DNA of 64,000 nt from contig NZ_CAMZOK010000002.1 in assembly GCF_947331465.1 (NCBI RefSeq), positions 558,001 to 622,000 on the forward strand. Reading direction: 5' to 3'. Positions 1 to 64,000 of this stretch are shown piece by piece (position 1 is the stretch's first letter; each line of letters starts with the position of its first letter). A model generated the notes under the pieces. The model saw nothing but the letters and a program-made list of their open reading frames with translations, did not search any database and was not told the origin of the DNA. Made by a program: the position numbers and the translations under genes. Source of the stretch: Shimia sp. Alg240-R146 (GTDB lineage: Bacteria; Pseudomonadota; Alphaproteobacteria; Rhodobacterales; Rhodobacteraceae).

Positions 1-457
1 GGTTGCGTGCCATGAAGCTGTCAACGCGGGAGGTGGCAAGATCGTTGGTCTTGGCTTTGCGCGCCCCGCGGGAGCGGTCAAAGAAGCGTCGCGCGGGGTC
101 ATGATCCGCAATCAGGGCGCGGAATTTGGCAGGCGGCAATACCAGCAACAGGGCGTGTTCTTCGGCACGGGCCGAGGTGACGGCGATGCCGTCGCGCAGC
201 AATCCGCGTTCGCCAAAAGAGTTGCGCAGACCGAGGTGGGACACGACCACGTCATTTTCGTCGCGCACTTCGATCACGCCTTCATAGACGATGAACAGAC
301 CTGCGAGTTTCTCGCCAAGGTCATAGACAGAGAATTCCTTTTCGACCTCCCAGACCTCAAAGTCGTCTGCCAAAGTCAGCAGGGTCTCAGGAGGAAGCGC
401 ATCATAGGGGTGCACGGCGCGCAAGAAGCGGGTGATCTGGTCGTTGGTAAGGGGCAT
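1..457 (-). CDS. Cyclic-nucleotide-binding-domain protein (partial; probable DUF294 nucleotidyltransferase-like)
   Basis: The N-terminal 152 residues read from the ATG at 457 leftwards and leave the window at base 1, so the gene is cut. The visible part resembles a cNMP-binding beta-barrel: it has an FxVYDLGEK stretch, a GLFIVYEGVIEVRDEN strand pair, and a SFGERGLLRDG segment matching the phosphate-binding-cassette region (GE followed by a nearby R). In related bacteria the gene after this symporter encodes a cNMP/CBS/DUF294 nucleotidyltransferase protein; that full architecture is inferred, since only the first domain is in view. It lies 110 bp after the symporter stop on the same strand and may regulate acetate transport or use. 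Confidence 0.75.
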   Translation of the reverse strand, partial: MPLTNDQITRFLRAVHPYDALPPETLLTLADDFEVWEVEKEFSVYDLGEKLAGLFIVYEGVIEVRDENDVVVSHLGLRNSFGERGLLRDGIAVTSARAEEHALLLVLPPAKFRALIADHDPARRFFDRSRGARKAKTNDLATSRVDSFMARN

Positions 458-479
458 TCTCGGAACCTATCAGTGAAAT

Positions 480-506
480 GTCCCGCTCGACAGAGTCGAA
501 CGGGAC
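480..506 (-). terminator. Hairpin between symporter gene and cNMP-domain gene
   Basis: A 12-bp inverted repeat (arms 480-491 and 495-506, loop of 3) with a single G:U-type mismatch lies in the 109-bp gap after the symporter stop. On the minus strand it is followed by only a short AUUU, so termination would be weak. It could instead be an RNA-stabilising 3' structure or an attenuator lowering expression of the downstream gene. Confidence 0.4.
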
Positions 507-566
507 AGGATCAGGGGGGGCGGCGCCGGGGAGCGGACACCGCCCCGATCGGTCAAGTGGGACCGA

Positions 567-2351
567 TCAGTGATCCTGTGCTGCGCCTGCGCCTTTTGGA
601 ACGCGCACGCTTTCGACAAGGTCTTTGATCTCCTGGGGGATCGGCTTGGTCATGTTGGCCACCAGATACGCGACACCAAAGTTCACAGCCGCACCGACAG
701 CACCAAAGCTGGTCGATTTGATTGTGCCCAGAAGCGGGTCAGCATCGGTAAAGGAGTTGGTGCCCGGAATGAACAGCCAGCCTTTGTGCAGGAAGATATA
801 AACCAAAGTCACGGTCAGACCTGCGAGCATGCCTGCCACAGCGCCGGTGTTGTTGATCTTCTTGGAAAAGATCCCCATCATCAGAGCAGGGAAGATCGAA
901 GCCGCAGCAAGACCAAAGGCCAGAGCCACAGTTTGCGCCGCAAAGCCCGGAGGATTGAGACCCAGGTATGTGGCCACAGCAATGGCAACACCCATGGCAA
1001 TTCGTGCCGACAAAAGCTCACCTTTTTCCGAGATACCCGGATTGATGGCGCCTTTGATAAGGTCGTGAGACACAGCCGAGGAGATCGCGAGCAGCAAGCC
1101 AGCAGCTGTTGACAACGCAGCAGCAAGACCACCCGCAGCCACCAGACCAATCACCCAAGACGGCAGGTTGGCGATTTCCGGGTTGGCCAGAACAAGGATG
1201 TCACGGTTGAACTTGGTCAGCTCGTTGCCTTCCCAGCCTTTTTCCGCGGCCATCGCCTGCATGTCAGCATTCTTGTCGTTGTAATACTGAATCTTGCCGT
1301 CGCCGTTTTTGTCTTCCCAGTCCAGCAGACCGGTCTTCTGCCATGTGGCCATCCAGTCGTAACGGGGTTCATTTTCGATCTGCTCAACCGACACAGCTTC
1401 GCCGCTGGTTCCGTTGGGCCACATCATGTCGGTGATGTTCAGACGCGCCATGGCACCCACAGCCGGAGCTGTCAGATAAAGCAGCGCGATGAACACCAGC
1501 GCCCAACCGGCCGACCAACGTGCGTCAGACACTTTGGGAACGGTGAAGAAGCGCATGATGACGTGCGGCAGACCCGCAGTACCGATCATCAGCGACAAGG
1601 TGAACAGAACCATGTTCAGCGTGTCCGCGTGGTGGGCGGTATACTCGTTAAAGCCCAGCTCGCCCACGATGGCGTCAAGCTTCTGCAAGAGAGGCTCACC
1701 AGAAGCCACGTGATCGCCAAACAGACCCAGAGCAGGGATAGGGTTGCCGGTCAGCTGCAGCGAGATGAAGATCGCCGGAATGGTGTAGGCCATGATCAGG
1801 ACGACATATTGCGCCACCTGCGTATAGGTCACGCCTTTCATGCCGCCAAAAACAGCATAGGCAAACACCACACAGGCACCGATCAAAAGACCAGCTGTGT
1901 TGGACACCTCAAGGAAGCGGCCGAAAGCCACGCCCACACCGGTCATCTGACCGATCACATAGGTGGTGGAAGCCACAATCAGACAGATCACCGCAACGAT
2001 GCGGGCGGTCTGGCTGTAGAAGCGGTCGCCGATAAATTCCGACACGGTGAACTTGCCGAACTTACGCAGATAAGGCGCAAGCAGCAGCGCGAGCAGCACG
2101 TAGCCACCGGTCCAGCCCATCAGGAAGGAAGAGTTGTCATAGCCGGTAAAGGCGATGAGGCCGGCCATCGAAATGAACGAGGCCGCTGACATCCAGTCAG
2201 CCGCTGTCGCCATACCGTTGGTGACCGGGTGAATGCCGCGACCCGCAGCATAAAATTCAGACGTGGACCCGGCACGGGCCCAAATCGCGATGCCGATGTA
2301 GAGCGCAAAAGACGCGCCCACAAACATCAGGTTGATTGCAAATTGGCTCAT
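567..2351 (-). CDS. actP: Sodium:solute symporter, ActP/VC_2705-type (probable acetate permease)
   Basis: A 594-residue inner-membrane protein with about 13 hydrophobic helices, typical of the SSS family. The early motif FYAAGRGIHPVTNGMATAAD and the region around residues 400-430 (SWVIGLVAAGGLAAALSTAAGLLL) match the ActP/VC_2705 branch. It likely imports acetate or another short carboxylate with sodium. A hydrophilic loop of about 90 residues (about 303-395) contains an EF-hand-like segment at 347-358, DKNGDGKIQYYN. It follows the DUF4212 gene by 15 bp, and both sit downstream of acs and adk, so uptake and activation are probably co-expressed. Substrate is inferred from context. Confidence 0.9.
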   Translation of the reverse strand: MSQFAINLMFVGASFALYIGIAIWARAGSTSEFYAAGRGIHPVTNGMATAADWMSAASFISMAGLIAFTGYDNSSFLMGWTGGYVLLALLLAPYLRKFGKFTVSEFIGDRFYSQTARIVAVICLIVASTTYVIGQMTGVGVAFGRFLEVSNTAGLLIGACVVFAYAVFGGMKGVTYTQVAQYVVLIMAYTIPAIFISLQLTGNPIPALGLFGDHVASGEPLLQKLDAIVGELGFNEYTAHHADTLNMVLFTLSLMIGTAGLPHVIMRFFTVPKVSDARWSAGWALVFIALLYLTAPAVGAMARLNITDMMWPNGTSGEAVSVEQIENEPRYDWMATWQKTGLLDWEDKNGDGKIQYYNDKNADMQAMAAEKGWEGNELTKFNRDILVLANPEIANLPSWVIGLVAAGGLAAALSTAAGLLLAISSAVSHDLIKGAINPGISEKGELLSARIAMGVAIAVATYLGLNPPGFAAQTVALAFGLAAASIFPALMMGIFSKKINNTGAVAGMLAGLTVTLVYIFLHKGWLFIPGTNSFTDADPLLGTIKSTSFGAVGAAVNFGVAYLVANMTKPIPQEIKDLVESVRVPKGAGAAQDH

Positions 2352-2366
2352 TGTCCCACTGGTCCC

Positions 2367-2627
2367 TTATTCTTCTTCAACGCCGTGTTCGGCGTCGAGT
2401 TTGTTCATCTTCCAGGCGTAGAAAAAGATCAGGCCAAGAAAGACGAGAATGGAGCCTTGCTGTGCAAACCAGAAGCCAAGGTCAGTGCCGCCCACGGCAA
2501 TGCCGGACAGCATCGGGCGCAGCAGAATGCCAAACCCGAAAGAGACCAGCGCCCAGATGACGAGGCTGATCAGGATGATGCGAACATTGGCGGACCAATA
2601 TGCGCTGTTGGATGAGTTGTCGGACAT
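2367..2627 (-). CDS. DUF4212 small membrane protein, symporter partner subunit
   Basis: An 86-residue protein with two hydrophobic segments (about residues 16-38 and 52-74), the usual build of the DUF4212 'sodium/substrate symporter small subunit' that precedes VC_2705-type symporters. The start was set at the ATG at 2627 because a GGGAGGAGA ribosome-binding site lies just upstream; a longer TTG-initiated reading from 2663 would translate through that site. The C-terminus is acidic (AEHGVEEE). It sits 15 bp before the symporter gene, so translation is likely coupled. Confidence 0.88.
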   Translation of the reverse strand: MSDNSSNSAYWSANVRIILISLVIWALVSFGFGILLRPMLSGIAVGGTDLGFWFAQQGSILVFLGLIFFYAWKMNKLDAEHGVEEE

Positions 2628-2692
2628 GATGTCTCCTCCCTCTCGTTTCCGTTTCCTCCACAAGGGCGCCGATTTGCGCCCTCGCTTTCCCT

Positions 2693-3376
2693 TTAGGCCG
2701 TCGCCAGTGCGACGAGGGCCCCAAGTTCTTTGGCAATCGCGTCGATGTCGCCCATGGCGTCGACCGATTGCAGTGCACCTTTGCCGTCGTAGTAGGCAAT
2801 CAAAGGTGCGGTCTGTGCGTGATAAGCGTCTAGGCGCGACGCAACGGTTTCGGCGTTGTCATCCGCGCGGCGTTTGAAGTCGCCGCCGCCGCAGGTGTCG
2901 CAGACACCGGATTTGGCGGGTTGTTTGAAGCTGTCGTGATAGCCTTCACCGCAGCCACCACAGGTGTAGCGACCGGAAATGCGGGTCACCATGGCGCCGT
3001 CGTCAACCTCAAGGCTGATGGCGGCGTTGATGCGCTGACCGGTTTCGGACAAGAGCGCATCCAGCGCTTCGGCTTGAACCGTTGTGCGCGGGAAGCCATC
3101 AAGGATGACGCCCTTGGCACAGTCGGCCTCGCCCAGACGGTCCCGCAGGATGGCGATGACGATGTCGTCAGACACCAAGTCACCGGCCTCCATCACCGCT
3201 TTGGCCTGTTTGCCAGCGTCCGTGCCTGCAGCCACAGCCGCGCGCAACAGATCTCCGGTGGAAAGCTGCACGAGGCCAAACCGGGTTTCCAGCATACGCG
3301 CTTGCGTGCCTTTGCCGGCCCCGGGGGGGCCAAGCAAGATCAGAACAGGGGCGGGCGTGGTGGTTTTATCCAGCAT
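2693..3376 (-). CDS. adk: Adenylate kinase (Zn-LID type)
   Basis: Catalyses ATP + AMP to 2 ADP in the cytoplasm. The P-loop GPPGAGKGTQA lies near residues 16-26, a DGFPRT motif follows in the middle, and the LID is of the long zinc-binding kind with CGGC and CDTC pairs. Length (227 residues) is normal for long-LID adenylate kinases. It begins 3 bp after the acs stop codon, which suits its role: Acs releases AMP, which only adenylate kinase can return to the ATP pool. Roseobacters usually also carry an adk in the ribosomal-protein operon, so this may be a second, acetate-dedicated copy; that cannot be tested from this window. Confidence 0.93.
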   Translation of the reverse strand: MLDKTTTPAPVLILLGPPGAGKGTQARMLETRFGLVQLSTGDLLRAAVAAGTDAGKQAKAVMEAGDLVSDDIVIAILRDRLGEADCAKGVILDGFPRTTVQAEALDALLSETGQRINAAISLEVDDGAMVTRISGRYTCGGCGEGYHDSFKQPAKSGVCDTCGGGDFKRRADDNAETVASRLDAYHAQTAPLIAYYDGKGALQSVDAMGDIDAIAKELGALVALATA

Positions 3377-3379
3377 AGC

Positions 3380-5344
<1,965 letters not shown>

Positions 5345-5830
5345 AGAGGCTCCTCTCCTCGATCTCGAAACTTTCTCCCCGCTGCGCCCTTAGGGCAGCG
5401 TCAATTCCAAAGAATAGACAGATCGGAAAATAACTAAATAAGCACAGGAAAAAGAACGTAAATTCTGTAAATACATTTCCTGTTAGCGCTGAAATATCTG
5501 TAAATTAGTTGCCAAATCGTCGGGCATCTACTTGAAAATAAGGACTCTGTTAACCTCAGGCGTGTGTATGAAAAAGTGCAATCACCTGCCTTTGCGCAGA
5601 AGACAGCGGCGCAAAGCGACTTGTTGGCGGGTGTGACAAAACGTTCCATGCCTGCGCGCTCAGGGCTCACACTGCGTTCAAAGAGGGCGTCAAGAATTGC
5701 GGCGGGAACGCGGCGCGGGGGCGGCGCAGTGCCATCAACTGCGCCGAAAAGGGCGGCAAATGGCGCCGCTTTTGCCTGAATGCTGCCCAACTGCTCCTTC
5801 TATCTGGTCAGGCTGTCCAGAGGAGCTGAT
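5345..5830. other. Intergenic region with divergent promoters (acs / protease)
   Basis: About 486 bp with no convincing gene. The left half (5400-5560) is clearly AT-richer than its surroundings and probably holds the acs promoter; the right half holds the promoter of the protease gene. Short open frames here have no ribosome-binding sites or family features. Confidence 0.6.
5464..5505 (-). promoter_or_regulatory. Paired direct repeats upstream of acs
   Basis: The 9-mer TCTGTAAAT occurs at 5464-5472 and again at 5497-5505, a spacing of 33 bp, about three helical turns. They lie 120-161 bp before the acs start. The arrangement would suit cooperative binding of an activator or repressor on one DNA face, but no regulator is identified. 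Confidence 0.3.
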
Positions 5831-6544
5831 ATGCGCATTCTAAAAATAGCCTGTTTCGTTTTTGGCCTTGTGCCAACTGCGGGTTTTGCCGACGCCACCC
5901 AAGGGCGCAATATCAAGGACAGCCTGCCCGGCGAAGCGTCGGTGGGTCGCTTGATGGTCAGTGGCAATGCCATGTGTACTGGCGCCTTGGTGTCGCCGGA
6001 ACTGGTCTTGACGGCGGCGCATTGTCTTTATGATCCCAAAACCGGACGCCGCGTAGAACCCGGCCAAATCGAATTTCAGGCGGGCCTTCGGAATGGCAAG
6101 GCCACAGCTGTAAGGCGCGTCCAAAGCGCCGTTGCCCATCCCGATTACCGCCACGTCCGCAATGGTGCGGCGCAGGTGGGCCACGATCTGGCGTTGCTGC
6201 GGCTGACCAGCCCGATTGACAGCAGCGCTGTACTGCCTATGGCGCAGGACATCCGGTTGGGGTCTGGCGACATGCTGGGCGTGTTGAGCTATACGATCGG
6301 CAATCGCAATGATCCGGTGCTGGAATATCCCTGTCGGGTTCTGGCCACGCAGCACCAAACGCTGGTGATGTCGTGTGACGTCGATTTTGGCGCCTCGGGC
6401 GCGCCGGTTCTCGCTCTAAGAAACGGAAAAACACCGTCGTTGGTGTCTGTGGTGTCAGCCCGTGCCGCGATGGGCGGGCGCACTGTGTCTGTTGGCACGA
6501 CGCTAACCGCTAAGGCCCTGCAAGAGATGATGCGGGGCGGCTGA
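5831..6544 (+). CDS. Exported trypsin-like serine protease (S1 family)
   Basis: A 237-residue protein starting at the ATG at 5831, chosen because GAGGAG lies 5-6 bases upstream and because a signal peptide follows at once (MRILKIACFVFGLVPTAGFA, cleavage near residue 20). The chymotrypsin-fold triad is visible: His in LTAAHC, Asp in GHDLALLRL, Ser in FGASGAPVL. Length fits a single protease domain without PDZ. It is likely periplasmic or secreted; the substrate is unknown. Its 3' end lies 3 bp from the converging LysE-type gene. Confidence 0.88.
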   Translation: MRILKIACFVFGLVPTAGFADATQGRNIKDSLPGEASVGRLMVSGNAMCTGALVSPELVLTAAHCLYDPKTGRRVEPGQIEFQAGLRNGKATAVRRVQSAVAHPDYRHVRNGAAQVGHDLALLRLTSPIDSSAVLPMAQDIRLGSGDMLGVLSYTIGNRNDPVLEYPCRVLATQHQTLVMSCDVDFGASGAPVLALRNGKTPSLVSVVSARAAMGGRTVSVGTTLTAKALQEMMRGG

Positions 6545-6547
6545 GGC

Positions 6548-7150
6548 CTAACGGTCAATCAGCAAACGCAAGCCGAGTGCGCCCAACACGCTGGCGGCGA
6601 TACGGTCTAGCCAAAGCTTGCCGCGCAAATAGCGCCGGCTGACGGCCTCGGTGCTCATGCCAAATGCGATGGCGGTGTACACGATCCATTCCACCACAAG
6701 ATGGTTGGCGAGGACCAAGAAGTTTTCGCCAAATGTCATGTTGGGCGGGAAGATCACCACCAGAACGGCGGCAGCAAACAGCACCGATTTCGGGTTCATC
6801 AGATTGATGAGGATGCCTTGGCGAAAGGCGTGTCGCGCGGGTTTCACATCTGTGGACAGCGGATCGCGGGCGCCCCTCCACATGCCAAACGCGATATAAA
6901 GAAGATAGAGCGCGCCGATGGTCTTCACGGCGGTGTAGGCCCATGGGAAGGCGACAAACACAACTTCCAACCCAAAGAGCGCTGCACCGGTCCAGAGCGC
7001 AGCCATCAGGCCAAGCCCCATGCCGACGGCGATACCTGCGCGCCGACCACTGGACACCGCGGTTTTTACGGCGACGAGAAAGGCCGGACCAGGGCTGGCA
7101 ATAGCTGCCAGCAGGGCGATGTTGAAAGCGATGATGTGGGTGAGTTCCAT
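6548..7150 (-). CDS. LysE/RhtB-family amino-acid exporter
   Basis: A 200-residue, roughly six-helix inner-membrane protein. The N-terminal ASPGPAFLVAVKTAVSSGRRAGIAVGMGLG segment is the family hallmark (SPGP motif then a Gly-rich helix), and NLMNPKSVLFAAAVLVV matches the conserved NPK region. The family exports amino acids or homoserine-lactone-like solutes; the substrate cannot be named. It is a single gene, convergent with the protease. Confidence 0.88.
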   Translation of the reverse strand: MELTHIIAFNIALLAAIASPGPAFLVAVKTAVSSGRRAGIAVGMGLGLMAALWTGAALFGLEVVFVAFPWAYTAVKTIGALYLLYIAFGMWRGARDPLSTDVKPARHAFRQGILINLMNPKSVLFAAAVLVVIFPPNMTFGENFLVLANHLVVEWIVYTAIAFGMSTEAVSRRYLRGKLWLDRIAASVLGALGLRLLIDR

Positions 7151-7279
7151 AAGGCGTGCTCCGGCTGTCCTTGGCGTAGGCTAGGGGAGAATGCCGGATG
7201 TGTCATGGCCTTAAAGAGTTGGAGCCATACACCTTTTGTGGGGCTGCCTATCAAACACGCAAATGATCGACGGGAGGCT

Positions 7280-8473
7280 CTATGGTTCGCGGAACGCTTC
7301 GCGGGATTTGTAGAGCGGTTTCATCAGATAGCGCAGCACGGTTTTTGAACCGGTGTGCAACTCGACGCTGGCGCGCATTCCGGGGCGGATCTCGATGGCT
7401 TTTTGGCGCTCAGTCAGATTGTCGATGTCGACCGTCACGGTCACACGATAAAACGGTGGCAAAGACGGGTCGCGCTCATCTTCAAATGTATCGGCAGAAA
7501 TGAAATCCACTTTGCCTTTGAGCGTACCGTAGATCGTGTAGTCATAAGCCGTGAGCTTGATCGACGCTTCCTGACCGGGCTCTACATTGGCGATGTTTTC
7601 CGGTCGCACCCGCGCCTCGACAAACAGGTCTTCGCCCAAGGGAATGATCTCAAATATCTCGTCGCCGGGGCGGATGACACCGCCGATGGTTGTCACCGCA
7701 AGGCTGTTGACGATGCCGCGCATGGGGGCGGTGATCACGGTGCGGTTCAGCTGATCCGTGGCAAGACGGATTTCCTGTTTGAGCGATGTGATGTCTTTGA
7801 GGGTCTCGGAGTATTCCTCGGCCAGCTCAAGTTCTGCCTGCGTGAGGATGTCCATATAGCGGATCTCGGCCTCGGCGGACTTTTCCCGCGCCTTGTTGAC
7901 CTCCAAAAGCGCGACGTATTCCTTTTTGTAGAGGGACTGCATGTTGCGCAGCTCCTCTTTGGCTTGCTCAAGTTGGGTAAACGCGCCCTCACGGCGGCTG
8001 TCCAGATCGGTTTGGCGCGCCTTAAGCAGCGCGCGTTCAGACGCAAGAATGCGCGTGGCGCGCTTGGCGTATTCTGCGGGAACTTCAAATTCAAAGGCGC
8101 CGGCGATTTCCGCCTCAAGCCGCATGCGGCGAATTTCCAGTGCGTCGATCTGATCCTGCAAATCGTCAAAGGCAGAGCGGAAGCGGGTATCGCTGAGCGT
8201 GGCGAGAACCTGTCCGGCTTCGACCAAGTCGCCTTGTTTCACGGCGAGATCTGCGAGAATGCCGCCTTCGAGGTTTTGCACCGATTGGCTGCGCGAGGAA
8301 CTGACGACTTCGCCATCTGCGCGCACAATTTCGTCCACCCAAGCAAAGGCGGCCCAGATCAGGAACAGCAAAACTGCCCCCGCAATCAGGCGGATCGTCA
8401 GGCGTGAGGCGCGCAGTTGATCGTCAAACGCCGTGTCGGTGTCGTCAAAATGCTCAGGTGTCAGGCTGGTCAT
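7280..8473 (-). CDS. HlyD-family periplasmic adaptor of type I secretion system
   Basis: A 397-residue membrane-fusion protein: short cytoplasmic N-terminus, one transmembrane helix at about residues 28-46, a lipoyl/barrel-sandwich half (VKQGDLVEAGQVLATLSDTRF), a long coiled-coil hairpin at about 100-245, then the second half-motif and the conserved PGMRASVELHTGSKTVLRYLMKPL end typical of HlyD. It bridges the inner-membrane ABC exporter and the TolC-like pore. Its start overlaps the ABC gene stop by 4 bp, so it is the last gene of the secretion operon. Confidence 0.93.
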   Translation of the reverse strand: MTSLTPEHFDDTDTAFDDQLRASRLTIRLIAGAVLLFLIWAAFAWVDEIVRADGEVVSSSRSQSVQNLEGGILADLAVKQGDLVEAGQVLATLSDTRFRSAFDDLQDQIDALEIRRMRLEAEIAGAFEFEVPAEYAKRATRILASERALLKARQTDLDSRREGAFTQLEQAKEELRNMQSLYKKEYVALLEVNKAREKSAEAEIRYMDILTQAELELAEEYSETLKDITSLKQEIRLATDQLNRTVITAPMRGIVNSLAVTTIGGVIRPGDEIFEIIPLGEDLFVEARVRPENIANVEPGQEASIKLTAYDYTIYGTLKGKVDFISADTFEDERDPSLPPFYRVTVTVDIDNLTERQKAIEIRPGMRASVELHTGSKTVLRYLMKPLYKSREAFREP

Positions 8474-10770
8474 GCGCGCTCCCCTGCGGCGAGATGCGCC
8501 AGCACTTTTTCGCGCGGGCCATCCACCACCAGACGCCCGCTTTGCAGGATCAAGGTGCGGGTGGAAAGCGCCAGAATAGGTGTGCGATGTGTGGCGATCA
8601 GCGCGGTGCGTCCGTCAAGCCAAGTGCCAAGGCGGCTGACCAATGTGCGTTCCAGCGTTTGATCAAGCGCGGCTGTGGGTTCATCCAACAGCACCACAGG
8701 CGGGTTTTGCAGCCAGAGCCGCGCCCAGCCGATGGACTGGCGCTGACCAATCGACAGGCCTTCGCCGCCGTCACGCACTTGCAGGTCAAGGCCTTGGGCG
8801 TGGTTGCGAATGAATTCGCCAAGACCGGCAAAATCAAGCGCCGCCATCAGGCGATCATCATCGCGTTCCAGTTGGGTCAGGTTGAGGTTGTCCCGCAAGC
8901 TGCCCGCAAACAGGCGTACGTCTTGGGACAGGTAGCCGATGCCACGTCGCAGGTCGCGCTGGTCGATTTGGCCCATGTCGGCGCCGTCCACAAGAATGCG
9001 GCCTTTGGTGGTGCCGTAAAGTCCGGCGAGCAGTTTCAGAAGTGTGGATTTTCCGGAGCCGTTGGCGCCCAGTATGGTGACGCGCTGACCAGGCTTAATC
9101 ACAACGCCGGGAACATCGAGCGTGGGCGCGACGTCCTCATCATAGGAAAAGCTGACTTCGCGCAGTTCAAACTGACCCTTAATGGTTTCGCGGCGCAAAT
9201 ACTTGCGGGCGCCATCTTTTTCCTGTTCGGAAAGCGCAATGGTATCAAGTGCTTCCAGCGCGCCTTTGACGTTGGACCAGCGCGCCAGTGTGCCGGCGAA
9301 TTGCGTGAGCGGCGCCAGCGTGCGCGAGGTAAGAATACCCGTGGCGATGATGGTGCCGACAGTGAATTCGCCCGCAAACACGAGGTAGGTGCCAATGACC
9401 ACGGTGGCAATATAAGTGATCTGCTGCACACCTTGGGACCAGTGGGTCAAGGTGGCGGCAAGGCGGCGTTGTTCGGCGCTGGAGTGGCTGGAAACTTCGT
9501 TGAGTTCGTCCCAAAGGCGCAACACGCGATCCTCGCCGCGTTGGGTTTTCACGGTGTCGAGTTCGGTGATGACCTCTTGCAAGAGCCGCCCGACCTTGGT
9601 CGACGCTCCTTGGGTCTGGCGCGACAGCGCGATCATGCGTTTTTGCAGGACATAGGCGGGCAGGACCATCAAAAGACCGCCCGCGATCAGAACCCAAACC
9701 ATGTTGCCCGCAATTGACGCCACCAGCGCAAGAAAGATCAAGATAAACGGCATGTCCGCCAGCACTGCGATGGTGGAGGAGGTGAAGAAATCTCGCACCG
9801 CGCCAAAGTCGCGCATGGCGGCAAACAGGCCGGATGGGGGCAGGGGGCGGCGGTCCGAGCGCATGCCCAGCAGACGTTTCATCAGCCGGTGCTGGATCGA
9901 AAGCTCCATCCGGCGGCCAGCGGCATCGCTCATGCGCGCGCGCGCCAGTTTCAGCGCGCCCTCAAGCAGGATCGCCGCAACAACGCCCATCGCCAACACC
10001 CAAAGCGTGGCCTCGGATTGATGTGGGATCACGCGGTCATAGACTTGCAGCGAAAACAGCGCGACGGCGACTGCGAGCAAGTTGGCCACAAGCGAGCCCA
10101 ACATGATTTCGCCGACATGGCGGCGGTATTTGGAGAACTCCCCCCAAAACCAGTGCCCCGTGGTCAGTTGCGGCACATGCCGATCCGCCAATTGGCGCAG
10201 GGAGACCTTGGCGGCCAAGGCAGAGCCTGCAAAGAATGGCGCGAAGTCAGCCACCGGCACCTCGGCGCGGTTGTCGACACAGGTCGCGTCAAACACTGTC
10301 AGCGTGTCGTCTTCTTGAGACAGAACGAGCACGGATTGGCCGTTGGTCATCATCGCGATCGCGGGCCAGCTTTTGGGGCTGATGGCGAGGCGGTTGTGTA
10401 CTTTGGGGTCGACGCCCGCGTGGGCCAAAGCTTTGGCAAGCGCGCCAATGGTCACGTCGCCGGGGGCCGTCGTCCACATGAACTCGCCGATGTCGGACAC
10501 GGGTATGTCGACGCCATTGAGCGCGGCCAAGGTGGCCACAAGGCCGGCGCGGTGTTCAATGCGGGTGGCCGTGGCCTCGACCAGATCGTGAAGGGCGTCT
10601 GCAGGCTTGGCTGTATCAGGCTGTGGTGTCGGCGCGGGCTGCGGGGCAGAGCGCGCGTGGGTTTGGTCGGCTGGTTTGGGGCTGGTGGGGACCGATTGAG
10701 GCGCATTGGCCGCTGCGCCGGGTTTCACAGCCGCAATGGAGAGCACAACCGGGGCTTTGGCCTTGGTCAA
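8470..10770 (-). CDS. Type I secretion ABC transporter with degenerate C39-like domain (LapB/RTX type)
   Basis: A 766-residue fused exporter. Residues 1-65 are a Pro/Ala-rich tail; about 66-190 resemble a C39 peptidase domain but without a catalytic Cys, the 'CLD' form that recognises substrates without cutting them, as expected for RTX or adhesin cargo. About 215-500 is the membrane domain; about 520-766 the ATPase with Walker A GANGSGKST, a signature variant LSIGQRQ, and Walker B VVLLDEPTAALD. It overlaps the outer-membrane gene and the adaptor gene by 4 bp each. Likely cargo: the adhesin and glycosidase encoded just upstream. Confidence 0.93.
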   Translation of the reverse strand: MTKAKAPVVLSIAAVKPGAAANAPQSVPTSPKPADQTHARSAPQPAPTPQPDTAKPADALHDLVEATATRIEHRAGLVATLAALNGVDIPVSDIGEFMWTTAPGDVTIGALAKALAHAGVDPKVHNRLAISPKSWPAIAMMTNGQSVLVLSQEDDTLTVFDATCVDNRAEVPVADFAPFFAGSALAAKVSLRQLADRHVPQLTTGHWFWGEFSKYRRHVGEIMLGSLVANLLAVAVALFSLQVYDRVIPHQSEATLWVLAMGVVAAILLEGALKLARARMSDAAGRRMELSIQHRLMKRLLGMRSDRRPLPPSGLFAAMRDFGAVRDFFTSSTIAVLADMPFILIFLALVASIAGNMVWVLIAGGLLMVLPAYVLQKRMIALSRQTQGASTKVGRLLQEVITELDTVKTQRGEDRVLRLWDELNEVSSHSSAEQRRLAATLTHWSQGVQQITYIATVVIGTYLVFAGEFTVGTIIATGILTSRTLAPLTQFAGTLARWSNVKGALEALDTIALSEQEKDGARKYLRRETIKGQFELREVSFSYDEDVAPTLDVPGVVIKPGQRVTILGANGSGKSTLLKLLAGLYGTTKGRILVDGADMGQIDQRDLRRGIGYLSQDVRLFAGSLRDNLNLTQLERDDDRLMAALDFAGLGEFIRNHAQGLDLQVRDGGEGLSIGQRQSIGWARLWLQNPPVVLLDEPTAALDQTLERTLVSRLGTWLDGRTALIATHRTPILALSTRTLILQSGRLVVDGPREKVLAHLAAGERA

Positions 10771-12104
10771 ATTGTGTCTCCGTCCGCCAAAAGCCCCATG
10801 TCTCGGGCCAATTTGAGCTGCGCGAGGATCTTGTCGAATTTCGCATCGATCCCGTCCAGCGCGCGATAGGTGGATTGCTCATAGACATCCACAACTTCCA
10901 GCACGGAGCGCTGTCCGGCACGGAACTGGGCTTGGAAGAGCTTAAAGGTTTCGCGCCCGTCCTTGGACAGCGCGACGGCCTCGGTTTCCTGACGCGCGAG
11001 GCTGTCTATTTCACGACGCAGGCGGCTTTCGGACCGCGCGGCATCCTCGCGGGCTTCGGCGACTTGGCGCTTTGCGGTTTCTTTGGTGGACTCAATGGCC
11101 TGAATGCGTTTTCCGGTGCCAAATCCCAGACCGGTTTCGGTGCTGATATCCAGTGACGCAGAGTTGCCGCCTGTCGAGGCTGTGCCTGATGCAGACAGCC
11201 CCGGCAGCTGACCAGCGCGCTCAACGGTGGCCTGCGCGACGGCGCGTTTGGCTTCGGCGCTGGATTTGATGACCTCAAGAGCCTCGACAGAGCCATTGAC
11301 CTCGACGCCGGACACCGGCGCGAGGTCAAAACGTGTGCCGGTCATGGCGGTTAGCTCCGACAAAGCGGTCTCGACACTCTCAGAGGCTGTGTCGCGCATG
11401 GTGCGCAGGGTGCTGATCTTTGTGCGCACCATGCGCAAATCACCCTTGTTGGACACACCACCCGATACGCGCCCTTCGACGATGTCGCCAAAGTGGTTCA
11501 TCTGCTTGAGCGCACGGTCGCCGACTGCCGCCTTTTCTTGGCCCCGCAGAGCTTTGATATACAGCGCCATCGCGGTGTAGCTGCGGTCGTTCATGTCCTG
11601 CGACAAGGTCACGGCCGCCACTTCGACATCCGCCGCCGCATAGGCGCGTTCGGCTTTTTTGCGACCGTGATCAAAAATCACCTGATCCAGCACCAGCCCC
11701 GCGACCACATCACCCAGCGATGTCAGCGACACAGTTGGGCCCAATGTCGGCAACCAGTTCTTGTCTTCAGCCTCGGCGCGCAGCTTGGCAGTCTTGAGCT
11801 GTGCCTCTGCCGCGCGGTTGGAAGAGGTCAACGCCACGCCAGACACATGCGCCAGATGGCTGTCGCTGGGGAGAACCGAACGGCGGGCTACCAGTGTGTC
11901 CAGAATGTCGGATTGCGCTTTGGTTTCGGGCTGTGAAAACGCGTTGGCGGCCTTGGAGACTTCTGTGTCTGTACCAGCGTCGGTTTTGGACAGGTTTTTC
12001 AGGAAGGCCGGCTTTTCCATCTTTGGAAGCGATTGCATACACCCGCCAAGCAGGCTCAGCCCCAGAAGGGGCATGAGACCATATTTGAGCGGTTTACGGG
12101 GCAT
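10767..12104 (-). CDS. TolC-family outer-membrane efflux lipoprotein of type I secretion system
   Basis: A 445-residue protein mostly of long amphipathic helices (several heptad-rich stretches), as in TolC. The start was placed at the ATG at 12104 because it yields a clean lipoprotein signal MPRKPLKYGLMPLLGLSLLGGC with a lipobox Cys; a TTG at 12164 would add 20 polar residues before it and overlap the adhesin gene. The C-terminal part (FRAGQRSVLEVVDVYEQSTYRALDGIDAKFD) is the conserved efflux-protein end. It lies 52 bp after the adhesin gene and overlaps the ABC gene by 4 bp. Confidence 0.88.
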   Translation of the reverse strand: MPRKPLKYGLMPLLGLSLLGGCMQSLPKMEKPAFLKNLSKTDAGTDTEVSKAANAFSQPETKAQSDILDTLVARRSVLPSDSHLAHVSGVALTSSNRAAEAQLKTAKLRAEAEDKNWLPTLGPTVSLTSLGDVVAGLVLDQVIFDHGRKKAERAYAAADVEVAAVTLSQDMNDRSYTAMALYIKALRGQEKAAVGDRALKQMNHFGDIVEGRVSGGVSNKGDLRMVRTKISTLRTMRDTASESVETALSELTAMTGTRFDLAPVSGVEVNGSVEALEVIKSSAEAKRAVAQATVERAGQLPGLSASGTASTGGNSASLDISTETGLGFGTGKRIQAIESTKETAKRQVAEAREDAARSESRLRREIDSLARQETEAVALSKDGRETFKLFQAQFRAGQRSVLEVVDVYEQSTYRALDGIDAKFDKILAQLKLARDMGLLADGDTI

Positions 12105-12156
12105 TGTCAGTGTCCAAGTCCTGTGGATGTGCGTGGCGCGGTCCCGGTCTTGATGA

Positions 12157-15100
12157 TCAGACAATCACGTTGATGTCTTGATCGATGACCAGCGTCACAC
12201 CATCATCACCCACTGTGTAGACATCGTAGGTTTCCCCTTCGATATCAACCGTTTGCCCTGTGTTCTGGGCGCCTGCAACGGTCACTTGATCGTCTGACCC
12301 ACCGTGGATCGTGAGAGTGTCGGACGTGTCGGACAATTCGCGAATTTGCGCTTCGTTCAGGGTCAGGGTTGCATCGGAGGCATAGTCGAGTTCGATGCCT
12401 TCGATGTTGAAGCCGCCAAGCGAGGCGTGATCCAGCGTGCCGGCGTTGGTGACGTTGTCGTCCAACACCAAAAGCGTGTCTGATTGGTTGCCGGCATCAT
12501 CCGTGGAGGACACCACAAGGTGGGTACCGTCCGACGCAGAAGGATTGAGCACAAAGAGGCTTTCATCGCCGCCCAGCGGAACTTCTGTTGTGGCCAGTTC
12601 CGACGTGCTGCCGTTCTGATGAAGTGCGTGAACTTCGTAAGTCTGATCTTCTGTGGTCAACGAAACAGAGCTGACGTCATCGTCGGCGAATGTCACCGAC
12701 TGCACAATTGGCGTGGTGACTTCGGTGTCGATGTCAAAGCTGGCCGTGGTGGTCGCGGTGTTGCCCGCAAGGTCAGTTACCGACAGTGTCGCGTTGGCGG
12801 TATAGGTGCCTTCGGGCAGGCTGCCTGACTCATAGGTGACAAACCAGTTGCCCGAGCCATCGGCGGTTGCGGTGCGTACAACGCCGTCCACAGTTACGGA
12901 AACCGTGGCGCCGGGTTCGGCTGAGCCTTCCATGACCAGACCGCCGTTCATCTGCGCCGCGTTCACAGGGCTGGTGAAAAGCTCGGCGTTCACATCCACG
13001 GTCACTGCGGTGGAGGTGTCGACGCGCAGGGTGCCAGTGGTGGTCGCCACGTTGCCCGCCGCGTCAGAGCCTGTGACGGTGACGGTGGCGTCATATTCGC
13101 CCTGAGGAATGTCGCCAGCGCCAAACGCCGCGGACCATGTGCCATTGGCGGCAGCGGTCACTGTGCGGGTGGTTCCGGCAAGGGTGACCTGCACCAAAGT
13201 GCCTGGATCGGCCGTGCCGGTCAGCATCACGCCACCCGCCACATCGGCTGCATTGGCGATATCATCGCCGCCAGCCTGACCGCTGTCGTAGCCAACCGAC
13301 ATCTCGGTGTCGACGTGCACGGTGCCGCTGGTCGATGTGCTGTTGCCAGCGGAATCGGTCGCAACCACGGAGACTGTGCTGTCATAGGTGCCTGACGGAA
13401 TTTCCGCGGGAGCCCAAGATGCGGTCCAGTTGCCTGAACCGTCGGCCATCACCGTGCGGGTGACGCCTTCGAGCGTGACGAGCACTTGCGAGCCTGCGTC
13501 TGCGACGCCAGTCAGAGTGATGCCTGACGCAACTTCGGCTGCGTTGGCGGTGTTGTCGCCACCCATTTGTCCTGCGTCCAGTCCGGCGTTGATTTCGGTA
13601 TCAACGTGGAAAGTTTCGCTGACGGTGGTGCTGTTGCCGTTGGCATCAGTGGCCACAACGGTCACCGAAGTGTCGTAAGACCCGGTTGGAATTTCGCCGT
13701 CGGTCCAAGTTGCTGTCCAATTGCCAGATCCATCTGCCGTCACATTGTGAGTGACACCTTCGACGGTCACTGCAACCTGTGATCCCGCCTCTGCTGTGCC
13801 CGACAAGGTCAGACCCGCGCCAAGCTCAGCGGCGTTGGCGATGCCGTCGCCTGCAATCGGTGTGCTGATCGCGGCGCCGCCTTCGGTGTCCACATGCACC
13901 GTGAACGTCTCGCTGGTGCTGTTGCCCGCCAGATCGGTCGCGGTGATGGTGACTTCGCTGTCGTAGGTACCGGCCACGATGTCTGCGGCACCATAAGACA
14001 AGGACCATGCGCCGCTGTCGTCAACGGTGACGGTCTGGGTTGTGCCCTGGAACTCTACGGTCAACGTGGTTCCGGCCTCGCCTGTGCCGGTAAGAACGAC
14101 GCCGTCGCTGGCTTCGCCCGCGTTGATCACATTGTCGCCTTCAACAGTGCCAAGAGTGGCGCCAGGGGCGATGGTGTCAACCACCAGAACATCGGTCACC
14201 GTGGTGGCGTTGCCGCGTTCGTCGGTGGAGGTGATGGTCACGGCGGTTTCATATTCCCCGGTTGCGATTTCGCCGGTGGCAAATGTCACCGACCAGCTAC
14301 CGTCGTCCAGCACCGTGGTGGTGTGGGTGGTGCCGTCGATTTCGACCGCGATGGTCGCGCCCGCTTCGCCGGTGCCAGTGATAACATGGCCGGTGGCGTG
14401 GTCTGCTTCGTTGACCAGATCGCCTGTTGACTGTGTGCCATCGGTGACCAGAGCGTCGGGCGCGGTGGTGTCGATGTCGACGGTCGGGCCGTCCAGATCG
14501 TAAATCGTGCCGTCGGGCGCCGTAACGGTCACAACGGTGTCGTAAACCCCATCAGCAGGCAGCTCGCCGGGTTCGAGGACAACTTCCCAATTGCCGCTAT
14601 CGTCGATGATGACGGTTTCGGTGGTGTCGCCAACGGACACCGAGACATCAGAACCGGGCTCACCGGTTCCTGTGATGGTCACGGTGTCAGTGCCGGTGCC
14701 GCCAATGTCGATCCCGACATCAGGATCGTTGACTGTCGGGATGATCAGGCCGCCACCACCGCCGCCGCCGCCGTCGTCTCCAACCACGCCGGTCACGGCC
14801 GCAGCGCCCCCCAAACCAAGCAAGGTTCCGATACCCGGTACCGCCGCCGCAAGAGGGGCCACAACCGGTTCGATCCGCTCAAGGTCGAGAAAGGCCAGGT
14901 CGTCGTGTTCCGACCACTTGTCGTCCATCGAAAGGCTGTTGTATTGCGCGAAATACTGGTCGCCAACCGCGTCGCCAAGGTCGACTTTGTGAAACTGGCC
15001 ATCCTTGCTGAGAAACAGTTCGCGTTCGTCAGCGAGGTCGCCGGCAAAATAGCCCTGAAGGGTAATGGTTTCCCCGGAGGCAAGTGTGATCACAAGATCC

Positions 15101-15258
15101 CCACCTTGGCGCGTGTAAGCCGTCACATCCAGTGGCGAGAGGTTCAATGACACATCCGTCGCCTGTGACACTGGAATGATCCCGTGATCGGAAACCGCAG
15201 TCTGACCACGTACCACGCCTTCGTCCGCACCGCGGACGGCATAACCATAACTATTCAT
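12157..15258 (-). CDS. Bap/BapA-type surface adhesin with seven Ig-like repeats
   Basis: A 1033-residue acidic protein without Sec signal. Residues 1-150 resemble the BapA 'prefix' domain (VSLNLSPLDVTAYTRQGGDLVITLASGETITLQGYF, then a hydrophobic Gly/Ala stretch at about 133-160); a Gly tract follows at 163-170. Residues 193-849 are seven bacterial Ig-like repeats of 90-95 residues, each with a TGTGEAG-type start, an SGNW core and a DLAGN/DTE ending. The last 184 residues include the hydrophilic LTLNEAQIRELSDTSDTLTI segment found at the end of type I-secreted adhesins. The next three genes are its probable secretion machine. Role: attachment or biofilm, by inference. Confidence 0.87.
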   Translation of the reverse strand: MNSYGYAVRGADEGVVRGQTAVSDHGIIPVSQATDVSLNLSPLDVTAYTRQGGDLVITLASGETITLQGYFAGDLADERELFLSKDGQFHKVDLGDAVGDQYFAQYNSLSMDDKWSEHDDLAFLDLERIEPVVAPLAAAVPGIGTLLGLGGAAAVTGVVGDDGGGGGGGGLIIPTVNDPDVGIDIGGTGTDTVTITGTGEPGSDVSVSVGDTTETVIIDDSGNWEVVLEPGELPADGVYDTVVTVTAPDGTIYDLDGPTVDIDTTAPDALVTDGTQSTGDLVNEADHATGHVITGTGEAGATIAVEIDGTTHTTTVLDDGSWSVTFATGEIATGEYETAVTITSTDERGNATTVTDVLVVDTIAPGATLGTVEGDNVINAGEASDGVVLTGTGEAGTTLTVEFQGTTQTVTVDDSGAWSLSYGAADIVAGTYDSEVTITATDLAGNSTSETFTVHVDTEGGAAISTPIAGDGIANAAELGAGLTLSGTAEAGSQVAVTVEGVTHNVTADGSGNWTATWTDGEIPTGSYDTSVTVVATDANGNSTTVSETFHVDTEINAGLDAGQMGGDNTANAAEVASGITLTGVADAGSQVLVTLEGVTRTVMADGSGNWTASWAPAEIPSGTYDSTVSVVATDSAGNSTSTSGTVHVDTEMSVGYDSGQAGGDDIANAADVAGGVMLTGTADPGTLVQVTLAGTTRTVTAAANGTWSAAFGAGDIPQGEYDATVTVTGSDAAGNVATTTGTLRVDTSTAVTVDVNAELFTSPVNAAQMNGGLVMEGSAEPGATVSVTVDGVVRTATADGSGNWFVTYESGSLPEGTYTANATLSVTDLAGNTATTTASFDIDTEVTTPIVQSVTFADDDVSSVSLTTEDQTYEVHALHQNGSTSELATTEVPLGGDESLFVLNPSASDGTHLVVSSTDDAGNQSDTLLVLDDNVTNAGTLDHASLGGFNIEGIELDYASDATLTLNEAQIRELSDTSDTLTIHGGSDDQVTVAGAQNTGQTVDIEGETYDVYTVGDDGVTLVIDQDINVIV
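12712..14682 (-). repeat. Seven tandem Ig-like coding repeats
   Basis: Seven diverged units of about 270-285 bp encode the Ig-like domains of the adhesin. Units 4 to 6 look most alike (SGNWTA, DTE endings), suggesting later duplication. Such repeats vary in number between strains and may be misassembled from short reads. Confidence 0.8.
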
Positions 15259-15515
15259 AAATATTCACCGCTCTTGTTCTCAAACTGGGCATTTTTGCCC
15301 TTATGATTTGACGGCGACTATACGGAGAGAAATTTGATTTTCCAATTATTTTTTATCAATTGCCTAGCAACACCGTGAATGCCGCTGTTCGTTTGAAAAA
15401 TAGACGTGATGACAAAGGGTTGCTCAATCTCGCATATTGCAGGCAAAGCACGGTATTGCCCCAAACGGGGCAGATTTCAATCGCTGCTCCAATACCGTGG
15501 TGCGATTTGATGTCG

Positions 15516-18140
15516 TTAGAACAGGAAGTGTTCTGCAGTCAAATCGGAGAGGGCAGTGTTTGCCAATGTAATATGGTGGTTTGCATCCATCCAGATGACC
15601 ACATTGCTGCCGGATTGGACCAAATGATTGCCCACCAGATCGGCGTAATCGACGATATCCGCGACACCGTGCAAGTTGATCTGATCGCCTTCTCCGCCAT
15701 CAAAGTCTGTGATCACATCTGCGCCGTCACCGGTTCTGAATTCAAACACGTCCGCCCCGGTGCCGCCTGTTAGCGTGTCATTTCCGACCTGACCATTTAG
15801 CACGTCGTTGCCATCGCCACCCTGCAAATAGTCATATCCATTGCCGCCAAACAGCCTGTCGTCGCCAACCCCGCCGTCCAGAACATCGCTGCCGTTGCCG
15901 CCTGAGAGCCGGTCGGCACCACCGTCGCCACGGAGCACATCGTCGCCCGCGTCTCCGTACAAATTGTCGCTGCCGTAGCCGCCAAAAATTGTGTCTTGGC
16001 CGTCGCCGCCAAACAGGGTGTCGCTGCTGTTTCCGCCTGAGAGCCGGTCCGAGCCAATCCCGCCTGAGATCAAGTCTGCGCCATTGTCGCCATACAGGGA
16101 ATCGTCGCCGTTTCCGCCATCAAGCGTGTCGTCGCCTTCGCCGCCACGCAGTGTGTCACGCCCGTTGTGGCCAGCCAACAGGTCGTTGCCGTCTTCGCCT
16201 TCCAGGCTGTCGCGTCCGCCGCCACCGTTCAGTTCGTCATTGCCTCTGCCGCCCACAAGGTAGTCGTCACCCGCATGACCGTGCAGGGTGTCGTCGCCTT
16301 CTTTGGAGCGGATGGTGTCGGCGCCGGCGTTGCCCCGAATGAGGTCGCGGCCAACCCCGCCTGCGATGTAATCCGACGTGGCGCCGCCATTTTGGTCGTA
16401 GACAACTTCCAATGTGATGGCGATCAATTCGTAAGGATCGAGATCAAACGAAATGTCTGTCACCGACTGGCCGAGATCGGACATGTCAAAATAGGTCTCC
16501 AACCCTATGACGTCGCTTTCGGTCGGATAGTAGAAGTCTTCCAGCGCGGTTGGATTGGTCACGCCGGGGCGTACCAGAATGTCGTCGGCGTCCGGCAAAT
16601 AAGTCATCCACACACCATTGACTAATTTGATCATGCCGTCGCTGTAGGCGTCACCAAGCTTGTCGATCAACGCATCACGCTCTGCTTCGGTGATTTCCCG
16701 TTTCGGGTTGCGCGAGATCAGCAACCCATCTTCGTCATAAACCCGCTGTTCGCTCAGCCCGTCGGACGACGTGGGGTCGATGCCTATTACTACGGCAGAC
16801 CAGCCTGTCGATCCTTCAGCGATACCCGACAAATCCAGAGAGAATTCCTCGCCAAATTCGTCGCTGAGCGACATTACGTACACAATGCGGCTATAGTTGT
16901 CGCCGTAAACGTTGACCTCCATCTCGGTCGGGTCAAAGCCTCCCGCAGTATAGAGAGCCAGATCGCCGTTTGCGTTTTGATAGGTGTTGGCCAAGTGCAT
17001 CAACGCCAAACCGGCGGGGGAAAGTTCGATCTCGCCCACGTCATCCGGCGATCCTGCGACCGACGTTGAGGTATTGTGGCGCACAGTCCAAAACTCTGCG
17101 CCATCAACGCCAAGCTCCAGCATGTTGGAAAACTGTTCGATCAATGTGCCGGCGGCGCGCAACCCTTGCGAGCCATAGTTGTCCGTGTCGATATTCCATT
17201 CGGTGACCCGCACATCGATGTCTTCGGGGATCAGGCCCTCCCAGACCGAAAACCGCAGGTCAAGATTACGCAATTCCATACTTGTTGCGTTTTCAGACAG
17301 GTCGAAACCGTCAGTCCATTCGTTCATGTAGTAGTGCGCGACGATGCCATCAAAGCCGTTGGAACTGTCAAATTGAAAGCCGTTTGACATGTCGCCATCG
17401 GCATCAAGCTGTTCCATCAGCTCAAGGTTGCCTTTGATGATGCGCTGCTCGTAGACGTTGAGGCTGTAGTAGTATTCTTCAGCAGTTTGGCCGTCTTCCC
17501 AGCCCGACGGGCGCATGTCCGGGTCCCAGTGCTGCATTGCGGCCAGCGCGTCAGCGTCAGAGAAAGTGCCATTGCTGGCACCCTTGTAGTGGGACTGCCC
17601 TCCGGTCACGTTGGCGGTTTGCACATAGATATCCGGCCGAAAGCCGTCGATTTCGACATTGCTCAGGGCTTCGGTGATGATTTGTGCGTTGGAGCCATAG
17701 GTGGTCTCGTCGATGGATTGCCAAAATTCATTGCCAATTTCATAGGCTTTGATCAAATCCGCGTCTTCACCCATGTAGGTTAAAACCAGCTCGGCCCAGG
17801 CTTCCAACTCAGCGGGATTTGCGTGACTGTCGTCCAGTGCTGCGACCACTAAGGTTACGCTCGTACCGGTTTCCTTTGCCCAATCCAGAAACGTCCTTAG
17901 CTCGGCATCCAGCTGGTCAAAGCCCTCTGCCGAAGTGTCGAGTTGGGAGATGTCCTCACCAGAAGCGCGTCCACCAGGATAGCGAAAGTGACTAGCACCA
18001 ACCAAATCGGCGGCCTCAACGAACGCGTCATTTGGCCTGCCACCCGATTCATTGGTGTCCGACAGAAGGTTGGACCCAAACATGTCCTGCTGCACGGTTA
18101 TGGGAGCGGCTGAGGTGTCGAGGGTGATCGTTGTCGGCAT
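15516..18140 (-). CDS. Secreted glycoside hydrolase (clan GH-A-like) with RTX calcium-binding tail
   Basis: An 874-residue protein with no Sec signal. Residues 1-440 look like a TIM-barrel glycosidase of clan GH-A: strand-end motif YEIGNEFW with candidate acid/base Glu138, and VRVTEWN with candidate nucleophile Glu314; AHYYMNEW lies between. Residues 441-590 may be a beta-sandwich accessory domain. Residues 592-798 are 23 RTX nonapeptides, and the last 76 residues (GADVITDFDGGEGDQINL to AEHFLF) match the type I secretion end of serralysin-type proteins. It lies 257 bp upstream of the adhesin, same strand. The exact GH family is uncertain (GH39/GH51/GH30-like). Confidence 0.8.
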   Translation of the reverse strand: MPTTITLDTSAAPITVQQDMFGSNLLSDTNESGGRPNDAFVEAADLVGASHFRYPGGRASGEDISQLDTSAEGFDQLDAELRTFLDWAKETGTSVTLVVAALDDSHANPAELEAWAELVLTYMGEDADLIKAYEIGNEFWQSIDETTYGSNAQIITEALSNVEIDGFRPDIYVQTANVTGGQSHYKGASNGTFSDADALAAMQHWDPDMRPSGWEDGQTAEEYYYSLNVYEQRIIKGNLELMEQLDADGDMSNGFQFDSSNGFDGIVAHYYMNEWTDGFDLSENATSMELRNLDLRFSVWEGLIPEDIDVRVTEWNIDTDNYGSQGLRAAGTLIEQFSNMLELGVDGAEFWTVRHNTSTSVAGSPDDVGEIELSPAGLALMHLANTYQNANGDLALYTAGGFDPTEMEVNVYGDNYSRIVYVMSLSDEFGEEFSLDLSGIAEGSTGWSAVVIGIDPTSSDGLSEQRVYDEDGLLISRNPKREITEAERDALIDKLGDAYSDGMIKLVNGVWMTYLPDADDILVRPGVTNPTALEDFYYPTESDVIGLETYFDMSDLGQSVTDISFDLDPYELIAITLEVVYDQNGGATSDYIAGGVGRDLIRGNAGADTIRSKEGDDTLHGHAGDDYLVGGRGNDELNGGGGRDSLEGEDGNDLLAGHNGRDTLRGGEGDDTLDGGNGDDSLYGDNGADLISGGIGSDRLSGGNSSDTLFGGDGQDTIFGGYGSDNLYGDAGDDVLRGDGGADRLSGGNGSDVLDGGVGDDRLFGGNGYDYLQGGDGNDVLNGQVGNDTLTGGTGADVFEFRTGDGADVITDFDGGEGDQINLHGVADIVDYADLVGNHLVQSGSNVVIWMDANHHITLANTALSDLTAEHFLF
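15747..16367 (-). repeat. RTX nonapeptide repeat block (23 units)
   Basis: Twenty-three consecutive 27-bp units encode LxGGxGxDx-type calcium-binding nonapeptides, for example LSGGNGSDV and LDGGNGDDS. Two units are off-consensus (IRSKEGDDT and LSGGNSSDT). They would fold into a calcium-loaded beta-roll after export. Confidence 0.92.
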
Positions 18141-18701
18141 CGGCAGAAATCCTGAAAAGTCTCTGAATCATGATTTTGGCGGGTGCTTTGAAACGTTGCG
18201 GGTCAAATGACCGGAGTCGCATCGTTTGCGTCGCGCGCCGCTTTCTGCGTCAGGAGCTTCAGTTCTTGGCTCTACCTCGGTGCCGAGAGTGCAAAATCAC
18301 TCATAATCCGGCGGTCCCTTAGTTTTGAGTAGTGGCCAAGTGTTAACGAAATCCAAAGCCAGAACCGTCGGTGCCGCCGCCGAAATTGGCGGCAAATCCG
18401 AGATTGATTTGTCTAAATTGAAGTAGATCTTAAGGTTCTGATATCAAACAGAAGTGTTGGAATTCCCCGTTGTAGGACCCACGGACAAAGCAGCGCGATT
18501 TACCGAAAATGTGAGCGAAGTGGCAGAGCGGTCAACGTTCCGTCTAGGGCAAATTCGATGCAGGGCGCGGTGCAACGTGCGGCTTTCGGGCAGGTGGGGC
18601 ATTTTTTTGGAAAAACTAGTCACAAGGATTCGCCGGGCGACGCCCAATCCGCGGCACCGAGTGTACCGTGTCGACGCAATGCGCGGCTTGCGACTTTGCT
18701 C
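18141..18701. other. Intergenic region upstream of the RTX glycosidase
   Basis: About 560 bp with no gene I can support. It is bounded on the left by the glycosidase start and on the right by the epimerase stop, so it should hold the promoter of the secretion locus. The stretch 18300-18460 is relatively AT-rich. No clear repeat or terminator was recognised. Confidence 0.5.
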
Positions 18702-19598
18702 TCAGCCGTCTGGGTCATCCACGTAGGTGCGCCAAGAGTGCTGCTCGCGAAACCCAAGCAGGTCGCGGATTTTGCGATTGGAGTACAGCGCCTCAGTCTC
18801 GCCCATATCCGCTGCGACGGGCACACCGGGAAAGAAACGCGCGGCAATCTCGTGGGCGGGCAGGTTGACCGAGTTGGTGTCGTTGCCTGCATTGAATATC
18901 TGGAAGCCAAGATTGTCGGTTTTCAGGCACAGATCGACAATCTGGCCAAGATCGCGGGCATCGATGTAGCAGAAAATATTGCGCCGCCTGACGGCGGGAT
19001 CAGCAAAATAGGCGGGGAAGTTTTCATACTCATGGGGTTCGATCACATTGCCGATCCGAAGCCCGTAAATGTCCGCACCGAATCTGCGCTGGAACGCGCG
19101 CCCTGTTTTTTCGTTGACCACCTTAGAGAGGCCATAGCTGTCCATGGGGTTGGTGTCATGGGCCTCATCCACCGGCAAATAGTCCGGGTTGATCGTGCCG
19201 TCTGCGAAACAAACCCCATAGGTGGTTTCCGACGACGCAAAGATGATTTTTCTGATGCCGAGTTTTGTGGCGGCCTCGATCACGTTGTAGGTACCGATTG
19301 TGTTGACGCGGAAGGTCTCGTGGTCAGGGGCGATCAGAATGCGCGGAACAGCGGCAAAGTGCACCACGGCGTCAAACGCGGGCACTCCGGTGCCGGGCTC
19401 CAGTTCGTCGAAGTTGGCGTAGCTGGACATGACGTTGAACATTGAGCCGCTGTCGGTGATGTCAGCGATCAGGTCGTCGATGCCGGGTTCGTTAAGCGGT
19501 GTCAGATCAACGTTGACCACGCGGTGGCCCGCGTCCCGCAAATACCGGCAGGCGTGCCGTCCAGCCTTGCCGGATCCGCCTGTAAAAAGGATGCGCAT
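18702..19598 (-). CDS. NAD-dependent epimerase/dehydratase (extended SDR)
   Basis: A 298-residue extended short-chain dehydrogenase. The start was set at the ATG at 19598 because AGGAG lies 6 bases before it and because the protein then opens with the Rossmann strand MRILFTGGSGKAGRH. The catalytic YGLSK motif (Tyr-x-x-x-Lys) follows FASSETTYGV. The family acts on nucleotide sugars or sugar acids, and this one resembles uronate dehydrogenase/UDP-sugar epimerase-like members; the substrate is not evident. It is 203 bp downstream of another dehydrogenase on the same strand. Confidence 0.82.
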   Translation of the reverse strand: MRILFTGGSGKAGRHACRYLRDAGHRVVNVDLTPLNEPGIDDLIADITDSGSMFNVMSSYANFDELEPGTGVPAFDAVVHFAAVPRILIAPDHETFRVNTIGTYNVIEAATKLGIRKIIFASSETTYGVCFADGTINPDYLPVDEAHDTNPMDSYGLSKVVNEKTGRAFQRRFGADIYGLRIGNVIEPHEYENFPAYFADPAVRRRNIFCYIDARDLGQIVDLCLKTDNLGFQIFNAGNDTNSVNLPAHEIAARFFPGVPVAADMGETEALYSNRKIRDLLGFREQHSWRTYVDDPDG

Positions 19599-19801
19599 AA
19601 GGATCTCCTGTGATACTGGCCGGTCTTTAGACATGGCAGGCCGCTTGCGGTGGAGTATTTCCAACTCACATCTGAATTTCAATGGCACCCGCCAGCGGCT
19701 TGTGGACGCGGTGGGTGACCTCGGTGCGCGGATTTAGCATGCTGCCGGAACCGAAAATGGCCGCGGGCCAAGCTTGGCAGCGGTGCGACTTGATGGGAAC
19801 G

Positions 19802-20542
19802 TCAAATTGTTATGCCGCCGTCTGATTGCAGGGTTTGGCCGGTAAACAGGGCTGCATCGTCGGACGCGAGGAATGCAACAGCGGCGGCGACATCCTCGGC
19901 TGTGCCAAGTTTGCCGGACGGCTGGCGGCGGTTGAAAAAATCCCAAGCCTTTTCGGTGCTGCCGAACTCGGCCTCAAGCTCTGCGATCCGGCCGCGAAAA
20001 CTGGGTGTGTCCACCGTACCGGGACAGACGGCATTGCAGCGGATGCCCTCGGCCACATAATCGGCGGCGACGGCTTTGGTGAGCCCGATTACGCCGCCTT
20101 TGGCAGCGCAATAGGCGACACGTTTCGGGAAGCCTTTGATCGAGCTGGCGACGGAGGCGATCGTCACGATGCTGCCACCGTGCTGGCGCATGCGCGGAAC
20201 TGCGGCGGACAGGACGTTGTAGGCGCTGTCGAGGGTGATGGATTGCGAGCGTTGCCAGTCTTGCGGGCTGCATTCCTCGATGGTGCCCTGATGCACATAG
20301 CCAACGGCATGTACTAGAATATCGACCCTTTCAAATCCGGAAAAATAGCCATGAACGGCGTCATAGTCGGTGGCGTCCAGTGTGGCCGTGTCCATGCCGG
20401 TTTCCTGCGCCATCAGCGCCCCATCCAGATCGGACGCAAACACCTGAGCACCTTCATCCCTCAGGCGGCGCGCCGTCGCATTTCCAATGCCCTGTGCTGC
20501 TGCTGTGACAACTGCGACTTTGCCTTTTAACCGGTTTGACAT
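19802..20542 (-). CDS. SDR-family oxidoreductase (sugar-acid or hydroxyacid dehydrogenase-like)
   Basis: A 246-residue classical SDR. Seen: NAD-binding VTAAAQGIGNA, catalytic Ser in IVTIASVAS, and YCAAK (Tyr-x-x-x-Lys), followed by IRCNAVCPGTVDTPS. The segment SSIKGFPKRVAYCAAKGGVIGLTKAVAADYVAEGIRC is close to the branch containing 2-keto-3-deoxy-L-fuconate dehydrogenase and type-2 3-hydroxybutyrate dehydrogenase. That suggests oxidation of a sugar acid or hydroxy acid, but the substrate is not certain. Confidence 0.82.
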   Translation of the reverse strand: MSNRLKGKVAVVTAAAQGIGNATARRLRDEGAQVFASDLDGALMAQETGMDTATLDATDYDAVHGYFSGFERVDILVHAVGYVHQGTIEECSPQDWQRSQSITLDSAYNVLSAAVPRMRQHGGSIVTIASVASSIKGFPKRVAYCAAKGGVIGLTKAVAADYVAEGIRCNAVCPGTVDTPSFRGRIAELEAEFGSTEKAWDFFNRRQPSGKLGTAEDVAAAVAFLASDDAALFTGQTLQSDGGITI

Positions 20543-21088
20543 GGGGGCTCCGTGAAATTGGTCCGTTGGATCGTGCGCATGACCATTGCACAGTTTCTGA
20601 CGTCCGTCGCCACTTCTTGGCCACCATCAGGCCAACTGGTAGCATCTGTATGCTCAACCCGGGATCAAAAGAGGGGCGTTCGCTTGAACTGTAAAGCTCG
20701 GCCAAAGGCGCTCATTCCAACGTCATCATTTCAACCGGCTGTTTTCTACAAAATTGGCCAAAAGGGTTATTCCCGCCGACTACTTTGGAGGGCTGTTTCC
20801 GGTGCTAAACAGTCCTTCCGGCCTTGTTGCCGGACAGCCGTTTTGCCGTCGGCTCGACCTTATAGACAACAATCTTACGGAGCTGCCTGAGGTCCAGACT
20901 TCAAACGGTCAAGCTCTGTAGGCTGGCAAGGGCGACCTATCTTGAAGCGCGATCATCCTCTTGAGCATTGTTTCATGGAGTTGTTGCCGCTTGGGCTGCC
21001 ATCCTTGCAAAAGATTTCGCCAAGCCCCTGCTGGATGCGGTGTTGGTGTTGGGTGAGGCACATGAATTAAAGTAGTCCCGAGCGCGCG
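20543..21088. other. Intergenic region, no supported gene
   Basis: About 546 bp between two minus-strand units. Candidate frames lack ribosome-binding sites and family features. The middle (20690-20870) contains several short GCCG/CGGC inverted words like those in other non-coding spacers of this window. It must contain the SDR promoter at its left end and any terminator of the catabolic operon at its right end. Confidence 0.5.
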
Positions 21089-21988
21089 CTATTGGGGCAT
21101 TATGTGCATCGTGCCCAACCCGTCGGCGTCTGAGGCCGAGACGCAGAGACTGGACAACGTGCGGGGTTGATCCTCTGGCCATGGGGTGCCTCTGTGCAGC
21201 ACGGCACGTTGATCCCAGATCAACACATCACCGGCTTGCCAGCTATGAGAGTAGGTGAAATCCGGCTGCGTGCAAAACTCCATCAACTCGCGCAGCAATG
21301 CGGCGCTTTCGGCGGCGTCATATCCGTCAACAGCAAAGGCATGACTGGCGATGTACAGCGCCTCTTTGCCATTCACCGGGTTGGTCCAGACCGATTTCCA
21401 GTGCTGATCAGGCCATTTATGAAACATAGGGAGTTTTGCCAGTTCGGGCGAAATTTGCGCGCGTGAATGGCTGTAGCGGTGGCGAATGCCACGCCCCCTA
21501 ACGCGGGCCTTCAAGCTTTCGGGCATTGCCGCCCAGGCTGCGCGCGTCGAGGCGAGTTCTGTCGCGCCTCCTGATTTTGTCACCACTCTCCCGATCAGGA
21601 TGTTGGTCAGCGCTGGTACAGGCAAAAAGGTGCTGTCGGCGTGCCAAAGAAAGTTTGCTTTGAGGTGCAGCGTGTGCAGGTCATCTGCTGCGGTCAGCTT
21701 GCCATCGGCACGCACGTTCGAAACTTTTGGCACCTTATAGGCATCATCAGATGTGCGCTCATCCGCCAGACGGTCTTCGATAGTGCCAAAGCGGCGGGCA
21801 AGCGCCAAATGGTCCTCATCCGTAATGTCTTGGCCGCGAAACAGCAGGGCGGAATGCTCTTCAAAGAGCGCGCGCAATCGGAAAAATCCGTCAGTCCGGG
21901 CGACATCTGCCAGTGACACGTCTTCGACAATGGCCCCAAAAACAGGTGTTAGCGGTGTGGTTTTCCAGCTGGCTGTCGGGTTAATCAT
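21089..21988 (-). CDS. TauD/TfdA-family Fe(II)/2-oxoglutarate dioxygenase
   Basis: A 299-residue non-haem iron oxygenase. The facial triad is visible: His and Asp in LWHADSTFLP, and the distal His in RAVLHRGTPW, followed by the 2-oxoglutarate Arg region (QPRTLSSL). The family hydroxylates taurine, 2,4-D and related acids; fungal members hydroxylate xanthine. It is the last gene of a four-gene operon, overlapping the FAD oxidoreductase by 4 bp, so it probably acts on the same unknown N-containing compound as its neighbours. Confidence 0.87.
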   Translation of the reverse strand: MINPTASWKTTPLTPVFGAIVEDVSLADVARTDGFFRLRALFEEHSALLFRGQDITDEDHLALARRFGTIEDRLADERTSDDAYKVPKVSNVRADGKLTAADDLHTLHLKANFLWHADSTFLPVPALTNILIGRVVTKSGGATELASTRAAWAAMPESLKARVRGRGIRHRYSHSRAQISPELAKLPMFHKWPDQHWKSVWTNPVNGKEALYIASHAFAVDGYDAAESAALLRELMEFCTQPDFTYSHSWQAGDVLIWDQRAVLHRGTPWPEDQPRTLSSLCVSASDADGLGTMHIMPQ

Positions 21989-23391
21989 GGTGTGCTCATT
22001 GCTTCAATTTCTTCTGGGCTCAGATCCTTGACGCTGTCCCAGGCCATGCTTTTGGCGCTGTTCAGCAACCCTTTGGGATCCATTCGTTTTTTCCATGCCA
22101 GATGGCGGTAGTCGGCGTTTTTTAGGCCACCCCCTTCGACTTGCCACGTGTGCGCGTCGTAGACGGGAAACCCGTTGTCCTCATAGATTGCGTTGATTGC
22201 CGCGAGTTGGTCCGCATCTCGGTACCAAATGATGGGCAGGTCAAAAGTCACGATTTCGCCGTCGACGCGGGAAAATTCGTGATGGTTCCAAACGTCATCG
22301 GTTAGGTGTTCGCGCAGGTCCGCGATTGCCTGCGGGTCCGGCGGGCTGGGGCAGCCGACCTGTTGATAAGTCGCGGAACGGTCCGCCTTGAGCACTTGAA
22401 GCGTCGTATGGTTGTAGGAGAAGTCATAGACATGAGGGATGCCCGCGTCACCACGTTCGGTGTCGGTCATCATCAGGTCGACGTAGCCGCCCTCGGCTTC
22501 CATCAGGGCAGCAAAAGTCGATGCTTGCGCGGCGGGGATCATAGAAACAAGTAGGTGTTTGTTGGCTCTGATCTTTCCATCAAGACGAGGGAAATAGGTG
22601 GTGATGCGGGCATCGACTGTGCTTATCAGCTTAGGGCCAATGTCACCGCGTTGTGCAAGGGCGTAGCCGGCGGCGTAAGCGCCCTCGTAGGTGTCAAAGG
22701 TGGCCATGCAGCCTATCCAATCCTGCAAAGGAACGGTGCGAATGGTGACTTCGGTGATCACACCGTTCAAGCCCCAGGCATGGTGAATTTGCATGACGTG
22801 CGCACCTTCAAACCGGCGCTCTTCCGGCGTGTCGGTGACCGACATCGCTTTCAGCGCACGCAGATTGCCGGGGTCGCGCAGCATACCGTTGGCGATGGAC
22901 CCGATGCCTGATGAGCCGCCCGCCACGAAACCGCCGATGGTGGCGATTTCCTGCGTGGAAGGGAACATGCACATCTCGCGGCCACTTTCGGCAAGGGCGG
23001 CGTTGATGTCCTTCATCAGCGCACCTGCTTGGACCCGCACAAAGTCTTCTCCGATCTCAAGAACTTTGTTCATCGCGGTCATCTCCAGGACCAATCCGCC
23101 GTCCATAGGCACCGCCTGTCCGTAGTTGCCGGTGCCACCGCCGCGAAGGACGACGGGCACGCCAGCGTCATACGCCGCCGAAAGGCACTGCTTCAGTTCG
23201 CCGACGTCCTTCGGGCGCGCGATCAGATCAGCAAAACAACGTTTGAGGCGCGCGTTCAAAATGGGGCTGTACCAAAAAAAGTCCCGCGACCGCTTCTTGA
23301 CCAGAACGGTTTCGCTGATCACCTCAACGGGGGCGAGTGCGGCGGCGAAAGCGCCCCAATCAATGTCAGTCTTTCCCGAGATAGAAGTCAT
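21985..23391 (-). CDS. FAD-binding oxidoreductase (GlcD/VAO family)
   Basis: A 468-residue flavoprotein with the PCMH-type FAD-binding pattern: PVVLRGGGTGNYGQAVP then GGLVLEMTAMNKV, and a second FAD-contact region IGGFVAGGSSGIGSIANG. Family members oxidise hydroxy acids, sugars or amines. The C-terminal half is less typical of GlcD (no obvious 4Fe4S partner gene nearby). It overlaps its neighbours by 4 bp on both sides, in the order amidohydrolase, oxidoreductase, dioxygenase. The substrate is unknown. Confidence 0.85.
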   Translation of the reverse strand: MTSISGKTDIDWGAFAAALAPVEVISETVLVKKRSRDFFWYSPILNARLKRCFADLIARPKDVGELKQCLSAAYDAGVPVVLRGGGTGNYGQAVPMDGGLVLEMTAMNKVLEIGEDFVRVQAGALMKDINAALAESGREMCMFPSTQEIATIGGFVAGGSSGIGSIANGMLRDPGNLRALKAMSVTDTPEERRFEGAHVMQIHHAWGLNGVITEVTIRTVPLQDWIGCMATFDTYEGAYAAGYALAQRGDIGPKLISTVDARITTYFPRLDGKIRANKHLLVSMIPAAQASTFAALMEAEGGYVDLMMTDTERGDAGIPHVYDFSYNHTTLQVLKADRSATYQQVGCPSPPDPQAIADLREHLTDDVWNHHEFSRVDGEIVTFDLPIIWYRDADQLAAINAIYEDNGFPVYDAHTWQVEGGGLKNADYRHLAWKKRMDPKGLLNSAKSMAWDSVKDLSPEEIEAMSTP

Positions 23392-24644
23392 GCCACTGTC
23401 CTGTCTGCATAGGTTTTCAGGGGGTATAGTTGTGTGCTGTCGTCCAGCGCTGAGGTTGTCGACGGCGCATCACATACCAAGAGGTCGTCGATACTGGCTT
23501 CATCAACGAAGGTTTGCGCCATGCCCAACGCTTGCGCGGCGTCAGTGGTGATCATCGGCCAAAGGTCCGCCAAGGGTGGGTCCAGATGGGCGGCCAGAAC
23601 AGCCAGAGCAAGCGACGCACGTGGATTGTGGCGCCCGAGCGGGCAAAATGCATCTCGCACATTATCTGTTCCGACGATGACCGGCACACTTGAAGCGCGC
23701 AATTCGCGCACGCGTGTCAGGCCGCGCCTGTCAGGGGTGCCTTCGGTGCGGCCCTGCAGGTACAAGTTGGTGGATGGCAATGTCACGACAGACAGGCCCG
23801 ATTGCGCGACCAAATTGATCCGCCGCTTCATCGCGTCGCCGCTCAAATTCATCATACTGCAGGCATGCCCACACAGGATTGGGCCATCAAATCCAGTTTC
23901 GATGGCGGTCCGCGCTATCAGTTCAAGGCCATCGAGTCCGTCTGCCAAACCTTCATCCACATGAAAATCCAAAGCGATGCCATGGTGCATTGCGATTTCA
24001 AATGCGGTTTGAATGCCCTTTGGCAGATTGGGTTGATCCAGAACGAAGCTGCCGAGGGCGCCTCCGACACACGAAATTTCCCGCACCAAGGTTTTTGCGG
24101 TCTGAGGATCGGCCAAATCCTCCAGAGAGGTGAGCGGCGCGAGGTTTAGAGTTATGTGGTCCCGAAAGTCCTGCGCAAGTTCCTTAAGGATATGCCAAGC
24201 CAATGGGGGCGTACGTGCACCTTCGCCATGGGACCAGTCGACATGGCTGCGCGCGGCCTTGCAGCCTGCCGAAATCAATTCTTGCAGGCCGCGTGTTGCA
24301 CGGGCGCGCAAATCCTCTTCGCTCCAGAAGGCCTTGTCCTGCGATTGCGCATCTATTGCGGCGCGCAGGTTGCCGCCCACGGCAGGCATGCGGTCAACGG
24401 AGTGGCATTTATCAAGATGGACATGTGCCTCGGTGAAGCGCGGCAGCACCAGCTTGGGAGCAGGTGACAGTGAAGCAGGGAGCAATCTGGGGCTACCGCC
24501 ATTTTTACAGATCAGATCACCGCGCAGATACGCCCCTTCAACAATGCCGCCGAAACCCGTCGCAGATCGCACCAAGGATCTGGGAACTTTGACATCCGCA
24601 ATACGGACGTCTCTTGATGGTTGAGTGAGAAGCGGTTTGTTCAT
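23388..24644 (-). CDS. Cytosine-deaminase-like metal-dependent amidohydrolase
   Basis: A 418-residue amidohydrolase of the CodA-like branch. The metal ligands are visible: HVHLDK (HxH), DFHVDEG (His then Glu), CGHACSM, and Asp in VGTDNVRDAFCPLG; the LQGRTEG stretch also matches CodA. Members deaminate or open cytosine, isoguanine, creatinine-like and other cyclic amidines. It overlaps the creatininase-family gene and the FAD oxidoreductase gene by 4 bp each. The pairing with a creatininase-type amidase suggests sequential hydrolysis of a ring or amide; the substrate is not identified. Confidence 0.87.
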   Translation of the reverse strand: MNKPLLTQPSRDVRIADVKVPRSLVRSATGFGGIVEGAYLRGDLICKNGGSPRLLPASLSPAPKLVLPRFTEAHVHLDKCHSVDRMPAVGGNLRAAIDAQSQDKAFWSEEDLRARATRGLQELISAGCKAARSHVDWSHGEGARTPPLAWHILKELAQDFRDHITLNLAPLTSLEDLADPQTAKTLVREISCVGGALGSFVLDQPNLPKGIQTAFEIAMHHGIALDFHVDEGLADGLDGLELIARTAIETGFDGPILCGHACSMMNLSGDAMKRRINLVAQSGLSVVTLPSTNLYLQGRTEGTPDRRGLTRVRELRASSVPVIVGTDNVRDAFCPLGRHNPRASLALAVLAAHLDPPLADLWPMITTDAAQALGMAQTFVDEASIDDLLVCDAPSTTSALDDSTQLYPLKTYADRTVA

Positions 24645-25435
24645 TTGGGGGATGCCCTGTGATCAAACTGCGCGAAATCTTTGAGGAACTCTGCAAAGTT
24701 TGTGGCGGCTGTGGTGAGCAAGTGCGTGCCCGCCGCTGCCGAGGCCGCCGCGGCATTTCCGCAGGCCCCTTGGTCATTCAGATCGTCGATTATCCAACCC
24801 GGGCGCGCGGGTTGGCCGGACATGCCAATCTTTGGAAATGCGTCCGCCCAGCCTTCCATCGCCGTGCGAAAATCCGCCGCAAGATCCATGTCGACCACTT
24901 CGGGATGGATCGCCAACATGGCAGAGGTCTCGATAAATCCGGCATGCAGATCGTAGGCCAGATCTGCGACATCAATCAGACCGTCATAGTCTGCGAACCC
25001 AAACCAACTGCAGGAAACAACAATCATCTCATGCGCGATCCGCATGTCACGCCCCGCGATCTCAAGTGCGGCCGAATTCCCGCCATGTCCATTGAAGAGC
25101 ACCAGCCTGCGGATGCCTGCGCGCGAGACGGAGGCTGCCACGTCGCGCAACACAGCCAAGAGTGTTTCTCCTGAAAGGCTGAGTGTGCCGGGATGGGTGC
25201 CGTGTTCCTCACTTTTGGTGATGGTAAGCGTCGGCAGAACCAGCACGCTCATTGCCGCGTCAAGTGCCGCGAGGCTTTGGCGTGTGACGGCATTTATCAA
25301 CGCTGTATCGACATTGACGGGCAGGTGGGGGCCATGTTGTTCGGTGGCCCCGATCGGCAGGACAGCGACAGTGGTTTCCGGCAGTTTGGCAAATGCACTG
25401 GAGGGCAAATCAGCCCAATATCCTTGCACAGTCAT
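24641..25435 (-). CDS. Creatininase-family amidohydrolase
   Basis: A 264-residue protein. The start chosen is the ATG at 25435, with GAGGG 8 bases upstream; a GTG at 25471 lacks a site. Family signatures: VAVLPIGATEQHGPHLPVNVD (Glu and His metal ligands), the EEHGTHPGTLSL segment, and LVLFNGHGGNSAAL. Members hydrolyse creatinine, formamidopyrimidines, lactams or act in cofactor synthesis, so 'creatininase' is a family name, not an activity claim. It is the first gene of the four-gene operon, divergent from the RidA gene. Confidence 0.85.
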   Translation of the reverse strand: MTVQGYWADLPSSAFAKLPETTVAVLPIGATEQHGPHLPVNVDTALINAVTRQSLAALDAAMSVLVLPTLTITKSEEHGTHPGTLSLSGETLLAVLRDVAASVSRAGIRRLVLFNGHGGNSAALEIAGRDMRIAHEMIVVSCSWFGFADYDGLIDVADLAYDLHAGFIETSAMLAIHPEVVDMDLAADFRTAMEGWADAFPKIGMSGQPARPGWIIDDLNDQGACGNAAAASAAAGTHLLTTAATNFAEFLKDFAQFDHRASPK

Positions 25436-25622
25436 GTTCCAAGCCCTCGCGCAGAGGGGTGGATCAGACACGCCAATAGCACACGCGTTTCCATAGGTTC
25501 TCCTTTCAAAGAACTGGTGTTGCGAGGCCCTTGGGATTTATCCGTGCCAGAGATTGACAAGTAGATTGGCATCGAATGTAATCTGGGACAAGCGGAAATT
25601 TCCCTAGGAAAACATCAATAAA

Positions 25623-26012
25623 ATGAGAGAGTTAACGCCTGAATCCATCCGGCCACCCTTTGCCCGTTATGCGCACGGAGTGGAGATCCCCGGCCATTGG
25701 CGGCTTGTTCAAACATCCGGACAATTGGGGATTCGCATGGATGAGGTCGTGCCGGAAGATGTGCGTTCGCAGGCTGAAATCTGTTTTGCCAGTATTGATG
25801 AAATTCTTGCCAGCGCAGGCATGGCGCGAGGCGACATTGCCCACTTGACAGCGTATGTCACCGACCGCGCGCATATGGCCGCCTATATGGCCGCACGGGA
25901 TGCGTTTCTGGCTGATGTGAATCGGCTGCCCAGCTCCACCTTGTTGATTGTGTCGGGGTTCACGCGGCCAGAGTTCAAGGTCGAGATTGAAGTGCTCGCG
26001 GCAGCGCCCTAA
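25623..26012 (+). CDS. RidA-family (YjgF/Rid) protein
   Basis: A 129-residue member of the Rid family, which either hydrolyses reactive imines/enamines or acts as amidohydrolase in nucleobase and amino-acid breakdown. The usual opening (YAHGVEIPGHWRLVQTSGQLGI) and the C-terminal SSTLLIVSGFTRPEFKVEIEVLAA are present; the Arg that marks imine deaminases is replaced by a region ending SGFTRPEFKVEIE, so the subfamily needs an alignment. It is divergent from the catabolic operon across 187 bp and probably part of the same pathway. Confidence 0.85.
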   Translation: MRELTPESIRPPFARYAHGVEIPGHWRLVQTSGQLGIRMDEVVPEDVRSQAEICFASIDEILASAGMARGDIAHLTAYVTDRAHMAAYMAARDAFLADVNRLPSSTLLIVSGFTRPEFKVEIEVLAAAP

Positions 26013-26442
26013 GATTTGACCCCATACTCGCCGTACCTTTCACAAGGGAACATGCAGTTCACAGGGCCGAACGTGGAAGGGGCCAATAACCGGTTCGGTG
26101 AGGTTTTCTGTGCTGCAAGAATGGGTTTGCTGTTCTGGCTGACAAACCCCGCGCAGCCACCAAACGCGCCTACACAAGCCCGACTTGTCCGACACAGCCT
26201 CAAGTGTACACGCACACGAAAGCTCACTTTCCGCCGCTTGTGGCCAAAGCGGCTTCCTACTTGGCGCAACGAATTCAGGCGCAAACGCTGCTGTTGCGAG
26301 CAAAAGTCTGGACTTCGGAAAAGCTGACCTTGGCAGTTTCCTGATTTGCGCCGTTGCGGCCAATAGCGGCTTGGAGCCCAAATTATCATTCGCTTTTGGA
26401 CATCGAGTTGCCATTTGGTGACGCGCTCGGCACAGTCTCACT
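26013..26442. other. Intergenic region with imperfect GCCG...CGGC words
   Basis: About 430 bp with no supported gene. Two similar words, near 26233-26255 and 26350-26372, share GCCG-(~6)-GGCCAA-(~3)-GCGGCTT and each can fold as a small hairpin. They resemble the short dispersed elements often seen between roseobacter genes, but copies elsewhere cannot be counted from here. Confidence 0.4.
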
Positions 26443-26718
26443 ATGACAAGCTCACCTAAGAAGCCATTGGCAGGATCTTGGATCAAACAGGGTTCTTCAA
26501 TCGTCGCAGACCAAACTGAACTCGAGATCGAGAGACGTATGCGCGAAGATTTGCAACAAGTTTCAGCATCTGATGATGGTTGGGAGCTATTATTTGTTGA
26601 CCCCCTTGATGGCACGTACTGGGAATTAACATTCCCGCAATCATCGATGCATGGTGGAGGACCAAAACTGCTTTCGCCGGTGCCATTTTTATTGGCACAG
26701 ACCAAATACGGATTATGA
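26443..26718 (+). CDS. Imm27-family immunity protein (orphan)
   Basis: A 91-residue cytosolic-type protein. The pattern GSWIKQGSSIVADQTELEIERRMRE, then DDGWELLFVDPLDGTYWELT and FPQSSMHGGGPKLL, closes with a KYG triplet; this matches the Imm27 family that protects against polymorphic toxins. No toxin, Rhs, T6SS or CDI gene is adjacent on either side, so it stands alone. Base composition is visibly more AT-rich than neighbouring genes, which fits acquisition. A good ribosome-binding site was not seen. Confidence 0.78.
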   Translation: MTSSPKKPLAGSWIKQGSSIVADQTELEIERRMREDLQQVSASDDGWELLFVDPLDGTYWELTFPQSSMHGGGPKLLSPVPFLLAQTKYGL

Positions 26719-27047
26719 ACCGAACGGCACCCTCGTCAACAAATCGGACTGCCGAACACATGTCCAAGACTGAACCATAAAGAAAGAAAAGTGGCGGGCC
26801 CGCAAACGCAGCCGTAGGGTTATCTCATTCCCGAGGACCTGTATGTACAGGTGGGTGCCAGGTAATCAGGCCAGGACCAGAACAGAGCCAGCTCCCTCGG
26901 AATTGCTTAAGGCCACCGGAATGCAACCGTATTACGAGAAGGGCAGAACCCGCCACCGCTCTATCTATGCGTCCGACCGCCTCAGCGCAAGAGGGCAGTG
27001 GCGCAGTTGCTCTTGCAATTTGTTCATGAATTGTTCACGTTGATGGC
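26719..27047. other. Intergenic region before mmcB
   Basis: About 329 bp. I see no supported gene; a 66-codon frame at 26843-27043 runs into the SOS box and has no family features. The right end carries the SOS operator of mmcB. Any toxin remnant linked to the Imm27 gene would be expected here, but none was recognised. Confidence 0.5.
27022..27036 (+). promoter_or_regulatory. SOS box (LexA operator, GTTC-N7-GTTC)
   Basis: GTTC at 27022-27025 and GTTC at 27033-27036 are separated by exactly 7 bases, the direct-repeat LexA site of alphaproteobacteria. It lies 11 bp before the mmcB ATG. With no Shine-Dalgarno between, the operator probably overlaps the -10 or start site and the mRNA may be nearly leaderless. 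Confidence 0.8.
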
Positions 27048-27521
27048 ATGAATGACATTGCCCCTCAATCACTACAACCCGGTCAGCTTTTGGCCCGTGG
27101 CGTCAGCCGTCACTTGCGCAGCCATGGCTATGTGTCGATCGAGGAATTTGTGCCAACGCGCGGCCTGCGCGTTGACGTGATGGCGCTTGGTCCCAAAGGG
27201 GAACTTTGGGTGGTGGAATGCAAATCCAGCCGCGCGGATTTTCAATCAGACACGAAATGGCAAGGCTATCTGGAGTGGTGTGACCGGTATTTCTGGGCGG
27301 TAGATACGGATTTTCCGACCGAGCTGCTGCCGGAAGGCACGGGGTTGATCATGGCGGATGCGTATGATGCTGAAATTATCCGCATGGGACCCGAAGACAA
27401 GCTGGCGCCTGCGCGACGCAAGAAGATGATCCAGAAGTTCGCCACAGACGCGGCGCGGCGACTGCACCGGTTTCGCGACCCCAAACTGGCGCCAATGCCT
27501 GATGAGGAGACCCCACGATGA
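27048..27521 (+). CDS. mmcB: MmcB-family DNA repair protein
   Basis: A 157-residue nuclease-fold protein. The region LRVDVMALGPKGELWVVECKSSRADFQSDTKWQGYLEW has the Asp...Glu-x-Lys arrangement of PD-(D/E)xK-type enzymes and matches the MmcB family (named from mitomycin C sensitivity in Caulobacter and part of its SOS regulon). The SOS box at 27022-27036 supports LexA control here. Start: ATG at 27048; no Shine-Dalgarno is visible, so translation may be leaderless. The stop overlaps the next small gene. Confidence 0.88.
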   Translation: MNDIAPQSLQPGQLLARGVSRHLRSHGYVSIEEFVPTRGLRVDVMALGPKGELWVVECKSSRADFQSDTKWQGYLEWCDRYFWAVDTDFPTELLPEGTGLIMADAYDAEIIRMGPEDKLAPARRKKMIQKFATDAARRLHRFRDPKLAPMPDEETPR

Positions 27522-27700
27522 TGGTGAAGTTTTATTATCCTGACGATGACTGGTGTTACCGCGGCCTTCAAACGGTGCACGCGGTTTTCCACAAAGACGG
27601 CAAGCTGATCGCACGCGCTGAGCGCGGCGATCGCAATGGATATTACGAGTTTGAAATTACCGGCTTTGAACTCAAAGGTCCCGGCGAAATCCTCACGTAA
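27518..27700 (+). CDS. Small conserved-looking protein, unknown function
   Basis: A 60-residue protein (MMVKFYYPDDDWCYRGLQTV...) whose ATG overlaps the mmcB stop by 4 bases, so the two are translationally coupled and both under the SOS operator. It is rich in aromatic residues and looks like a single small beta-sheet (alternating HAVFHKDGKLIARAERG and YYEFEITGFEL). I do not recognise a family. Overlap with mmcB and codon use like its neighbours support a real gene. Confidence 0.6.
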   Translation: MMVKFYYPDDDWCYRGLQTVHAVFHKDGKLIARAERGDRNGYYEFEITGFELKGPGEILT

Positions 27701-27708
27701 CCGGCGTT

Positions 27709-27894
27709 TCAGTCGACGTGTTTGGCCGTCGCAGCCGCGGCGCGAATTTCGTCGGCGATTTCTTCAGCTTCTTCCGGAGAGAAGTCCATCGGAATTTCCA
27801 GACCGTCGGCTTCGATAAAAATCCGCACGAATCCCTGATCGGTCGGGCCGATTTGCATGTTGGCTTCGATGTCGCGTTCGGTGTTGATGCCCAT
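27709..27894 (-). CDS. DUF6324-like small protein
   Basis: A 61-residue acidic protein (MGINTERDIEANMQIGPTDQ...). The start is the ATG at 27894, preceded by AGGAGA; a longer reading from 27936 would run through that site. The C-terminal half DFSPEEAEEIADEIRAAAATA is a charged helix. I take it as a DUF6324-type roseobacter protein from memory of that family; function unknown. It is convergent with the 60-residue gene, with 8 bp between stops. Confidence 0.7.
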   Translation of the reverse strand: MGINTERDIEANMQIGPTDQGFVRIFIEADGLEIPMDFSPEEAEEIADEIRAAAATAKHVD

Positions 27895-27971
27895 GACGGT
27901 TCTCCTGTGCTGGCAAATCGGGTAGCGTGAATGCACGACGAAGGCAAGGCACGCGGCGACAGGAGAGTGCA

Positions 27972-28466
27972 GTGCGTGAGATTGATGAAGTTACTTTGCG
28001 CCAATTTGAGGCGCGCGATCTGGATTGGCTGGTAGAGGCACACGCAGAGCTTTATGCCAGAACAGAAGGATTTGATGACAGTTTCGCGGTGTTGGTTTCC
28101 GCGATTTTGACGGATTTTGTGGATCACAACGACGCCATTTGGGAACGCGGTTGGGTTGCCGAGCGGCAAGGGTGGCGATTGGGCAGTATTTTCTGCGTGA
28201 AATCCAAGGATCCATTGCAGGCCAAACTGCGCTTGTTCCTGGTGCAACCAGAGGCGCAGGGGCTTGGACTTGGGCGGCGATTGCTTGAGACCAGCATGGG
28301 GTTTGCACGCGACCGTGGCTACACAGGAATGCAGCTTTGGACCCATGAAAGTCATGCCGCGGCTTGTGCGCTTTATGCGGCCTATGGCTTTGAAATGACC
28401 GATGCGCAACCGGTGCGGAATTTCGGTGTCGACCTTGTCGAACAAACTTGGAAAATTTCATTTTAG
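27972..28466 (+). CDS. GNAT-family N-acetyltransferase
   Basis: A 164-residue acetyltransferase. I place the start at GTG 27972 because AGGAGAG lies immediately before it (27961-27967); the upstream ATG at 27927 lacks a site and falls close to the divergent gene. The acetyl-CoA motif is present as LFLVQPEAQGLGLGRRLLETSMGFAR, followed by the conserved AACALYAAYGFEMT. The length and layout (domain at the C-terminus) resemble MarR-fusion acetyltransferases without their DNA-binding part. The acceptor is unknown. Confidence 0.85.
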   Translation: MREIDEVTLRQFEARDLDWLVEAHAELYARTEGFDDSFAVLVSAILTDFVDHNDAIWERGWVAERQGWRLGSIFCVKSKDPLQAKLRLFLVQPEAQGLGLGRRLLETSMGFARDRGYTGMQLWTHESHAAACALYAAYGFEMTDAQPVRNFGVDLVEQTWKISF

Positions 28467-28509
28467 GCGCTTGCAATCGCCGACGCGGGGCGCTAAATCG
28501 CCTGAGCGT

Positions 28510-28586
28510 GCCGCCTTAGCTCAGTTGGTTAGAGCACTGGTTTGTGGAACCAGGGGTCCCCCGTTCGAGCCGGGGAGGCGGTACCA
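28510..28586 (+). tRNA. tRNA-His (GTG anticodon)
   Basis: A 77-nt cloverleaf: acceptor GCCGCCT/AGGCGGT, D stem GCTC/GAGC, anticodon stem CTGGT/ACCAG with loop TTGTGGA (anticodon GTG), T stem CCCCG/CGGGG, then A73 and an encoded CCA. Position 1 is G opposite U72, and there is no G-1:C73 pair, the idiosyncratic alphaproteobacterial form read by a modified HisRS. Confidence 0.97.
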
Positions 28587-28867
28587 TTTCTCCAAGAAAC
28601 TTGAATTGCTTGCGTTGTGTTTCTGGCCGCGTGCAACTGTAGTGCGGTGTGGCCTGTGAGCAAACGCCAGTGAACCGACGGTCGGCTCCCGGTCAGCAGC
28701 TTTGTTTCCGATCGGGCGTTTTGCAGGGTAATTTCCCGGCACTGTTTCCAAATTCGTGGTAAATAATTGCCTAAAAAGTCAAAAAGCTTGCGCAAAGCTT
28801 TAGAAACAAGGACATTTGTCGCGTTAACTATTTTTAGCACTACGCATTTCGATCAAAGGGGGCTGCC

Positions 28868-31225
28868 ATGTTCCACCCTGCGACAATTCGAAATACGCGT
28901 GCCGGACTTTTGGGGGCGTTGTGCCTGTTGCTGGCCATTGGCGGCAACAGCGGGTCTTTTCGTGTCTCTGCAGATGTGGATCCTCTGAATGCGCCATATG
29001 AATTGGTGCCATTCTCTGGCGACGCGACACTGCGTGATTTCACAGCCGAGCATCTGAACGATCCGGACCTTTGGCCAACCGTGTTGCGGCTGAACGATTT
29101 GGCGTCGGTCGCGGATTTATCGCCCGGAACAGTATTGCAGTTACCGGTCGTGCAGGTGGCCTTGGCAGATGAGGCTTTGGCCATGTCACTTACGGCGATT
29201 CAGAAAGCCACAGCCGAGGGCGCGCGGCTGTTTGCGCCGCGCCAAATTGGCGACGCTATTTCGGATCGGGACACGGCGGTGACACGGCGCGGCGAAGGCG
29301 AATGGCGGCAAGTGGTAAATTTCGCAGGCTCCAGCACCGACCATGCAGTGGAGGCCTTTGAGATTGCAGTGGCACAGCGCGACCGCGCGGCGGAGGCGTT
29401 GATTACAGACATCCATGGCCGCGTAGAAGGCCGAGACCCGGCAGAGGCAGCTTGGTCTGATCGGGCGCTTGACGACATTTTGGTGGAATTTGAAAGAGTG
29501 CGCACGCTGACCAACTCCACCACACAAGTGACCTTTCGCGACCTAAGCCGGTTGCGGCTTAATCCGAACTCGAATGCTACGATTCAACGCATGCGGTCGG
29601 ACCCGCTAACGGGCAAAGAAGTCACCAAAGTCAGCCTGCAGAGCGGCGATTTTTATGCGCTGCTCAATCAGTTGTCTGATCAGGACAGCTTTGAAATCGA
29701 CGTGCCCGGCATTCAGACAACCACCGAAAGCGATGATTTCTGGATCAAGAAAGAGGACGACAGCGCTCTGTTTGTGAACTACGACACGGCGGCTCTGGAC
29801 ATCGAAAGCGGTACTGCAAAGGTGTCGCTCGGGCAGGACGAGGGTGTCGTGATCACCGATGGCGGTGTTACGGCGCGGGCGGAAGTTCTGGAGCGCACGG
29901 TGTTGTCAGCACCAGCCGACAAGTCCGAAGTCTTCGGACGTGCGGTTGATCTTAGCTGGCGGGCGTTTCCAGAGGCCAGCGGCTATTGGTTTGAGGTTGC
30001 GGGCGATCCGGGCTTCAACCAGATGATCACCACCGAATGGGGCGTTAAGGACACTGGATTTCGTGTCGAAGCCTTGATCCCTGGCGTACATTTCTGGCGT
30101 GTTGCGGCGCTGGATAAACTGGGTTTGCCCGGTAAATGGTCCGAAACCAGCGCCTTTGAGCTGCGCATTGACGAGACACCGCCGTTCTTGACCATCTTGG
30201 CACCGCAAGAAGCCACGCTAGTGGAAAGTGACGCGATCGAGGTCTTGGGAGCGGCCGAGGCCGGCGTGATGCTGACGCTCAATGGCGCACCTGTGAAGAT
30301 GTCAAGTGATGGCAGCTTTGTCATGCAAGCCCCTTTGAAGGTTGGAGAAAATCAATTGGTGCTTGTGGCGCTGGATGCCGCTGGCAACCGCTCCGAAAAG
30401 CGTAGGACGGTGACCTATGTCCGGCAGGAAGCTGTACAGATTGATTTGGACGCTGGTCTTGCGCGACAAGGAGATTTGCTGGTTAGCCGCACACCGGAGC
30501 TTACAGTTTTGGCCGCGACCTCGGCGCCGGCGGGATTGGACGCGGTGTTGCGCGATGACGTGGGCGCAGAGATCGGCCGCACACGCACAGGCGCCGGCGG
30601 TCGGCTCGCCATGTCGGTGCCGGTGGGACCACAACCACAAGGCTATCGCTTTGAAGTGGTGTCGTTGGCGGGTCGTTTGGTTGGCGAGTTGGCGTTCTCC
30701 GTGCAATTGGACACGCAAGCGCCAGAGATCGTTTTGGACGTGCCACCACCGCGCGCCACGTCAGAAGAAACGCTGGATTTGACTGGGGTTTTTGGCGACG
30801 CCGTGAGCTTGAAGCTCGACGGTCAAGCGCTTGAGATGTTTGATGATTTCTTTGCCACTCAAATTGCGTTGACGCCCGGGCGCAACGCTTTTGAGTTGAG
30901 AGCTGAAGACGCTGCAGGAAACGTCGGCGTTCTGGCTGTGGAAACGCTTCTGGATCTGGAACCGCCAGAAATCACGTCTGCGGACATGCAGCGGCCCAGC
31001 GGGGAATCGGGGCCGATTGAAATTGTGGTGACAGCAACAGATGAAGGCGGTCTGCGACAGGCCGCGCCTTATCTGGTGGAAGTTGGGGATGCGGAATTTG
31101 AAGGGTATTTGCGCTGTGACAGCCGCGCGGGTGTCTGTCGCGCAAGTTTGCCAGCCTCGCAAGGTGAGATGAGTTTGATCGAAGTGATCGTGCAGGATTA
31201 CGCGGGCAACGAGGCGTTCCGATGA
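28868..31225 (+). CDS. Exported LysM/FecR-domain protein with Ig-like repeats
   Basis: A 785-residue exported protein. A signal peptide or anchor covers about residues 8-36. Residues 40-98 look LysM-like (DLWPTVLRLNDLASVADLSPGTVLQLP); about 215-290 resemble a FecR domain (TQVTFRDLSRLRLNPNSNATIQRMR then VSLQSGDFYALL). Residues 345-440 are a fibronectin-like module (PEASGYWFEVAGDPGFN), and about 450-785 are Ig-like units ending in AAGN or YAGN turns. The ribosome-binding site AGGGGG is 5-6 bases before the ATG. It opens a three-gene operon with a PKD protein and an adenylate cyclase. Probable cell-wall or surface scaffold. Confidence 0.82.
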   Translation: MFHPATIRNTRAGLLGALCLLLAIGGNSGSFRVSADVDPLNAPYELVPFSGDATLRDFTAEHLNDPDLWPTVLRLNDLASVADLSPGTVLQLPVVQVALADEALAMSLTAIQKATAEGARLFAPRQIGDAISDRDTAVTRRGEGEWRQVVNFAGSSTDHAVEAFEIAVAQRDRAAEALITDIHGRVEGRDPAEAAWSDRALDDILVEFERVRTLTNSTTQVTFRDLSRLRLNPNSNATIQRMRSDPLTGKEVTKVSLQSGDFYALLNQLSDQDSFEIDVPGIQTTTESDDFWIKKEDDSALFVNYDTAALDIESGTAKVSLGQDEGVVITDGGVTARAEVLERTVLSAPADKSEVFGRAVDLSWRAFPEASGYWFEVAGDPGFNQMITTEWGVKDTGFRVEALIPGVHFWRVAALDKLGLPGKWSETSAFELRIDETPPFLTILAPQEATLVESDAIEVLGAAEAGVMLTLNGAPVKMSSDGSFVMQAPLKVGENQLVLVALDAAGNRSEKRRTVTYVRQEAVQIDLDAGLARQGDLLVSRTPELTVLAATSAPAGLDAVLRDDVGAEIGRTRTGAGGRLAMSVPVGPQPQGYRFEVVSLAGRLVGELAFSVQLDTQAPEIVLDVPPPRATSEETLDLTGVFGDAVSLKLDGQALEMFDDFFATQIALTPGRNAFELRAEDAAGNVGVLAVETLLDLEPPEITSADMQRPSGESGPIEIVVTATDEGGLRQAAPYLVEVGDAEFEGYLRCDSRAGVCRASLPASQGEMSLIEVIVQDYAGNEAFR

Positions 31226-31241
31226 GAGGGCTGAGGTGGGG

Positions 31242-34200
31242 ATGATTGGGATGATGCAACGCATGATGCGTATTTGGGTAGCTGTGGTTTTGGCGCTGAG
31301 CGGTGAGGCCGTCAGAGCGCAAGACACGGCTGCACCCGTGGATCAGGGTCTTTTGGTCGTCTACGGCGTTCTCGCGCCAACGCGTGAAGGCGATATTGAT
31401 CACCGCGAAACCATTTTATTTAGTGTTCCCCGTAATTTACGCGACCGAATTTATGTACGGATTTTTGATCCAGAGATGAACGGTGCGCATGATTTCAGCT
31501 ATGGGCGCTATGGCAACACAGAGACAATCTATCGGGTGTTTGGTGGCGACGGTGCTCGTACTGGCATTGAGATGCCGGTGCCGGTCTCAGACGGCGCGCG
31601 ACCACAAAAGGTAAAACGCGCCGCGCTTATGGCACCTCGGTCCGGAGACGTCCTGCGAGAGGCCACGTTTGTCGCTGACAAGAAAACCGATGGGCAATGG
31701 GTGTCGCTCGGATCGGTGCGGGCCCGCCAAGGTGAGATCATTGGCGACCGCGCTTGGTTTCGCCTCGAAGTCCTTGGGGCGGATGGGGACGACGGCAACG
31801 GGTTCAACGTGGATGTGAGTCTCGCGCGCGATGTGCATCGCCGACCCGACGGGCTTGTGATGGAAGCGTATCAGCCAACCATTCGTTGGCCTGGTGACGG
31901 TGTCGGCACAAGGGTTGAGCTGTTGAACCCCACAACCGGCCCCCTGACGGTGCAAAATTTTGACGGCGCGGCAGGCGATCTGCGTCTGAACCGTATGTAT
32001 TCTGACATGCGACTGCGGGCGTCAGGCCAGAACGTCTGGAGCTCGGAAGAAGTATCGCCTGGTGAGGATTTGCTTGCCATCACCTTGCGTGGCGGGTTTG
32101 AAACCCCCAATGATGTGACCCTGTCGGTGTTCGATCAAACAGGCACTGCTTTGCCAATCCTGATGCCACCCCGACAAGCCCCAGTGCCGGAACGCCCCGA
32201 CGCTTTGCCGCGCGCGCGGGAATTGGCGGACTGCCGGTCGGTGGCCTTTGATGGCAGCCATGACGGCGCGGATCCATTGCTGGCCTATATGTGGGACTAC
32301 GGCGATGGTGCAACCGGCGCGGAGCCGGTGAGCGCCTATGGCTACAGCACACCTGGCAAGTATGACGCGCGCCTGCGCGTTCTGTTGCCCGGTACGCGCG
32401 CAGCACGCGGGGCTGAGGCCACGGCACCCGTGCACATCCGCAAAGCACCGGTTGCAATGGCAGGTCAGGACATAACAGTGGCACCGGGCGATGTGGTGGC
32501 TTTTGACGGTGGCAGCTCAGTTCCCAGTGACAGCCCGATCACCCGCTATGTTTGGACCTTCGGTGATGGCGCCGCGGTTGAAGGCGCGGCTGCCGAACAC
32601 GTCTATGGTCAGGCGGGGGCTTATCGGTCGGTGTTGCGGGTGTCTGATGGCAGCAGTCATCCCTGCAACTTTGGCGTGGCAACGCGCTTGGTGACTGTGA
32701 ACGCAGCGCCAGTTGCCGAGGCGGGCACGGATCAAAGCACTATCGTGGGCCGTGCTGTGACGCTGGATGGCGCTGCCAGCTATGATGTGGACGGCACCAT
32801 TGGCGCCCACGTCTGGGAGATGGGCGACGGGACAACGCTCGACGGATCGCGGGTGACGCATGTCTATACCGAGCCCGGGGTATACACTGTGGCGCTTGCC
32901 GTGACCGACGACAGCGGGGTTGCCAATGCAACGGCTATGGATCGTTTGACCATTCGGGTGAACGCGCCACCGGTGCCGGTGATCGAAGGCCCGTCAGAGC
33001 CGGTTGCGGTGGGCGAAGCCGTTGTGCTTGATGGCAGCGGGTCGCGCGATGCGGATGGCGTGATCTTGAGCCATTTGTGGGATTTCGGCGATGGCTCGAT
33101 CGGCGAAGGTGAGATGGCCGAATACGCTTGGGCCAAACCAGGCGTTTACCGCGTGGTACTGGCAGTGACCGACAATTCCGGCACCACGTCGGCCACTCAA
33201 CAGGTGGCCTATGAGGTGATCGTCAATACGCGACCCGTGGCCGACGCCGGAGCGGATCAATTTGTGACAGCATCAGATGTGCAGTTTGACGGTGGCGGCT
33301 CTCGCGATATCGACGGGCAGATCGCGCAATACCTTTGGGACTTTGGCGATGGACGCACCGGACAGGGACCACGCCCTGTGCACAGCTTTGCACGGCCCGG
33401 CACTTATGATGTGGCTTTGACCGTGCAGGATGACAGCGGTGCGCCACAAAGCACCCATCGCGACACGATGAAAGTGGTGGTGAACGCCGCGCCAATTGCG
33501 GATGCCGGTCCTGCATTGACGGTGGCGCCGGGCGAAGAGTTTGTGCTGGATGCGGGGGCGTCACTTGATCCCGACGGTCGGGTGGTCGATTACGTCTGGT
33601 CGTTCACGGATGGCAGCTCCAAGACCGGCGTGCGCGCGGCGCACAGTTTTGATCAACCGGGACTGCATCGCGTGATGCTTGCCGTGACCGATGATTTTGC
33701 GGGCGGCGGCGCGGGTGACGAAAGCGAAGTGTTGATCACGGTCAACGATCAGCCTGTGGCTGTTGCAGGCCCCAATATTCGCGTGGCACCAGACGAAAGC
33801 GTGTCTTTTGACGCAACCGGATCCTTTGATCGCGACGGTCAATTGACGGGTTACAGTTGGGAATTTGACGATCTGCAATCCCCGCTTGAGGCCAGTGTTG
33901 TCGAACGCGCGTGGCCATCGGCCGGCGTGTTCAACGCCCGCCTTGTGGTGCGCGATGACAGCGGCGTTGCCAATGCGACAGCCCAAGACAGCGTTGTCAT
34001 TCAGGTCAACCACCGTCCCGAAGCCGAAGCAGGTCCTGTAATCGATACCGACCAGTTGCTCGTGACACTGGATGCGGGCGGCTCAAGCGACGCGGATGGG
34101 GACAACCTTGTCTATCAGTGGGACTTTGGCGACGGATCGCGTCCGATGTTTGGTCGTGAAGTGGCGCATGTGTTCCCAAGGGCCGGGCGCTTTCCTGTGA

Positions 34201-36119
34201 CGTTGCGGGTGGACGACGGTTCGGGCCTCAGCAATGCCAGCGATATTGACGCCACCACAGTGATCATCAACGCGGCACCTGTGGCACATGCCGGTGGCAA
34301 CCGTGATGTGTGTTCAGGCGAGTCGATCCTGTTTGATGCGTCTCAAAGTGCGGACGCGGATGGCGATCTGTTGCAGTACAACTGGAACTTTGGCGATGGT
34401 ACGTGGTCTGACATCATCAACCCGACCAAGACCTATGAAATGCCGGGCACCTATCCGGTGACATTGTCGGTGGCGGATGAAAGCGGTTCAAGCCGTGGCA
34501 GCGATCGCGACCGGATTGCGGTGATTGTGCAAGAAGGGCCTATTGCCAACGCGGGGCCTGATATGCGGGTGTGCGTCAATCAAGAAGTGCGCATGGATGG
34601 CAGCGGCTCCACCGATGCGGATGGATCGGTGAATGGCTATGAGTGGACCTTTGGCGATGGCAGCCGCGCAAGCGGCGCGTCGCCGGTCAAAAGTTTTGAA
34701 CGCGCTGGCACCTATTCCGTGACTTTGACCATAACGGGCGACGCGGTTGGTCAATGCAGCCCGCTGGACACAGACACCGTGACGGTCGAGGTGCTGCCTG
34801 CGCGCAGCCAAACGATTGTGGCCGTCGACCGCGCACCGGTCGGCGAGGCGGTCGCGTTTTCAGCCAAACTGGGCGAGGCCGCAGGAACCGGCGATCCAGT
34901 GGCGTTTGACTGGCAGTTTTCCGACGGTGCAAATGCGTCAGGACAAAACGCCAGCCATGTGTTTGATGCCCCGGGTGAATATCTGGTGACATTGACCACC
35001 AAACTTGAGGGCGGCACGCAGGACTGCGGGCAATTGGTCAGCCGCCACAAGATTGTTGTTAACGCAGCGCCCCAGCCCGCGATTGATGGACCCGAAAGCG
35101 TCGCAGTGGGCGCGTTGGTGTCGTTTGACGCTGGTGGGTCGCTCGATCAAGACGGGGTGATCACGCGCTACTTGTGGGACTTTGGCGACGGCAACACGTC
35201 GACTGGGGTTGCTGGACACCACCGCTATGAAAAGGCCGGCACCTATGCGTTGACCCTTGAGGTTGTCGACGATGCGGGCGTGGCCAATTCGGTCGCGGTG
35301 GCGGCGCGGCAGGTCACGGTCAATCCGGTGCCGATTGCCGGGTTGGATACGCCGCCCGCGCTCTGTGCGAACACTCCACGCAGCTGGCAAGTGACTGCGG
35401 CGGAGGGTGTCGCGGTCAACTGGGCGTTTGGCGACGGGCAGACCGACACCGGGGTCGCGGTGGAGCATGTCTTTGCCAAGCCGGGGCTTTATCCTGTGGC
35501 GGTGACCACAGATGACGGGCGCGGGTTGGCGAATTCGGTTTACCGCGAGGAGGTATACGCGCGCGTCAATGCGGTGCCGGAGGCTGATGCGGGGCCGGAT
35601 CGTGTGGTCTGTCCCGGTGAAGACGTGGTTTTCAGCGCCGGTGGGTATGATGCGGATGGCAAGATCACCAACCACATCTGGACATTCTCGGACGGTGTGG
35701 AACTGCGCGGAGCCGAAGTGACACGCAGCTTTGGCGTCACAGGCCCGGTTGATGTGACCCTGAGCGTTGTCGATGATAGTGGTGCAACCTGCAACACAGG
35801 TCAGGACATGGCGCGGGTTCTGGTTAACAGCGCGCCGGTTGTGGATGCCGGGGCGCACCAATCAACGCCAGTTGGTGCCGCACACGATGTGCTGCGGTTT
35901 GACGCCAGTGCTGCGCGTGATCCGGACGGGCAGGGGCTGTTGATCAATTGGGACTTTGGCGATGGCACCAGCCTGTCTGGTGCTGTGGCGCGGCACCGTT
36001 ATGCCAGTGCGGGGGACTATACGGTCACAGTAACCGCACGAGACAGCAGCGGGCTAAGCTGTGGTGTCAGCACAGACACGGCGCTGATCAAAGCCACCGC
36101 GCGTGAAGGCAGCAATTGA
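31242..36119 (+). CDS. Giant exported PKD-domain protein (15 PKD-like repeats)
   Basis: About 1,625 residues. Start chosen at ATG 31242 with GAGG 5 bases upstream; GTG 31236 and ATGs at 31251 or 31254 are alternatives. A signal peptide follows (MMRIWVAVVLALSGEAVRA). Roughly the first 330 residues form an unrecognised N-terminal domain. The rest is 15 PKD-like domains of 80-95 residues with the WDFGDG core, VxFDGSxSxDxDG start and PGxYxVxLxVxDDSG end; several are degenerate (for example EFDDLQSP). No membrane anchor or sorting signal is seen at the C-terminus. The stop overlaps the adenylate cyclase start by one base. Confidence 0.85.
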   Translation: MIGMMQRMMRIWVAVVLALSGEAVRAQDTAAPVDQGLLVVYGVLAPTREGDIDHRETILFSVPRNLRDRIYVRIFDPEMNGAHDFSYGRYGNTETIYRVFGGDGARTGIEMPVPVSDGARPQKVKRAALMAPRSGDVLREATFVADKKTDGQWVSLGSVRARQGEIIGDRAWFRLEVLGADGDDGNGFNVDVSLARDVHRRPDGLVMEAYQPTIRWPGDGVGTRVELLNPTTGPLTVQNFDGAAGDLRLNRMYSDMRLRASGQNVWSSEEVSPGEDLLAITLRGGFETPNDVTLSVFDQTGTALPILMPPRQAPVPERPDALPRARELADCRSVAFDGSHDGADPLLAYMWDYGDGATGAEPVSAYGYSTPGKYDARLRVLLPGTRAARGAEATAPVHIRKAPVAMAGQDITVAPGDVVAFDGGSSVPSDSPITRYVWTFGDGAAVEGAAAEHVYGQAGAYRSVLRVSDGSSHPCNFGVATRLVTVNAAPVAEAGTDQSTIVGRAVTLDGAASYDVDGTIGAHVWEMGDGTTLDGSRVTHVYTEPGVYTVALAVTDDSGVANATAMDRLTIRVNAPPVPVIEGPSEPVAVGEAVVLDGSGSRDADGVILSHLWDFGDGSIGEGEMAEYAWAKPGVYRVVLAVTDNSGTTSATQQVAYEVIVNTRPVADAGADQFVTASDVQFDGGGSRDIDGQIAQYLWDFGDGRTGQGPRPVHSFARPGTYDVALTVQDDSGAPQSTHRDTMKVVVNAAPIADAGPALTVAPGEEFVLDAGASLDPDGRVVDYVWSFTDGSSKTGVRAAHSFDQPGLHRVMLAVTDDFAGGGAGDESEVLITVNDQPVAVAGPNIRVAPDESVSFDATGSFDRDGQLTGYSWEFDDLQSPLEASVVERAWPSAGVFNARLVVRDDSGVANATAQDSVVIQVNHRPEAEAGPVIDTDQLLVTLDAGGSSDADGDNLVYQWDFGDGSRPMFGREVAHVFPRAGRFPVTLRVDDGSGLSNASDIDATTVIINAAPVAHAGGNRDVCSGESILFDASQSADADGDLLQYNWNFGDGTWSDIINPTKTYEMPGTYPVTLSVADESGSSRGSDRDRIAVIVQEGPIANAGPDMRVCVNQEVRMDGSGSTDADGSVNGYEWTFGDGSRASGASPVKSFERAGTYSVTLTITGDAVGQCSPLDTDTVTVEVLPARSQTIVAVDRAPVGEAVAFSAKLGEAAGTGDPVAFDWQFSDGANASGQNASHVFDAPGEYLVTLTTKLEGGTQDCGQLVSRHKIVVNAAPQPAIDGPESVAVGALVSFDAGGSLDQDGVITRYLWDFGDGNTSTGVAGHHRYEKAGTYALTLEVVDDAGVANSVAVAARQVTVNPVPIAGLDTPPALCANTPRSWQVTAAEGVAVNWAFGDGQTDTGVAVEHVFAKPGLYPVAVTTDDGRGLANSVYREEVYARVNAVPEADAGPDRVVCPGEDVVFSAGGYDADGKITNHIWTFSDGVELRGAEVTRSFGVTGPVDVTLSVVDDSGATCNTGQDMARVLVNSAPVVDAGAHQSTPVGAAHDVLRFDASAARDPDGQGLLINWDFGDGTSLSGAVARHRYASAGDYTVTVTARDSSGLSCGVSTDTALIKATAREGSN
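32229..36063 (+). repeat. Fifteen tandem PKD coding repeats
   Basis: Fifteen diverged units of about 240-285 bp. The nucleotide word for WDFGDG recurs near the middle of most units. Units differ enough at DNA level that they look old, unlike recent copy-number expansion. Two units (the eleventh and thirteenth) lack the DxDG signature. Confidence 0.8.
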
Positions 36120-37846
36120 TGCGTTTCCCGCTACCGCTCAAGTTCTTCCTGTTTGCAGCACTTGTGGCTGTGGTGCCTCTGGCGTTGGTGGGGGAAAACT
36201 TGGTGCGGATCGCACGCGATGAACTCAAAAGCGCCGTGAACGAAGACCTGACAGGGGTCGCCGCGCAGGTACGCAGCGAGTTTGACAGTATGTATCAAGG
36301 GCGTTGGCTTGCGCCTTTGATGGTGATCCGCTCCGGCGTGGACAATCCGGATCTGGATGTGGCGCAAAAGGTCTCGCTGCTGACGCAGGGCATGGAGCAA
36401 TTGGAAGGGGTCGTGGCGCTTCAGTTAAGCGTTGAAGGCTCTGATATTCCCATGGTGGTAAGCGATCAGACTTTTGGCGAAGCGCTTGCCGCAGAAGGGC
36501 TGGATCCGGTAACCACTCTGGCTGCGAGCCCGGAACTGATCGCCAACATCAAAGGCACTGGCCAATTTGGCCGCCCGCTGATCAGCCAGATACGGGAAAC
36601 CGGTGATTGGGTGGCAACATTGGCGCTGCCGATGGACAGCAAGATCGCGGGGCGGGATCTGACCTTGGCGGCGCGGATCAACCTTGGTGCTTTGCGGCGC
36701 ACAGTGTCGCGCCATCCGTTTAACCAACGTGGTGAGATCACCATCGTGGATCACGCTGGCCGCACGGCTTTGGTGGACGAGCCTGAGGTGATGAACCAAC
36801 GCGCAATTGTGGCCTCGGCCATGCCGCTGATTGTGGCGGGCGCGCGGGCCGATGCGCTTCAGACCTACACGCGGCCTGACGGCACAGCGATGCTGGGGGC
36901 TTATGCCTTTCCCGAATGGTTTCCCTGGGCTGTTATTACCGAGTTGAGTGAAGAAAGCGCCTATGCGGTGATCGCGGAAATGATGCGTCGCATTGTGATG
37001 GTCGGTGCGCTGGGCTTTGCCGCGGCGTCGGTTGCGGCGCTGATTTTCTCCAAGGGCCTGACCGGACCAATCCTGAAAATCGGGCGCGTGGCGGACGCGA
37101 TTGGCGAAGGGGATTACAGCGCGCGCGTGGACAAAGTCAAAAGCCGCGACGAGATCGGCGATCTGGCAGCGCGGGTGAACACCATGGCGGGCCAGCTTAG
37201 CGAACGGATGGAGTTGATGAAATTTGTCAGCCACGAAACCGTGTCCGCCATTCAGGCCCGTGACGGCGCAGGCATCCGGCGCGGCGGAGAGCGGCGTGAG
37301 GTGACAATGCTGTTCTCTGACATTCGCGGCTATACTGCGTTTTCGGAGACTGTGACACCGGAAGAAGTGATCGAGGTGCTGAACCGCTATTTCGAGATCC
37401 AGTCAGCCATTGTCGTGCGCCACGGCGGAGACATCGACAAATTTGTCGGCGATGAATTAATGGCAATGTTTGTGGGCGAGGACAAAGAAGACCGCGCCGT
37501 GCGCTGCGGTGTCGAAATCAAGGAAGCGCTGGCCGAGAGCTTTGGCGCCCAAACAGGCCGTGAATTGGCTGTGGGCATCGGCATTGCGTCTGGCGCGGTG
37601 GTGCTTGGCGCAATGGGCGCGCGGGAACGGATGGACTACACCGTGCTGGGCTCCACCGTGAACCTTGCTGCACGCCTGTGTTCCAAAGCAGGCCCATGGG
37701 AGGTGCTTGTAGATCGCGCCACAACGGATTTGGTGGATGAAGGCGTCGATTTGGACCCGCGTCCTGCGGTTGACCTCAAAGGTTATGCCGATCCGGTGCC
37801 AGTCTATCGCGCGTCATTCAGCGAAGAAGAAACACTGGCTGTCTGA
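36119..37846 (+). CDS. Membrane adenylate cyclase, class III, with periplasmic sensor and HAMP
   Basis: A 575-residue signalling enzyme making cAMP from ATP. Start: ATG 36119, sharing one base with the PKD gene stop. Transmembrane helices at about 9-26 and 290-312 flank a periplasmic sensor domain of about 260 residues (Cache-like). HAMP covers about 311-365. The cyclase domain has metal ligands Asp401 and Asp445, specificity Lys441 with Thr508 in the partner position, and transition-state Asn515 and Arg519. The Lys/Thr pair is that of class IIIb adenylate cyclases. As last gene of the FecR/PKD operon it may sense the state of that envelope structure. Confidence 0.92.
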   Translation: MRFPLPLKFFLFAALVAVVPLALVGENLVRIARDELKSAVNEDLTGVAAQVRSEFDSMYQGRWLAPLMVIRSGVDNPDLDVAQKVSLLTQGMEQLEGVVALQLSVEGSDIPMVVSDQTFGEALAAEGLDPVTTLAASPELIANIKGTGQFGRPLISQIRETGDWVATLALPMDSKIAGRDLTLAARINLGALRRTVSRHPFNQRGEITIVDHAGRTALVDEPEVMNQRAIVASAMPLIVAGARADALQTYTRPDGTAMLGAYAFPEWFPWAVITELSEESAYAVIAEMMRRIVMVGALGFAAASVAALIFSKGLTGPILKIGRVADAIGEGDYSARVDKVKSRDEIGDLAARVNTMAGQLSERMELMKFVSHETVSAIQARDGAGIRRGGERREVTMLFSDIRGYTAFSETVTPEEVIEVLNRYFEIQSAIVVRHGGDIDKFVGDELMAMFVGEDKEDRAVRCGVEIKEALAESFGAQTGRELAVGIGIASGAVVLGAMGARERMDYTVLGSTVNLAARLCSKAGPWEVLVDRATTDLVDEGVDLDPRPAVDLKGYADPVPVYRASFSEEETLAV

Positions 37847-37859
37847 GGTCGTCCGCGTG

Positions 37860-38153
37860 CTAGTCCAGCGCCACTTCCTGACGCAGCGCGCCGGTGATAC
37901 GGTCATAAATCAAGATGCGGTCATCATCGGTCACCAGTGCGTACCAGCCGTCACCGGTGGTCACAGCCTGTACGGCAACTCCGTCAGGCAAAGTGATCTC
38001 TTCGGGAAGGATTGGCCCGTCGTCACGGAAGCGCATGACAATCAGCGCGACCACGGTTACAAGCCCGACAATCATCACCGTCGTCAAGCCTGTGACCAGC
38101 AACCGCAAAAACCGCAGGTTGGCTGGCTCGATCGGGTCCGGAGCATCTGTCAT
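37860..38153 (-). CDS. DUF6476-like single-pass membrane protein
   Basis: A 97-residue protein with one transmembrane helix (about residues 20-41, LLVTGLTTVMIVGLVTVVALIVM) and a soluble C-terminus with DGWYALVTDDDRILIYDRITGAL, a beta-propeller-like strand pair. It resembles the DUF6476 family seen beside rluD and rpoH in this order; function unknown. Its ATG (CAT at 38151-38153) overlaps by two bases the ATG of the divergent pseudouridine synthase gene. Confidence 0.75.
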   Translation of the reverse strand: MTDAPDPIEPANLRFLRLLVTGLTTVMIVGLVTVVALIVMRFRDDGPILPEEITLPDGVAVQAVTTGDGWYALVTDDDRILIYDRITGALRQEVALD

Positions 38154-39186
38154 GGCTGAAGCCTTTGTTACTTTCGTGATCGCGGAAAACCCGCCCAAGC
38201 GTCTTGATAAGGCGCTTTCGCTGAATGTGCCAGTGGAGGCGACTCTGTCGCGCACACGGCTGGCGAAATTGCTGGTTGACGGCTCAGTCAAGGTGGACGG
38301 CGTTGTGGTGCGCGATCCCAAAGCCAAGGTTACGGGCGGCGAAACCGTCGAGATCGCGGTGCCGCAGGCCGAAGAAAGCCACATCGGCCCTGAAGACATC
38401 CCGCTGGATGTGATTTGGGAAGACGACGATCTCATTGTGATCAACAAGCCGACGGGCATGGTGGTTCATCCGGCGCCCGGTACGCCAAACGGCACGCTGG
38501 TCAATGCGCTGCTGCATCACTGCGGCGACAGCTTGTCCGGTGTCGGGGGCATGAAGCGCCCCGGAATAGTCCATAGAATTGATAAAGAAACCAGCGGGTT
38601 GCTGGTCGTAGCTAAATCTGATGCCGCGCATCAAGGGTTGGCAGATCAATTCGCCGCCCACACAGTCGAGCGCTACTATCGCGCGGTTTGTTATGGGGTG
38701 CCTGATGCCAACGATCCGCGCTTGCGCGGCGTGCGCGGGGTGAACTTTGAGCCCGGCAACATCATGAAAATCACCACCCACCTGGCGCGGCACAAGACGG
38801 ATCGTCAGCGTCAGGCAGTGCTGTTTGAAGGCGGGCGACATGCCGTCACAAGGGTGCGCATTGTTGAGCCGTTCGGAACGCCAGCGGTGGCCGCATTGGT
38901 GGAATGTTGGTTGGAAACCGGCCGTACACATCAGATTCGCGTGCATTTGACCCACGCCGGACATGGCTTGATCGGCGATCCGGTCTATGGCGGGCGGCGT
39001 AAGCTGGCCGAAAAAGCGGTTGGGGCGGCGGGGCTGGAAGCGGCAAAGACATTTTCGCGACAGGCATTGCACGCGGCTGTATTGGGATTTGTACACCCTG
39101 TGAGCGGAGAAGATCTGCGGTTTGAGGCTGAAATGCCTGAGGATATGGCCGCGCTGATCAGGGCGCTGGGCGCTGGCGCTGGGTAA
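38152..39186 (+). CDS. RluA-family 23S rRNA pseudouridine synthase (RluD-like)
   Basis: A 344-residue enzyme converting uridines to pseudouridine in rRNA. An S4 RNA-binding domain comes first (RLDKALSLNVPVEATLSRTRLAKLLVDGSVKVDG), then the catalytic HRIDKETSGLLVVAK with the nucleophile Asp, and the family close GRTHQIRVHLTHAGHGLIGDPVYGG. The start at 38152 gives a normal RluD length; a longer reading from 37915 would run antisense through the DUF6476 gene. rpoH follows downstream, as in many roseobacters. Confidence 0.92.
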   Translation: MAEAFVTFVIAENPPKRLDKALSLNVPVEATLSRTRLAKLLVDGSVKVDGVVVRDPKAKVTGGETVEIAVPQAEESHIGPEDIPLDVIWEDDDLIVINKPTGMVVHPAPGTPNGTLVNALLHHCGDSLSGVGGMKRPGIVHRIDKETSGLLVVAKSDAAHQGLADQFAAHTVERYYRAVCYGVPDANDPRLRGVRGVNFEPGNIMKITTHLARHKTDRQRQAVLFEGGRHAVTRVRIVEPFGTPAVAALVECWLETGRTHQIRVHLTHAGHGLIGDPVYGGRRKLAEKAVGAAGLEAAKTFSRQALHAAVLGFVHPVSGEDLRFEAEMPEDMAALIRALGAGAG

Positions 39187-39330
39187 CCTTTTCCAACTTG
39201 GGCAGAGGATTGCAGCGCATTTTCGTTTCCATCGGCAACAAACTGCACATGCGCGAAAAAGCACAGAAAAGCCTGTGGTGCCGCTGTGGAAAAAATCTTA
39301 ACCTTTTAGAGAGAAAATCGCCGAGCGCCA

Positions 39331-39358
39331 TTGAAAGCCCGTTAGCGCTGACTAAATA
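39331..39358 (+). promoter_or_regulatory. Putative sigma70-type promoter of rpoH
   Basis: TTGAAA (39331-39336) and TAAATA (39353-39358) are 16 bp apart, 52 bp before the rpoH ATG. The region is AT-rich and otherwise empty. Other start points are possible. Confidence 0.4.
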
Positions 39359-39410
39359 GATGTTAACGATATAAACATTATGGCACTTGTTACTCAGAGG
39401 GAGGACAAAG

Positions 39411-40307
39411 ATGGCAAACTATGCAAACCTGCCGGCCCCAACACCAGAAGGCGGCCTGAACCGCTATCTGCAGGAGATCCGCAAATTTCCCCTTCTTGAG
39501 CCGGAAGAAGAATACATGCTCGCCAAACGCTGGGTGGAAGAGCAAGACGCTGAATCCGCTCACAAAATGGTGACATCTCACCTGCGTCTCGCAGCCAAGA
39601 TCGCGATGGGTTATCGCGGCTATGGCTTGCCGCAAGCCGAAGTGATTTCTGAGGCCAACGTCGGCCTGATGCAGGCCGTCAAACGTTTTGACCCGGAAAA
39701 AGGCTTCCGTCTGGCGACCTATGCCATGTGGTGGATTCGCGCCAGCATTCAGGAATACGTCCTGCGGTCGTGGTCGATGGTGAAACTGGGAACCACATCT
39801 GCGCAAAAGAAGCTGTTCTTCAACTTGCGCAAAGCCAAAGCCCGTATTGGTGCGTTGGAAGAGGGCGATTTGCGCCCTGAAAACGTGGCCCGCATTGCCA
39901 ATGATCTGGGTGTGACCGAAACCGAGGTGATCTCGATGAACCGCCGCATGTCGGGCGGCGACGCGTCCCTGAACGCGCAGGTCGGCTCCGAAGGCGAAGG
40001 CACCATGCAATGGCAGGATTGGCTTGAGGACGAAGACGCTGATCAGGCGGGTGACTATGAGGCTAAAAACGAGCTTGATGCCCGTCGTGAGCTGTTGGCA
40101 GAAGCAATGGCGGTTCTGAACGATCGTGAGAAAGACATACTGACCCAGCGCCGGTTGGCAGAGAAGGTGGTCACGCTTGAAGACCTGAGTGGTCAGTACG
40201 ACGTGAGCCGCGAGCGTATTCGTCAGATCGAAGTGCGCGCCTTTGAAAAGCTGCAAAAACGCATGCGTGAATTGGCGGCGACCAAAGGAATGCTTACAAA
40301 TCATTAA
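39411..40307 (+). CDS. rpoH: RNA polymerase sigma-32 factor (heat shock)
   Basis: A 298-residue sigma factor directing RNA polymerase to heat-shock promoters. Start at ATG 39411, with GGGAGGA 6-7 bases before it. Region 2 is clear (FRLATYAMWWIRASIQEYVLRSWSMVK), followed by the RpoH box QKKLFFNLRKAK that marks sigma-32 against other group members, and region 4 (LEDLSGQYDVSRERIRQIEVRAFEKLQ). Alphaproteobacteria often have two rpoH genes; which one this is cannot be told. A strong terminator follows 34 bp after the stop. Confidence 0.97.
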   Translation: MANYANLPAPTPEGGLNRYLQEIRKFPLLEPEEEYMLAKRWVEEQDAESAHKMVTSHLRLAAKIAMGYRGYGLPQAEVISEANVGLMQAVKRFDPEKGFRLATYAMWWIRASIQEYVLRSWSMVKLGTTSAQKKLFFNLRKAKARIGALEEGDLRPENVARIANDLGVTETEVISMNRRMSGGDASLNAQVGSEGEGTMQWQDWLEDEDADQAGDYEAKNELDARRELLAEAMAVLNDREKDILTQRRLAEKVVTLEDLSGQYDVSRERIRQIEVRAFEKLQKRMRELAATKGMLTNH

Positions 40308-40341
40308 GACACTCTCTTGGCGAATGTCAGGAAACAGTTTA

Positions 40342-40375
40342 GCCTCTTCCGTGCGAACGGAAGAGGCATTTTTAT
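40342..40375 (+). terminator. Rho-independent terminator of rpoH
   Basis: A perfect 11-bp stem (GCCTCTTCCGT at 40342-40352 and its complement at 40357-40367) with a 4-base GCGA loop, then ATTTTT. It insulates rpoH from the next gene, whose ATG is only about 12 bp further on. Confidence 0.9.
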
Positions 40376-40386
40376 GAGCAGAAACA

Positions 40387-41361
40387 ATGGCTGATCGGGG
40401 GGTGGTGCTACATCTACCAGAAAGCTGGCTGGCACCTAACAGCACGGAAATGCTGCCGTTTTATCAAAAGCTGAAGGCAGGTTTTGATGAAATTGGGGTG
40501 CCGTGGCGCACCGAGGCTATTGACCGCGACAACGCCCTGAAGCGGATCGCGCAAGACGACTGGTTTCACATTTTCAACCACAGCCATATTCAGCATGATC
40601 GGGTCTTAAACGCGGGCGTGGCCTACGTTTACCCGTTCTGGAATGTGGACCCTTTGGGCATTCGGGCGTTTTCCTCCATTGCAGATACCAAATTTGTGTC
40701 GGGCAAAATCGACGATGACAAGGCGCGGCGGTTCTTTGGCCGTCTGCGGCGGCGCTGGATGGACAAACGCAGCTCTCGTTATCCGCAACCCGAAGAGTCG
40801 CTGACGATACCGGATGACTCGGTGGCGGTGTTTTTCCAAAGCGAAAGCGACCGCAATGTGGACGAAACCTGTTATATGGATCGATGGACCATGTTGGAGA
40901 CCGTGCTCAAAAGCTGGGACGGCTCAGTGGTCGTGAAACCTCACCCCAAAGATCATGATCCCATGTTGGGCGAGCGGCTTGAGGCGATGCAAAAGGTCTA
41001 TCCCGATCTGCACGTCGTAACGGGAAACATCCATGACATTCTGGCGCAATGCCAACGGGTTGTGACGATCAACTCGGCTGTGGGGATCGAGGCTTACATG
41101 CACCGGAAACCGGTGATTTTGTGTGGTCAGGCGGATTTTCATCACCTCGCGGATGTGGCCCGCACGCCGGAAAAGCTTCAGGTGTTACTTGAGCAAGAAC
41201 CGCGCGGTCGGGTTTATGCCAAATACCTATATTGGTATTTCGGGCTGCAATGTTTGGACGCCAGCCGGCGCGACAAGGTGATTGCCAGACAGGTTGTGCG
41301 CCGGATGGCCGCGCAAGGATACGACATAAAAGCAAGCGCCAAGAAACTGGCGGCGGAATAA
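40387..41361 (+). CDS. Capsule-polysaccharide-type glycosyltransferase-like protein
   Basis: A 324-residue soluble protein. The C-terminal half resembles the KpsC/KpsS-type (capsular Kdo transferase) fold: VVVKPHPKDHDPMLGERLEAM, then VTGNIHDILAQCQRVVTINSAVGIEAYMHRKPVILCG, where the KPHP and the TINSxxGxEA motifs are typical. No capsule locus (export genes, other transferases) is visible nearby, so it may modify a surface glycan made elsewhere. It lies just after the rpoH terminator, which leaves little room for a promoter, and 12 bp before the MocA-type gene. Confidence 0.7.
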   Translation: MADRGVVLHLPESWLAPNSTEMLPFYQKLKAGFDEIGVPWRTEAIDRDNALKRIAQDDWFHIFNHSHIQHDRVLNAGVAYVYPFWNVDPLGIRAFSSIADTKFVSGKIDDDKARRFFGRLRRRWMDKRSSRYPQPEESLTIPDDSVAVFFQSESDRNVDETCYMDRWTMLETVLKSWDGSVVVKPHPKDHDPMLGERLEAMQKVYPDLHVVTGNIHDILAQCQRVVTINSAVGIEAYMHRKPVILCGQADFHHLADVARTPEKLQVLLEQEPRGRVYAKYLYWYFGLQCLDASRRDKVIARQVVRRMAAQGYDIKASAKKLAAE

Positions 41362-41373
41362 GGACCAACGACA

Positions 41374-42336
41374 ATGGCAGTTATCAGATGGGGCATTCTT
41401 GGCGCCTCCAATTTTGCTTTGGACAAAATGGGCCCGGCCATTCACGCTGCCAAAGGAGCCAAACTGGTGGCGCTGGCGACCTCCAGTCCGGACAAGGCTG
41501 TGCCGTTTTCCGCCTTCGCGCCGGATTTGCAGGTGCATACAAACTACGAGGCGCTGCTGGCAGATCCGGACATTGACGCGATCTACATTCCATTGCCTAA
41601 CCACATGCATGTAGGCTGGTCGATCAAGGCGCTGGACGCGGGCAAAGCGGTTCTGTGTGAAAAGCCGATCGGTATGGACGTCGCAGAGATTGACCGCTTG
41701 ATCGCTGCACGTGATGCCGCCGGGCTTTTGTGTGCCGAAGCCTTCATGATAGTGCACCACCCACAGTGGCAGCGCGCCAAAGCCCTGTTGGCTGAGGGTG
41801 CGGTTGGCAACCTGCGCCACGTAAACGCCGCCTTTTCATTCTTTAATGATGATGCCGGCAACATCCGCAATCAGGCGGCGGCAGGCGGCGGTGGATTGCG
41901 CGACATCGGAGTTTATGTGATGGGCAGCGTGCGCTATGCGACGGGGCAGGAGCCGAGGCAACTCGACTATGCACGTGCCGAGATGGACAATGGTGTCGAT
42001 CTGTTTGCCGACATGGGATTTTCCTTTCCGGACTTCACCTATCAGGCCTTTACCTCGATCCGCATGGCGCCCCGCCAAGAAGTGCATTTTCACGGCGATC
42101 AGGCGGTCATGAGCCTGACCTGTCCGTTTAATGCCGGCGTGTTTGATCAAGCCGAAATCCACATCAGCCGCCCTGATATGAGCGTTTTGATCGAGCGGTT
42201 TCCACGGGTGAATCACTATGTAGAACAGGTCGAAGCCTTCGGGCATGCATTGCGCGATGGTGCGCATTACGCATGGACGCTTGAGGACGCACGCGGCACA
42301 CAGGCAATGATGGATCAGGTATTTGAGGCGATCTAA
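41374..42336 (+). CDS. Gfo/Idh/MocA-family oxidoreductase
   Basis: A 320-residue NAD(P)-dependent sugar or polyol oxidoreductase. The Rossmann opening VIRWGILGASNFALDKMGPAI, the cofactor-region VLCEKPIGMDVAEIDRLI with the conserved EKP motif, and GGGLRDIGVYVMGSVRYATG (family DIGxY) are all present. It probably forms an operon with the capsule-type gene 12 bp upstream, which suggests a role in a surface sugar or its precursor. The substrate is unknown. Confidence 0.88.
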   Translation: MAVIRWGILGASNFALDKMGPAIHAAKGAKLVALATSSPDKAVPFSAFAPDLQVHTNYEALLADPDIDAIYIPLPNHMHVGWSIKALDAGKAVLCEKPIGMDVAEIDRLIAARDAAGLLCAEAFMIVHHPQWQRAKALLAEGAVGNLRHVNAAFSFFNDDAGNIRNQAAAGGGGLRDIGVYVMGSVRYATGQEPRQLDYARAEMDNGVDLFADMGFSFPDFTYQAFTSIRMAPRQEVHFHGDQAVMSLTCPFNAGVFDQAEIHISRPDMSVLIERFPRVNHYVEQVEAFGHALRDGAHYAWTLEDARGTQAMMDQVFEAI

Positions 42337-42354
42337 GTCGCCGCAAACATCGTT

Positions 42355-43527
42355 TTATTTCAAACGTGTACGCAACACACGCAGCATGTTTTCGCCCATG
42401 ACCTTGCGGATTTGCGGCTCATTCAGGCCTTGAACCATCAGCGCCTGTGTGATCGCCGCCACTTCGGCGGTGTCAAAGGCCGTCGGCACGGACCCGTCAA
42501 AATCCGAGCCCAGAGACACATGATCTTCGCCCACCACATCCACGGCCGCGCGGATGGTTTTGGCCACGCCAAGCGGGCTGTCGTCGCAGGTCACATCGGC
42601 CCAATAACCGATGCCAACCACGCCGCCGGTGGCCGCGATCTCGCGCATCAAGGCGTCTTCAAAGTTGCGTTTGACCGGACAGTTGGAATGGATGCCTGTG
42701 TGGCTGACGATGATGGGCATATCTGTCATTGCCAGAACATCCATCGCCACCTGAGGGCTGCTGTGGGCAAGATCGAGCACCAGATTGCGCTTTTCAATGG
42801 CTGCAACAACCTGACGACCAAAATCGGTCAGACCTTTGTTGCCGGTGCCATGCAAAGAGCCGCCAAGTTCGTTGTCAAAGAAGTGTTGTAGCCCAATCAC
42901 GCGATAGCCTGCGTCCTGCAAGCCTTGCAGTTTGGCAAAGTCGCCCTCCAGCGGGTGTGCGCCTTCGACACCCAACATGCCGCCGGTGACATTCTGCCCC
43001 GCGGCGCGATCCGCCAGCAACTGCTCCATTTCGGCGCGCGTGGTGATCACACGCAATTGCCCGTCAGAATTTTCCGCCGCCTTGTGTAGACGCGCGGCCT
43101 GAAACAGCGCACGTTCGTAAAGTGAGTCCCACGTGACAACAGGCCAAAGCTGCCCAATGGCCAAAAGGGTGATGTTGTCTTGCGCGTCTGCTGAGTTCTC
43201 ATCGTAGTTCTGACCGGCCGGTGATTTGGTCACCGCGGTAAAGACCTGCAAAGCCACATTGCCCTCAATCAGGCGCGGAATGTCGACCTGACCGCGATTT
43301 GCGCGTTTCAGAGGATTGCGTTTCCAAAGCAGCGTATCAGCGTGCCAATCCCCAACGATCAACGTGTCATGCAAGGCCTGCGCCTCGGCGCTGACATCAA
43401 ACGGATCGTGCGGAGCAACGGTGTTGCGCGATTTCTCGACATACCCCGGGGCAAAGATCAAAAAAGCCGCCACGGCCAGACCAACAAGCAACAACAGCCG
43501 CCCCAGCCATTTTCCAATTACACGCAT
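42355..43527 (-). CDS. Membrane dipeptidase (renal-dipeptidase family)
   Basis: A 390-residue zinc peptidase. Start at ATG 43527 (GGGGA upstream), giving an N-terminal hydrophobic segment (about residues 9-28) that anchors or exports it. Metal ligands are visible: DWHADTLLW (HxD), Glu in MLGVEGAHPL, and VSHTGIHSNC plus LGSDFDG further on. Family members hydrolyse dipeptides and some D-amino acid bonds. It is a single gene, convergent with the MocA-type gene, and probably works in the periplasm. Confidence 0.9.
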   Translation of the reverse strand: MRVIGKWLGRLLLLVGLAVAAFLIFAPGYVEKSRNTVAPHDPFDVSAEAQALHDTLIVGDWHADTLLWKRNPLKRANRGQVDIPRLIEGNVALQVFTAVTKSPAGQNYDENSADAQDNITLLAIGQLWPVVTWDSLYERALFQAARLHKAAENSDGQLRVITTRAEMEQLLADRAAGQNVTGGMLGVEGAHPLEGDFAKLQGLQDAGYRVIGLQHFFDNELGGSLHGTGNKGLTDFGRQVVAAIEKRNLVLDLAHSSPQVAMDVLAMTDMPIIVSHTGIHSNCPVKRNFEDALMREIAATGGVVGIGYWADVTCDDSPLGVAKTIRAAVDVVGEDHVSLGSDFDGSVPTAFDTAEVAAITQALMVQGLNEPQIRKVMGENMLRVLRTRLK

Positions 43528-43645
43528 CACAATTCCCCGATTTTGTTTTTTGTGACGGTAAGCGCTCCTGTAGGTTTGGCAAGAGTGACGTGAGGCCTTA
43601 ACGTGTGGCGGATCCCAATTGATGTGACAGCGCAGGGGCAACGGC

Positions 43646-44128
43646 TTGAGTTTATTGATCATCTACCATTCGCGTACTGGCGGCAGCCGCCAGATGGCAG
43701 AGGCAGCCCATGCCGCGGCATCGGCCGAAGGGCCCGCGATCCTGTTGCCCGCGGCCGAGGCAGGCCCAAAGGATTTGCTGGCCGCCGGGGGGTATATTTT
43801 CTGCGGGCCGGAAAACCTGGCGGCATTGTCGGGCGTGATGAAGGAGTTCTTTGATCGGTGCTACTATCCCGTGCTGGGTCAGCTCAACGGTCGGCCCTAT
43901 GCACAGATGATCTGTGCTGGCTCAGATGGCGACAACGCCGCGCGGCAACTGGCGCGGATCACGACGGGGTGGCGTTTGAAAGAGGTACAGCCGCCGGTGA
44001 TTGTGAATACGCGGGCGCAAACCGAGAAACAGATTTTGGCAGATAAGGTGTTGGGCGAAGGGGACTTGAAGCCCTGCCGCGAGATGGGCGCCGCGCTGGG
44101 GGCAGGGCTGGCGATGGGGATGTTTTAA
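43646..44128 (+). CDS. Flavodoxin-like NAD(P)H-dependent oxidoreductase
   Basis: A 160-residue protein with an FMN-binding flavodoxin fold: LIIYHSRTGGSRQMAEA is the phosphate-binding loop, and GGYIFCGPENLAALSGVMKEFFDRCYYPVLGQLNGRPY matches the second half. The start appears to be TTG at 43646, preceded by AGGGG; no in-frame ATG gives a full first strand. It is divergent from the dipeptidase gene. Electron donor and target are unknown. Confidence 0.82.
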   Translation: MSLLIIYHSRTGGSRQMAEAAHAAASAEGPAILLPAAEAGPKDLLAAGGYIFCGPENLAALSGVMKEFFDRCYYPVLGQLNGRPYAQMICAGSDGDNAARQLARITTGWRLKEVQPPVIVNTRAQTEKQILADKVLGEGDLKPCREMGAALGAGLAMGMF

Positions 44129-44282
44129 TCAGCGTGGGAGGGGTCGAACTTTGATCCGTGATCATTTCTGTTTGCTGGCAAGAATAGCCGCCGAACTCCC
44201 AGCCACTGCCGGCGATTAGGGATTTGGCGCGACCTATGGCAGAGTAAAGCTCACATCAATAGGTATTCAGGAGGGCTAGCTT

Positions 44283-44636
44283 GTGGGCAAACCGTTACAA
44301 ATTATTGCTACCGCCGTTGCATTCTTAATCGTCGGAGGTGTGACCACTGACGTTTACGCCAAGGACAAAGGCGTTAAGGGAGGCGACAAAAAGGTTCAGG
44401 TCGACAAAAGCAAAGCCAAGAAAGTGCCGCCTGGACAAATCAAGAGGTACACACGTGGAGCGAAGTTGCCGACCGATCTTAAGTGGAAAGACATCGGCGA
44501 TTTGTCGGGTTGGAAACTTAAGCCGCCTGGCAAGGGCAATCGCTATATTCGCGTAGGAGACGAGATTTTGGAAGTTTCCGACGATCTGACCACTGTTGTG
44601 GATGCGGTTGGGATTGTTGGTGATCTTCTGAAATAG
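44283..44636 (+). CDS. RcnB-like exported basic protein
   Basis: A 117-residue protein starting at GTG 44283 with AGGAGGG upstream. A signal peptide (IIATAVAFLIVGGVTTDVYA) is followed by a Lys-rich stretch (DKKVQVDKSKAKKVPPGQ) and a C-terminal module, GWKLKPPGKGNRYIRVGDEILEVSDDLTTVVDAVG, as in RcnB-type periplasmic proteins. RcnB proper helps nickel/cobalt export, but most such small roseobacter proteins have no proven role. The gene stands alone and ends in a terminator. Confidence 0.7.
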   Translation: MGKPLQIIATAVAFLIVGGVTTDVYAKDKGVKGGDKKVQVDKSKAKKVPPGQIKRYTRGAKLPTDLKWKDIGDLSGWKLKPPGKGNRYIRVGDEILEVSDDLTTVVDAVGIVGDLLK

Positions 44637-44637
44637 A

Positions 44638-44674
44638 AAAGGCGCTACCCAATTTGAGGTAGCGCCCTTTTTTC
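44638..44674. terminator. Bidirectional terminator between RcnB-like gene and pepF
   Basis: A 9-bp perfect stem GGCGCTACC (44641-44649) and its complement (44658-44666), with flanking A-tract to the left and T-tract (44668-44673) to the right. The A-tract lets it also end the converging peptidase transcript. Confidence 0.88.
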
Positions 44675-44744
44675 GGTCGTGAACTTGCGGTGGTAACTCT
44701 GCCGCGGGAAGGGAAGGAGAAACTGTTCGCCGATCTTTGGGAAC

Positions 44745-46562
44745 TCACTCCATCGCTTCAAGCTCATCAATCATGTCCGAAATCATCGACAGACCCTTGT
44801 CCCAGAATTTCGGATCCGACGCATCCAGCCCGAACGGCGCCAGCAGATCTTTGTGGTGCTTTGACCCACCTGCCTTGAGCATGTCGAAATACTTGTCTGC
44901 AAAGCCTTCACCGCCCTCGGCATAAACCGCATAGAGCGCGTTCACCAAGCCATCACCAAATGCGTAGGCGTAGACATAGAACGGCGAGTGCACGAAGTGG
45001 GGGATATAGGCCCAGAAGGTTTCATAGCCTTCCATATATTCAAACGCCTCACCAAGGCTTTCGGCCTGCACCGACATCCACAGCGCGTTGATATCCTCGG
45101 GCGTCAGCTCGCTTTCGCGCCGTGCGGCGTGCAGTTTGCATTCAAAGTCATAAAACGCGATCTGGCGCACAACTGTGTTGATCATGTCCTCGACTTTACC
45201 GGCCAGCAGTATCTTGCGCTGCTCTTGGGTTTCGGCCTTGTCCAGCATCGCGCGGAAGGTCAGCATTTCGCCAAACACAGACGCGGTTTCCGCCAGCGTC
45301 AGTGGTGTTGACGACAGCATCTCGCCCTGTTCGGCGGCCAGCACTTGGTGCACACCGTGGCCCAGCTCATGCGCCAAGGTCATCACGTCGCGCGGTTTGC
45401 CAAGGTAGTTCAACATCACATAGGGGTGCACATTGGTGACGGTGGGATGGGCAAACGCCCCCGGCGCTTTGCCCGGTTTCACACCCGCATCGATCCAGCC
45501 TTTGGTAAAGAACGGCTCGGCAATTTCCCCCATGCGTGGGTCAAACGCGGTATAGGCGTCCATCACGGTTTGCTGCGCTGTGGCCCAATCCACGGTTGAC
45601 GGATCTTCCATCGGCAGGGGCGCGTTGCGGTCCCAGACCTGCATCACATCCAGACCCAGCCATTTGCGTTTCAACTCGTAATAGCGGTGGCTCAGCTTGG
45701 GGTAGGCGGCAACAACCGCATCGCGCAGCGCCTCAACCACTTCGGGCTCAACATCGTTTGACAGATGGCGACCGGCTTGGGCGGACGGCATATTGCGCCA
45801 GCGGTCGATAACCTCTTTTTCCTTGGCGGCAGTGTTGTGCACGCGGGAGAAAATCTTGATGTTTTCGCCAAAGACTTTGGCCAACTCATGGGCCGCCGCT
45901 TCCCGCTTGCTGCGATCAGGGTCGGTCATAAAGTTCAGCGTGCCTTCGATGTTAAACTCTTCGCCGTTCACATCAAACGTCAGGCCCGCGATGGTTTCGT
46001 CAAACAGGCGCTCCCACGCATCACCGACAACACCCATGTCATGCAGGAATTTTTCCAACTCATCAGACAACTGGTGCGGCTTCATTGCACGGATGCGGCG
46101 GAAGACCGGTTCATACCGTGCAAGCTCTTCGTTTTCTGCAAAATGTGCCGCCATGACGTCGTCGTCCAAACGGTTCAGTTCCAGCGTGAAAAACACCAGC
46201 GGAGTGGTGAATTCTGTCAATTTTTCCTGCATGTTGGCCATGAACTGCGCGCGTTCCGCGTCGGTGGTCAGCTGATAATACCGCAGGCCTGCATAAGACA
46301 TGATGCGACCGGAAATCTGCGAGATCTTTTCATTGCGCAGAACACTTTGCAAAAATTCTGCGGCGTTCAGTTCGCCAAGCTTGCCTTCGTAATCCGCAGC
46401 AAAAGCAGCGCATTCGCCCTCAAGCCACTCCAGATCGGCGGTCAATTCGGGCGCATCATCGCCGGTATAGAGATCGGACAGATCCCATTCAGGCAGATCG
46501 CCGAAACCACCGGAACCGGCGCTGGCATTGGCATCAAAAACGGGAAAAGGCAGGTTGAACAT
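44745..46562 (-). CDS. pepF: M3-family oligoendopeptidase (PepF type)
   Basis: A 605-residue cytoplasmic zinc peptidase cleaving oligopeptides. The HExxH site is in LAHELGHGVHQ, with the third ligand region downstream (LAETASVFGEM), as in PepF/M3B enzymes. Start: ATG 46562 with AAAGGA upstream; a longer frame to 46895 would run antisense through the neighbouring gene start. Length is standard. It is transcribed alone between a bidirectional terminator and a divergent FAH-family gene. Confidence 0.93.
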   Translation of the reverse strand: MFNLPFPVFDANASAGSGGFGDLPEWDLSDLYTGDDAPELTADLEWLEGECAAFAADYEGKLGELNAAEFLQSVLRNEKISQISGRIMSYAGLRYYQLTTDAERAQFMANMQEKLTEFTTPLVFFTLELNRLDDDVMAAHFAENEELARYEPVFRRIRAMKPHQLSDELEKFLHDMGVVGDAWERLFDETIAGLTFDVNGEEFNIEGTLNFMTDPDRSKREAAAHELAKVFGENIKIFSRVHNTAAKEKEVIDRWRNMPSAQAGRHLSNDVEPEVVEALRDAVVAAYPKLSHRYYELKRKWLGLDVMQVWDRNAPLPMEDPSTVDWATAQQTVMDAYTAFDPRMGEIAEPFFTKGWIDAGVKPGKAPGAFAHPTVTNVHPYVMLNYLGKPRDVMTLAHELGHGVHQVLAAEQGEMLSSTPLTLAETASVFGEMLTFRAMLDKAETQEQRKILLAGKVEDMINTVVRQIAFYDFECKLHAARRESELTPEDINALWMSVQAESLGEAFEYMEGYETFWAYIPHFVHSPFYVYAYAFGDGLVNALYAVYAEGGEGFADKYFDMLKAGGSKHHKDLLAPFGLDASDPKFWDKGLSMISDMIDELEAME

Positions 46563-46683
46563 GAGACGTCCTTTGAACGGAAAGCTGTTTGGCAACAGAT
46601 AGGCAGAGTGCACCGGTAGCTTCAAGGGGTGGTTGCGCTTCGGCGAACGCCCGCTAGCATGTCTATCAACAAGGAGGGCCAAA

Positions 46684-47514
46684 ATGCGGTTTCTGAGATA
46701 TGGTGAAGTTGGCCAGGAGAAACCTGGTGTTTTAGACGGCGAGGGGCGCATCCGGGACCTCAGTGGCGTGGTTTCGGATCTGGCTGGCGATGTGTTGACG
46801 GACTTGCCTAGTGTTGACCCCGAAAGCTTGCCGCTGGTGGAGGACCACCCGCGTATCGGTGCTCCGGTGGGGCAGGTGGGCAAGTTGCTGTGCATTGGCC
46901 TGAACTATCGCGACCACGCCGAAGAGGCGGGTATGCCCATTCCCGAAGAACCGATCCTGTTTATGAAAGCCACCAGTGCGATTGTCGGCCCTGACGATCC
47001 GGTGATCCTGCCGCGTGGCTCTGAAAAAGGCGATTGGGAAGTCGAGCTTGGCGTTGTGATCGGCAGGCCTGCGAAATACGTGTCCGAGGAGGACGCGCTG
47101 TCCCATGTGGCCGGCTATTGCGTGGCCAACGACGTGTCAGAGCGTGCCTATCAACTCGAGCGTGGCGGTCAGTGGACCAAAGGCAAGAGCTGCGACACCT
47201 TTGGGCCTTTGGGGCCGTGGCTGGTGACGCCGGACGAGGTGGTTGATCCGCAAGCGCTGGATTTGTACCTCGACGTCAACGGCGACCGGATGCAGACCGG
47301 TACAACCGCTTCGATGATTTTTGGTGTGGCGCAAGTGATCAGCTATCTCAGCCATATGATGACCTTGCATTCGGGCGATGTTATCGTGACAGGCACACCT
47401 CCGGGCGTCGGAATGGGCATGACGCCCCAGCGGTTCTTGCAGGCGGGGGATGTGATGGAATTGGGCATCGAAGGCCTAGGCAAACAGCGCCAGCGCGTGA
47501 TGCAGGACGGCTGA
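46684..47514 (+). CDS. Fumarylacetoacetate-hydrolase-family protein
   Basis: A 276-residue member of the FAH family. The start was placed at ATG 46684, with AAGGAGGG upstream. Motifs: LCIGLNYRDHAEEAGMPIPEEPILFMK, the metal-binding GDWEVELGVVIG with acidic ligands, and VTGTPPGVGMGMTP near the end. Members act as hydrolases, decarboxylases or isomerases on ring-cleavage products and related keto-acids, so the exact reaction is open (for example 2,4-diketo-3-deoxy-L-fuconate hydrolase-like). It ends in a clear terminator. Confidence 0.88.
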   Translation: MRFLRYGEVGQEKPGVLDGEGRIRDLSGVVSDLAGDVLTDLPSVDPESLPLVEDHPRIGAPVGQVGKLLCIGLNYRDHAEEAGMPIPEEPILFMKATSAIVGPDDPVILPRGSEKGDWEVELGVVIGRPAKYVSEEDALSHVAGYCVANDVSERAYQLERGGQWTKGKSCDTFGPLGPWLVTPDEVVDPQALDLYLDVNGDRMQTGTTASMIFGVAQVISYLSHMMTLHSGDVIVTGTPPGVGMGMTPQRFLQAGDVMELGIEGLGKQRQRVMQDG

Positions 47515-47542
47515 CACCGACAATTTGTCCAATTTATTAGGA

Positions 47543-47573
47543 AAAACGCACAGGGAAATCTGTGCGTTTTCTT
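47543..47573 (+). terminator. Rho-independent terminator after FAH-family gene
   Basis: An 11-bp stem AAAACGCACAG (47543-47553) / CTGTGCGTTTT (47560-47570) with a 6-base loop, continuing into TTTTCTT. It lies 28 bp after the stop and separates the gene from the leucine-degradation operon. Confidence 0.87.
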
Positions 47574-47642
47574 GGTTTTGGGCCATCCGGGAAGGGCAGC
47601 ATCCACAAAGTATCTTGATCAAAAAACCGACTCGGTCTAGTA

Positions 47643-47660
47643 ATTGAACAGCTGTTCAAT
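47643..47660 (+). promoter_or_regulatory. Perfect 18-bp palindrome, candidate operator of the leucine-degradation operon
   Basis: ATTGAACAGCTGTTCAAT is its own reverse complement and lies 18 bp before the ivd ATG. The position is ideal for a repressor that blocks transcription or initiation. Leucine-degradation operons are controlled by LiuR (MerR type) or LiuQ (TetR type) in other bacteria; which type would bind here is not shown. No regulator gene is adjacent. Confidence 0.6.
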
Positions 47661-47678
47661 AATGGGAGATTCGGACAG

Positions 47679-48842
47679 ATGTTCATGCACTCGATGACTT
47701 TCGACCTTGGTGAAGATATCAACGCGCTGCGCGACATGGTGCACCGCTTTGCGCAAGAGCGCATCAAGCCTATGGCCGCTGAGATCGATCAGAAAAATGA
47801 ATTCCCCAACGAACTTTGGAAAGAATTCGGCGAACTGGGCCTTTTGGGCGTTACAGTCCCCGAAGAATTCGGTGGCGCGGATATGTCCTATCTGGCGCAT
47901 GTGATTGTCTGCGAAGAAATCGCGCGGGCCTCGGCCTCTGTGGCACTCTCTTACGGTGCACACTCCAACCTCTGCGTGAACCAGATCAAGTTGAACGGCT
48001 CGCCCGAGCAAAAAGCAAAGTATCTGCCGCGTTTGCTGTCTGGTGAACACGTCGGTGCGCTAGCGATGTCTGAACCCTCCGCTGGCTCCGACGTTGTGTC
48101 GATGAAGCTGCGCGCCGAAAAGAAGAACGACCGCTTTGTTCTAAACGGCAATAAATACTGGATCACCAACGGACCGGATGCCGACACTCTCGTGGTCTAT
48201 GCTAAGACCGACATGGATGCAGGCTCTCGTGGCATCACCGCCTTCCTCATCGAAAAAGAGATGAAAGGTTTCTCCACCAGCCCCCACTTTGACAAACTCG
48301 GTATGCGCGGCTCCAACACCGCAGAGCTGATCTTTGAAGACGTTGAAGTGCCGTTTGAAAACATCCTCGGCGAAGAGGGCAACGGTGTTGCGGTTCTGAT
48401 GTCCGGTCTGGACTACGAACGCGTGGTTCTGGCGGGTCTTGGCACCGGCATCATGGCCGCCTGTCTGGATGAAGTCATGCCCTACATGGTGGAACGCAAA
48501 CAGTTTGGTCAGCCCATCGGCAATTTCCAATTGATGCAGGCCAAGATCGCGGACATGTACACGGCTATGAACTCCGCGCGGGCCTACGTCTATGAATGTG
48601 CCAAAGCCTGCGACAGCGGTCTGATCACCCGTCAGGACGCGGCAGCATGCTGTCTTTACGCTTCTGAGGTTGCGATGACGCAGGCCCATCAGGCTGTGCA
48701 AGCCTTTGGCGGCGCGGGCTATCTGTCTGACAACCCTGTGGGGCGCATTTTCCGCGATGCCAAGCTGATGGAAATCGGCGCTGGCACCAGCGAAATCCGC
48801 CGTATGCTTATTGGTCGCGAACTGATGAGCGCACAGAGCTGA
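47679..48842 (+). CDS. ivd: Isovaleryl-CoA dehydrogenase
   Basis: Oxidises isovaleryl-CoA to 3-methylcrotonyl-CoA, the first acyl-CoA step of leucine breakdown, passing electrons to ETF. A 387-residue acyl-CoA dehydrogenase. The branch assignment rests on the catalytic Glu lying in [12 protein letters not shown], as in IVD, while the site used by most other family members reads [11 protein letters not shown] without it. FAD-binding WITNG and [11 protein letters not shown] are present. It opens an operon with mccB, mccA, HMG-CoA lyase and methylglutaconyl-CoA hydratase. Confidence 0.95.
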
Positions 48843-48853
48843 ACATGAATTGA

Positions 48854-48901
48854 TTTTGAGGGTAGGGCGCTGCGCCTGACGCGGCTAAGCTGCCCTCAAA
48901 A
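48854..48901 (+). repeat. Inverted repeat between ivd and first LprI-like gene
   Basis: TTTTGAGGGTAG (48854-48865) pairs with CTGCCCTCAAAA (48890-48901) with one G:U, enclosing a GC-rich 24-base loop. It has no T-run on the plus side. It may be a partial terminator, attenuator or processing site reducing expression downstream of ivd. Confidence 0.45.
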
Positions 48902-48921
48902 TTGATTTGGAGAGTTTTGAC

Positions 48922-49422
48922 ATGTGGATGATTTTGGCATTTTCGGCGGGTGTGGCCACGGCTTCGGATACCGCAGATGTGGTGGGGTTTGACCCGATCA
49001 TCACACAGCGCTGTTTGGCGGCCATGAGCGACAGTCAGACCCCGCGCAGCTGCATCGGAGCCAGCGCCAACCATTGCATGGAAACCACCGAAGGTGGCTG
49101 GTCCACACGCGGCATGAGCATCTGTCTTGATCAGGAACTGCAATATTGGGACAAGCGTCTGAATGCGGCTTACGGCAAAGTCCGCACGATGCGCAAAGCA
49201 ACCGATAAAGAAATGGCCGACATCGGCTCGGCCGCGCCCTCGCAGGCCGACGCCCTGCTGGCAATGCAACGCGCGTGGATCACCTATCGCGACGCCACAT
49301 GTGACTATGAACGCTCCCATTGGGGCGGCGGCACAGGCGGCGGTCCGGCCACGCTCAGTTGCCATATGTATATGACGGCCGAGCAAGCGCTTTTCCTCGA
49401 AGCCGATGCAATTGTGGAGTGA
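48922..49422 (+). CDS. LprI-like (DUF1311) periplasmic protein, copy 1
   Basis: A 166-residue exported protein (signal MWMILAFSAGVATASD); start at ATG 48922, since the preceding TTG frame would include the ribosome-binding site GGAG. The core LQYWDKRLNAAYGKV, ALLAMQRAWITYRDATCDYE and MYMTAEQALFLE match the LprI/DUF1311 family, some members of which inhibit lysozyme. Six or more Cys suggest disulfides. It sits in the leucine operon but has no obvious metabolic role there. A paralog follows 4 bp later. Confidence 0.8.
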   Translation: MWMILAFSAGVATASDTADVVGFDPIITQRCLAAMSDSQTPRSCIGASANHCMETTEGGWSTRGMSICLDQELQYWDKRLNAAYGKVRTMRKATDKEMADIGSAAPSQADALLAMQRAWITYRDATCDYERSHWGGGTGGGPATLSCHMYMTAEQALFLEADAIVE

Positions 49423-49426
49423 TCTG

Positions 49427-49903
49427 ATGCGGTTTTTCTCACTCCTTTCAGCACTTTGCCTGAGCAGCGCCGCCTTCGCGCAAGACGCGTTTTCGCCCGA
49501 GGAAACTGAGGCCTGCCTCGCAGGTCTGGATCGCAAAACCGACCGTCGCGTTTGTGTTGGTGCCTCGGCGCGGAGCTGCAGCCATGAACAGGATGACGCG
49601 ATATGTATGGCCGCCGAAATCACCTACTGGGACACGCGGCTCAAGGTGGCTTACGCGCTGGTGTTGGACCGTTCCAAAGGCAAGGACGACGACGCGCATC
49701 ACCTGAACTTGCAGCCTCGCGATCAGGCCGGCGCGTTGGCGACGGCGCAGGACAGTTGGCATACCTATCGCGCGGACACCTGCGCGTTTGAACAAACGCT
49801 GTGGGGTTCTGGTCAAGCCGATGCGCCGGAGGTGCAGACGTGTCACCTCTATCTGACCGCGGAGCAGGTCTTTTACCTCGAAGCTGTGGCTTTGATTGAA
49901 TGA
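49427..49903 (+). CDS. LprI-like (DUF1311) periplasmic protein, copy 2
   Basis: A 158-residue paralog of the preceding gene. Signal peptide [19 protein letters not shown], then [61 protein letters not shown] and [18 protein letters not shown], aligning with copy 1 throughout. Start at ATG 49427 (GGAG upstream). Tandem copies within the same operon indicate a local duplication that was kept. mccB starts 16 bp further on. Confidence 0.8.
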
Positions 49904-49919
49904 GAAACGGAAAGTAACG

Positions 49920-51527
49920 ATGAGCAAAATCCAGTCCAAGGTTATCACGGGCTCTGATGATTTCGCCGCCAACCGCGCAGCGCATCTGGAGATGATCGGC
50001 ACCGTGCGCGAAGCCGCGCAGGCGGCAGCACAGGGCGGCGGCGAGAAATCTCGCGCTCGTCATCTCAGCCGTGGCAAAATGCTGCCGCGCGACCGTGTGG
50101 CTGGGCTGCTTGATCCGGGCTCACCTTTCCTTGAAGTCGGCTCTACGGCGGCGCATGGCATGTATGACGGGGCCGCGCCCTGTGCTGGCGCCGTGGCTGG
50201 TATCGGTCAGGTGCACGGCCAAGAGGTCATGGTGGTCTGCAATGACGCCACCGTGAAGGGCGGCACCTACTATCCGATGACGGTCAAAAAACACCTGCGC
50301 GCGCAGGAGATTGCCGAAGAAAACAACCTGCCGTGTGTTTATCTGGTCGATTCTGGTGGCGCCAACCTGCCGCAACAGGATGAGGTTTTCCCGGACCGCG
50401 ACCACTTTGGCCGCATCTTTTATAATCAAGCCAACATGTCCGCCAAAGGCATCCCGCAGATTGCTGTGGTCATGGGGTCCTGTACCGCTGGCGGCGCCTA
50501 TGTTCCCGCGATGAGCGACGTGACCATCATCGTCAAAGAGCAGGGCACAATCTTCCTGGCCGGCCCGCCTTTGGTGAAGGCTGCAACCGGCGAAGTTGTT
50601 TCAGCTGAAGACCTTGGTGGCGGTGACGTGCACACGCGCCTCTCCGGTGTGGCGGATTATCTGGCGGATGACGACGCCCACGCGCTGGCCTTGGCCCGCG
50701 ACGCCCTGCGTCACCTCAACCGCACCAAACCGCAAACTGTGGATTGGCAAACGCCCGAAGAGCCTGCCTACGACCCAGAAGAAATCCTTGGCGTTGTGCC
50801 GGGCGGGTTGCGCACGCCTTATGACATCCGCGAAGTCATCGCGCGGGTTGTGGATGGCTCTCGCTTTGACGAATTCAAAAAACGCTTCGGCGAAACGCTG
50901 GTCTGCGGCTTTGCCCACGTTAAAGGTTGCCCCGTTGGCATCATCGCCAACAACGGCGTGCTCTATTCCGAAAGCGCCTCCAAAGGTGCACACTTTGTGG
51001 AACTCTGCTCTCAACGCGGCATCCCGCTGGTCTTTTTGCAAAACATCACCGGCTTTATGGTGGGCAGGAAGTATGAGGCCGAAGGCATTGCACGCCACGG
51101 AGCCAAGATGGTTACAGCCGTCGCCACCACCAAAGTGCCCAAAATCACCATGTTGGTTGGCGGCTCCTTTGGGGCTGGCAACTATGGCATGGCGGGCCGC
51201 GCCTATTCCCCACGGTTTCTGTGGTCATGGCCGAATTCGCGCATTTCCGTGATGGGCGGCGAACAGGCGGCAGGCGTTCTGGCCACCGTCAAGCGCGACT
51301 CCATTGAGCGCCAAGGCGGGGAATGGTCGGCAGAAGAAGAAGCCGCCTTCAAACAGCCAACGCTCGATATGTTTGAAGAACAAAGCCACCCGCTATACGC
51401 GTCCGCCCGCCTGTGGGATGACGGCATCGTCGACCCGCGCAAAACACGCGACGTGCTGCACCTGAGCCTGACGGCAAGTTTGAACGCCCCAATTGAGGAG
51501 ACACGTTTCGGCGTGTTCCGGATGTGA
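49920..51527 (+). CDS. mccB: 3-Methylcrotonyl-CoA carboxylase, carboxyltransferase (beta) subunit
   Basis: Transfers CO2 from carboxybiotin to 3-methylcrotonyl-CoA. 535 residues from ATG 49920 (GGAAAG upstream). Crotonase-type carboxyltransferase features: [21 protein letters not shown], the oxyanion region [32 protein letters not shown] and [15 protein letters not shown], then [16 protein letters not shown]. Those motifs and its operon place it with MCC rather than propionyl-CoA carboxylase. The biotin subunit is encoded after an intervening hypothetical gene. Confidence 0.95.
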
Positions 51528-51883
51528 TGCCACAAAAACGGTTTAGAAGCCCTCAGGAAAAGAAGCGTTTGTCTTATGAGAAAGACAGGCGTGACACCTA
51601 TGGTGAGAACAATAAGAGTTCTCGGAAAAACGTTCCTAGAGGTAAAGCAATAGGCAACCGCGCGTTGCGGCGGGCAGGGAATGGGGGATGGATCGATGAC
51701 CCTGATCGCGCCGAGGATGAATTTCGGAAAAAGGCACAAAGCCGTTTTAAGAAAGCACCCCATGCACCTTTGGGCGACGTGGTCCAGGCGAAGATTAGTC
51801 GAAGGCTGATCAGCGTAGGCGCAAAACAAATGAGAAGAGATTTGAAGGGGCGGGAGGCCACGAAATGTTTGAAAAAATCCTGA
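51527..51883 (+). CDS. Small very basic hypothetical protein between mccB and mccA
   Basis: An 118-residue protein rich in Lys and Arg ([21 protein letters not shown]...). The ATG at 51527 shares a base with the mccB stop, and the 3' end overlaps the mccA start by 19 bp, so it is translationally placed as an operon member. I recognise no family. The composition suggests nucleic-acid or ribosome binding, but that is a guess. It is a single frame with no frameshift. Confidence 0.55.
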   Translation: MPQKRFRSPQEKKRLSYEKDRRDTYGENNKSSRKNVPRGKAIGNRALRRAGNGGWIDDPDRAEDEFRKKAQSRFKKAPHAPLGDVVQAKISRRLISVGAKQMRRDLKGREATKCLKKS

Positions 51884-53817
51884 TAGCCAACCGGGGCGAA
51901 ATTGCCTGCCGCGTAATTGAAAGCGCCCGTGAGATGGGTGTGAAAACCGTCGCCGTCTACTCCGACGCCGATGCCACCGCCAAGCATGTGGCGCTCGCCG
52001 ATCAGGCGGTGCATATCGGCGGGCCTGCGCCCGCAGACAGCTACCTCAAAGGCGATGTGATTATTCAGGCCGCGCTTGAGACCGGCGCGCAGGGCATTCA
52101 CCCCGGCTACGGTTTTTTGTCGGAAAATCCTGAGTTCGTCGACGCGGTAGAAGCTGTTGGCCTGACTTTCATCGGCCCGTCTGCGGATGCCATTCGCGCT
52201 ATGGGTCTGAAAGATGCGGCCAAGGTTCTGATGGAGGAGGCCAATGTGCCGGTTGTGCCGGGCTATCACGGTGCCAATCAGGACGCGGCATTTCTGGCAG
52301 AGCAGGCCGAGGCCATCGGCTATCCGGTACTGATCAAGGCTGTCGCGGGCGGTGGCGGCAAAGGTATGCGCCTTGTTGAGCAGACCGCAGATTTTGCGGA
52401 CGCATTGGCCAGTGCCCAAGGTGAAGCAACCACATCTTTTGGCAATGCGGATGTGCTGATCGAGAAATACGTCACCAGCCCACGCCACATCGAGGTGCAG
52501 GTCTTTGGCGACGGCACCAACGCCGTGCATCTGTTTGAACGTGACTGCTCCCTGCAGCGCCGCCACCAGAAAGTGATTGAGGAAGCCCCCGCGCCGGGCA
52601 TGACCGCCGAAATGCGCGCCGCGATGGGCGACGCCGCTGTGCGTGCGGCTGAGGCGATCAACTACAAAGGGGCCGGCACCATCGAATTCATCGTGGACGG
52701 CTCCGATGGCCTGCGCCCCGACGGCTTTTGGTTTATGGAAATGAACACCCGTTTGCAGGTGGAACACCCCGTGACCGAGCTGATCACCGGCGTTGATCTG
52801 GTGGAATGGCAATTGCGCGTTGCCTCGGGCGAACCCCTGCCCAAACAGCAGGACGAGTTGACGATCACAGGCCATGCCTTTGAGGCTCGCATCTATGCCG
52901 AAGACGTGCCCAAGGGCTTCCTTCCTGCCACCGGCACGCTCTCCCATCTCGAATTCCCCGCCGAGGCCCGCATCGACAGCGGCGTCCGCGCTGGGGACAC
53001 GATCAGCCCTTGGTATGATCCCATGATTGCCAAGTTGATCGTGCACGGACCCACACGCGACGTCGCGCTCAAGCAACTCGAGCGCGCCCTGCGCTTCACC
53101 GACATCGGCGGCACCGTCACCAACGTCAGCTTCCTCGCGCTTTTGGCGGCACAGTCAGACTTTGTCGCGGGCGATGTCGACACCGGCCTGATCGAGCGTC
53201 ACATCGACACGCTGGCCGCGCAACCTGTGGCGTGCACTAAAGCGCGCTCCGTCGCGGCCCTGACCGCAATGGGCCTGATGGAAATGGTGCGCGGTGCGCC
53301 CAAGCCCATTCTTGTGCTCTGGTCGCCGATGACCCACGTGATCGACCTGACGCATAATGACGAGGCCATTACCGCCCGCGTCACCGTGCATGACACGGCC
53401 GATTTTACCGTAGATCTCGGCGAAGCACAGCATCACGTGACCTATAAGGGCGGCGCATGGTGGGTGGACGCAACCAAAGTTCTGGCCCGCACCGCGCGTC
53501 ACGGCGATGAGTTGACCGTGTTTTGGGGCAACGGCTACCGCTTCCACGTGGTTGATCCGCTGGTGCGCGAAGACGCCGAAGGGGCAGGGGGCAATGTGGT
53601 TGTCGCGCCGATGCCCGGATTGGTGAAAGCCGTGTTTGCCAAGGCCGGTCAAACCGTTTCCAAAGGCGACCGCCTGGCCATTTTGGAAGCCATGAAGATG
53701 GAGCACTCCCTCTTGGCGCCGCGTGACGGTGTGGTGGCCGAAGTGTTGACCGCTGAGGCTGCGCAGGTAGAGGACGGTGCTGCCTTGATCCGACTGGAAG
53801 ACGAGGAAGACATCTGA
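51865..53817 (+). CDS. mccA: 3-Methylcrotonyl-CoA carboxylase, biotin-carrying (alpha) subunit
   Basis: Carboxylates its own biotin with ATP and bicarbonate. 650 residues: biotin carboxylase opening FEKILIANRGEIACRVIESAREMGVKTVAVYSDAD, ATP-grasp loop KAVAGGGGKGMRLVE, catalytic FMEMNTRLQVEHPVTE, and a C-terminal biotinyl domain with the target Lys in EAMKMEHS. With MccB it forms the MCC complex. The gene overlaps the preceding basic protein and the following GST. Confidence 0.95.
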   Translation: MFEKILIANRGEIACRVIESAREMGVKTVAVYSDADATAKHVALADQAVHIGGPAPADSYLKGDVIIQAALETGAQGIHPGYGFLSENPEFVDAVEAVGLTFIGPSADAIRAMGLKDAAKVLMEEANVPVVPGYHGANQDAAFLAEQAEAIGYPVLIKAVAGGGGKGMRLVEQTADFADALASAQGEATTSFGNADVLIEKYVTSPRHIEVQVFGDGTNAVHLFERDCSLQRRHQKVIEEAPAPGMTAEMRAAMGDAAVRAAEAINYKGAGTIEFIVDGSDGLRPDGFWFMEMNTRLQVEHPVTELITGVDLVEWQLRVASGEPLPKQQDELTITGHAFEARIYAEDVPKGFLPATGTLSHLEFPAEARIDSGVRAGDTISPWYDPMIAKLIVHGPTRDVALKQLERALRFTDIGGTVTNVSFLALLAAQSDFVAGDVDTGLIERHIDTLAAQPVACTKARSVAALTAMGLMEMVRGAPKPILVLWSPMTHVIDLTHNDEAITARVTVHDTADFTVDLGEAQHHVTYKGGAWWVDATKVLARTARHGDELTVFWGNGYRFHVVDPLVREDAEGAGGNVVVAPMPGLVKAVFAKAGQTVSKGDRLAILEAMKMEHSLLAPRDGVVAEVLTAEAAQVEDGAALIRLEDEEDI

Positions 53818-54482
53818 TGGCTGCCAAATTGCATTCCATCGCCGGCAGCCGGTCTTTTCGGGTGAACTGGCTCCTTCAAGAGCTTGGAGAGCCGGTCGAG
53901 ATCGTGCCGTATCAGATCATGGACGGCTCCTTGCAACGCCCTGACTTCAAGGCCAAAAGTCCGGCCCGCCGCGTGCCTGCGTTGGAAATCGACGGGCGCG
54001 TGCTTTTTGAAAGCGGCGCAATTGTTCAATACCTCTGTGAAACCCGCACGGGCCACGACCTCATGCCGGCCATCGACAGTGCTGAACGCGCGGACTGGCT
54101 GCAATGGTTGCACTACCCTGAAACGCTGGGCGCGGGCATTCAGAACCTCAACATGCAGCATCTCTTTCTGCCCAAGGACTGGATGAAATCGCCCACCGTG
54201 ATGGGTATCGAAACCAAGCGGCTGGCGATTGCGCTCAAGGCGGTCGAAGGCGCGTTGACGGATGGTCGCGACTATCTGCTTTCCAGCGGTTTTTCTGCAG
54301 CGGATGTGATGATGGGATTCACGCTCGACAGCGCCCGCCGCTATGTGCGCTTTGACAACTACCCGCAGACGGCGGCTTATCTGGCTAGATTGAAAGCGCG
54401 AGAGGCCTACATTGCCGCCGAGGCCGCTGAAGGACCGCAACAATTCTACACCCAAGACTTCTACAACCTGCCGGAGAGCTGA
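53817..54482 (+). CDS. Glutathione S-transferase-family protein
   Basis: A 221-residue protein. The N-terminal thioredoxin-like part has SIAGSRSFRVNWLLQELGEPVEIV and PARRVPALEIDGRVLFESGAIVQYLCE (cis-Pro and ES motif), followed by an all-helical second domain. Its start shares a base with the mccA stop, and HMG-CoA lyase follows 2 bp later. A GST in the middle of a leucine-degradation operon is unusual; it may deal with a reactive enoyl-CoA-derived compound, by inference. Confidence 0.88.
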   Translation: MAAKLHSIAGSRSFRVNWLLQELGEPVEIVPYQIMDGSLQRPDFKAKSPARRVPALEIDGRVLFESGAIVQYLCETRTGHDLMPAIDSAERADWLQWLHYPETLGAGIQNLNMQHLFLPKDWMKSPTVMGIETKRLAIALKAVEGALTDGRDYLLSSGFSAADVMMGFTLDSARRYVRFDNYPQTAAYLARLKAREAYIAAEAAEGPQQFYTQDFYNLPES

Positions 54483-54484
54483 GC

Positions 54485-55354
54485 ATGGCTGACACCGTCG
54501 AAATCTTCGAGATGGGCCCTCGTGACGGGCTGCAAAACGAAAAGCGCCAGATCCCGACAGCGGAGAAAATCGCGCTGGTGGATTGTCTGAGCACCGCCGG
54601 TTTTAAACGCATCGAAGTGGCGAGTTTTGTCAGCCCCAAATGGGTGCCACAAATGGCAGACAGCGCCGATGTGCTGGCGGGCATCACGCGGGCAGGCGGT
54701 GTTAGCTACGCAGCTCTGACCCCGAACATGCGCGGTTTTGAAGGCGCGGTCGCCGCAAAGGCAGATGAAATCGCGATCTTTGGCTCCGCTTCTGAAGGGT
54801 TTTCCAAGGCCAACATCAACGCCACCATTGCCGAAAGCCTCGAGCGCTTTGCGCCCGTGGTTGCCGCAGCCCAAAAGATCGGATTGCCGGTCCGCGGTTA
54901 TGTCAGCTGCGTCACAGACTGCCCTTACGATGGGCCAACCCCGCCTGAAAAGGTGGCCGAAGTGGCGAAACATTTGTTTGACGCGGGCTGCTACGAAATC
55001 AGCCTGGGGGACACCATTGGCCAAGGCACACCCGAGAGCATCACCGCGATGCTGAAAACGGTTCTTGAGGTGGTGCCAGCAGAGAAACTCGCAGGCCACT
55101 ATCACGACACTGCAGGCCGCGCGCTTGCCAACATCGAAGCGTCGCTGGCCTTGGGCGTGCGCGTGTTTGACGCCGCCGTGGGCGGTCTGGGTGGCTGCCC
55201 TTATGCACCCGGTGCCAAAGGCAATGTGGCGACAGAGGCCGTCGATGTACGACTAAAAGAGCTTGGTTATGAAACCGGCCTGAACACAGCCATTCTTGCA
55301 AAAGCCGCCGACATGGCGCGAGCGTTGCGTTTTGAAGGAACGACAGATGTTTGA
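54485..55354 (+). CDS. mvaB: Hydroxymethylglutaryl-CoA lyase
   Basis: Cleaves HMG-CoA to acetoacetate and acetyl-CoA, the last step of leucine breakdown. 289 residues of a TIM barrel: EMGPRDGLQNEKRQIPT (metal Asp and catalytic Arg), SLGDTIGQGTP, HYHDTAGRALANI (metal His pair), and GLGGCPYAPGAKGNVATE with the catalytic Cys. It overlaps the hydratase gene by 8 bp. Confidence 0.95.
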   Translation: MADTVEIFEMGPRDGLQNEKRQIPTAEKIALVDCLSTAGFKRIEVASFVSPKWVPQMADSADVLAGITRAGGVSYAALTPNMRGFEGAVAAKADEIAIFGSASEGFSKANINATIAESLERFAPVVAAAQKIGLPVRGYVSCVTDCPYDGPTPPEKVAEVAKHLFDAGCYEISLGDTIGQGTPESITAMLKTVLEVVPAEKLAGHYHDTAGRALANIEASLALGVRVFDAAVGGLGGCPYAPGAKGNVATEAVDVRLKELGYETGLNTAILAKAADMARALRFEGTTDV

Positions 55355-56132
55355 AACCCTGACTATAACCACGGACGATCGCGGCGTTGCCACGCTGATG
55401 TTGAACCGGCCGGAGAAACACAACGCCATGTCCGGCGCGATGATCGCCGAACTTACACAGGCCGCAAATCAACTGGGCGCGGACGACACTGCGCGCGTGG
55501 TCGTCCTTACGGGCGCGGGCAAAAGCTTTTGTGCGGGCGGCGATCTGGGGTGGATGCAGGCACAGATGGCGGCAGACAGCGAAACCCGCTTTGTCGAGGC
55601 GCGCAAGTTGGCCGAGGCGCTTCAGGCGCTCAACACCATGCCCAAGCCGCTGATTGGCAAGCTACAAGGCAACGCTTTTGGCGGTGGTGTTGGCATGGCC
55701 TCTGTTTGCGATGTGGCTATCGGCGTCGAGACGCTCACCATGGGGCTGACCGAAACCAAACTCGGTCTGATCCCGGCCACCATCGGCCCCTATGTGCTCT
55801 CGCGGATGGGTGAGGCCATGGCGCGGCGTGTCTTTATGTCTGCGCGCCTGTTCAAGGCGCCCGAGGCTGTGACATTGGGACTTCTGGCCAAAGCCGTTCC
55901 CGCCGAAGATCTGAACGCTGCGGTTGAGGCCGAAGTCACGCCATACCTCGTCTGCGCCCCCGGTGCCGTGGCGCGCGCCAAGGCACTGACCCGCAAATTG
56001 GGACCGGTGATTGATGATGCGGTAATCGACCACACCATCAACGAATTGGTTGTTTGTTGGGAAGGCCAAGAAGCCAAAGATGGCATCGGCGCGTTCTTCG
56101 CCAAGCAGAAAGCGCCTTGGGTCAAAGGCTGA
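55347..56132 (+). CDS. 3-Methylglutaconyl-CoA hydratase (enoyl-CoA hydratase family)
   Basis: Hydrates 3-methylglutaconyl-CoA to HMG-CoA. 261 residues from ATG 55347, which overlaps the end of the lyase gene by 8 bp. Crotonase features: VVLTGAGKSFCAGGDLGWMQ (oxyanion hole) and PLIGKLQGNAFGGGVGMASVCDVAI. The assignment to the methylglutaconyl branch is from operon context, since sequence motifs alone do not separate it from other family members. It ends the leucine-degradation operon. Confidence 0.9.
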   Translation: MFETLTITTDDRGVATLMLNRPEKHNAMSGAMIAELTQAANQLGADDTARVVVLTGAGKSFCAGGDLGWMQAQMAADSETRFVEARKLAEALQALNTMPKPLIGKLQGNAFGGGVGMASVCDVAIGVETLTMGLTETKLGLIPATIGPYVLSRMGEAMARRVFMSARLFKAPEAVTLGLLAKAVPAEDLNAAVEAEVTPYLVCAPGAVARAKALTRKLGPVIDDAVIDHTINELVVCWEGQEAKDGIGAFFAKQKAPWVKG

Positions 56133-56281
56133 CGACGCTTCGGAGCGGTTTTATGAATTTCTTTTTTGCCACAAAACCGCGATGAGCCCACATCAAAGCG
56201 CCATTTGATCACGTCAGAGTTGTATGCTTGCCCGGACGGATGTAGCACTGTTGTGAGACCATGAAACACTGAGCCCTTTGC

Positions 56282-57277
56282 ATGCCCACTTCCGAGACCG
56301 CGACTGGCGTTTCGCCTTTGACCGAGGGACACGCGAGCCTCGACGCTCGGACGTTGCTTTTTTGTATTGGCGCGCAGAAGTGCGGCACAACGCGGCTGCT
56401 TGACTATTTTCAGACCCATCCGGACATCCACACGCCGCCGCTTAAGCAAGTGCACCATTTTGACTTTGCCTTTTCGTCGCGGGGGGGCTCCAGGAACCAA
56501 GCCAAGATTACCGCCCGAAAACGTGCTGACATCGACCGCAGGGTGGATGGCGCACGTCAGCGACTAGAAGACAAATCCGCCAACTGGCCGGCAGAAAAAG
56601 TTGCAGAGGCCAAAGAGGCATTGCGGGTATTGGAATTGCGACAGGGATTGCGTCATGGGTCGTTGCCCTACGTTGACGTTTTGACGGACGGGCTGGGCGA
56701 CGAACCGGTGGTGTGCGACGCAAGCTCGTCTTATGGCATGCTTGGTGCCAAAGCTTTTGCCGCGATGCGCGCCACACACACACGGACCAAGTTTATCTTT
56801 ATCATGCGCGACCCTGTGGATCGTCAGTGGGGCGCATTTCGCGCGGCTCTGCGCACCAAACTGAGCAACGCCGCGAAAGATTTTGACCCCGATGCCTTTT
56901 TGTCGAGCTATATCGCTGACACGCCACGCCTAATTGCCTCAGACTACAAGGGCACGATTGAGGCGTTGCGCAAATCGGTGCCACCCACAGATGTACTATG
57001 CCTGTTTTACGAAACGCTTTTCCTGCCGGAAACATTGCGTGCAATAACGGACTTTATCGGCGTGCAGGAGTGTCCTGCCGAGTCCTTCAGGCCCAAAGGG
57101 TTGGCGGACGGGGGCTCGCCGCCTCCTGCTCAATTTACAAAGGTTTTCAGGGCACGGCTTGATCCAGTCTATGCCTTTGTGGCACGAAGGTTTGGCGCGC
57201 ATGCGCCCTTGGTATGGGATTGGACGCCGAGGCAAATGGACATCATCGAAAAAGCGAAAAACGCCCCAAACATTTGA
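56282..57277 (+). CDS. Sulfotransferase-family protein, copy 1 (upstream of nuoA)
   Basis: A 331-residue putative PAPS-dependent sulfotransferase: 5'-phosphosulfate loop LFCIGAQKCGTTRLLDYFQTHPDIHTPP, then FIMRDPVDRQWGAFRAAL (3'-phosphate Arg/Ser region) and LCLFYETLFLPETLRAITDFIG. It resembles the sulfotransferase embedded downstream between nuoC and nuoD. The C-terminus is basic and tail-like. The acceptor could be a glycan, lipid or small metabolite; no PAPS-synthesis gene is nearby. The ribosome-binding site is weak. Confidence 0.85.
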   Translation: MPTSETATGVSPLTEGHASLDARTLLFCIGAQKCGTTRLLDYFQTHPDIHTPPLKQVHHFDFAFSSRGGSRNQAKITARKRADIDRRVDGARQRLEDKSANWPAEKVAEAKEALRVLELRQGLRHGSLPYVDVLTDGLGDEPVVCDASSSYGMLGAKAFAAMRATHTRTKFIFIMRDPVDRQWGAFRAALRTKLSNAAKDFDPDAFLSSYIADTPRLIASDYKGTIEALRKSVPPTDVLCLFYETLFLPETLRAITDFIGVQECPAESFRPKGLADGGSPPPAQFTKVFRARLDPVYAFVARRFGAHAPLVWDWTPRQMDIIEKAKNAPNI

Positions 57278-57603
57278 CGTTCCTTCACCGCACCAAAAAC
57301 CAATGGACTGAAGGGTAGCGGTAGTATCCGATAGAAATGCTCGGAATGGAGGCGAATGGGAATCAAAGCGCTCGGACGAGTAACTTCAAGAGGCGATCGA
57401 TAAAAAACTTGTCAGGCCTAATGCCGCAGGTCGTCGCATCCTGCGCCCGAAACCCTTTAAAACAGGCGTAAACGCCTATTCCCGACAAGTCTCCAGCTGT
57501 GTCGTTCTTATTGACCCCGCCAAGGGCCAAGGGTAAACCCCGACAGAGACTTACTACAGCCAGCTGACTGCCCCGAACTGCGGGTGCATGAAAGGAGCTA
57601 CCA
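57278..57603. other. Intergenic region upstream of nuoA
   Basis: About 326 bp without a supported gene; it should hold the nuo operon promoter. An inverted word GGCGT-AA-ACGCC lies at about 57463-57474. The AAGGAG ribosome-binding site of nuoA is at 57592-57597. Confidence 0.5.
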
Positions 57604-57969
57604 TTGGAAGAGATGCTTCGGGAGTACTTCCCCATTATCATCTTCTTGGCCGTCGCAATCGCACTTGGCCTTGTTTTCATCCTCGCCGCAGTTGTTTTGG
57701 CCGTACGCAACCCCGATCCTGAGAAGGTGAGTGCGTATGAGTGCGGTTTCAATGCCTTTGACGACGCGCGGATGAAATTTGACGTAAGGTTTTACCTCGT
57801 TTCCATCCTGTTCATCATTTTCGATCTCGAAATTGCCTTCCTTTTCCCTTGGGCTGTGGCCTTCAAGGACGTGTCGATGGTCGGTTTCTGGTCAATGATG
57901 GTCTTCCTCGGCGTGCTGACCATTGGCTTTGCATATGAGTGGAAAAAGGGAGCTCTGGAATGGGAGTGA
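57604..57969 (+). CDS. nuoA: NADH-quinone oxidoreductase subunit A
   Basis: A 121-residue membrane subunit of complex I with three helices. The conserved loop [46 protein letters not shown] is diagnostic. The start is probably TTG 57604, because AAGGAG sits 6 bases before it; the next ATG (57613) would leave 15. The nuoB start lies within the last 10 bases of this gene. It opens the nuo operon. Confidence 0.95.
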
Positions 57970-58493
57970 TGACAGGCGCGAACACCGCAGGTGTTGATCG
58001 TGAAGTGGTCACTCAGGCCATCAATACGGAGCTTCAGGACAAAGGCTTCCTGCTGACCAACGCAGAAGACCTGATCAATTGGGGCCGCACAGGTTCGCTG
58101 CACTGGATGACCTTTGGTCTTGCCTGCTGTGCGGTTGAGATGATGCACACGTCCATGCCGCGCTATGATGCGGAACGTTTCGGCATTGCGCCGCGCGCGT
58201 CCCCGCGTCAATCGGATGTGATGATTGTGGCCGGCACGTTGACCAACAAAATGGCCCCGGCGCTGCGCAAAGTGTACGACCAGATGCCCGAGCCACGGTA
58301 CGTGATCTCCATGGGCTCCTGCGCCAATGGCGGCGGATATTATCACTACAGTTATTCCGTGGTGCGCGGTTGTGACCGCATTGTTCCGGTCGACATCTAC
58401 GTGCCCGGCTGCCCTCCGACTGCCGAGGCGCTGCTGTACGGTTTGTTGCAGTTGCAACGCAAAATCCGCCGCACCGGCACAATCGAACGTTGA
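57960..58493 (+). CDS. nuoB: NADH-quinone oxidoreductase subunit B
   Basis: Peripheral-arm subunit of complex I that holds the N2 [4Fe-4S] cluster next to the quinone site. The four ligands are visible in LACCAVEMM (adjacent Cys pair), GSCANGGG and GCPPTAEAL. 177 residues from ATG 57960, with GGGAG upstream; ATG 57969 is a possible shorter start. It overlaps nuoA by 10 bp. Confidence 0.96.
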
Positions 58494-58509
58494 TAGGGGC
58501 GATTGAGAC

Positions 58510-59121
58510 ATGAGTGACGCACTAAACGAACTGGGCGCGCATATTGAGCTAAAGCGGCCAGACTGTGTGCTGGGCTGGGAGGTCAGCTTTGGCGAGCTGA
58601 ACATCACAGTGACGCCGGCCAACATTGCCGACTTTATCGAGTTCATGAAAACCGACGCCAATTGCCGGTTCTCTACGCTCGTGGATGTTACGGCGGTGGA
58701 TTATCCCGAGCGCGCCAAGCGTTTTGATGTCGTGTACCACCTGCTGAGCATGTTCCGGAACCAACGTGTGCGTTTGCGGATCAAGGTGCGCGAAGATGAG
58801 ATGGTTCCGTCGATCACGTCGGTGCATCCCTCTGCCAACTGGTTTGAGCGTGAAGTCTTTGACATGTTTGGCATCATCTTCTCCGATCACCCGGACCTGC
58901 GTCGCCTGCTGACCGATTATGGGTTCCGCGGCCACCCGCTGCGCAAGGATTTCCCAACCACGGGCTACACCGAAGTGCGCTATGACGAGGTGCAGAAGCG
59001 CGTGGTCTATGAACCCGTGCAGTTGACACAGGACTATCGCCAGTTTGATTTTATGTCGCCGTGGGAGGGTGCCAACTACATCCTGCCGGGGGATGAAAAG
59101 TCGGGGGACAAAAATGCCTGA
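58510..59121 (+). CDS. nuoC: NADH-quinone oxidoreductase subunit C
   Basis: A 203-residue peripheral-arm subunit. The conserved close ERE...[33 protein letters not shown] is present, with the typical SAHPSANW-type stretch upstream ([16 protein letters not shown]). It is separate from nuoD here, as in other alphaproteobacteria. Its last 8 bases overlap the sulfotransferase gene, which breaks the usual nuoC-nuoD junction. Confidence 0.95.
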
Positions 59122-60028
59122 ACTGCCGACTTGGTTTTTTTGCGTTGGAGCACAGAAAGCCGGCACCACTTGGTTGTACGACTACTGTGCGAAGCATCCT
59201 GAAATTCATGTGCCTTCCGTGAAGGAAGCGCATTATTTCGATGTGCTTCACGACGCAAAACATTCCGGGTTCGCAAATAACCGGGCGGAGGCCTTGGCCA
59301 AATATAAACCTCTGACAAAATTGATGTCCTCATTGCGTAGGTCACGCCAACCGGGTGATGACTCCTCAAAGGAAACGCTACAGGCACTGGTTGCCATGCA
59401 CGAAGACACATCCGCGGAACACCTTGCGTATCAGGCCTTTGTCAACCGTGGAAGAACTACTGAAAAAGTTGTGGCGGACATAACGCCGGACTATAGTGTT
59501 TTGAATAGGCCAGCCTTTGAAGACATGGCTAGCATGCCGGGCGCTCCGAAATTTCTGTTCATCATGCGTGACCCCATGGAGCGGACTTGGTCCAATATCA
59601 AAATGCACAGGGCGTTTTTGAAGGCCCGGAAGAACATCGTTCTTGATGAAATGGACATTGTGAACCGATTGGTTCAAGGGCGCCAGAAGCACATTTTGCA
59701 AAGATCAATGTACCAGCAGACATTGTTCAACTTAAAGCGATCCGTTCCGGCCGATCAGCTGCTTGTGTTGTTCTACGAGAGCCTCTTTTCGGAAGCATCT
59801 ATCAGACAGTTCTGCGATTTTCTGGAAGTTTCTTTTGTCGCCGGTGACTATGAAACTATTGTGCGCAGAGGCAAGACGCAGGGCATCCCTGACGAGGCCT
59901 TCGACAAGCTCGCTCCGATGTTGCGAGTGGTTTATCAACGGATATCAGAGAATTTCGCGGACGTAGTGCCGTCTAATTGGCACACCGATCGCGTGCTGAC
60001 ACAGCAACGACCGCAGGCTGCCACATGA
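59114..60028 (+). CDS. Sulfotransferase-family protein, copy 2, inserted between nuoC and nuoD
   Basis: A 304-residue putative PAPS-dependent sulfotransferase starting at ATG 59114 (GGGGGA upstream), overlapping nuoC by 8 bp. The phosphosulfate loop [56 protein letters not shown] and [24 protein letters not shown] are all intact. It is related to the sulfotransferase upstream of nuoA. Base composition looks lower in GC than nuoC and nuoD, which fits insertion of a foreign cassette. nuoD begins 77 bp later with its own site GAGGAAA. Confidence 0.88.
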
Positions 60029-60105
60029 TGGCGAACAACCAAGATATGTCGAGCACAACCATGAAAATGACGGTGCACCCATCGAATGAAATGAGGAAAC
60101 GATAA

Positions 60106-61329
60106 ATGGACGGTTCCAAATTTGACGACGGCAGCGTGGATGCGCTGAGCGGCGAACAGAAAATCCGCAATTTCAACATCAACTTCGGCCCGCAGCACCC
60201 TGCAGCCCACGGCGTGTTGCGTCTGGTGCTGGAACTTGACGGCGAGATCGTCGAACGCTGCGACCCGCACGTCGGCTTGCTGCACCGCGGCACCGAAAAG
60301 CTGATGGAAAGCCGCACGTATTTGCAGAACCTGCCGTATCTGGACCGGCTGGATTATGTTGCGCCGATGAACCAGGAACATGCTTGGTGTCTGGCCATCG
60401 AAAAACTGACCGGCACCGAAGTGCCGCGCCGTGCGCAGTTGATCCGCGTGCTGTTCTGCGAAATCGGCCGCATTTTGAACCACTTGATGAACGTCACCAC
60501 GCAGGCGATGGATGTGGGTGCGCTGACGCCGCCGCTTTGGGGCTTTGAAGAGCGTGAAAAGCTGATGGTGTTTTATGAGCGTGCCTGCGGCGCGCGCCTG
60601 CACGCCAACTATTTCCGCCCTGGTGGCGTGCATCAGGATCTGCCGGATGAGCTGATTGATGACATCGAAGAATGGGCCATCGGGTTTCCGGAAATGCTGG
60701 CCGACATCGACGGGCTGCTGACCGAAAACCGCATCTTCAAACAGCGTAACGTCGATATCGGCGTCGTAACCGAGCAGGACGTGCTGGATTTCGCAATGTC
60801 CGGCGTCATGGCGCGCTCGGCCGGCATGGCATGGGATCTGCGCCGCGCGCAGCCTTATGAATGCTATGACGAGTTTGAATTCCAGATCCCCGTCGGCAAA
60901 AACGGTGACTGCTACGACCGCTACCTGATGCGTATGGAAGAGATGCGCCAGTCGCTCTCGATCATGCGTCAGGCGATCCACAAACTGCGCGAAGCCACCG
61001 GCGACGTGCTGTCCCGTGGCAAGCTGACACCGCCCAAACGAGGTGACATGAAGACCTCGATGGAAAGCCTGATCCACCACTTCAAGCTCTACACCGAAGG
61101 CTTCCACGTGCCTGCTGGCGAAGTTTACGCCGCGGTTGAGGCGCCCAAGGGCGAATTCGGCGTCTACATGGTCGCGGACGGCACCAACAAACCTTACCGC
61201 GCCAAGCTGCGCGCACCGGGCTATCTGCACTTGCAGGCGATGGACCACATCGCCACGGGTCACCAACTGGCCGACGTAGCCGCAATCATCGGCACGATGG
61301 ATATCGTGTTCGGGGAGATTGACCGCTGA
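60106..61329 (+). CDS. nuoD: NADH-quinone oxidoreductase subunit D
   Basis: A 407-residue quinone-site subunit of complex I, related to [NiFe] hydrogenase large subunits. Conserved stretches: [33 protein letters not shown] ([15 protein letters not shown]), [12 protein letters not shown] and [36 protein letters not shown] at the C-terminus. Start at ATG 60106. It overlaps the next small membrane gene by one base. Confidence 0.97.
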
Positions 61330-61697
61330 TGAGCTTGGGACTGCTGACAATTCTGCTTTGCCTCGGGGGCGCGATTGTGACCGGCATTCTTGCCGTCACC
61401 TTCTGGCGTGATCCTGTTGCAGGCATGAAATCGGCGACCCACCGTCACGAACAGCTGCCACAAGTGATGACCGACCGCTATTTTGCCTTCACGTTTCTGG
61501 CGCTCGCTGCCGCATGGCACGGCGATCCCTGCGTGATTGCGGTTCTTTTCGTGGCCTTTGCCTTTATGGGACTTGCTGACGGGGTGATCTACGCCCGCGC
61601 CGGTCATCCTCACATCAAACACACCGCTGCTGGTGTGGCTGCCGCTCTTGTGGCTGCCGTCGCCGCGTGGACAGCCCTAAGTAACGGAGCCGCCTGA
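61329..61697 (+). CDS. Small four-helix membrane protein in the nuo operon, unknown function
   Basis: A 122-residue protein whose ATG shares a base with the nuoD stop. Hydrophobic segments at about 3-25, 45-62, 66-85 and 97-118. A motif [27 protein letters not shown] looks conserved by type; the family may be DUF4267-like, which I cannot verify. The position between nuoD and nuoE suggests a complex I accessory role, but no known subunit matches. Confidence 0.7.
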
Positions 61698-61698
61698 G

Positions 61699-62925
61699 AT
61701 GCTACGTCGTCTGTATCATGAACAGCCAGAAAGCTTTGCTTTCACCGCCGCCAACCAAGCTTGGGCGGAAGGGCAGATCACCAAATATCCCGAGGGCCGT
61801 CAGGCATCGGCGGTGATCCCGCTGTTGTGGCGCGCACAGGAGCAGGAAAGCTGGCTGTCCAAGCCGGCCATCGAATATGTCGCCGACCTTTTGGGTATGG
61901 CCTATATTCGCGTGCTCGAAGTGGCGTCTTTTTACTTCATGTTTCAGCTGCAACCGGTTGGATCTGTTGCGCATATTCAGATTTGTGGCACCACGTCCTG
62001 TATGATTTGCGGCGCCGAAGACCTGATTGCGGTTTGCCGTGAAAAGATTGCTGACAAGCCACACGCGCTGTCAGCGGACGGCAAGTTCAGCTGGGAAGAG
62101 GTCGAATGTCTGGGCGCCTGCACCAACGCGCCAATGGCACAGATCGGCAAAGATTACTTTGAGGATCTGACCGCCGAAGGTTTTGCCAAAATGCTGGATG
62201 AGATGGCCGCAGGCCAAGTGCCGTTGCCGGGGCCACAGAACGGGCGTTATGCGTCCGAGCCTCTGACGGGCCTGACCACGCTCAAGGACTTTGACAGCGG
62301 TCACACGCAATACAACGCGTCCGTGCAGCTCGCGTCGGATCTGGGCGATAGCATCAAGCGCATCGACGGCACCGAAGTGCCACTTTTGACGCCTTGGATC
62401 GACAAAGATGGCAAGGTCGCGGGTCGCGAAGCCGAAAATGCACCGCCTGCGCCAGCGGCAACGCCGAAGCCGGCTGTTAAACAGGCAGAAGAGGCTAAGA
62501 AAGCCAAAGATGCCGCGGCCAAACCGGCTGCGGAAGAAAAGCCCAAAAAGGCTGCCAAGAAGGCCGAGAAAAAGGCCGAAACCAAAGCTGCGAAACCAGC
62601 CAAGGCAAAACCCGCCAAGACGGCGTCTGCTGAAAAACCAGCCGCCAAGAAAGCCGCGCCAAAGAAAGCGGCCGCCAAAGCGGGCAAGGCGGATGATCTC
62701 AAACTGCTGAAGGGCGTTGGCCCTGCACTTGAGAAAAAGTTGCACGCGAATGGCGTTAAAACCTTTGCCCAGATCGCGGCGTGGGTTGCAGAAGATATCA
62801 CGGACATGGATGACAAACTGTCGTTTAAGGGCCGCATCGAACGAGACAACTGGGTCCAACAGGCAAAACTGTTGGCTGAAGGTGGAGACACAGAATTCTC
62901 CAAACGCGCAAAGGACGCAAAGTAA
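61699..62925 (+). CDS. nuoE: NADH-quinone oxidoreductase subunit E with helix-hairpin-helix extension
   Basis: A 408-residue protein, more than twice the usual NuoE. Residues 1-170 are the thioredoxin-like [2Fe-2S] domain, with ligands in CGTTSCMIC and CLGACTNAP. Residues about 235-340 form an Ala/Lys/Pro-rich linker (for example [20 protein letters not shown]), low in complexity and probably unstructured. Residues about 340-405, [23 protein letters not shown]..., are a COG3743-type helix-hairpin-helix domain normally linked to DNA binding. The same domain ends the downstream membrane protein. Complex I role is certain for the first part only. Confidence 0.95.
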
Positions 62926-62957
62926 AATAACAAGACCAACATAGGGAAAAACGTAAC

Positions 62958-63665
62958 ATGGCCACTGAAAACAAAAATATGACCTGCACAATCGCGTGTT
63001 GGGTGATCGCCGCGATTGTCGGCTTGATCGCATTCATGGTGCTGAAAGGCATCCTTTGGACCCTGCTTGCGTTGATCTTTGGTGTTGTTGTCGTTGTGGT
63101 GCTGGGCCTGTGGATGGTGAAAACCTTCTGCGTGACCGAAGCAGCGCCCGCGTCGATCCCTGCGAGCGCGCCAGCAGCAGCACCCGCACCTGCTGCACCA
63201 GCGGCGCAGCCTGCCGATGAGCCGGCAGAGGCCGAATCCGAAGCAGCAGCCGACGAAGCCGCGGCCAACGCCAACGAAGCAATGGCCGCTGATGCGTCTG
63301 ATGCAGACAGCACCGCGTCAGTGATCAAGCCAAGCACTGAACTGCCGGGTCAGAAAGAACTGGCTGAGCGTAAGGGTGAGTGGACCTACGAAAAGCCTGC
63401 GGATGAGGCAGCGCCTAAGGCCGCCAAAGCGGCACCCAAGCCCAAAGCGGCCGCCGCAACATCTGGTGCCGACGATCTTAAGCAGCTGAAGGGCGTTGGC
63501 CCGGCGTTGGAGAAAAAGCTGCAGGAAAATGGCGTGACAACTTTTGCGCAGATCGCTGCGTGGGGCGCCGCAGACATCGCAGACATGGACGACAAACTGT
63601 CATTCAAAGGCCGGATCGAACGCGACGGTTGGGTGGAACAAGCCAAGACGCTCGCTGAGGGCTGA
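62958..63665 (+). CDS. Membrane protein with COG3743-type helix-hairpin-helix domain
   Basis: A 235-residue protein. Two hydrophobic segments in the first 60 residues ([20 protein letters not shown] and [23 protein letters not shown]), then an Ala/Pro/Glu-rich linker, then the C-terminal domain [23 protein letters not shown]..., about 80% identical to the end of NuoE by eye. It sits 32 bp after nuoE in the same operon. It could tether NuoE or another partner at the membrane. Function unknown. Confidence 0.8.
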
Positions 63666-63668
63666 GGT

Positions 63669-63896
63669 ATGAGTGGAGAGACAAAGGATCAGGAACTGGC
63701 CCGCAGGGGCCGTGTTGTGGCGCTGGTGATTGCTGGCTCCGTTTTGATCTGGATGGCTCTCAATGTAATTGGAAAGGCGGCAGGATTGCCGGGGCGCTTT
63801 GCGCTTCTCTTTGATCTTGCCGCTTTGGCCGCGCTGATTTGGGCGTTGGTGAATATCTATCAGATCTGGCGTGCGCGTCAGGCAGACGAAGGGTAA
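63669..63896 (+). CDS. DUF5337-like small membrane protein
   Basis: A 75-residue protein with two hydrophobic segments ([24 protein letters not shown] and [23 protein letters not shown]). It matches, from memory, the DUF5337 proteins found in the nuo operon of Rhodobacteraceae. It follows its neighbour by 3 bp and precedes nuoF by 4 bp. Function unknown; an assembly or accessory role is possible. Confidence 0.8.
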
Positions 63897-63900
63897 CGGG

Positions 63901-64000
63901 ATGCTCAAAGATCAGGACCGTATCTTTACCAACCTCTACGGCATGCATGACCGCACGCTGGCAGGGGCAAAGGCACGTGGCCACTGGGACGGCACCGCCA
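63901..64000 (+). CDS. nuoF: NADH-quinone oxidoreductase subunit F (5' end only)
   Basis: The first 33 codons, [20 protein letters not shown]..., match the standard start of the roseobacter NADH-binding NuoF subunit, followed by [10 protein letters not shown]. The gene leaves the window at base 64000, so its NADH, FMN and iron-sulfur motifs are not visible. The position right after nuoE and accessory genes supports the call. Confidence 0.92.

Follow-up and report, generated by a model that had tools for sequence, protein, structure and literature searches.

Three adjacent genes of Shimia sp. Alg240-R146, encoding a FecR/Ig-like protein, a protein with fifteen PKD repeats and a transmembrane receptor cyclase, are inherited together in the sampled genomes, and in other lineages the periplasmic sensor and HAMP linker of the receptor are kept, in nearly all loci along with both partner genes, while the cytoplasmic output is replaced. 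On balance, we consider it probable that the three genes make up a single envelope-sensing cassette, in which the state of the FecR and PKD proteins would be read by the receptor. The locus was analysed within a window of 64,000 nucleotides, where the ORF list and Pfam searches confirmed three reading frames, adjacent and co-directional on the plus strand (Table 1). Genes 1 and 2 are separated by 16 bp, and genes 2 and 3 overlap by 1 bp with the ATG at 36119 (TGATG) or by 4 bp with the TTG at 36116; spacings of 16 and -1 bp were given in an earlier note on this DNA.

Table 1. Positions of the three genes and their domains in the window
Feature	Position	Strand	Extent	Basis or remark
Gene 1, FecR/Ig-like protein	28868..31225	+	785 aa	ORF call and Pfam
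Gene 1 architecture			LysM-like segment, ~residues 45-95; FecR domain, 210-300; Ig-like repeats toward C-terminus
Gene 2, 15-PKD protein	31242..36119	+	1,625 aa counted from ATG	ORF and PKD_4 stretches
Gene 2 N-terminal region, two beta-sandwich domains	31323..32180	+	~residues 28-313
Gene 2, fifteen PKD repeats	32178..36119	+		start-to-start spacing mostly 86-88 residues
Gene 3, transmembrane receptor cyclase	36119..37846	+	575 aa	from ATG 36119
Gene 3, alternative start	36116..37846	+	576 aa	TTG 36116
Gene 3, periplasmic Cache-like sensor	36200..36990	+	~residues 28-291, between both transmembrane stretches	weak dCache_1, hydrophobic windows
Gene 3, HAMP linker	37049..37201	+	residues 311-361	Pfam HAMP, 46.3 bits
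Gene 3, class III nucleotide cyclase catalytic domain	37295..37783	+	residues 393-555

Products of the three genes

Pfam analysis of the gene 1 product, whose orthologues share 46-92% identity, revealed FecR (36.2 bits, cut-off 24) and Ig-like Glucodextran_B (66 bits) domains, as claimed earlier for an exported LysM/FecR/Ig protein. The LysM part of that description did not reach E<=1 in the window protein, and at this level LysM was matched in 2 of 17 members. Since LysM exceeded its cut-off of 20.9 at the same N-terminal place in two of eight distant orthologues (28.3 and 25.6 bits), the LysM reading is probably right. Judged by eye from their N-termini, the products of genes 1 and 2 are both probably exported; no hydrophobic window above 1.6 was found in either, in a scan that missed even signal peptides.

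The 1,625 residues and 15 PKD domains previously assigned to gene 2 were both recovered, with fifteen PKD_4 stretches over the cut-off in the genome search and 999 bits for the whole protein in Pfam. Its N-terminus, earlier described as unrecognised, was assigned to no family before about residue 313 among the Pfam matches listed at E<=0.1; this head was aligned over 49 of 60 stretches from named loci plus the window. Fifteen repeats with near-constant spacing were counted in every one of 30 full-length proteins, a set that contains the window protein and ranges from Shimia to Ignavibacteria and Thiocystis (frames longer than 1,500 aa, leaving out L043, L046, L067, L068 and the stop-split L040). 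Seven Rhizobiales encode instead two PKD proteins of 7 and 20 repeats. When the window protein was compared repeat by repeat with 7 of the 29 others, all 15 repeats best matched the same-number repeat in each of three family proteins; for four distant proteins, 5-11 of the 15 did so. Copies are often gained and lost in repeat proteins, so that the persistence of fifteen from Roseobacters to Ignavibacteria and Thiocystis suggests selection on the length of the rod itself.

For gene 3, Pfam placed HAMP and Guanylate_cyc over their cut-offs, and the AlphaFold2 model had a pLDDT of 85.3. In a hydrophobicity scan the sensor was flanked by two hydrophobic stretches, around residues 1-32 and 291-311. 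The match of this region to dCache_1 (PF02743) was weak, at 15 bits for a curated cut-off of 45 bits; dCache_1 was found at E<=0.01 in 27 of 45 receptors with a top score seen of 42.8 bits, still under the cut-off, and precomputed PF02743 annotations were present on 21 of 120 homologues among those listed. The secondary structure of the AlphaFold2 model fits by eye a long N-terminal helix and two PAS-like lobes, the rows of the fold search being filled by the cyclase domain. Stretches inside the sensor, such as TGDWxATLALP, are well conserved. RxWY, an amino-acid-binding motif, was not found in the gene 3 sensor, and CHASE2 gave no match among the families found for the 45 receptors at E<=0.01.

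The catalytic fold was that of a class III nucleotide cyclase in the predicted structure and fold search, in which the guanylyl cyclase Cya2 (2w01) was also among the best matches. The window protein carries the active-site residues D401, K441, D445, T508, N515 and R519. In the alignment of 45 receptors (44 of 63 from named loci plus the window), the two metal-binding aspartates were present in 45/45 (D401) and 43/45 (D445), K441, N515 and R519 each in 42/45, and T508 in 42/45 with S in the remaining three. We take the K441/T508 pair to be the class IIIb pattern (purine pair) and N515/R519 to be the transition-state pair. These residues point to a class III nucleotide cyclase of class IIIb pattern, with cAMP as predicted product. 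The periplasmic sensor, HAMP and intact class IIIb site described earlier are borne out by the hydrophobic flanks, the HAMP score and the presence of all six residues.

Distribution of the cassette and exchange of outputs

Of 295 family genomes, 16 contain the sensor, and the PKD N-terminus and the FecR part were detected in exactly these 16; the three are adjacent in 15 and split between contigs in one. A sensor scan of named genomes gave 63 loci, of which 49 have FecR and PKD genes beside the receptor on one strand, in the order FecR-PKD-receptor (47) or receptor-FecR-PKD (2). Another seven are the Rhizobiales loci with two PKD proteins, in which the FecR gene is present in the genome; six are cut by contig ends, five showing the end of the PKD gene and L118 starting at the contig edge; and L078 is a deletion remnant that keeps FecR and PKD pieces. 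In the genome of L043 and L078, FecR is truncated and PKD has been lost almost entirely, with the receptor still at full length. No solitary receptor with room for partners was seen among the 63 loci. The earlier note had named a lack of co-occurrence, or a cyclase more often alone, as what would refute its proposal; we found the shared 16 genomes and no solitary receptor, and the three-gene order that it proposed to seek elsewhere occurs in 47 of the 63 loci.

The receptor gene comes first in L120, L131, L159, L164 and L165. At L160, PKD accompanies a receptor kinase and FecR was not found in the stretch; at L163/L166, the PKD and FecR genes precede a response-regulator-like gene, and a sensor of this kind was not found. 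The system is rare: among 385 genomes sampled from the window's class, with the top five candidates per genome scored, the PKD head appeared in only two, both of the window's genus. Over the 33 loci kept of 37, the distances computed for each protein are correlated with those for the other two (r 0.92-0.98), as shared ancestry alone could also produce. A tRNA-His lies upstream of the cassette or its remnant in 6 of the 15 genus stretches scanned, window included.

The output domain was a cyclase in 42 of the 45 aligned receptors, all with a Guanylate_cyc match; the others matched SpoIIE (2) or GGDEF-EAL (1). Across loci, the alternatives are a histidine kinase with RR-SpoIIE (L138, L160, L162), a SpoIIE phosphatase (L139, L123) and GGDEF-EAL (L136, L164, L165). 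In distant bacteria, the rod and the receptor front end are kept, and usually the FecR protein too. This change of output type while the input half stays favours FecR and PKD as input partners, and supports the reading that the receptor responds to something made by them. The earlier proposal that the cyclase reports the state of a FecR/PKD structure gains partial support from the shared distribution and from output swapping with a conserved input.

In 24 of 63 loci the cassette has as a neighbour the gene of a pseudo-ABC protein that carries a cNMP-binding domain at its C-terminus (ABC-cNMP). This gene lies downstream of the cassette in many Roseobacters and elsewhere in the window genome. 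In that genome PF00027 was found at only three places, this protein being one, and the cyclase query had eight matches. The position beside the cassette and the small number of PF00027 places make it a possible cAMP receiver. The family is also present in 52 of 279 genomes that lack the cassette, and in four of five cassette-free stretches read by eye the gene keeps neighbours that it has in cassette genomes. A separate comparison of ABC homologues covered the 40 rows with an alignment longer than 700 residues. Nothing on an ABC exporter with a cNMP-binding domain was found in the open-licence PMC literature.

Relation to known systems

Receptor adenylate cyclases encoded with an exported FecR-domain protein are already described, with CHASE2 sensors instead of the Cache-like sensor found here, in Campylobacterota (PMC9239204) and in S. 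meliloti clr-cyaD1-smc02177 (PMC5498481). The Campylobacterota clusters have a phosphodiesterase and a TPR protein where the cassette has the PKD rod (PMC9239204), and the portions of both papers available to us mention no PKD protein. In the Burkholderiales BiofilmReg operon, a response regulator, a LysM/FecR protein (COG4254), a CHASE2 histidine kinase and DUF4136 are encoded together (PMC5192318). There, an exported LysM/FecR protein adjoins a transmembrane receptor, as the probably exported FecR protein with its LysM-like segment does here; the sensor differs, the output is a kinase in the strains listed, and the word PKD is absent from the paper (PMC5192318). The relatives at L138, L160 and L162 also use a histidine kinase.

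FecI-FecR-FecA cell-surface signalling shares the FecR domain, which in the cassette lies in a long Ig-like protein with no window above 1.6 in the scan that also missed signal peptides. Unlike that system, the cassette, taken as its three genes, contains no sigma factor or TonB receptor gene. CyaC of S. platensis and CyaB of P. aeruginosa have other input domains; gene 3 shares their catalytic fold and residues, but has a Cache-like and HAMP input and conserved partner genes.

Searches of the open-licence PMC literature found nothing joining FecR, a PKD domain and adenylate cyclase, nothing on Shimia adenylate cyclase and nothing on PKD repeats, Roseobacter and cAMP together; matches for FecR with PKD domain were judged unrelated from their listing. 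The earlier statement that no characterised system has this composition has to be narrowed, since FecR with CHASE2 cyclases or kinases is in print, as far as the available text of PMC9239204, PMC5498481 and PMC5192318 describes. The new elements are a PKD rod with a constant number of repeats, a receptor of Cache-like type and the exchange of its outputs.

Reading of the cassette

In the envelope-sensing reading, the gene 1 protein would be exported and held to peptidoglycan through its LysM-like segment, and the gene 2 protein would be a rod, always of one length, whose head consists of two beta-sandwich domains. Jointly, the two proteins would let the Cache-like domain register whether a wall or surface structure is assembled, occupied, stretched or broken, and HAMP would relay the signal to the cyclase dimer, changing cAMP, with the ABC-cNMP protein as possible end receiver. 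Counted against this reading are the L043/L078 remnant, L160 without FecR, L163/L166 without the sensor, the rarity of the system, the weaker repeat matching at distance and ABC-cNMP in cassette-free genomes. A more specific version, which would be a new class of transmembrane sensing system, in which the quantised rod (15, or 7 + 20) is a molecular ruler or strain gauge between wall and outer structure, read by the conserved Cache-like receptor whose output has switched between cAMP, two-component, PP2C-type phosphatase and c-di-GMP signalling, and with the cAMP version ending in the cAMP-binding pseudo-ABC protein, is put forward only tentatively, and in its full form we think it rather doubtful.

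With a stimulus named for the envelope-sensing explanation, the rod and head might be an adhesion or matrix device that binds a polysaccharide or another surface outside the cell, the receptor reporting occupancy. We regard this as unlikely, though with an appreciable chance that overlaps that of the envelope-sensing explanation; the weak fold matches do not suffice to identify a ligand, and the 14 commonest flank clusters (ORFs of at least 110 aa, mostly unannotated) contained nothing recognised as export machinery or an outer-membrane anchor.

Cache-like domains usually bind small molecules, and the receptor might sense a small ligand alone, with genes 1 and 2 as the structure under its control, targets in the same operon. 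The conserved stretches inside the sensor would fit such a ligand, as would S. meliloti, where smc02177, near cyaD1 and clr, is a cAMP-pathway target dispensable for signal perception according to the available text of PMC5498481. However, RxWY was not found in the sensor, and the partner genes stay with four types of output enzyme, when it is hard to see why a cAMP target should accompany a histidine kinase or a c-di-GMP enzyme; we judge this alternative improbable. Conserved synteny without joint function fits the vertical relatedness of many loci, a patchy distribution suggestive of block transfer and the upstream tRNA-His, but is very improbable, as gene order and flanks vary while the three-gene set stays together across phyla.

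For the envelope-sensing reading, a rod of fixed repeat count and a receptor with four signalling currencies may offer a testable model of how bacteria measure some property of their own envelope, and the cassette genome offers a candidate cAMP receiver in an ABC-like protein with a cNMP-binding domain.

Gene content and inheritance of the cassette

The cassette comprises a FecR/Ig-like gene with a LysM-like segment (gene 1), a PKD gene (gene 2) and a receptor gene (gene 3) with a Cache-like sensor, a HAMP domain and a cyclase domain whose catalytic residues are intact. The spacing given in the earlier note, a 16-bp gap between genes 1 and 2 and a 1-bp overlap between genes 2 and 3, was confirmed, and no Pfam family matched the N-terminal part of gene 2 (the PKD head). 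Genome-wide searches of the own genome located FecR matches at one place and fifteen PKD_4 matches, every one inside gene 2; the receptor query matched eight places. A tRNA-His gene was present in 6 of 15 genus stretches scanned (the window, L031, L034, L037, L041 and the remnant locus L046), always upstream of the cassette or its remnant, at about 2.4 kb in L037 and at shorter distances in the other stretches, and may therefore mark an old entry site of the cassette.

Coordinates of the cassette and of associated features
Feature	Position	Strand	Description
Gene 1	window 28868-31225	+	ORF; FecR and Ig-like (Glucodextran_B) domains by Pfam
Gene 2	window 31242-36119	+	ORF; fifteen PKD stretches by Pfam
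Gene 3	window 36119-37846	+	ORF; HAMP and class III cyclase domain by Pfam
tRNA-His	window 28510-28586	+	~280 bp upstream of gene 1
612-aa PF00027 frame	window 1-~460	-	cut by left window edge; ~28 kb from gene 1
WGxRGSxP-type gene	L123 537-1571	+	after PKD gene
WGxRGSxP-type gene	L138 2862-3842	-	after PKD gene
WGxRGSxP-type gene	L160 13287-14252	+	after PKD gene
Own-genome ABC-cNMP region	L143 330-6068	-	ABC-cNMP gene beside ketoacyl-synthase and MaoC-like genes

A full-length receptor orthologue was found in 14 of 25 genus genomes (own included), and the three-gene order, whose presence elsewhere the earlier note proposed to check, is kept in 13 of these 14, the window's included; one of the 13 (L040) carries a single in-frame stop in the PKD frame. 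In the fourteenth (G005, locus L043) almost the whole PKD gene and the end of the FecR gene have been lost, with the receptor frame open. The same Shimia genome appears among the named loci as L078, a deletion remnant (1 of 63) with the PKD gene nearly wholly deleted, FecR truncated at its end and the receptor intact. One further genome (G023) held only pieces of the receptor; at its locus L046 the cassette has decayed to remnants between unchanged flanks (GNAT and RluD sides), a sign of decay of the whole set.

Separate searches of 295 family genomes with the sensor, the N-terminus of the PKD protein and the FecR portion (up to 6 or 7 candidates scored per genome) each gave 16 genomes, and the three sets of 16 were identical. 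The genes are adjacent in 15 of them and split between two contigs in the other (L067, L068). The odds of such agreement for a random 16 of 295 are near 1 in 10^26; because the genomes are related and the events not independent, the shared distribution speaks only for inheritance as a block.

Distribution and PKD repeat number

A scan of named genomes (sensor alignment as query, one genome per species) gave 63 loci, 49 of which hold all three genes on one strand according to protein profiles, including two with a broken PKD frame (L088 and L094). The order is FecR-PKD-receptor in 47 of the 49 and receptor-FecR-PKD in two (Ignavibacteriales L120 and Thiocystis L131). Contig ends cut six of the 63 loci, the end of the PKD gene being visible in five and L118 beginning at the receptor. 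Seven Rhizobiales loci encode two PKD-head proteins each, of about 960 and 2,130 aa; a FecR gene occurs in every one of these genomes and, in the four whose loci were read (L132-L135), lies directly upstream. Counting the centre genomes, the PKD head was found in 4 genomes among 149 in the class around L120 and in 4 among 109 in the order around L131; the figure for the window's class is 2 of 385 genomes, both in its genus. The cassette is therefore rare and patchy, yet spread across several phyla. At one locus (L163/L166) from the order of Thiocystis, PKD and FecR genes precede a gene that resembles a response regulator and, by eye, has a kinase-type C-terminus; no cassette-type receptor was found nearby.

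The number of PKD repeats is fixed. A profile built from the window's own repeats counted 15 in 30 of 30 proteins longer than 1,500 aa; successive repeats mostly start 86-88 residues apart, and the called start wanders at repeats 11-14 in some. Open frames of at least 700 aa with at least five repeats at other loci gave counts of 15 (53 frames, four loci being entered under two ids), 7 (12), 20 (11), 11 (2) and 10 (1). In the Rhizobiales the single 15-repeat protein is replaced by the 7 + 20 pair (L115, L117, L119, L121, L122, L126 and L129, and L132-L135; seven genomes, four counted twice), and the remaining odd counts trace to contig ends (L110, L114, L141) or to the stop in L088. Seven further loci gave 15 repeats in six frames and 12 in the contig-cut L162. 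Compared with three family proteins, all 15 window repeats had the repeat of the same number as best match; with four distant proteins this held for 5-11 of 15, and the mean same-number score still exceeded that of other pairings. Among the gene 2 homologues listed, limited to 0.55-1.75 times the query length, 83 of 89 measure 1,603-1,646 aa and six are shorter.

A conserved sensor with differing outputs

Pfam analysis of 45 aligned receptors revealed HAMP in all 45, a cyclase domain in 42, SpoIIE in two and GGDEF-EAL in one. Receptors of the HAMP-HisKA-HATPase type lie beside a response regulator-SpoIIE gene in L138, L160 and L162, whereas L139 and L123 carry HAMP-SpoIIE, L136, L164 and L165 HAMP-GGDEF-EAL, and L137 and L159 retain the cyclase. 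The sensor halves of all these receptors are related by profile; a dCache_1 match is listed for L138, L139, L123, L137, L162 and L164 and is absent from the listing for L136, L159, L160 and L165. Two genomes (G353 and G784) hold two cassettes apiece, one of cyclase and one of kinase type, and no FecR gene was found in the stretch around L160, the kinase cassette of G784. The FecR tree places the three GGDEF-EAL rows in one supported group and the two kinase rows in another. What stays constant is thus the sensor and the PKD protein, accompanied by FecR at nearly all loci, and it is the output that varies, as expected if the partner proteins act as input to the sensor. At three loci, all with non-cyclase output, the PKD gene is followed by a gene with an N-terminal WGxRGSxP-type motif, whose product by eye resembles a metallo-beta-lactamase-fold hydrolase.

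Candidate receiver and relation to known systems

At 24 of the 63 named loci, a gene encoding about 1,025 aa lies downstream of the cassette on the same strand. The L081 copy showed an ABC membrane region together with a cNMP-binding domain at the C-terminus, and the Walker motifs of this ABC-cNMP protein appear degenerate by eye in the sequence inspected. Matches at E<=1e-30 occurred in 15 of 16 cassette genomes vs 52 of the 279 genomes without the cassette (Fisher p 8e-10, uncorrected for relatedness), and the gene adjoins the cassette in 9 of the 16. The own-genome copy, on a different contig from the cassette, belongs to a fully supported group of five that includes the cassette-adjacent Shimia biformata copy, separate from the second-copy group. 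Its ketoacyl-synthase and MaoC-like neighbours, seen by eye also in L144 and L146, hint at a lipid role. PF00027 matched three places in the own genome: the ABC-cNMP protein and two frames, one of 256 aa and one of 612 aa (length in the contig), the latter beginning with a cNMP-binding domain. Against a receiver link, cassette-free genomes carry the ABC-cNMP gene too, and in four of the five read it keeps part of the same neighbourhood; we consider it possible, if less likely than not, that the ABC-cNMP protein is linked to the cassette as receiver.

Judging from their families, genes 1 and 2 would be exported, the LysM-like part would bind peptidoglycan, the PKD tandem would form a rod and HAMP would relay the signal. 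The FecR and PKD proteins might touch the sensor, the stimulus might be the state of the wall or surface, and the ABC-cNMP protein might receive the signal.

The earlier note knew of no characterised system of this composition. Text searches of open-licence papers turned up no account of the three-gene set, but FecR-CHASE2 receptor clusters are published. Three sources describe a Campylobacterota cluster of FecR-domain proteins and CHASE2 adenylate cyclases (PMC9239204), the BiofilmReg operon, in which a CHASE2 kinase is encoded with a LysM/FecR protein (PMC5192318), and an S. meliloti FecR-domain gene near cyaD1 that is dispensable for signal perception (PMC5498481). Unlike the CHASE2-FecR clusters and BiofilmReg, the cassette has no CHASE2 (45 receptors, Pfam) and adds a PKD rod. 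Because such relatives are published, the rod is added and the set is undescribed in the open-licence papers searched, we file the cassette among FecR-linked envelope receptors, as a variant. Its fixed-length rod gives it a real chance of being something new.
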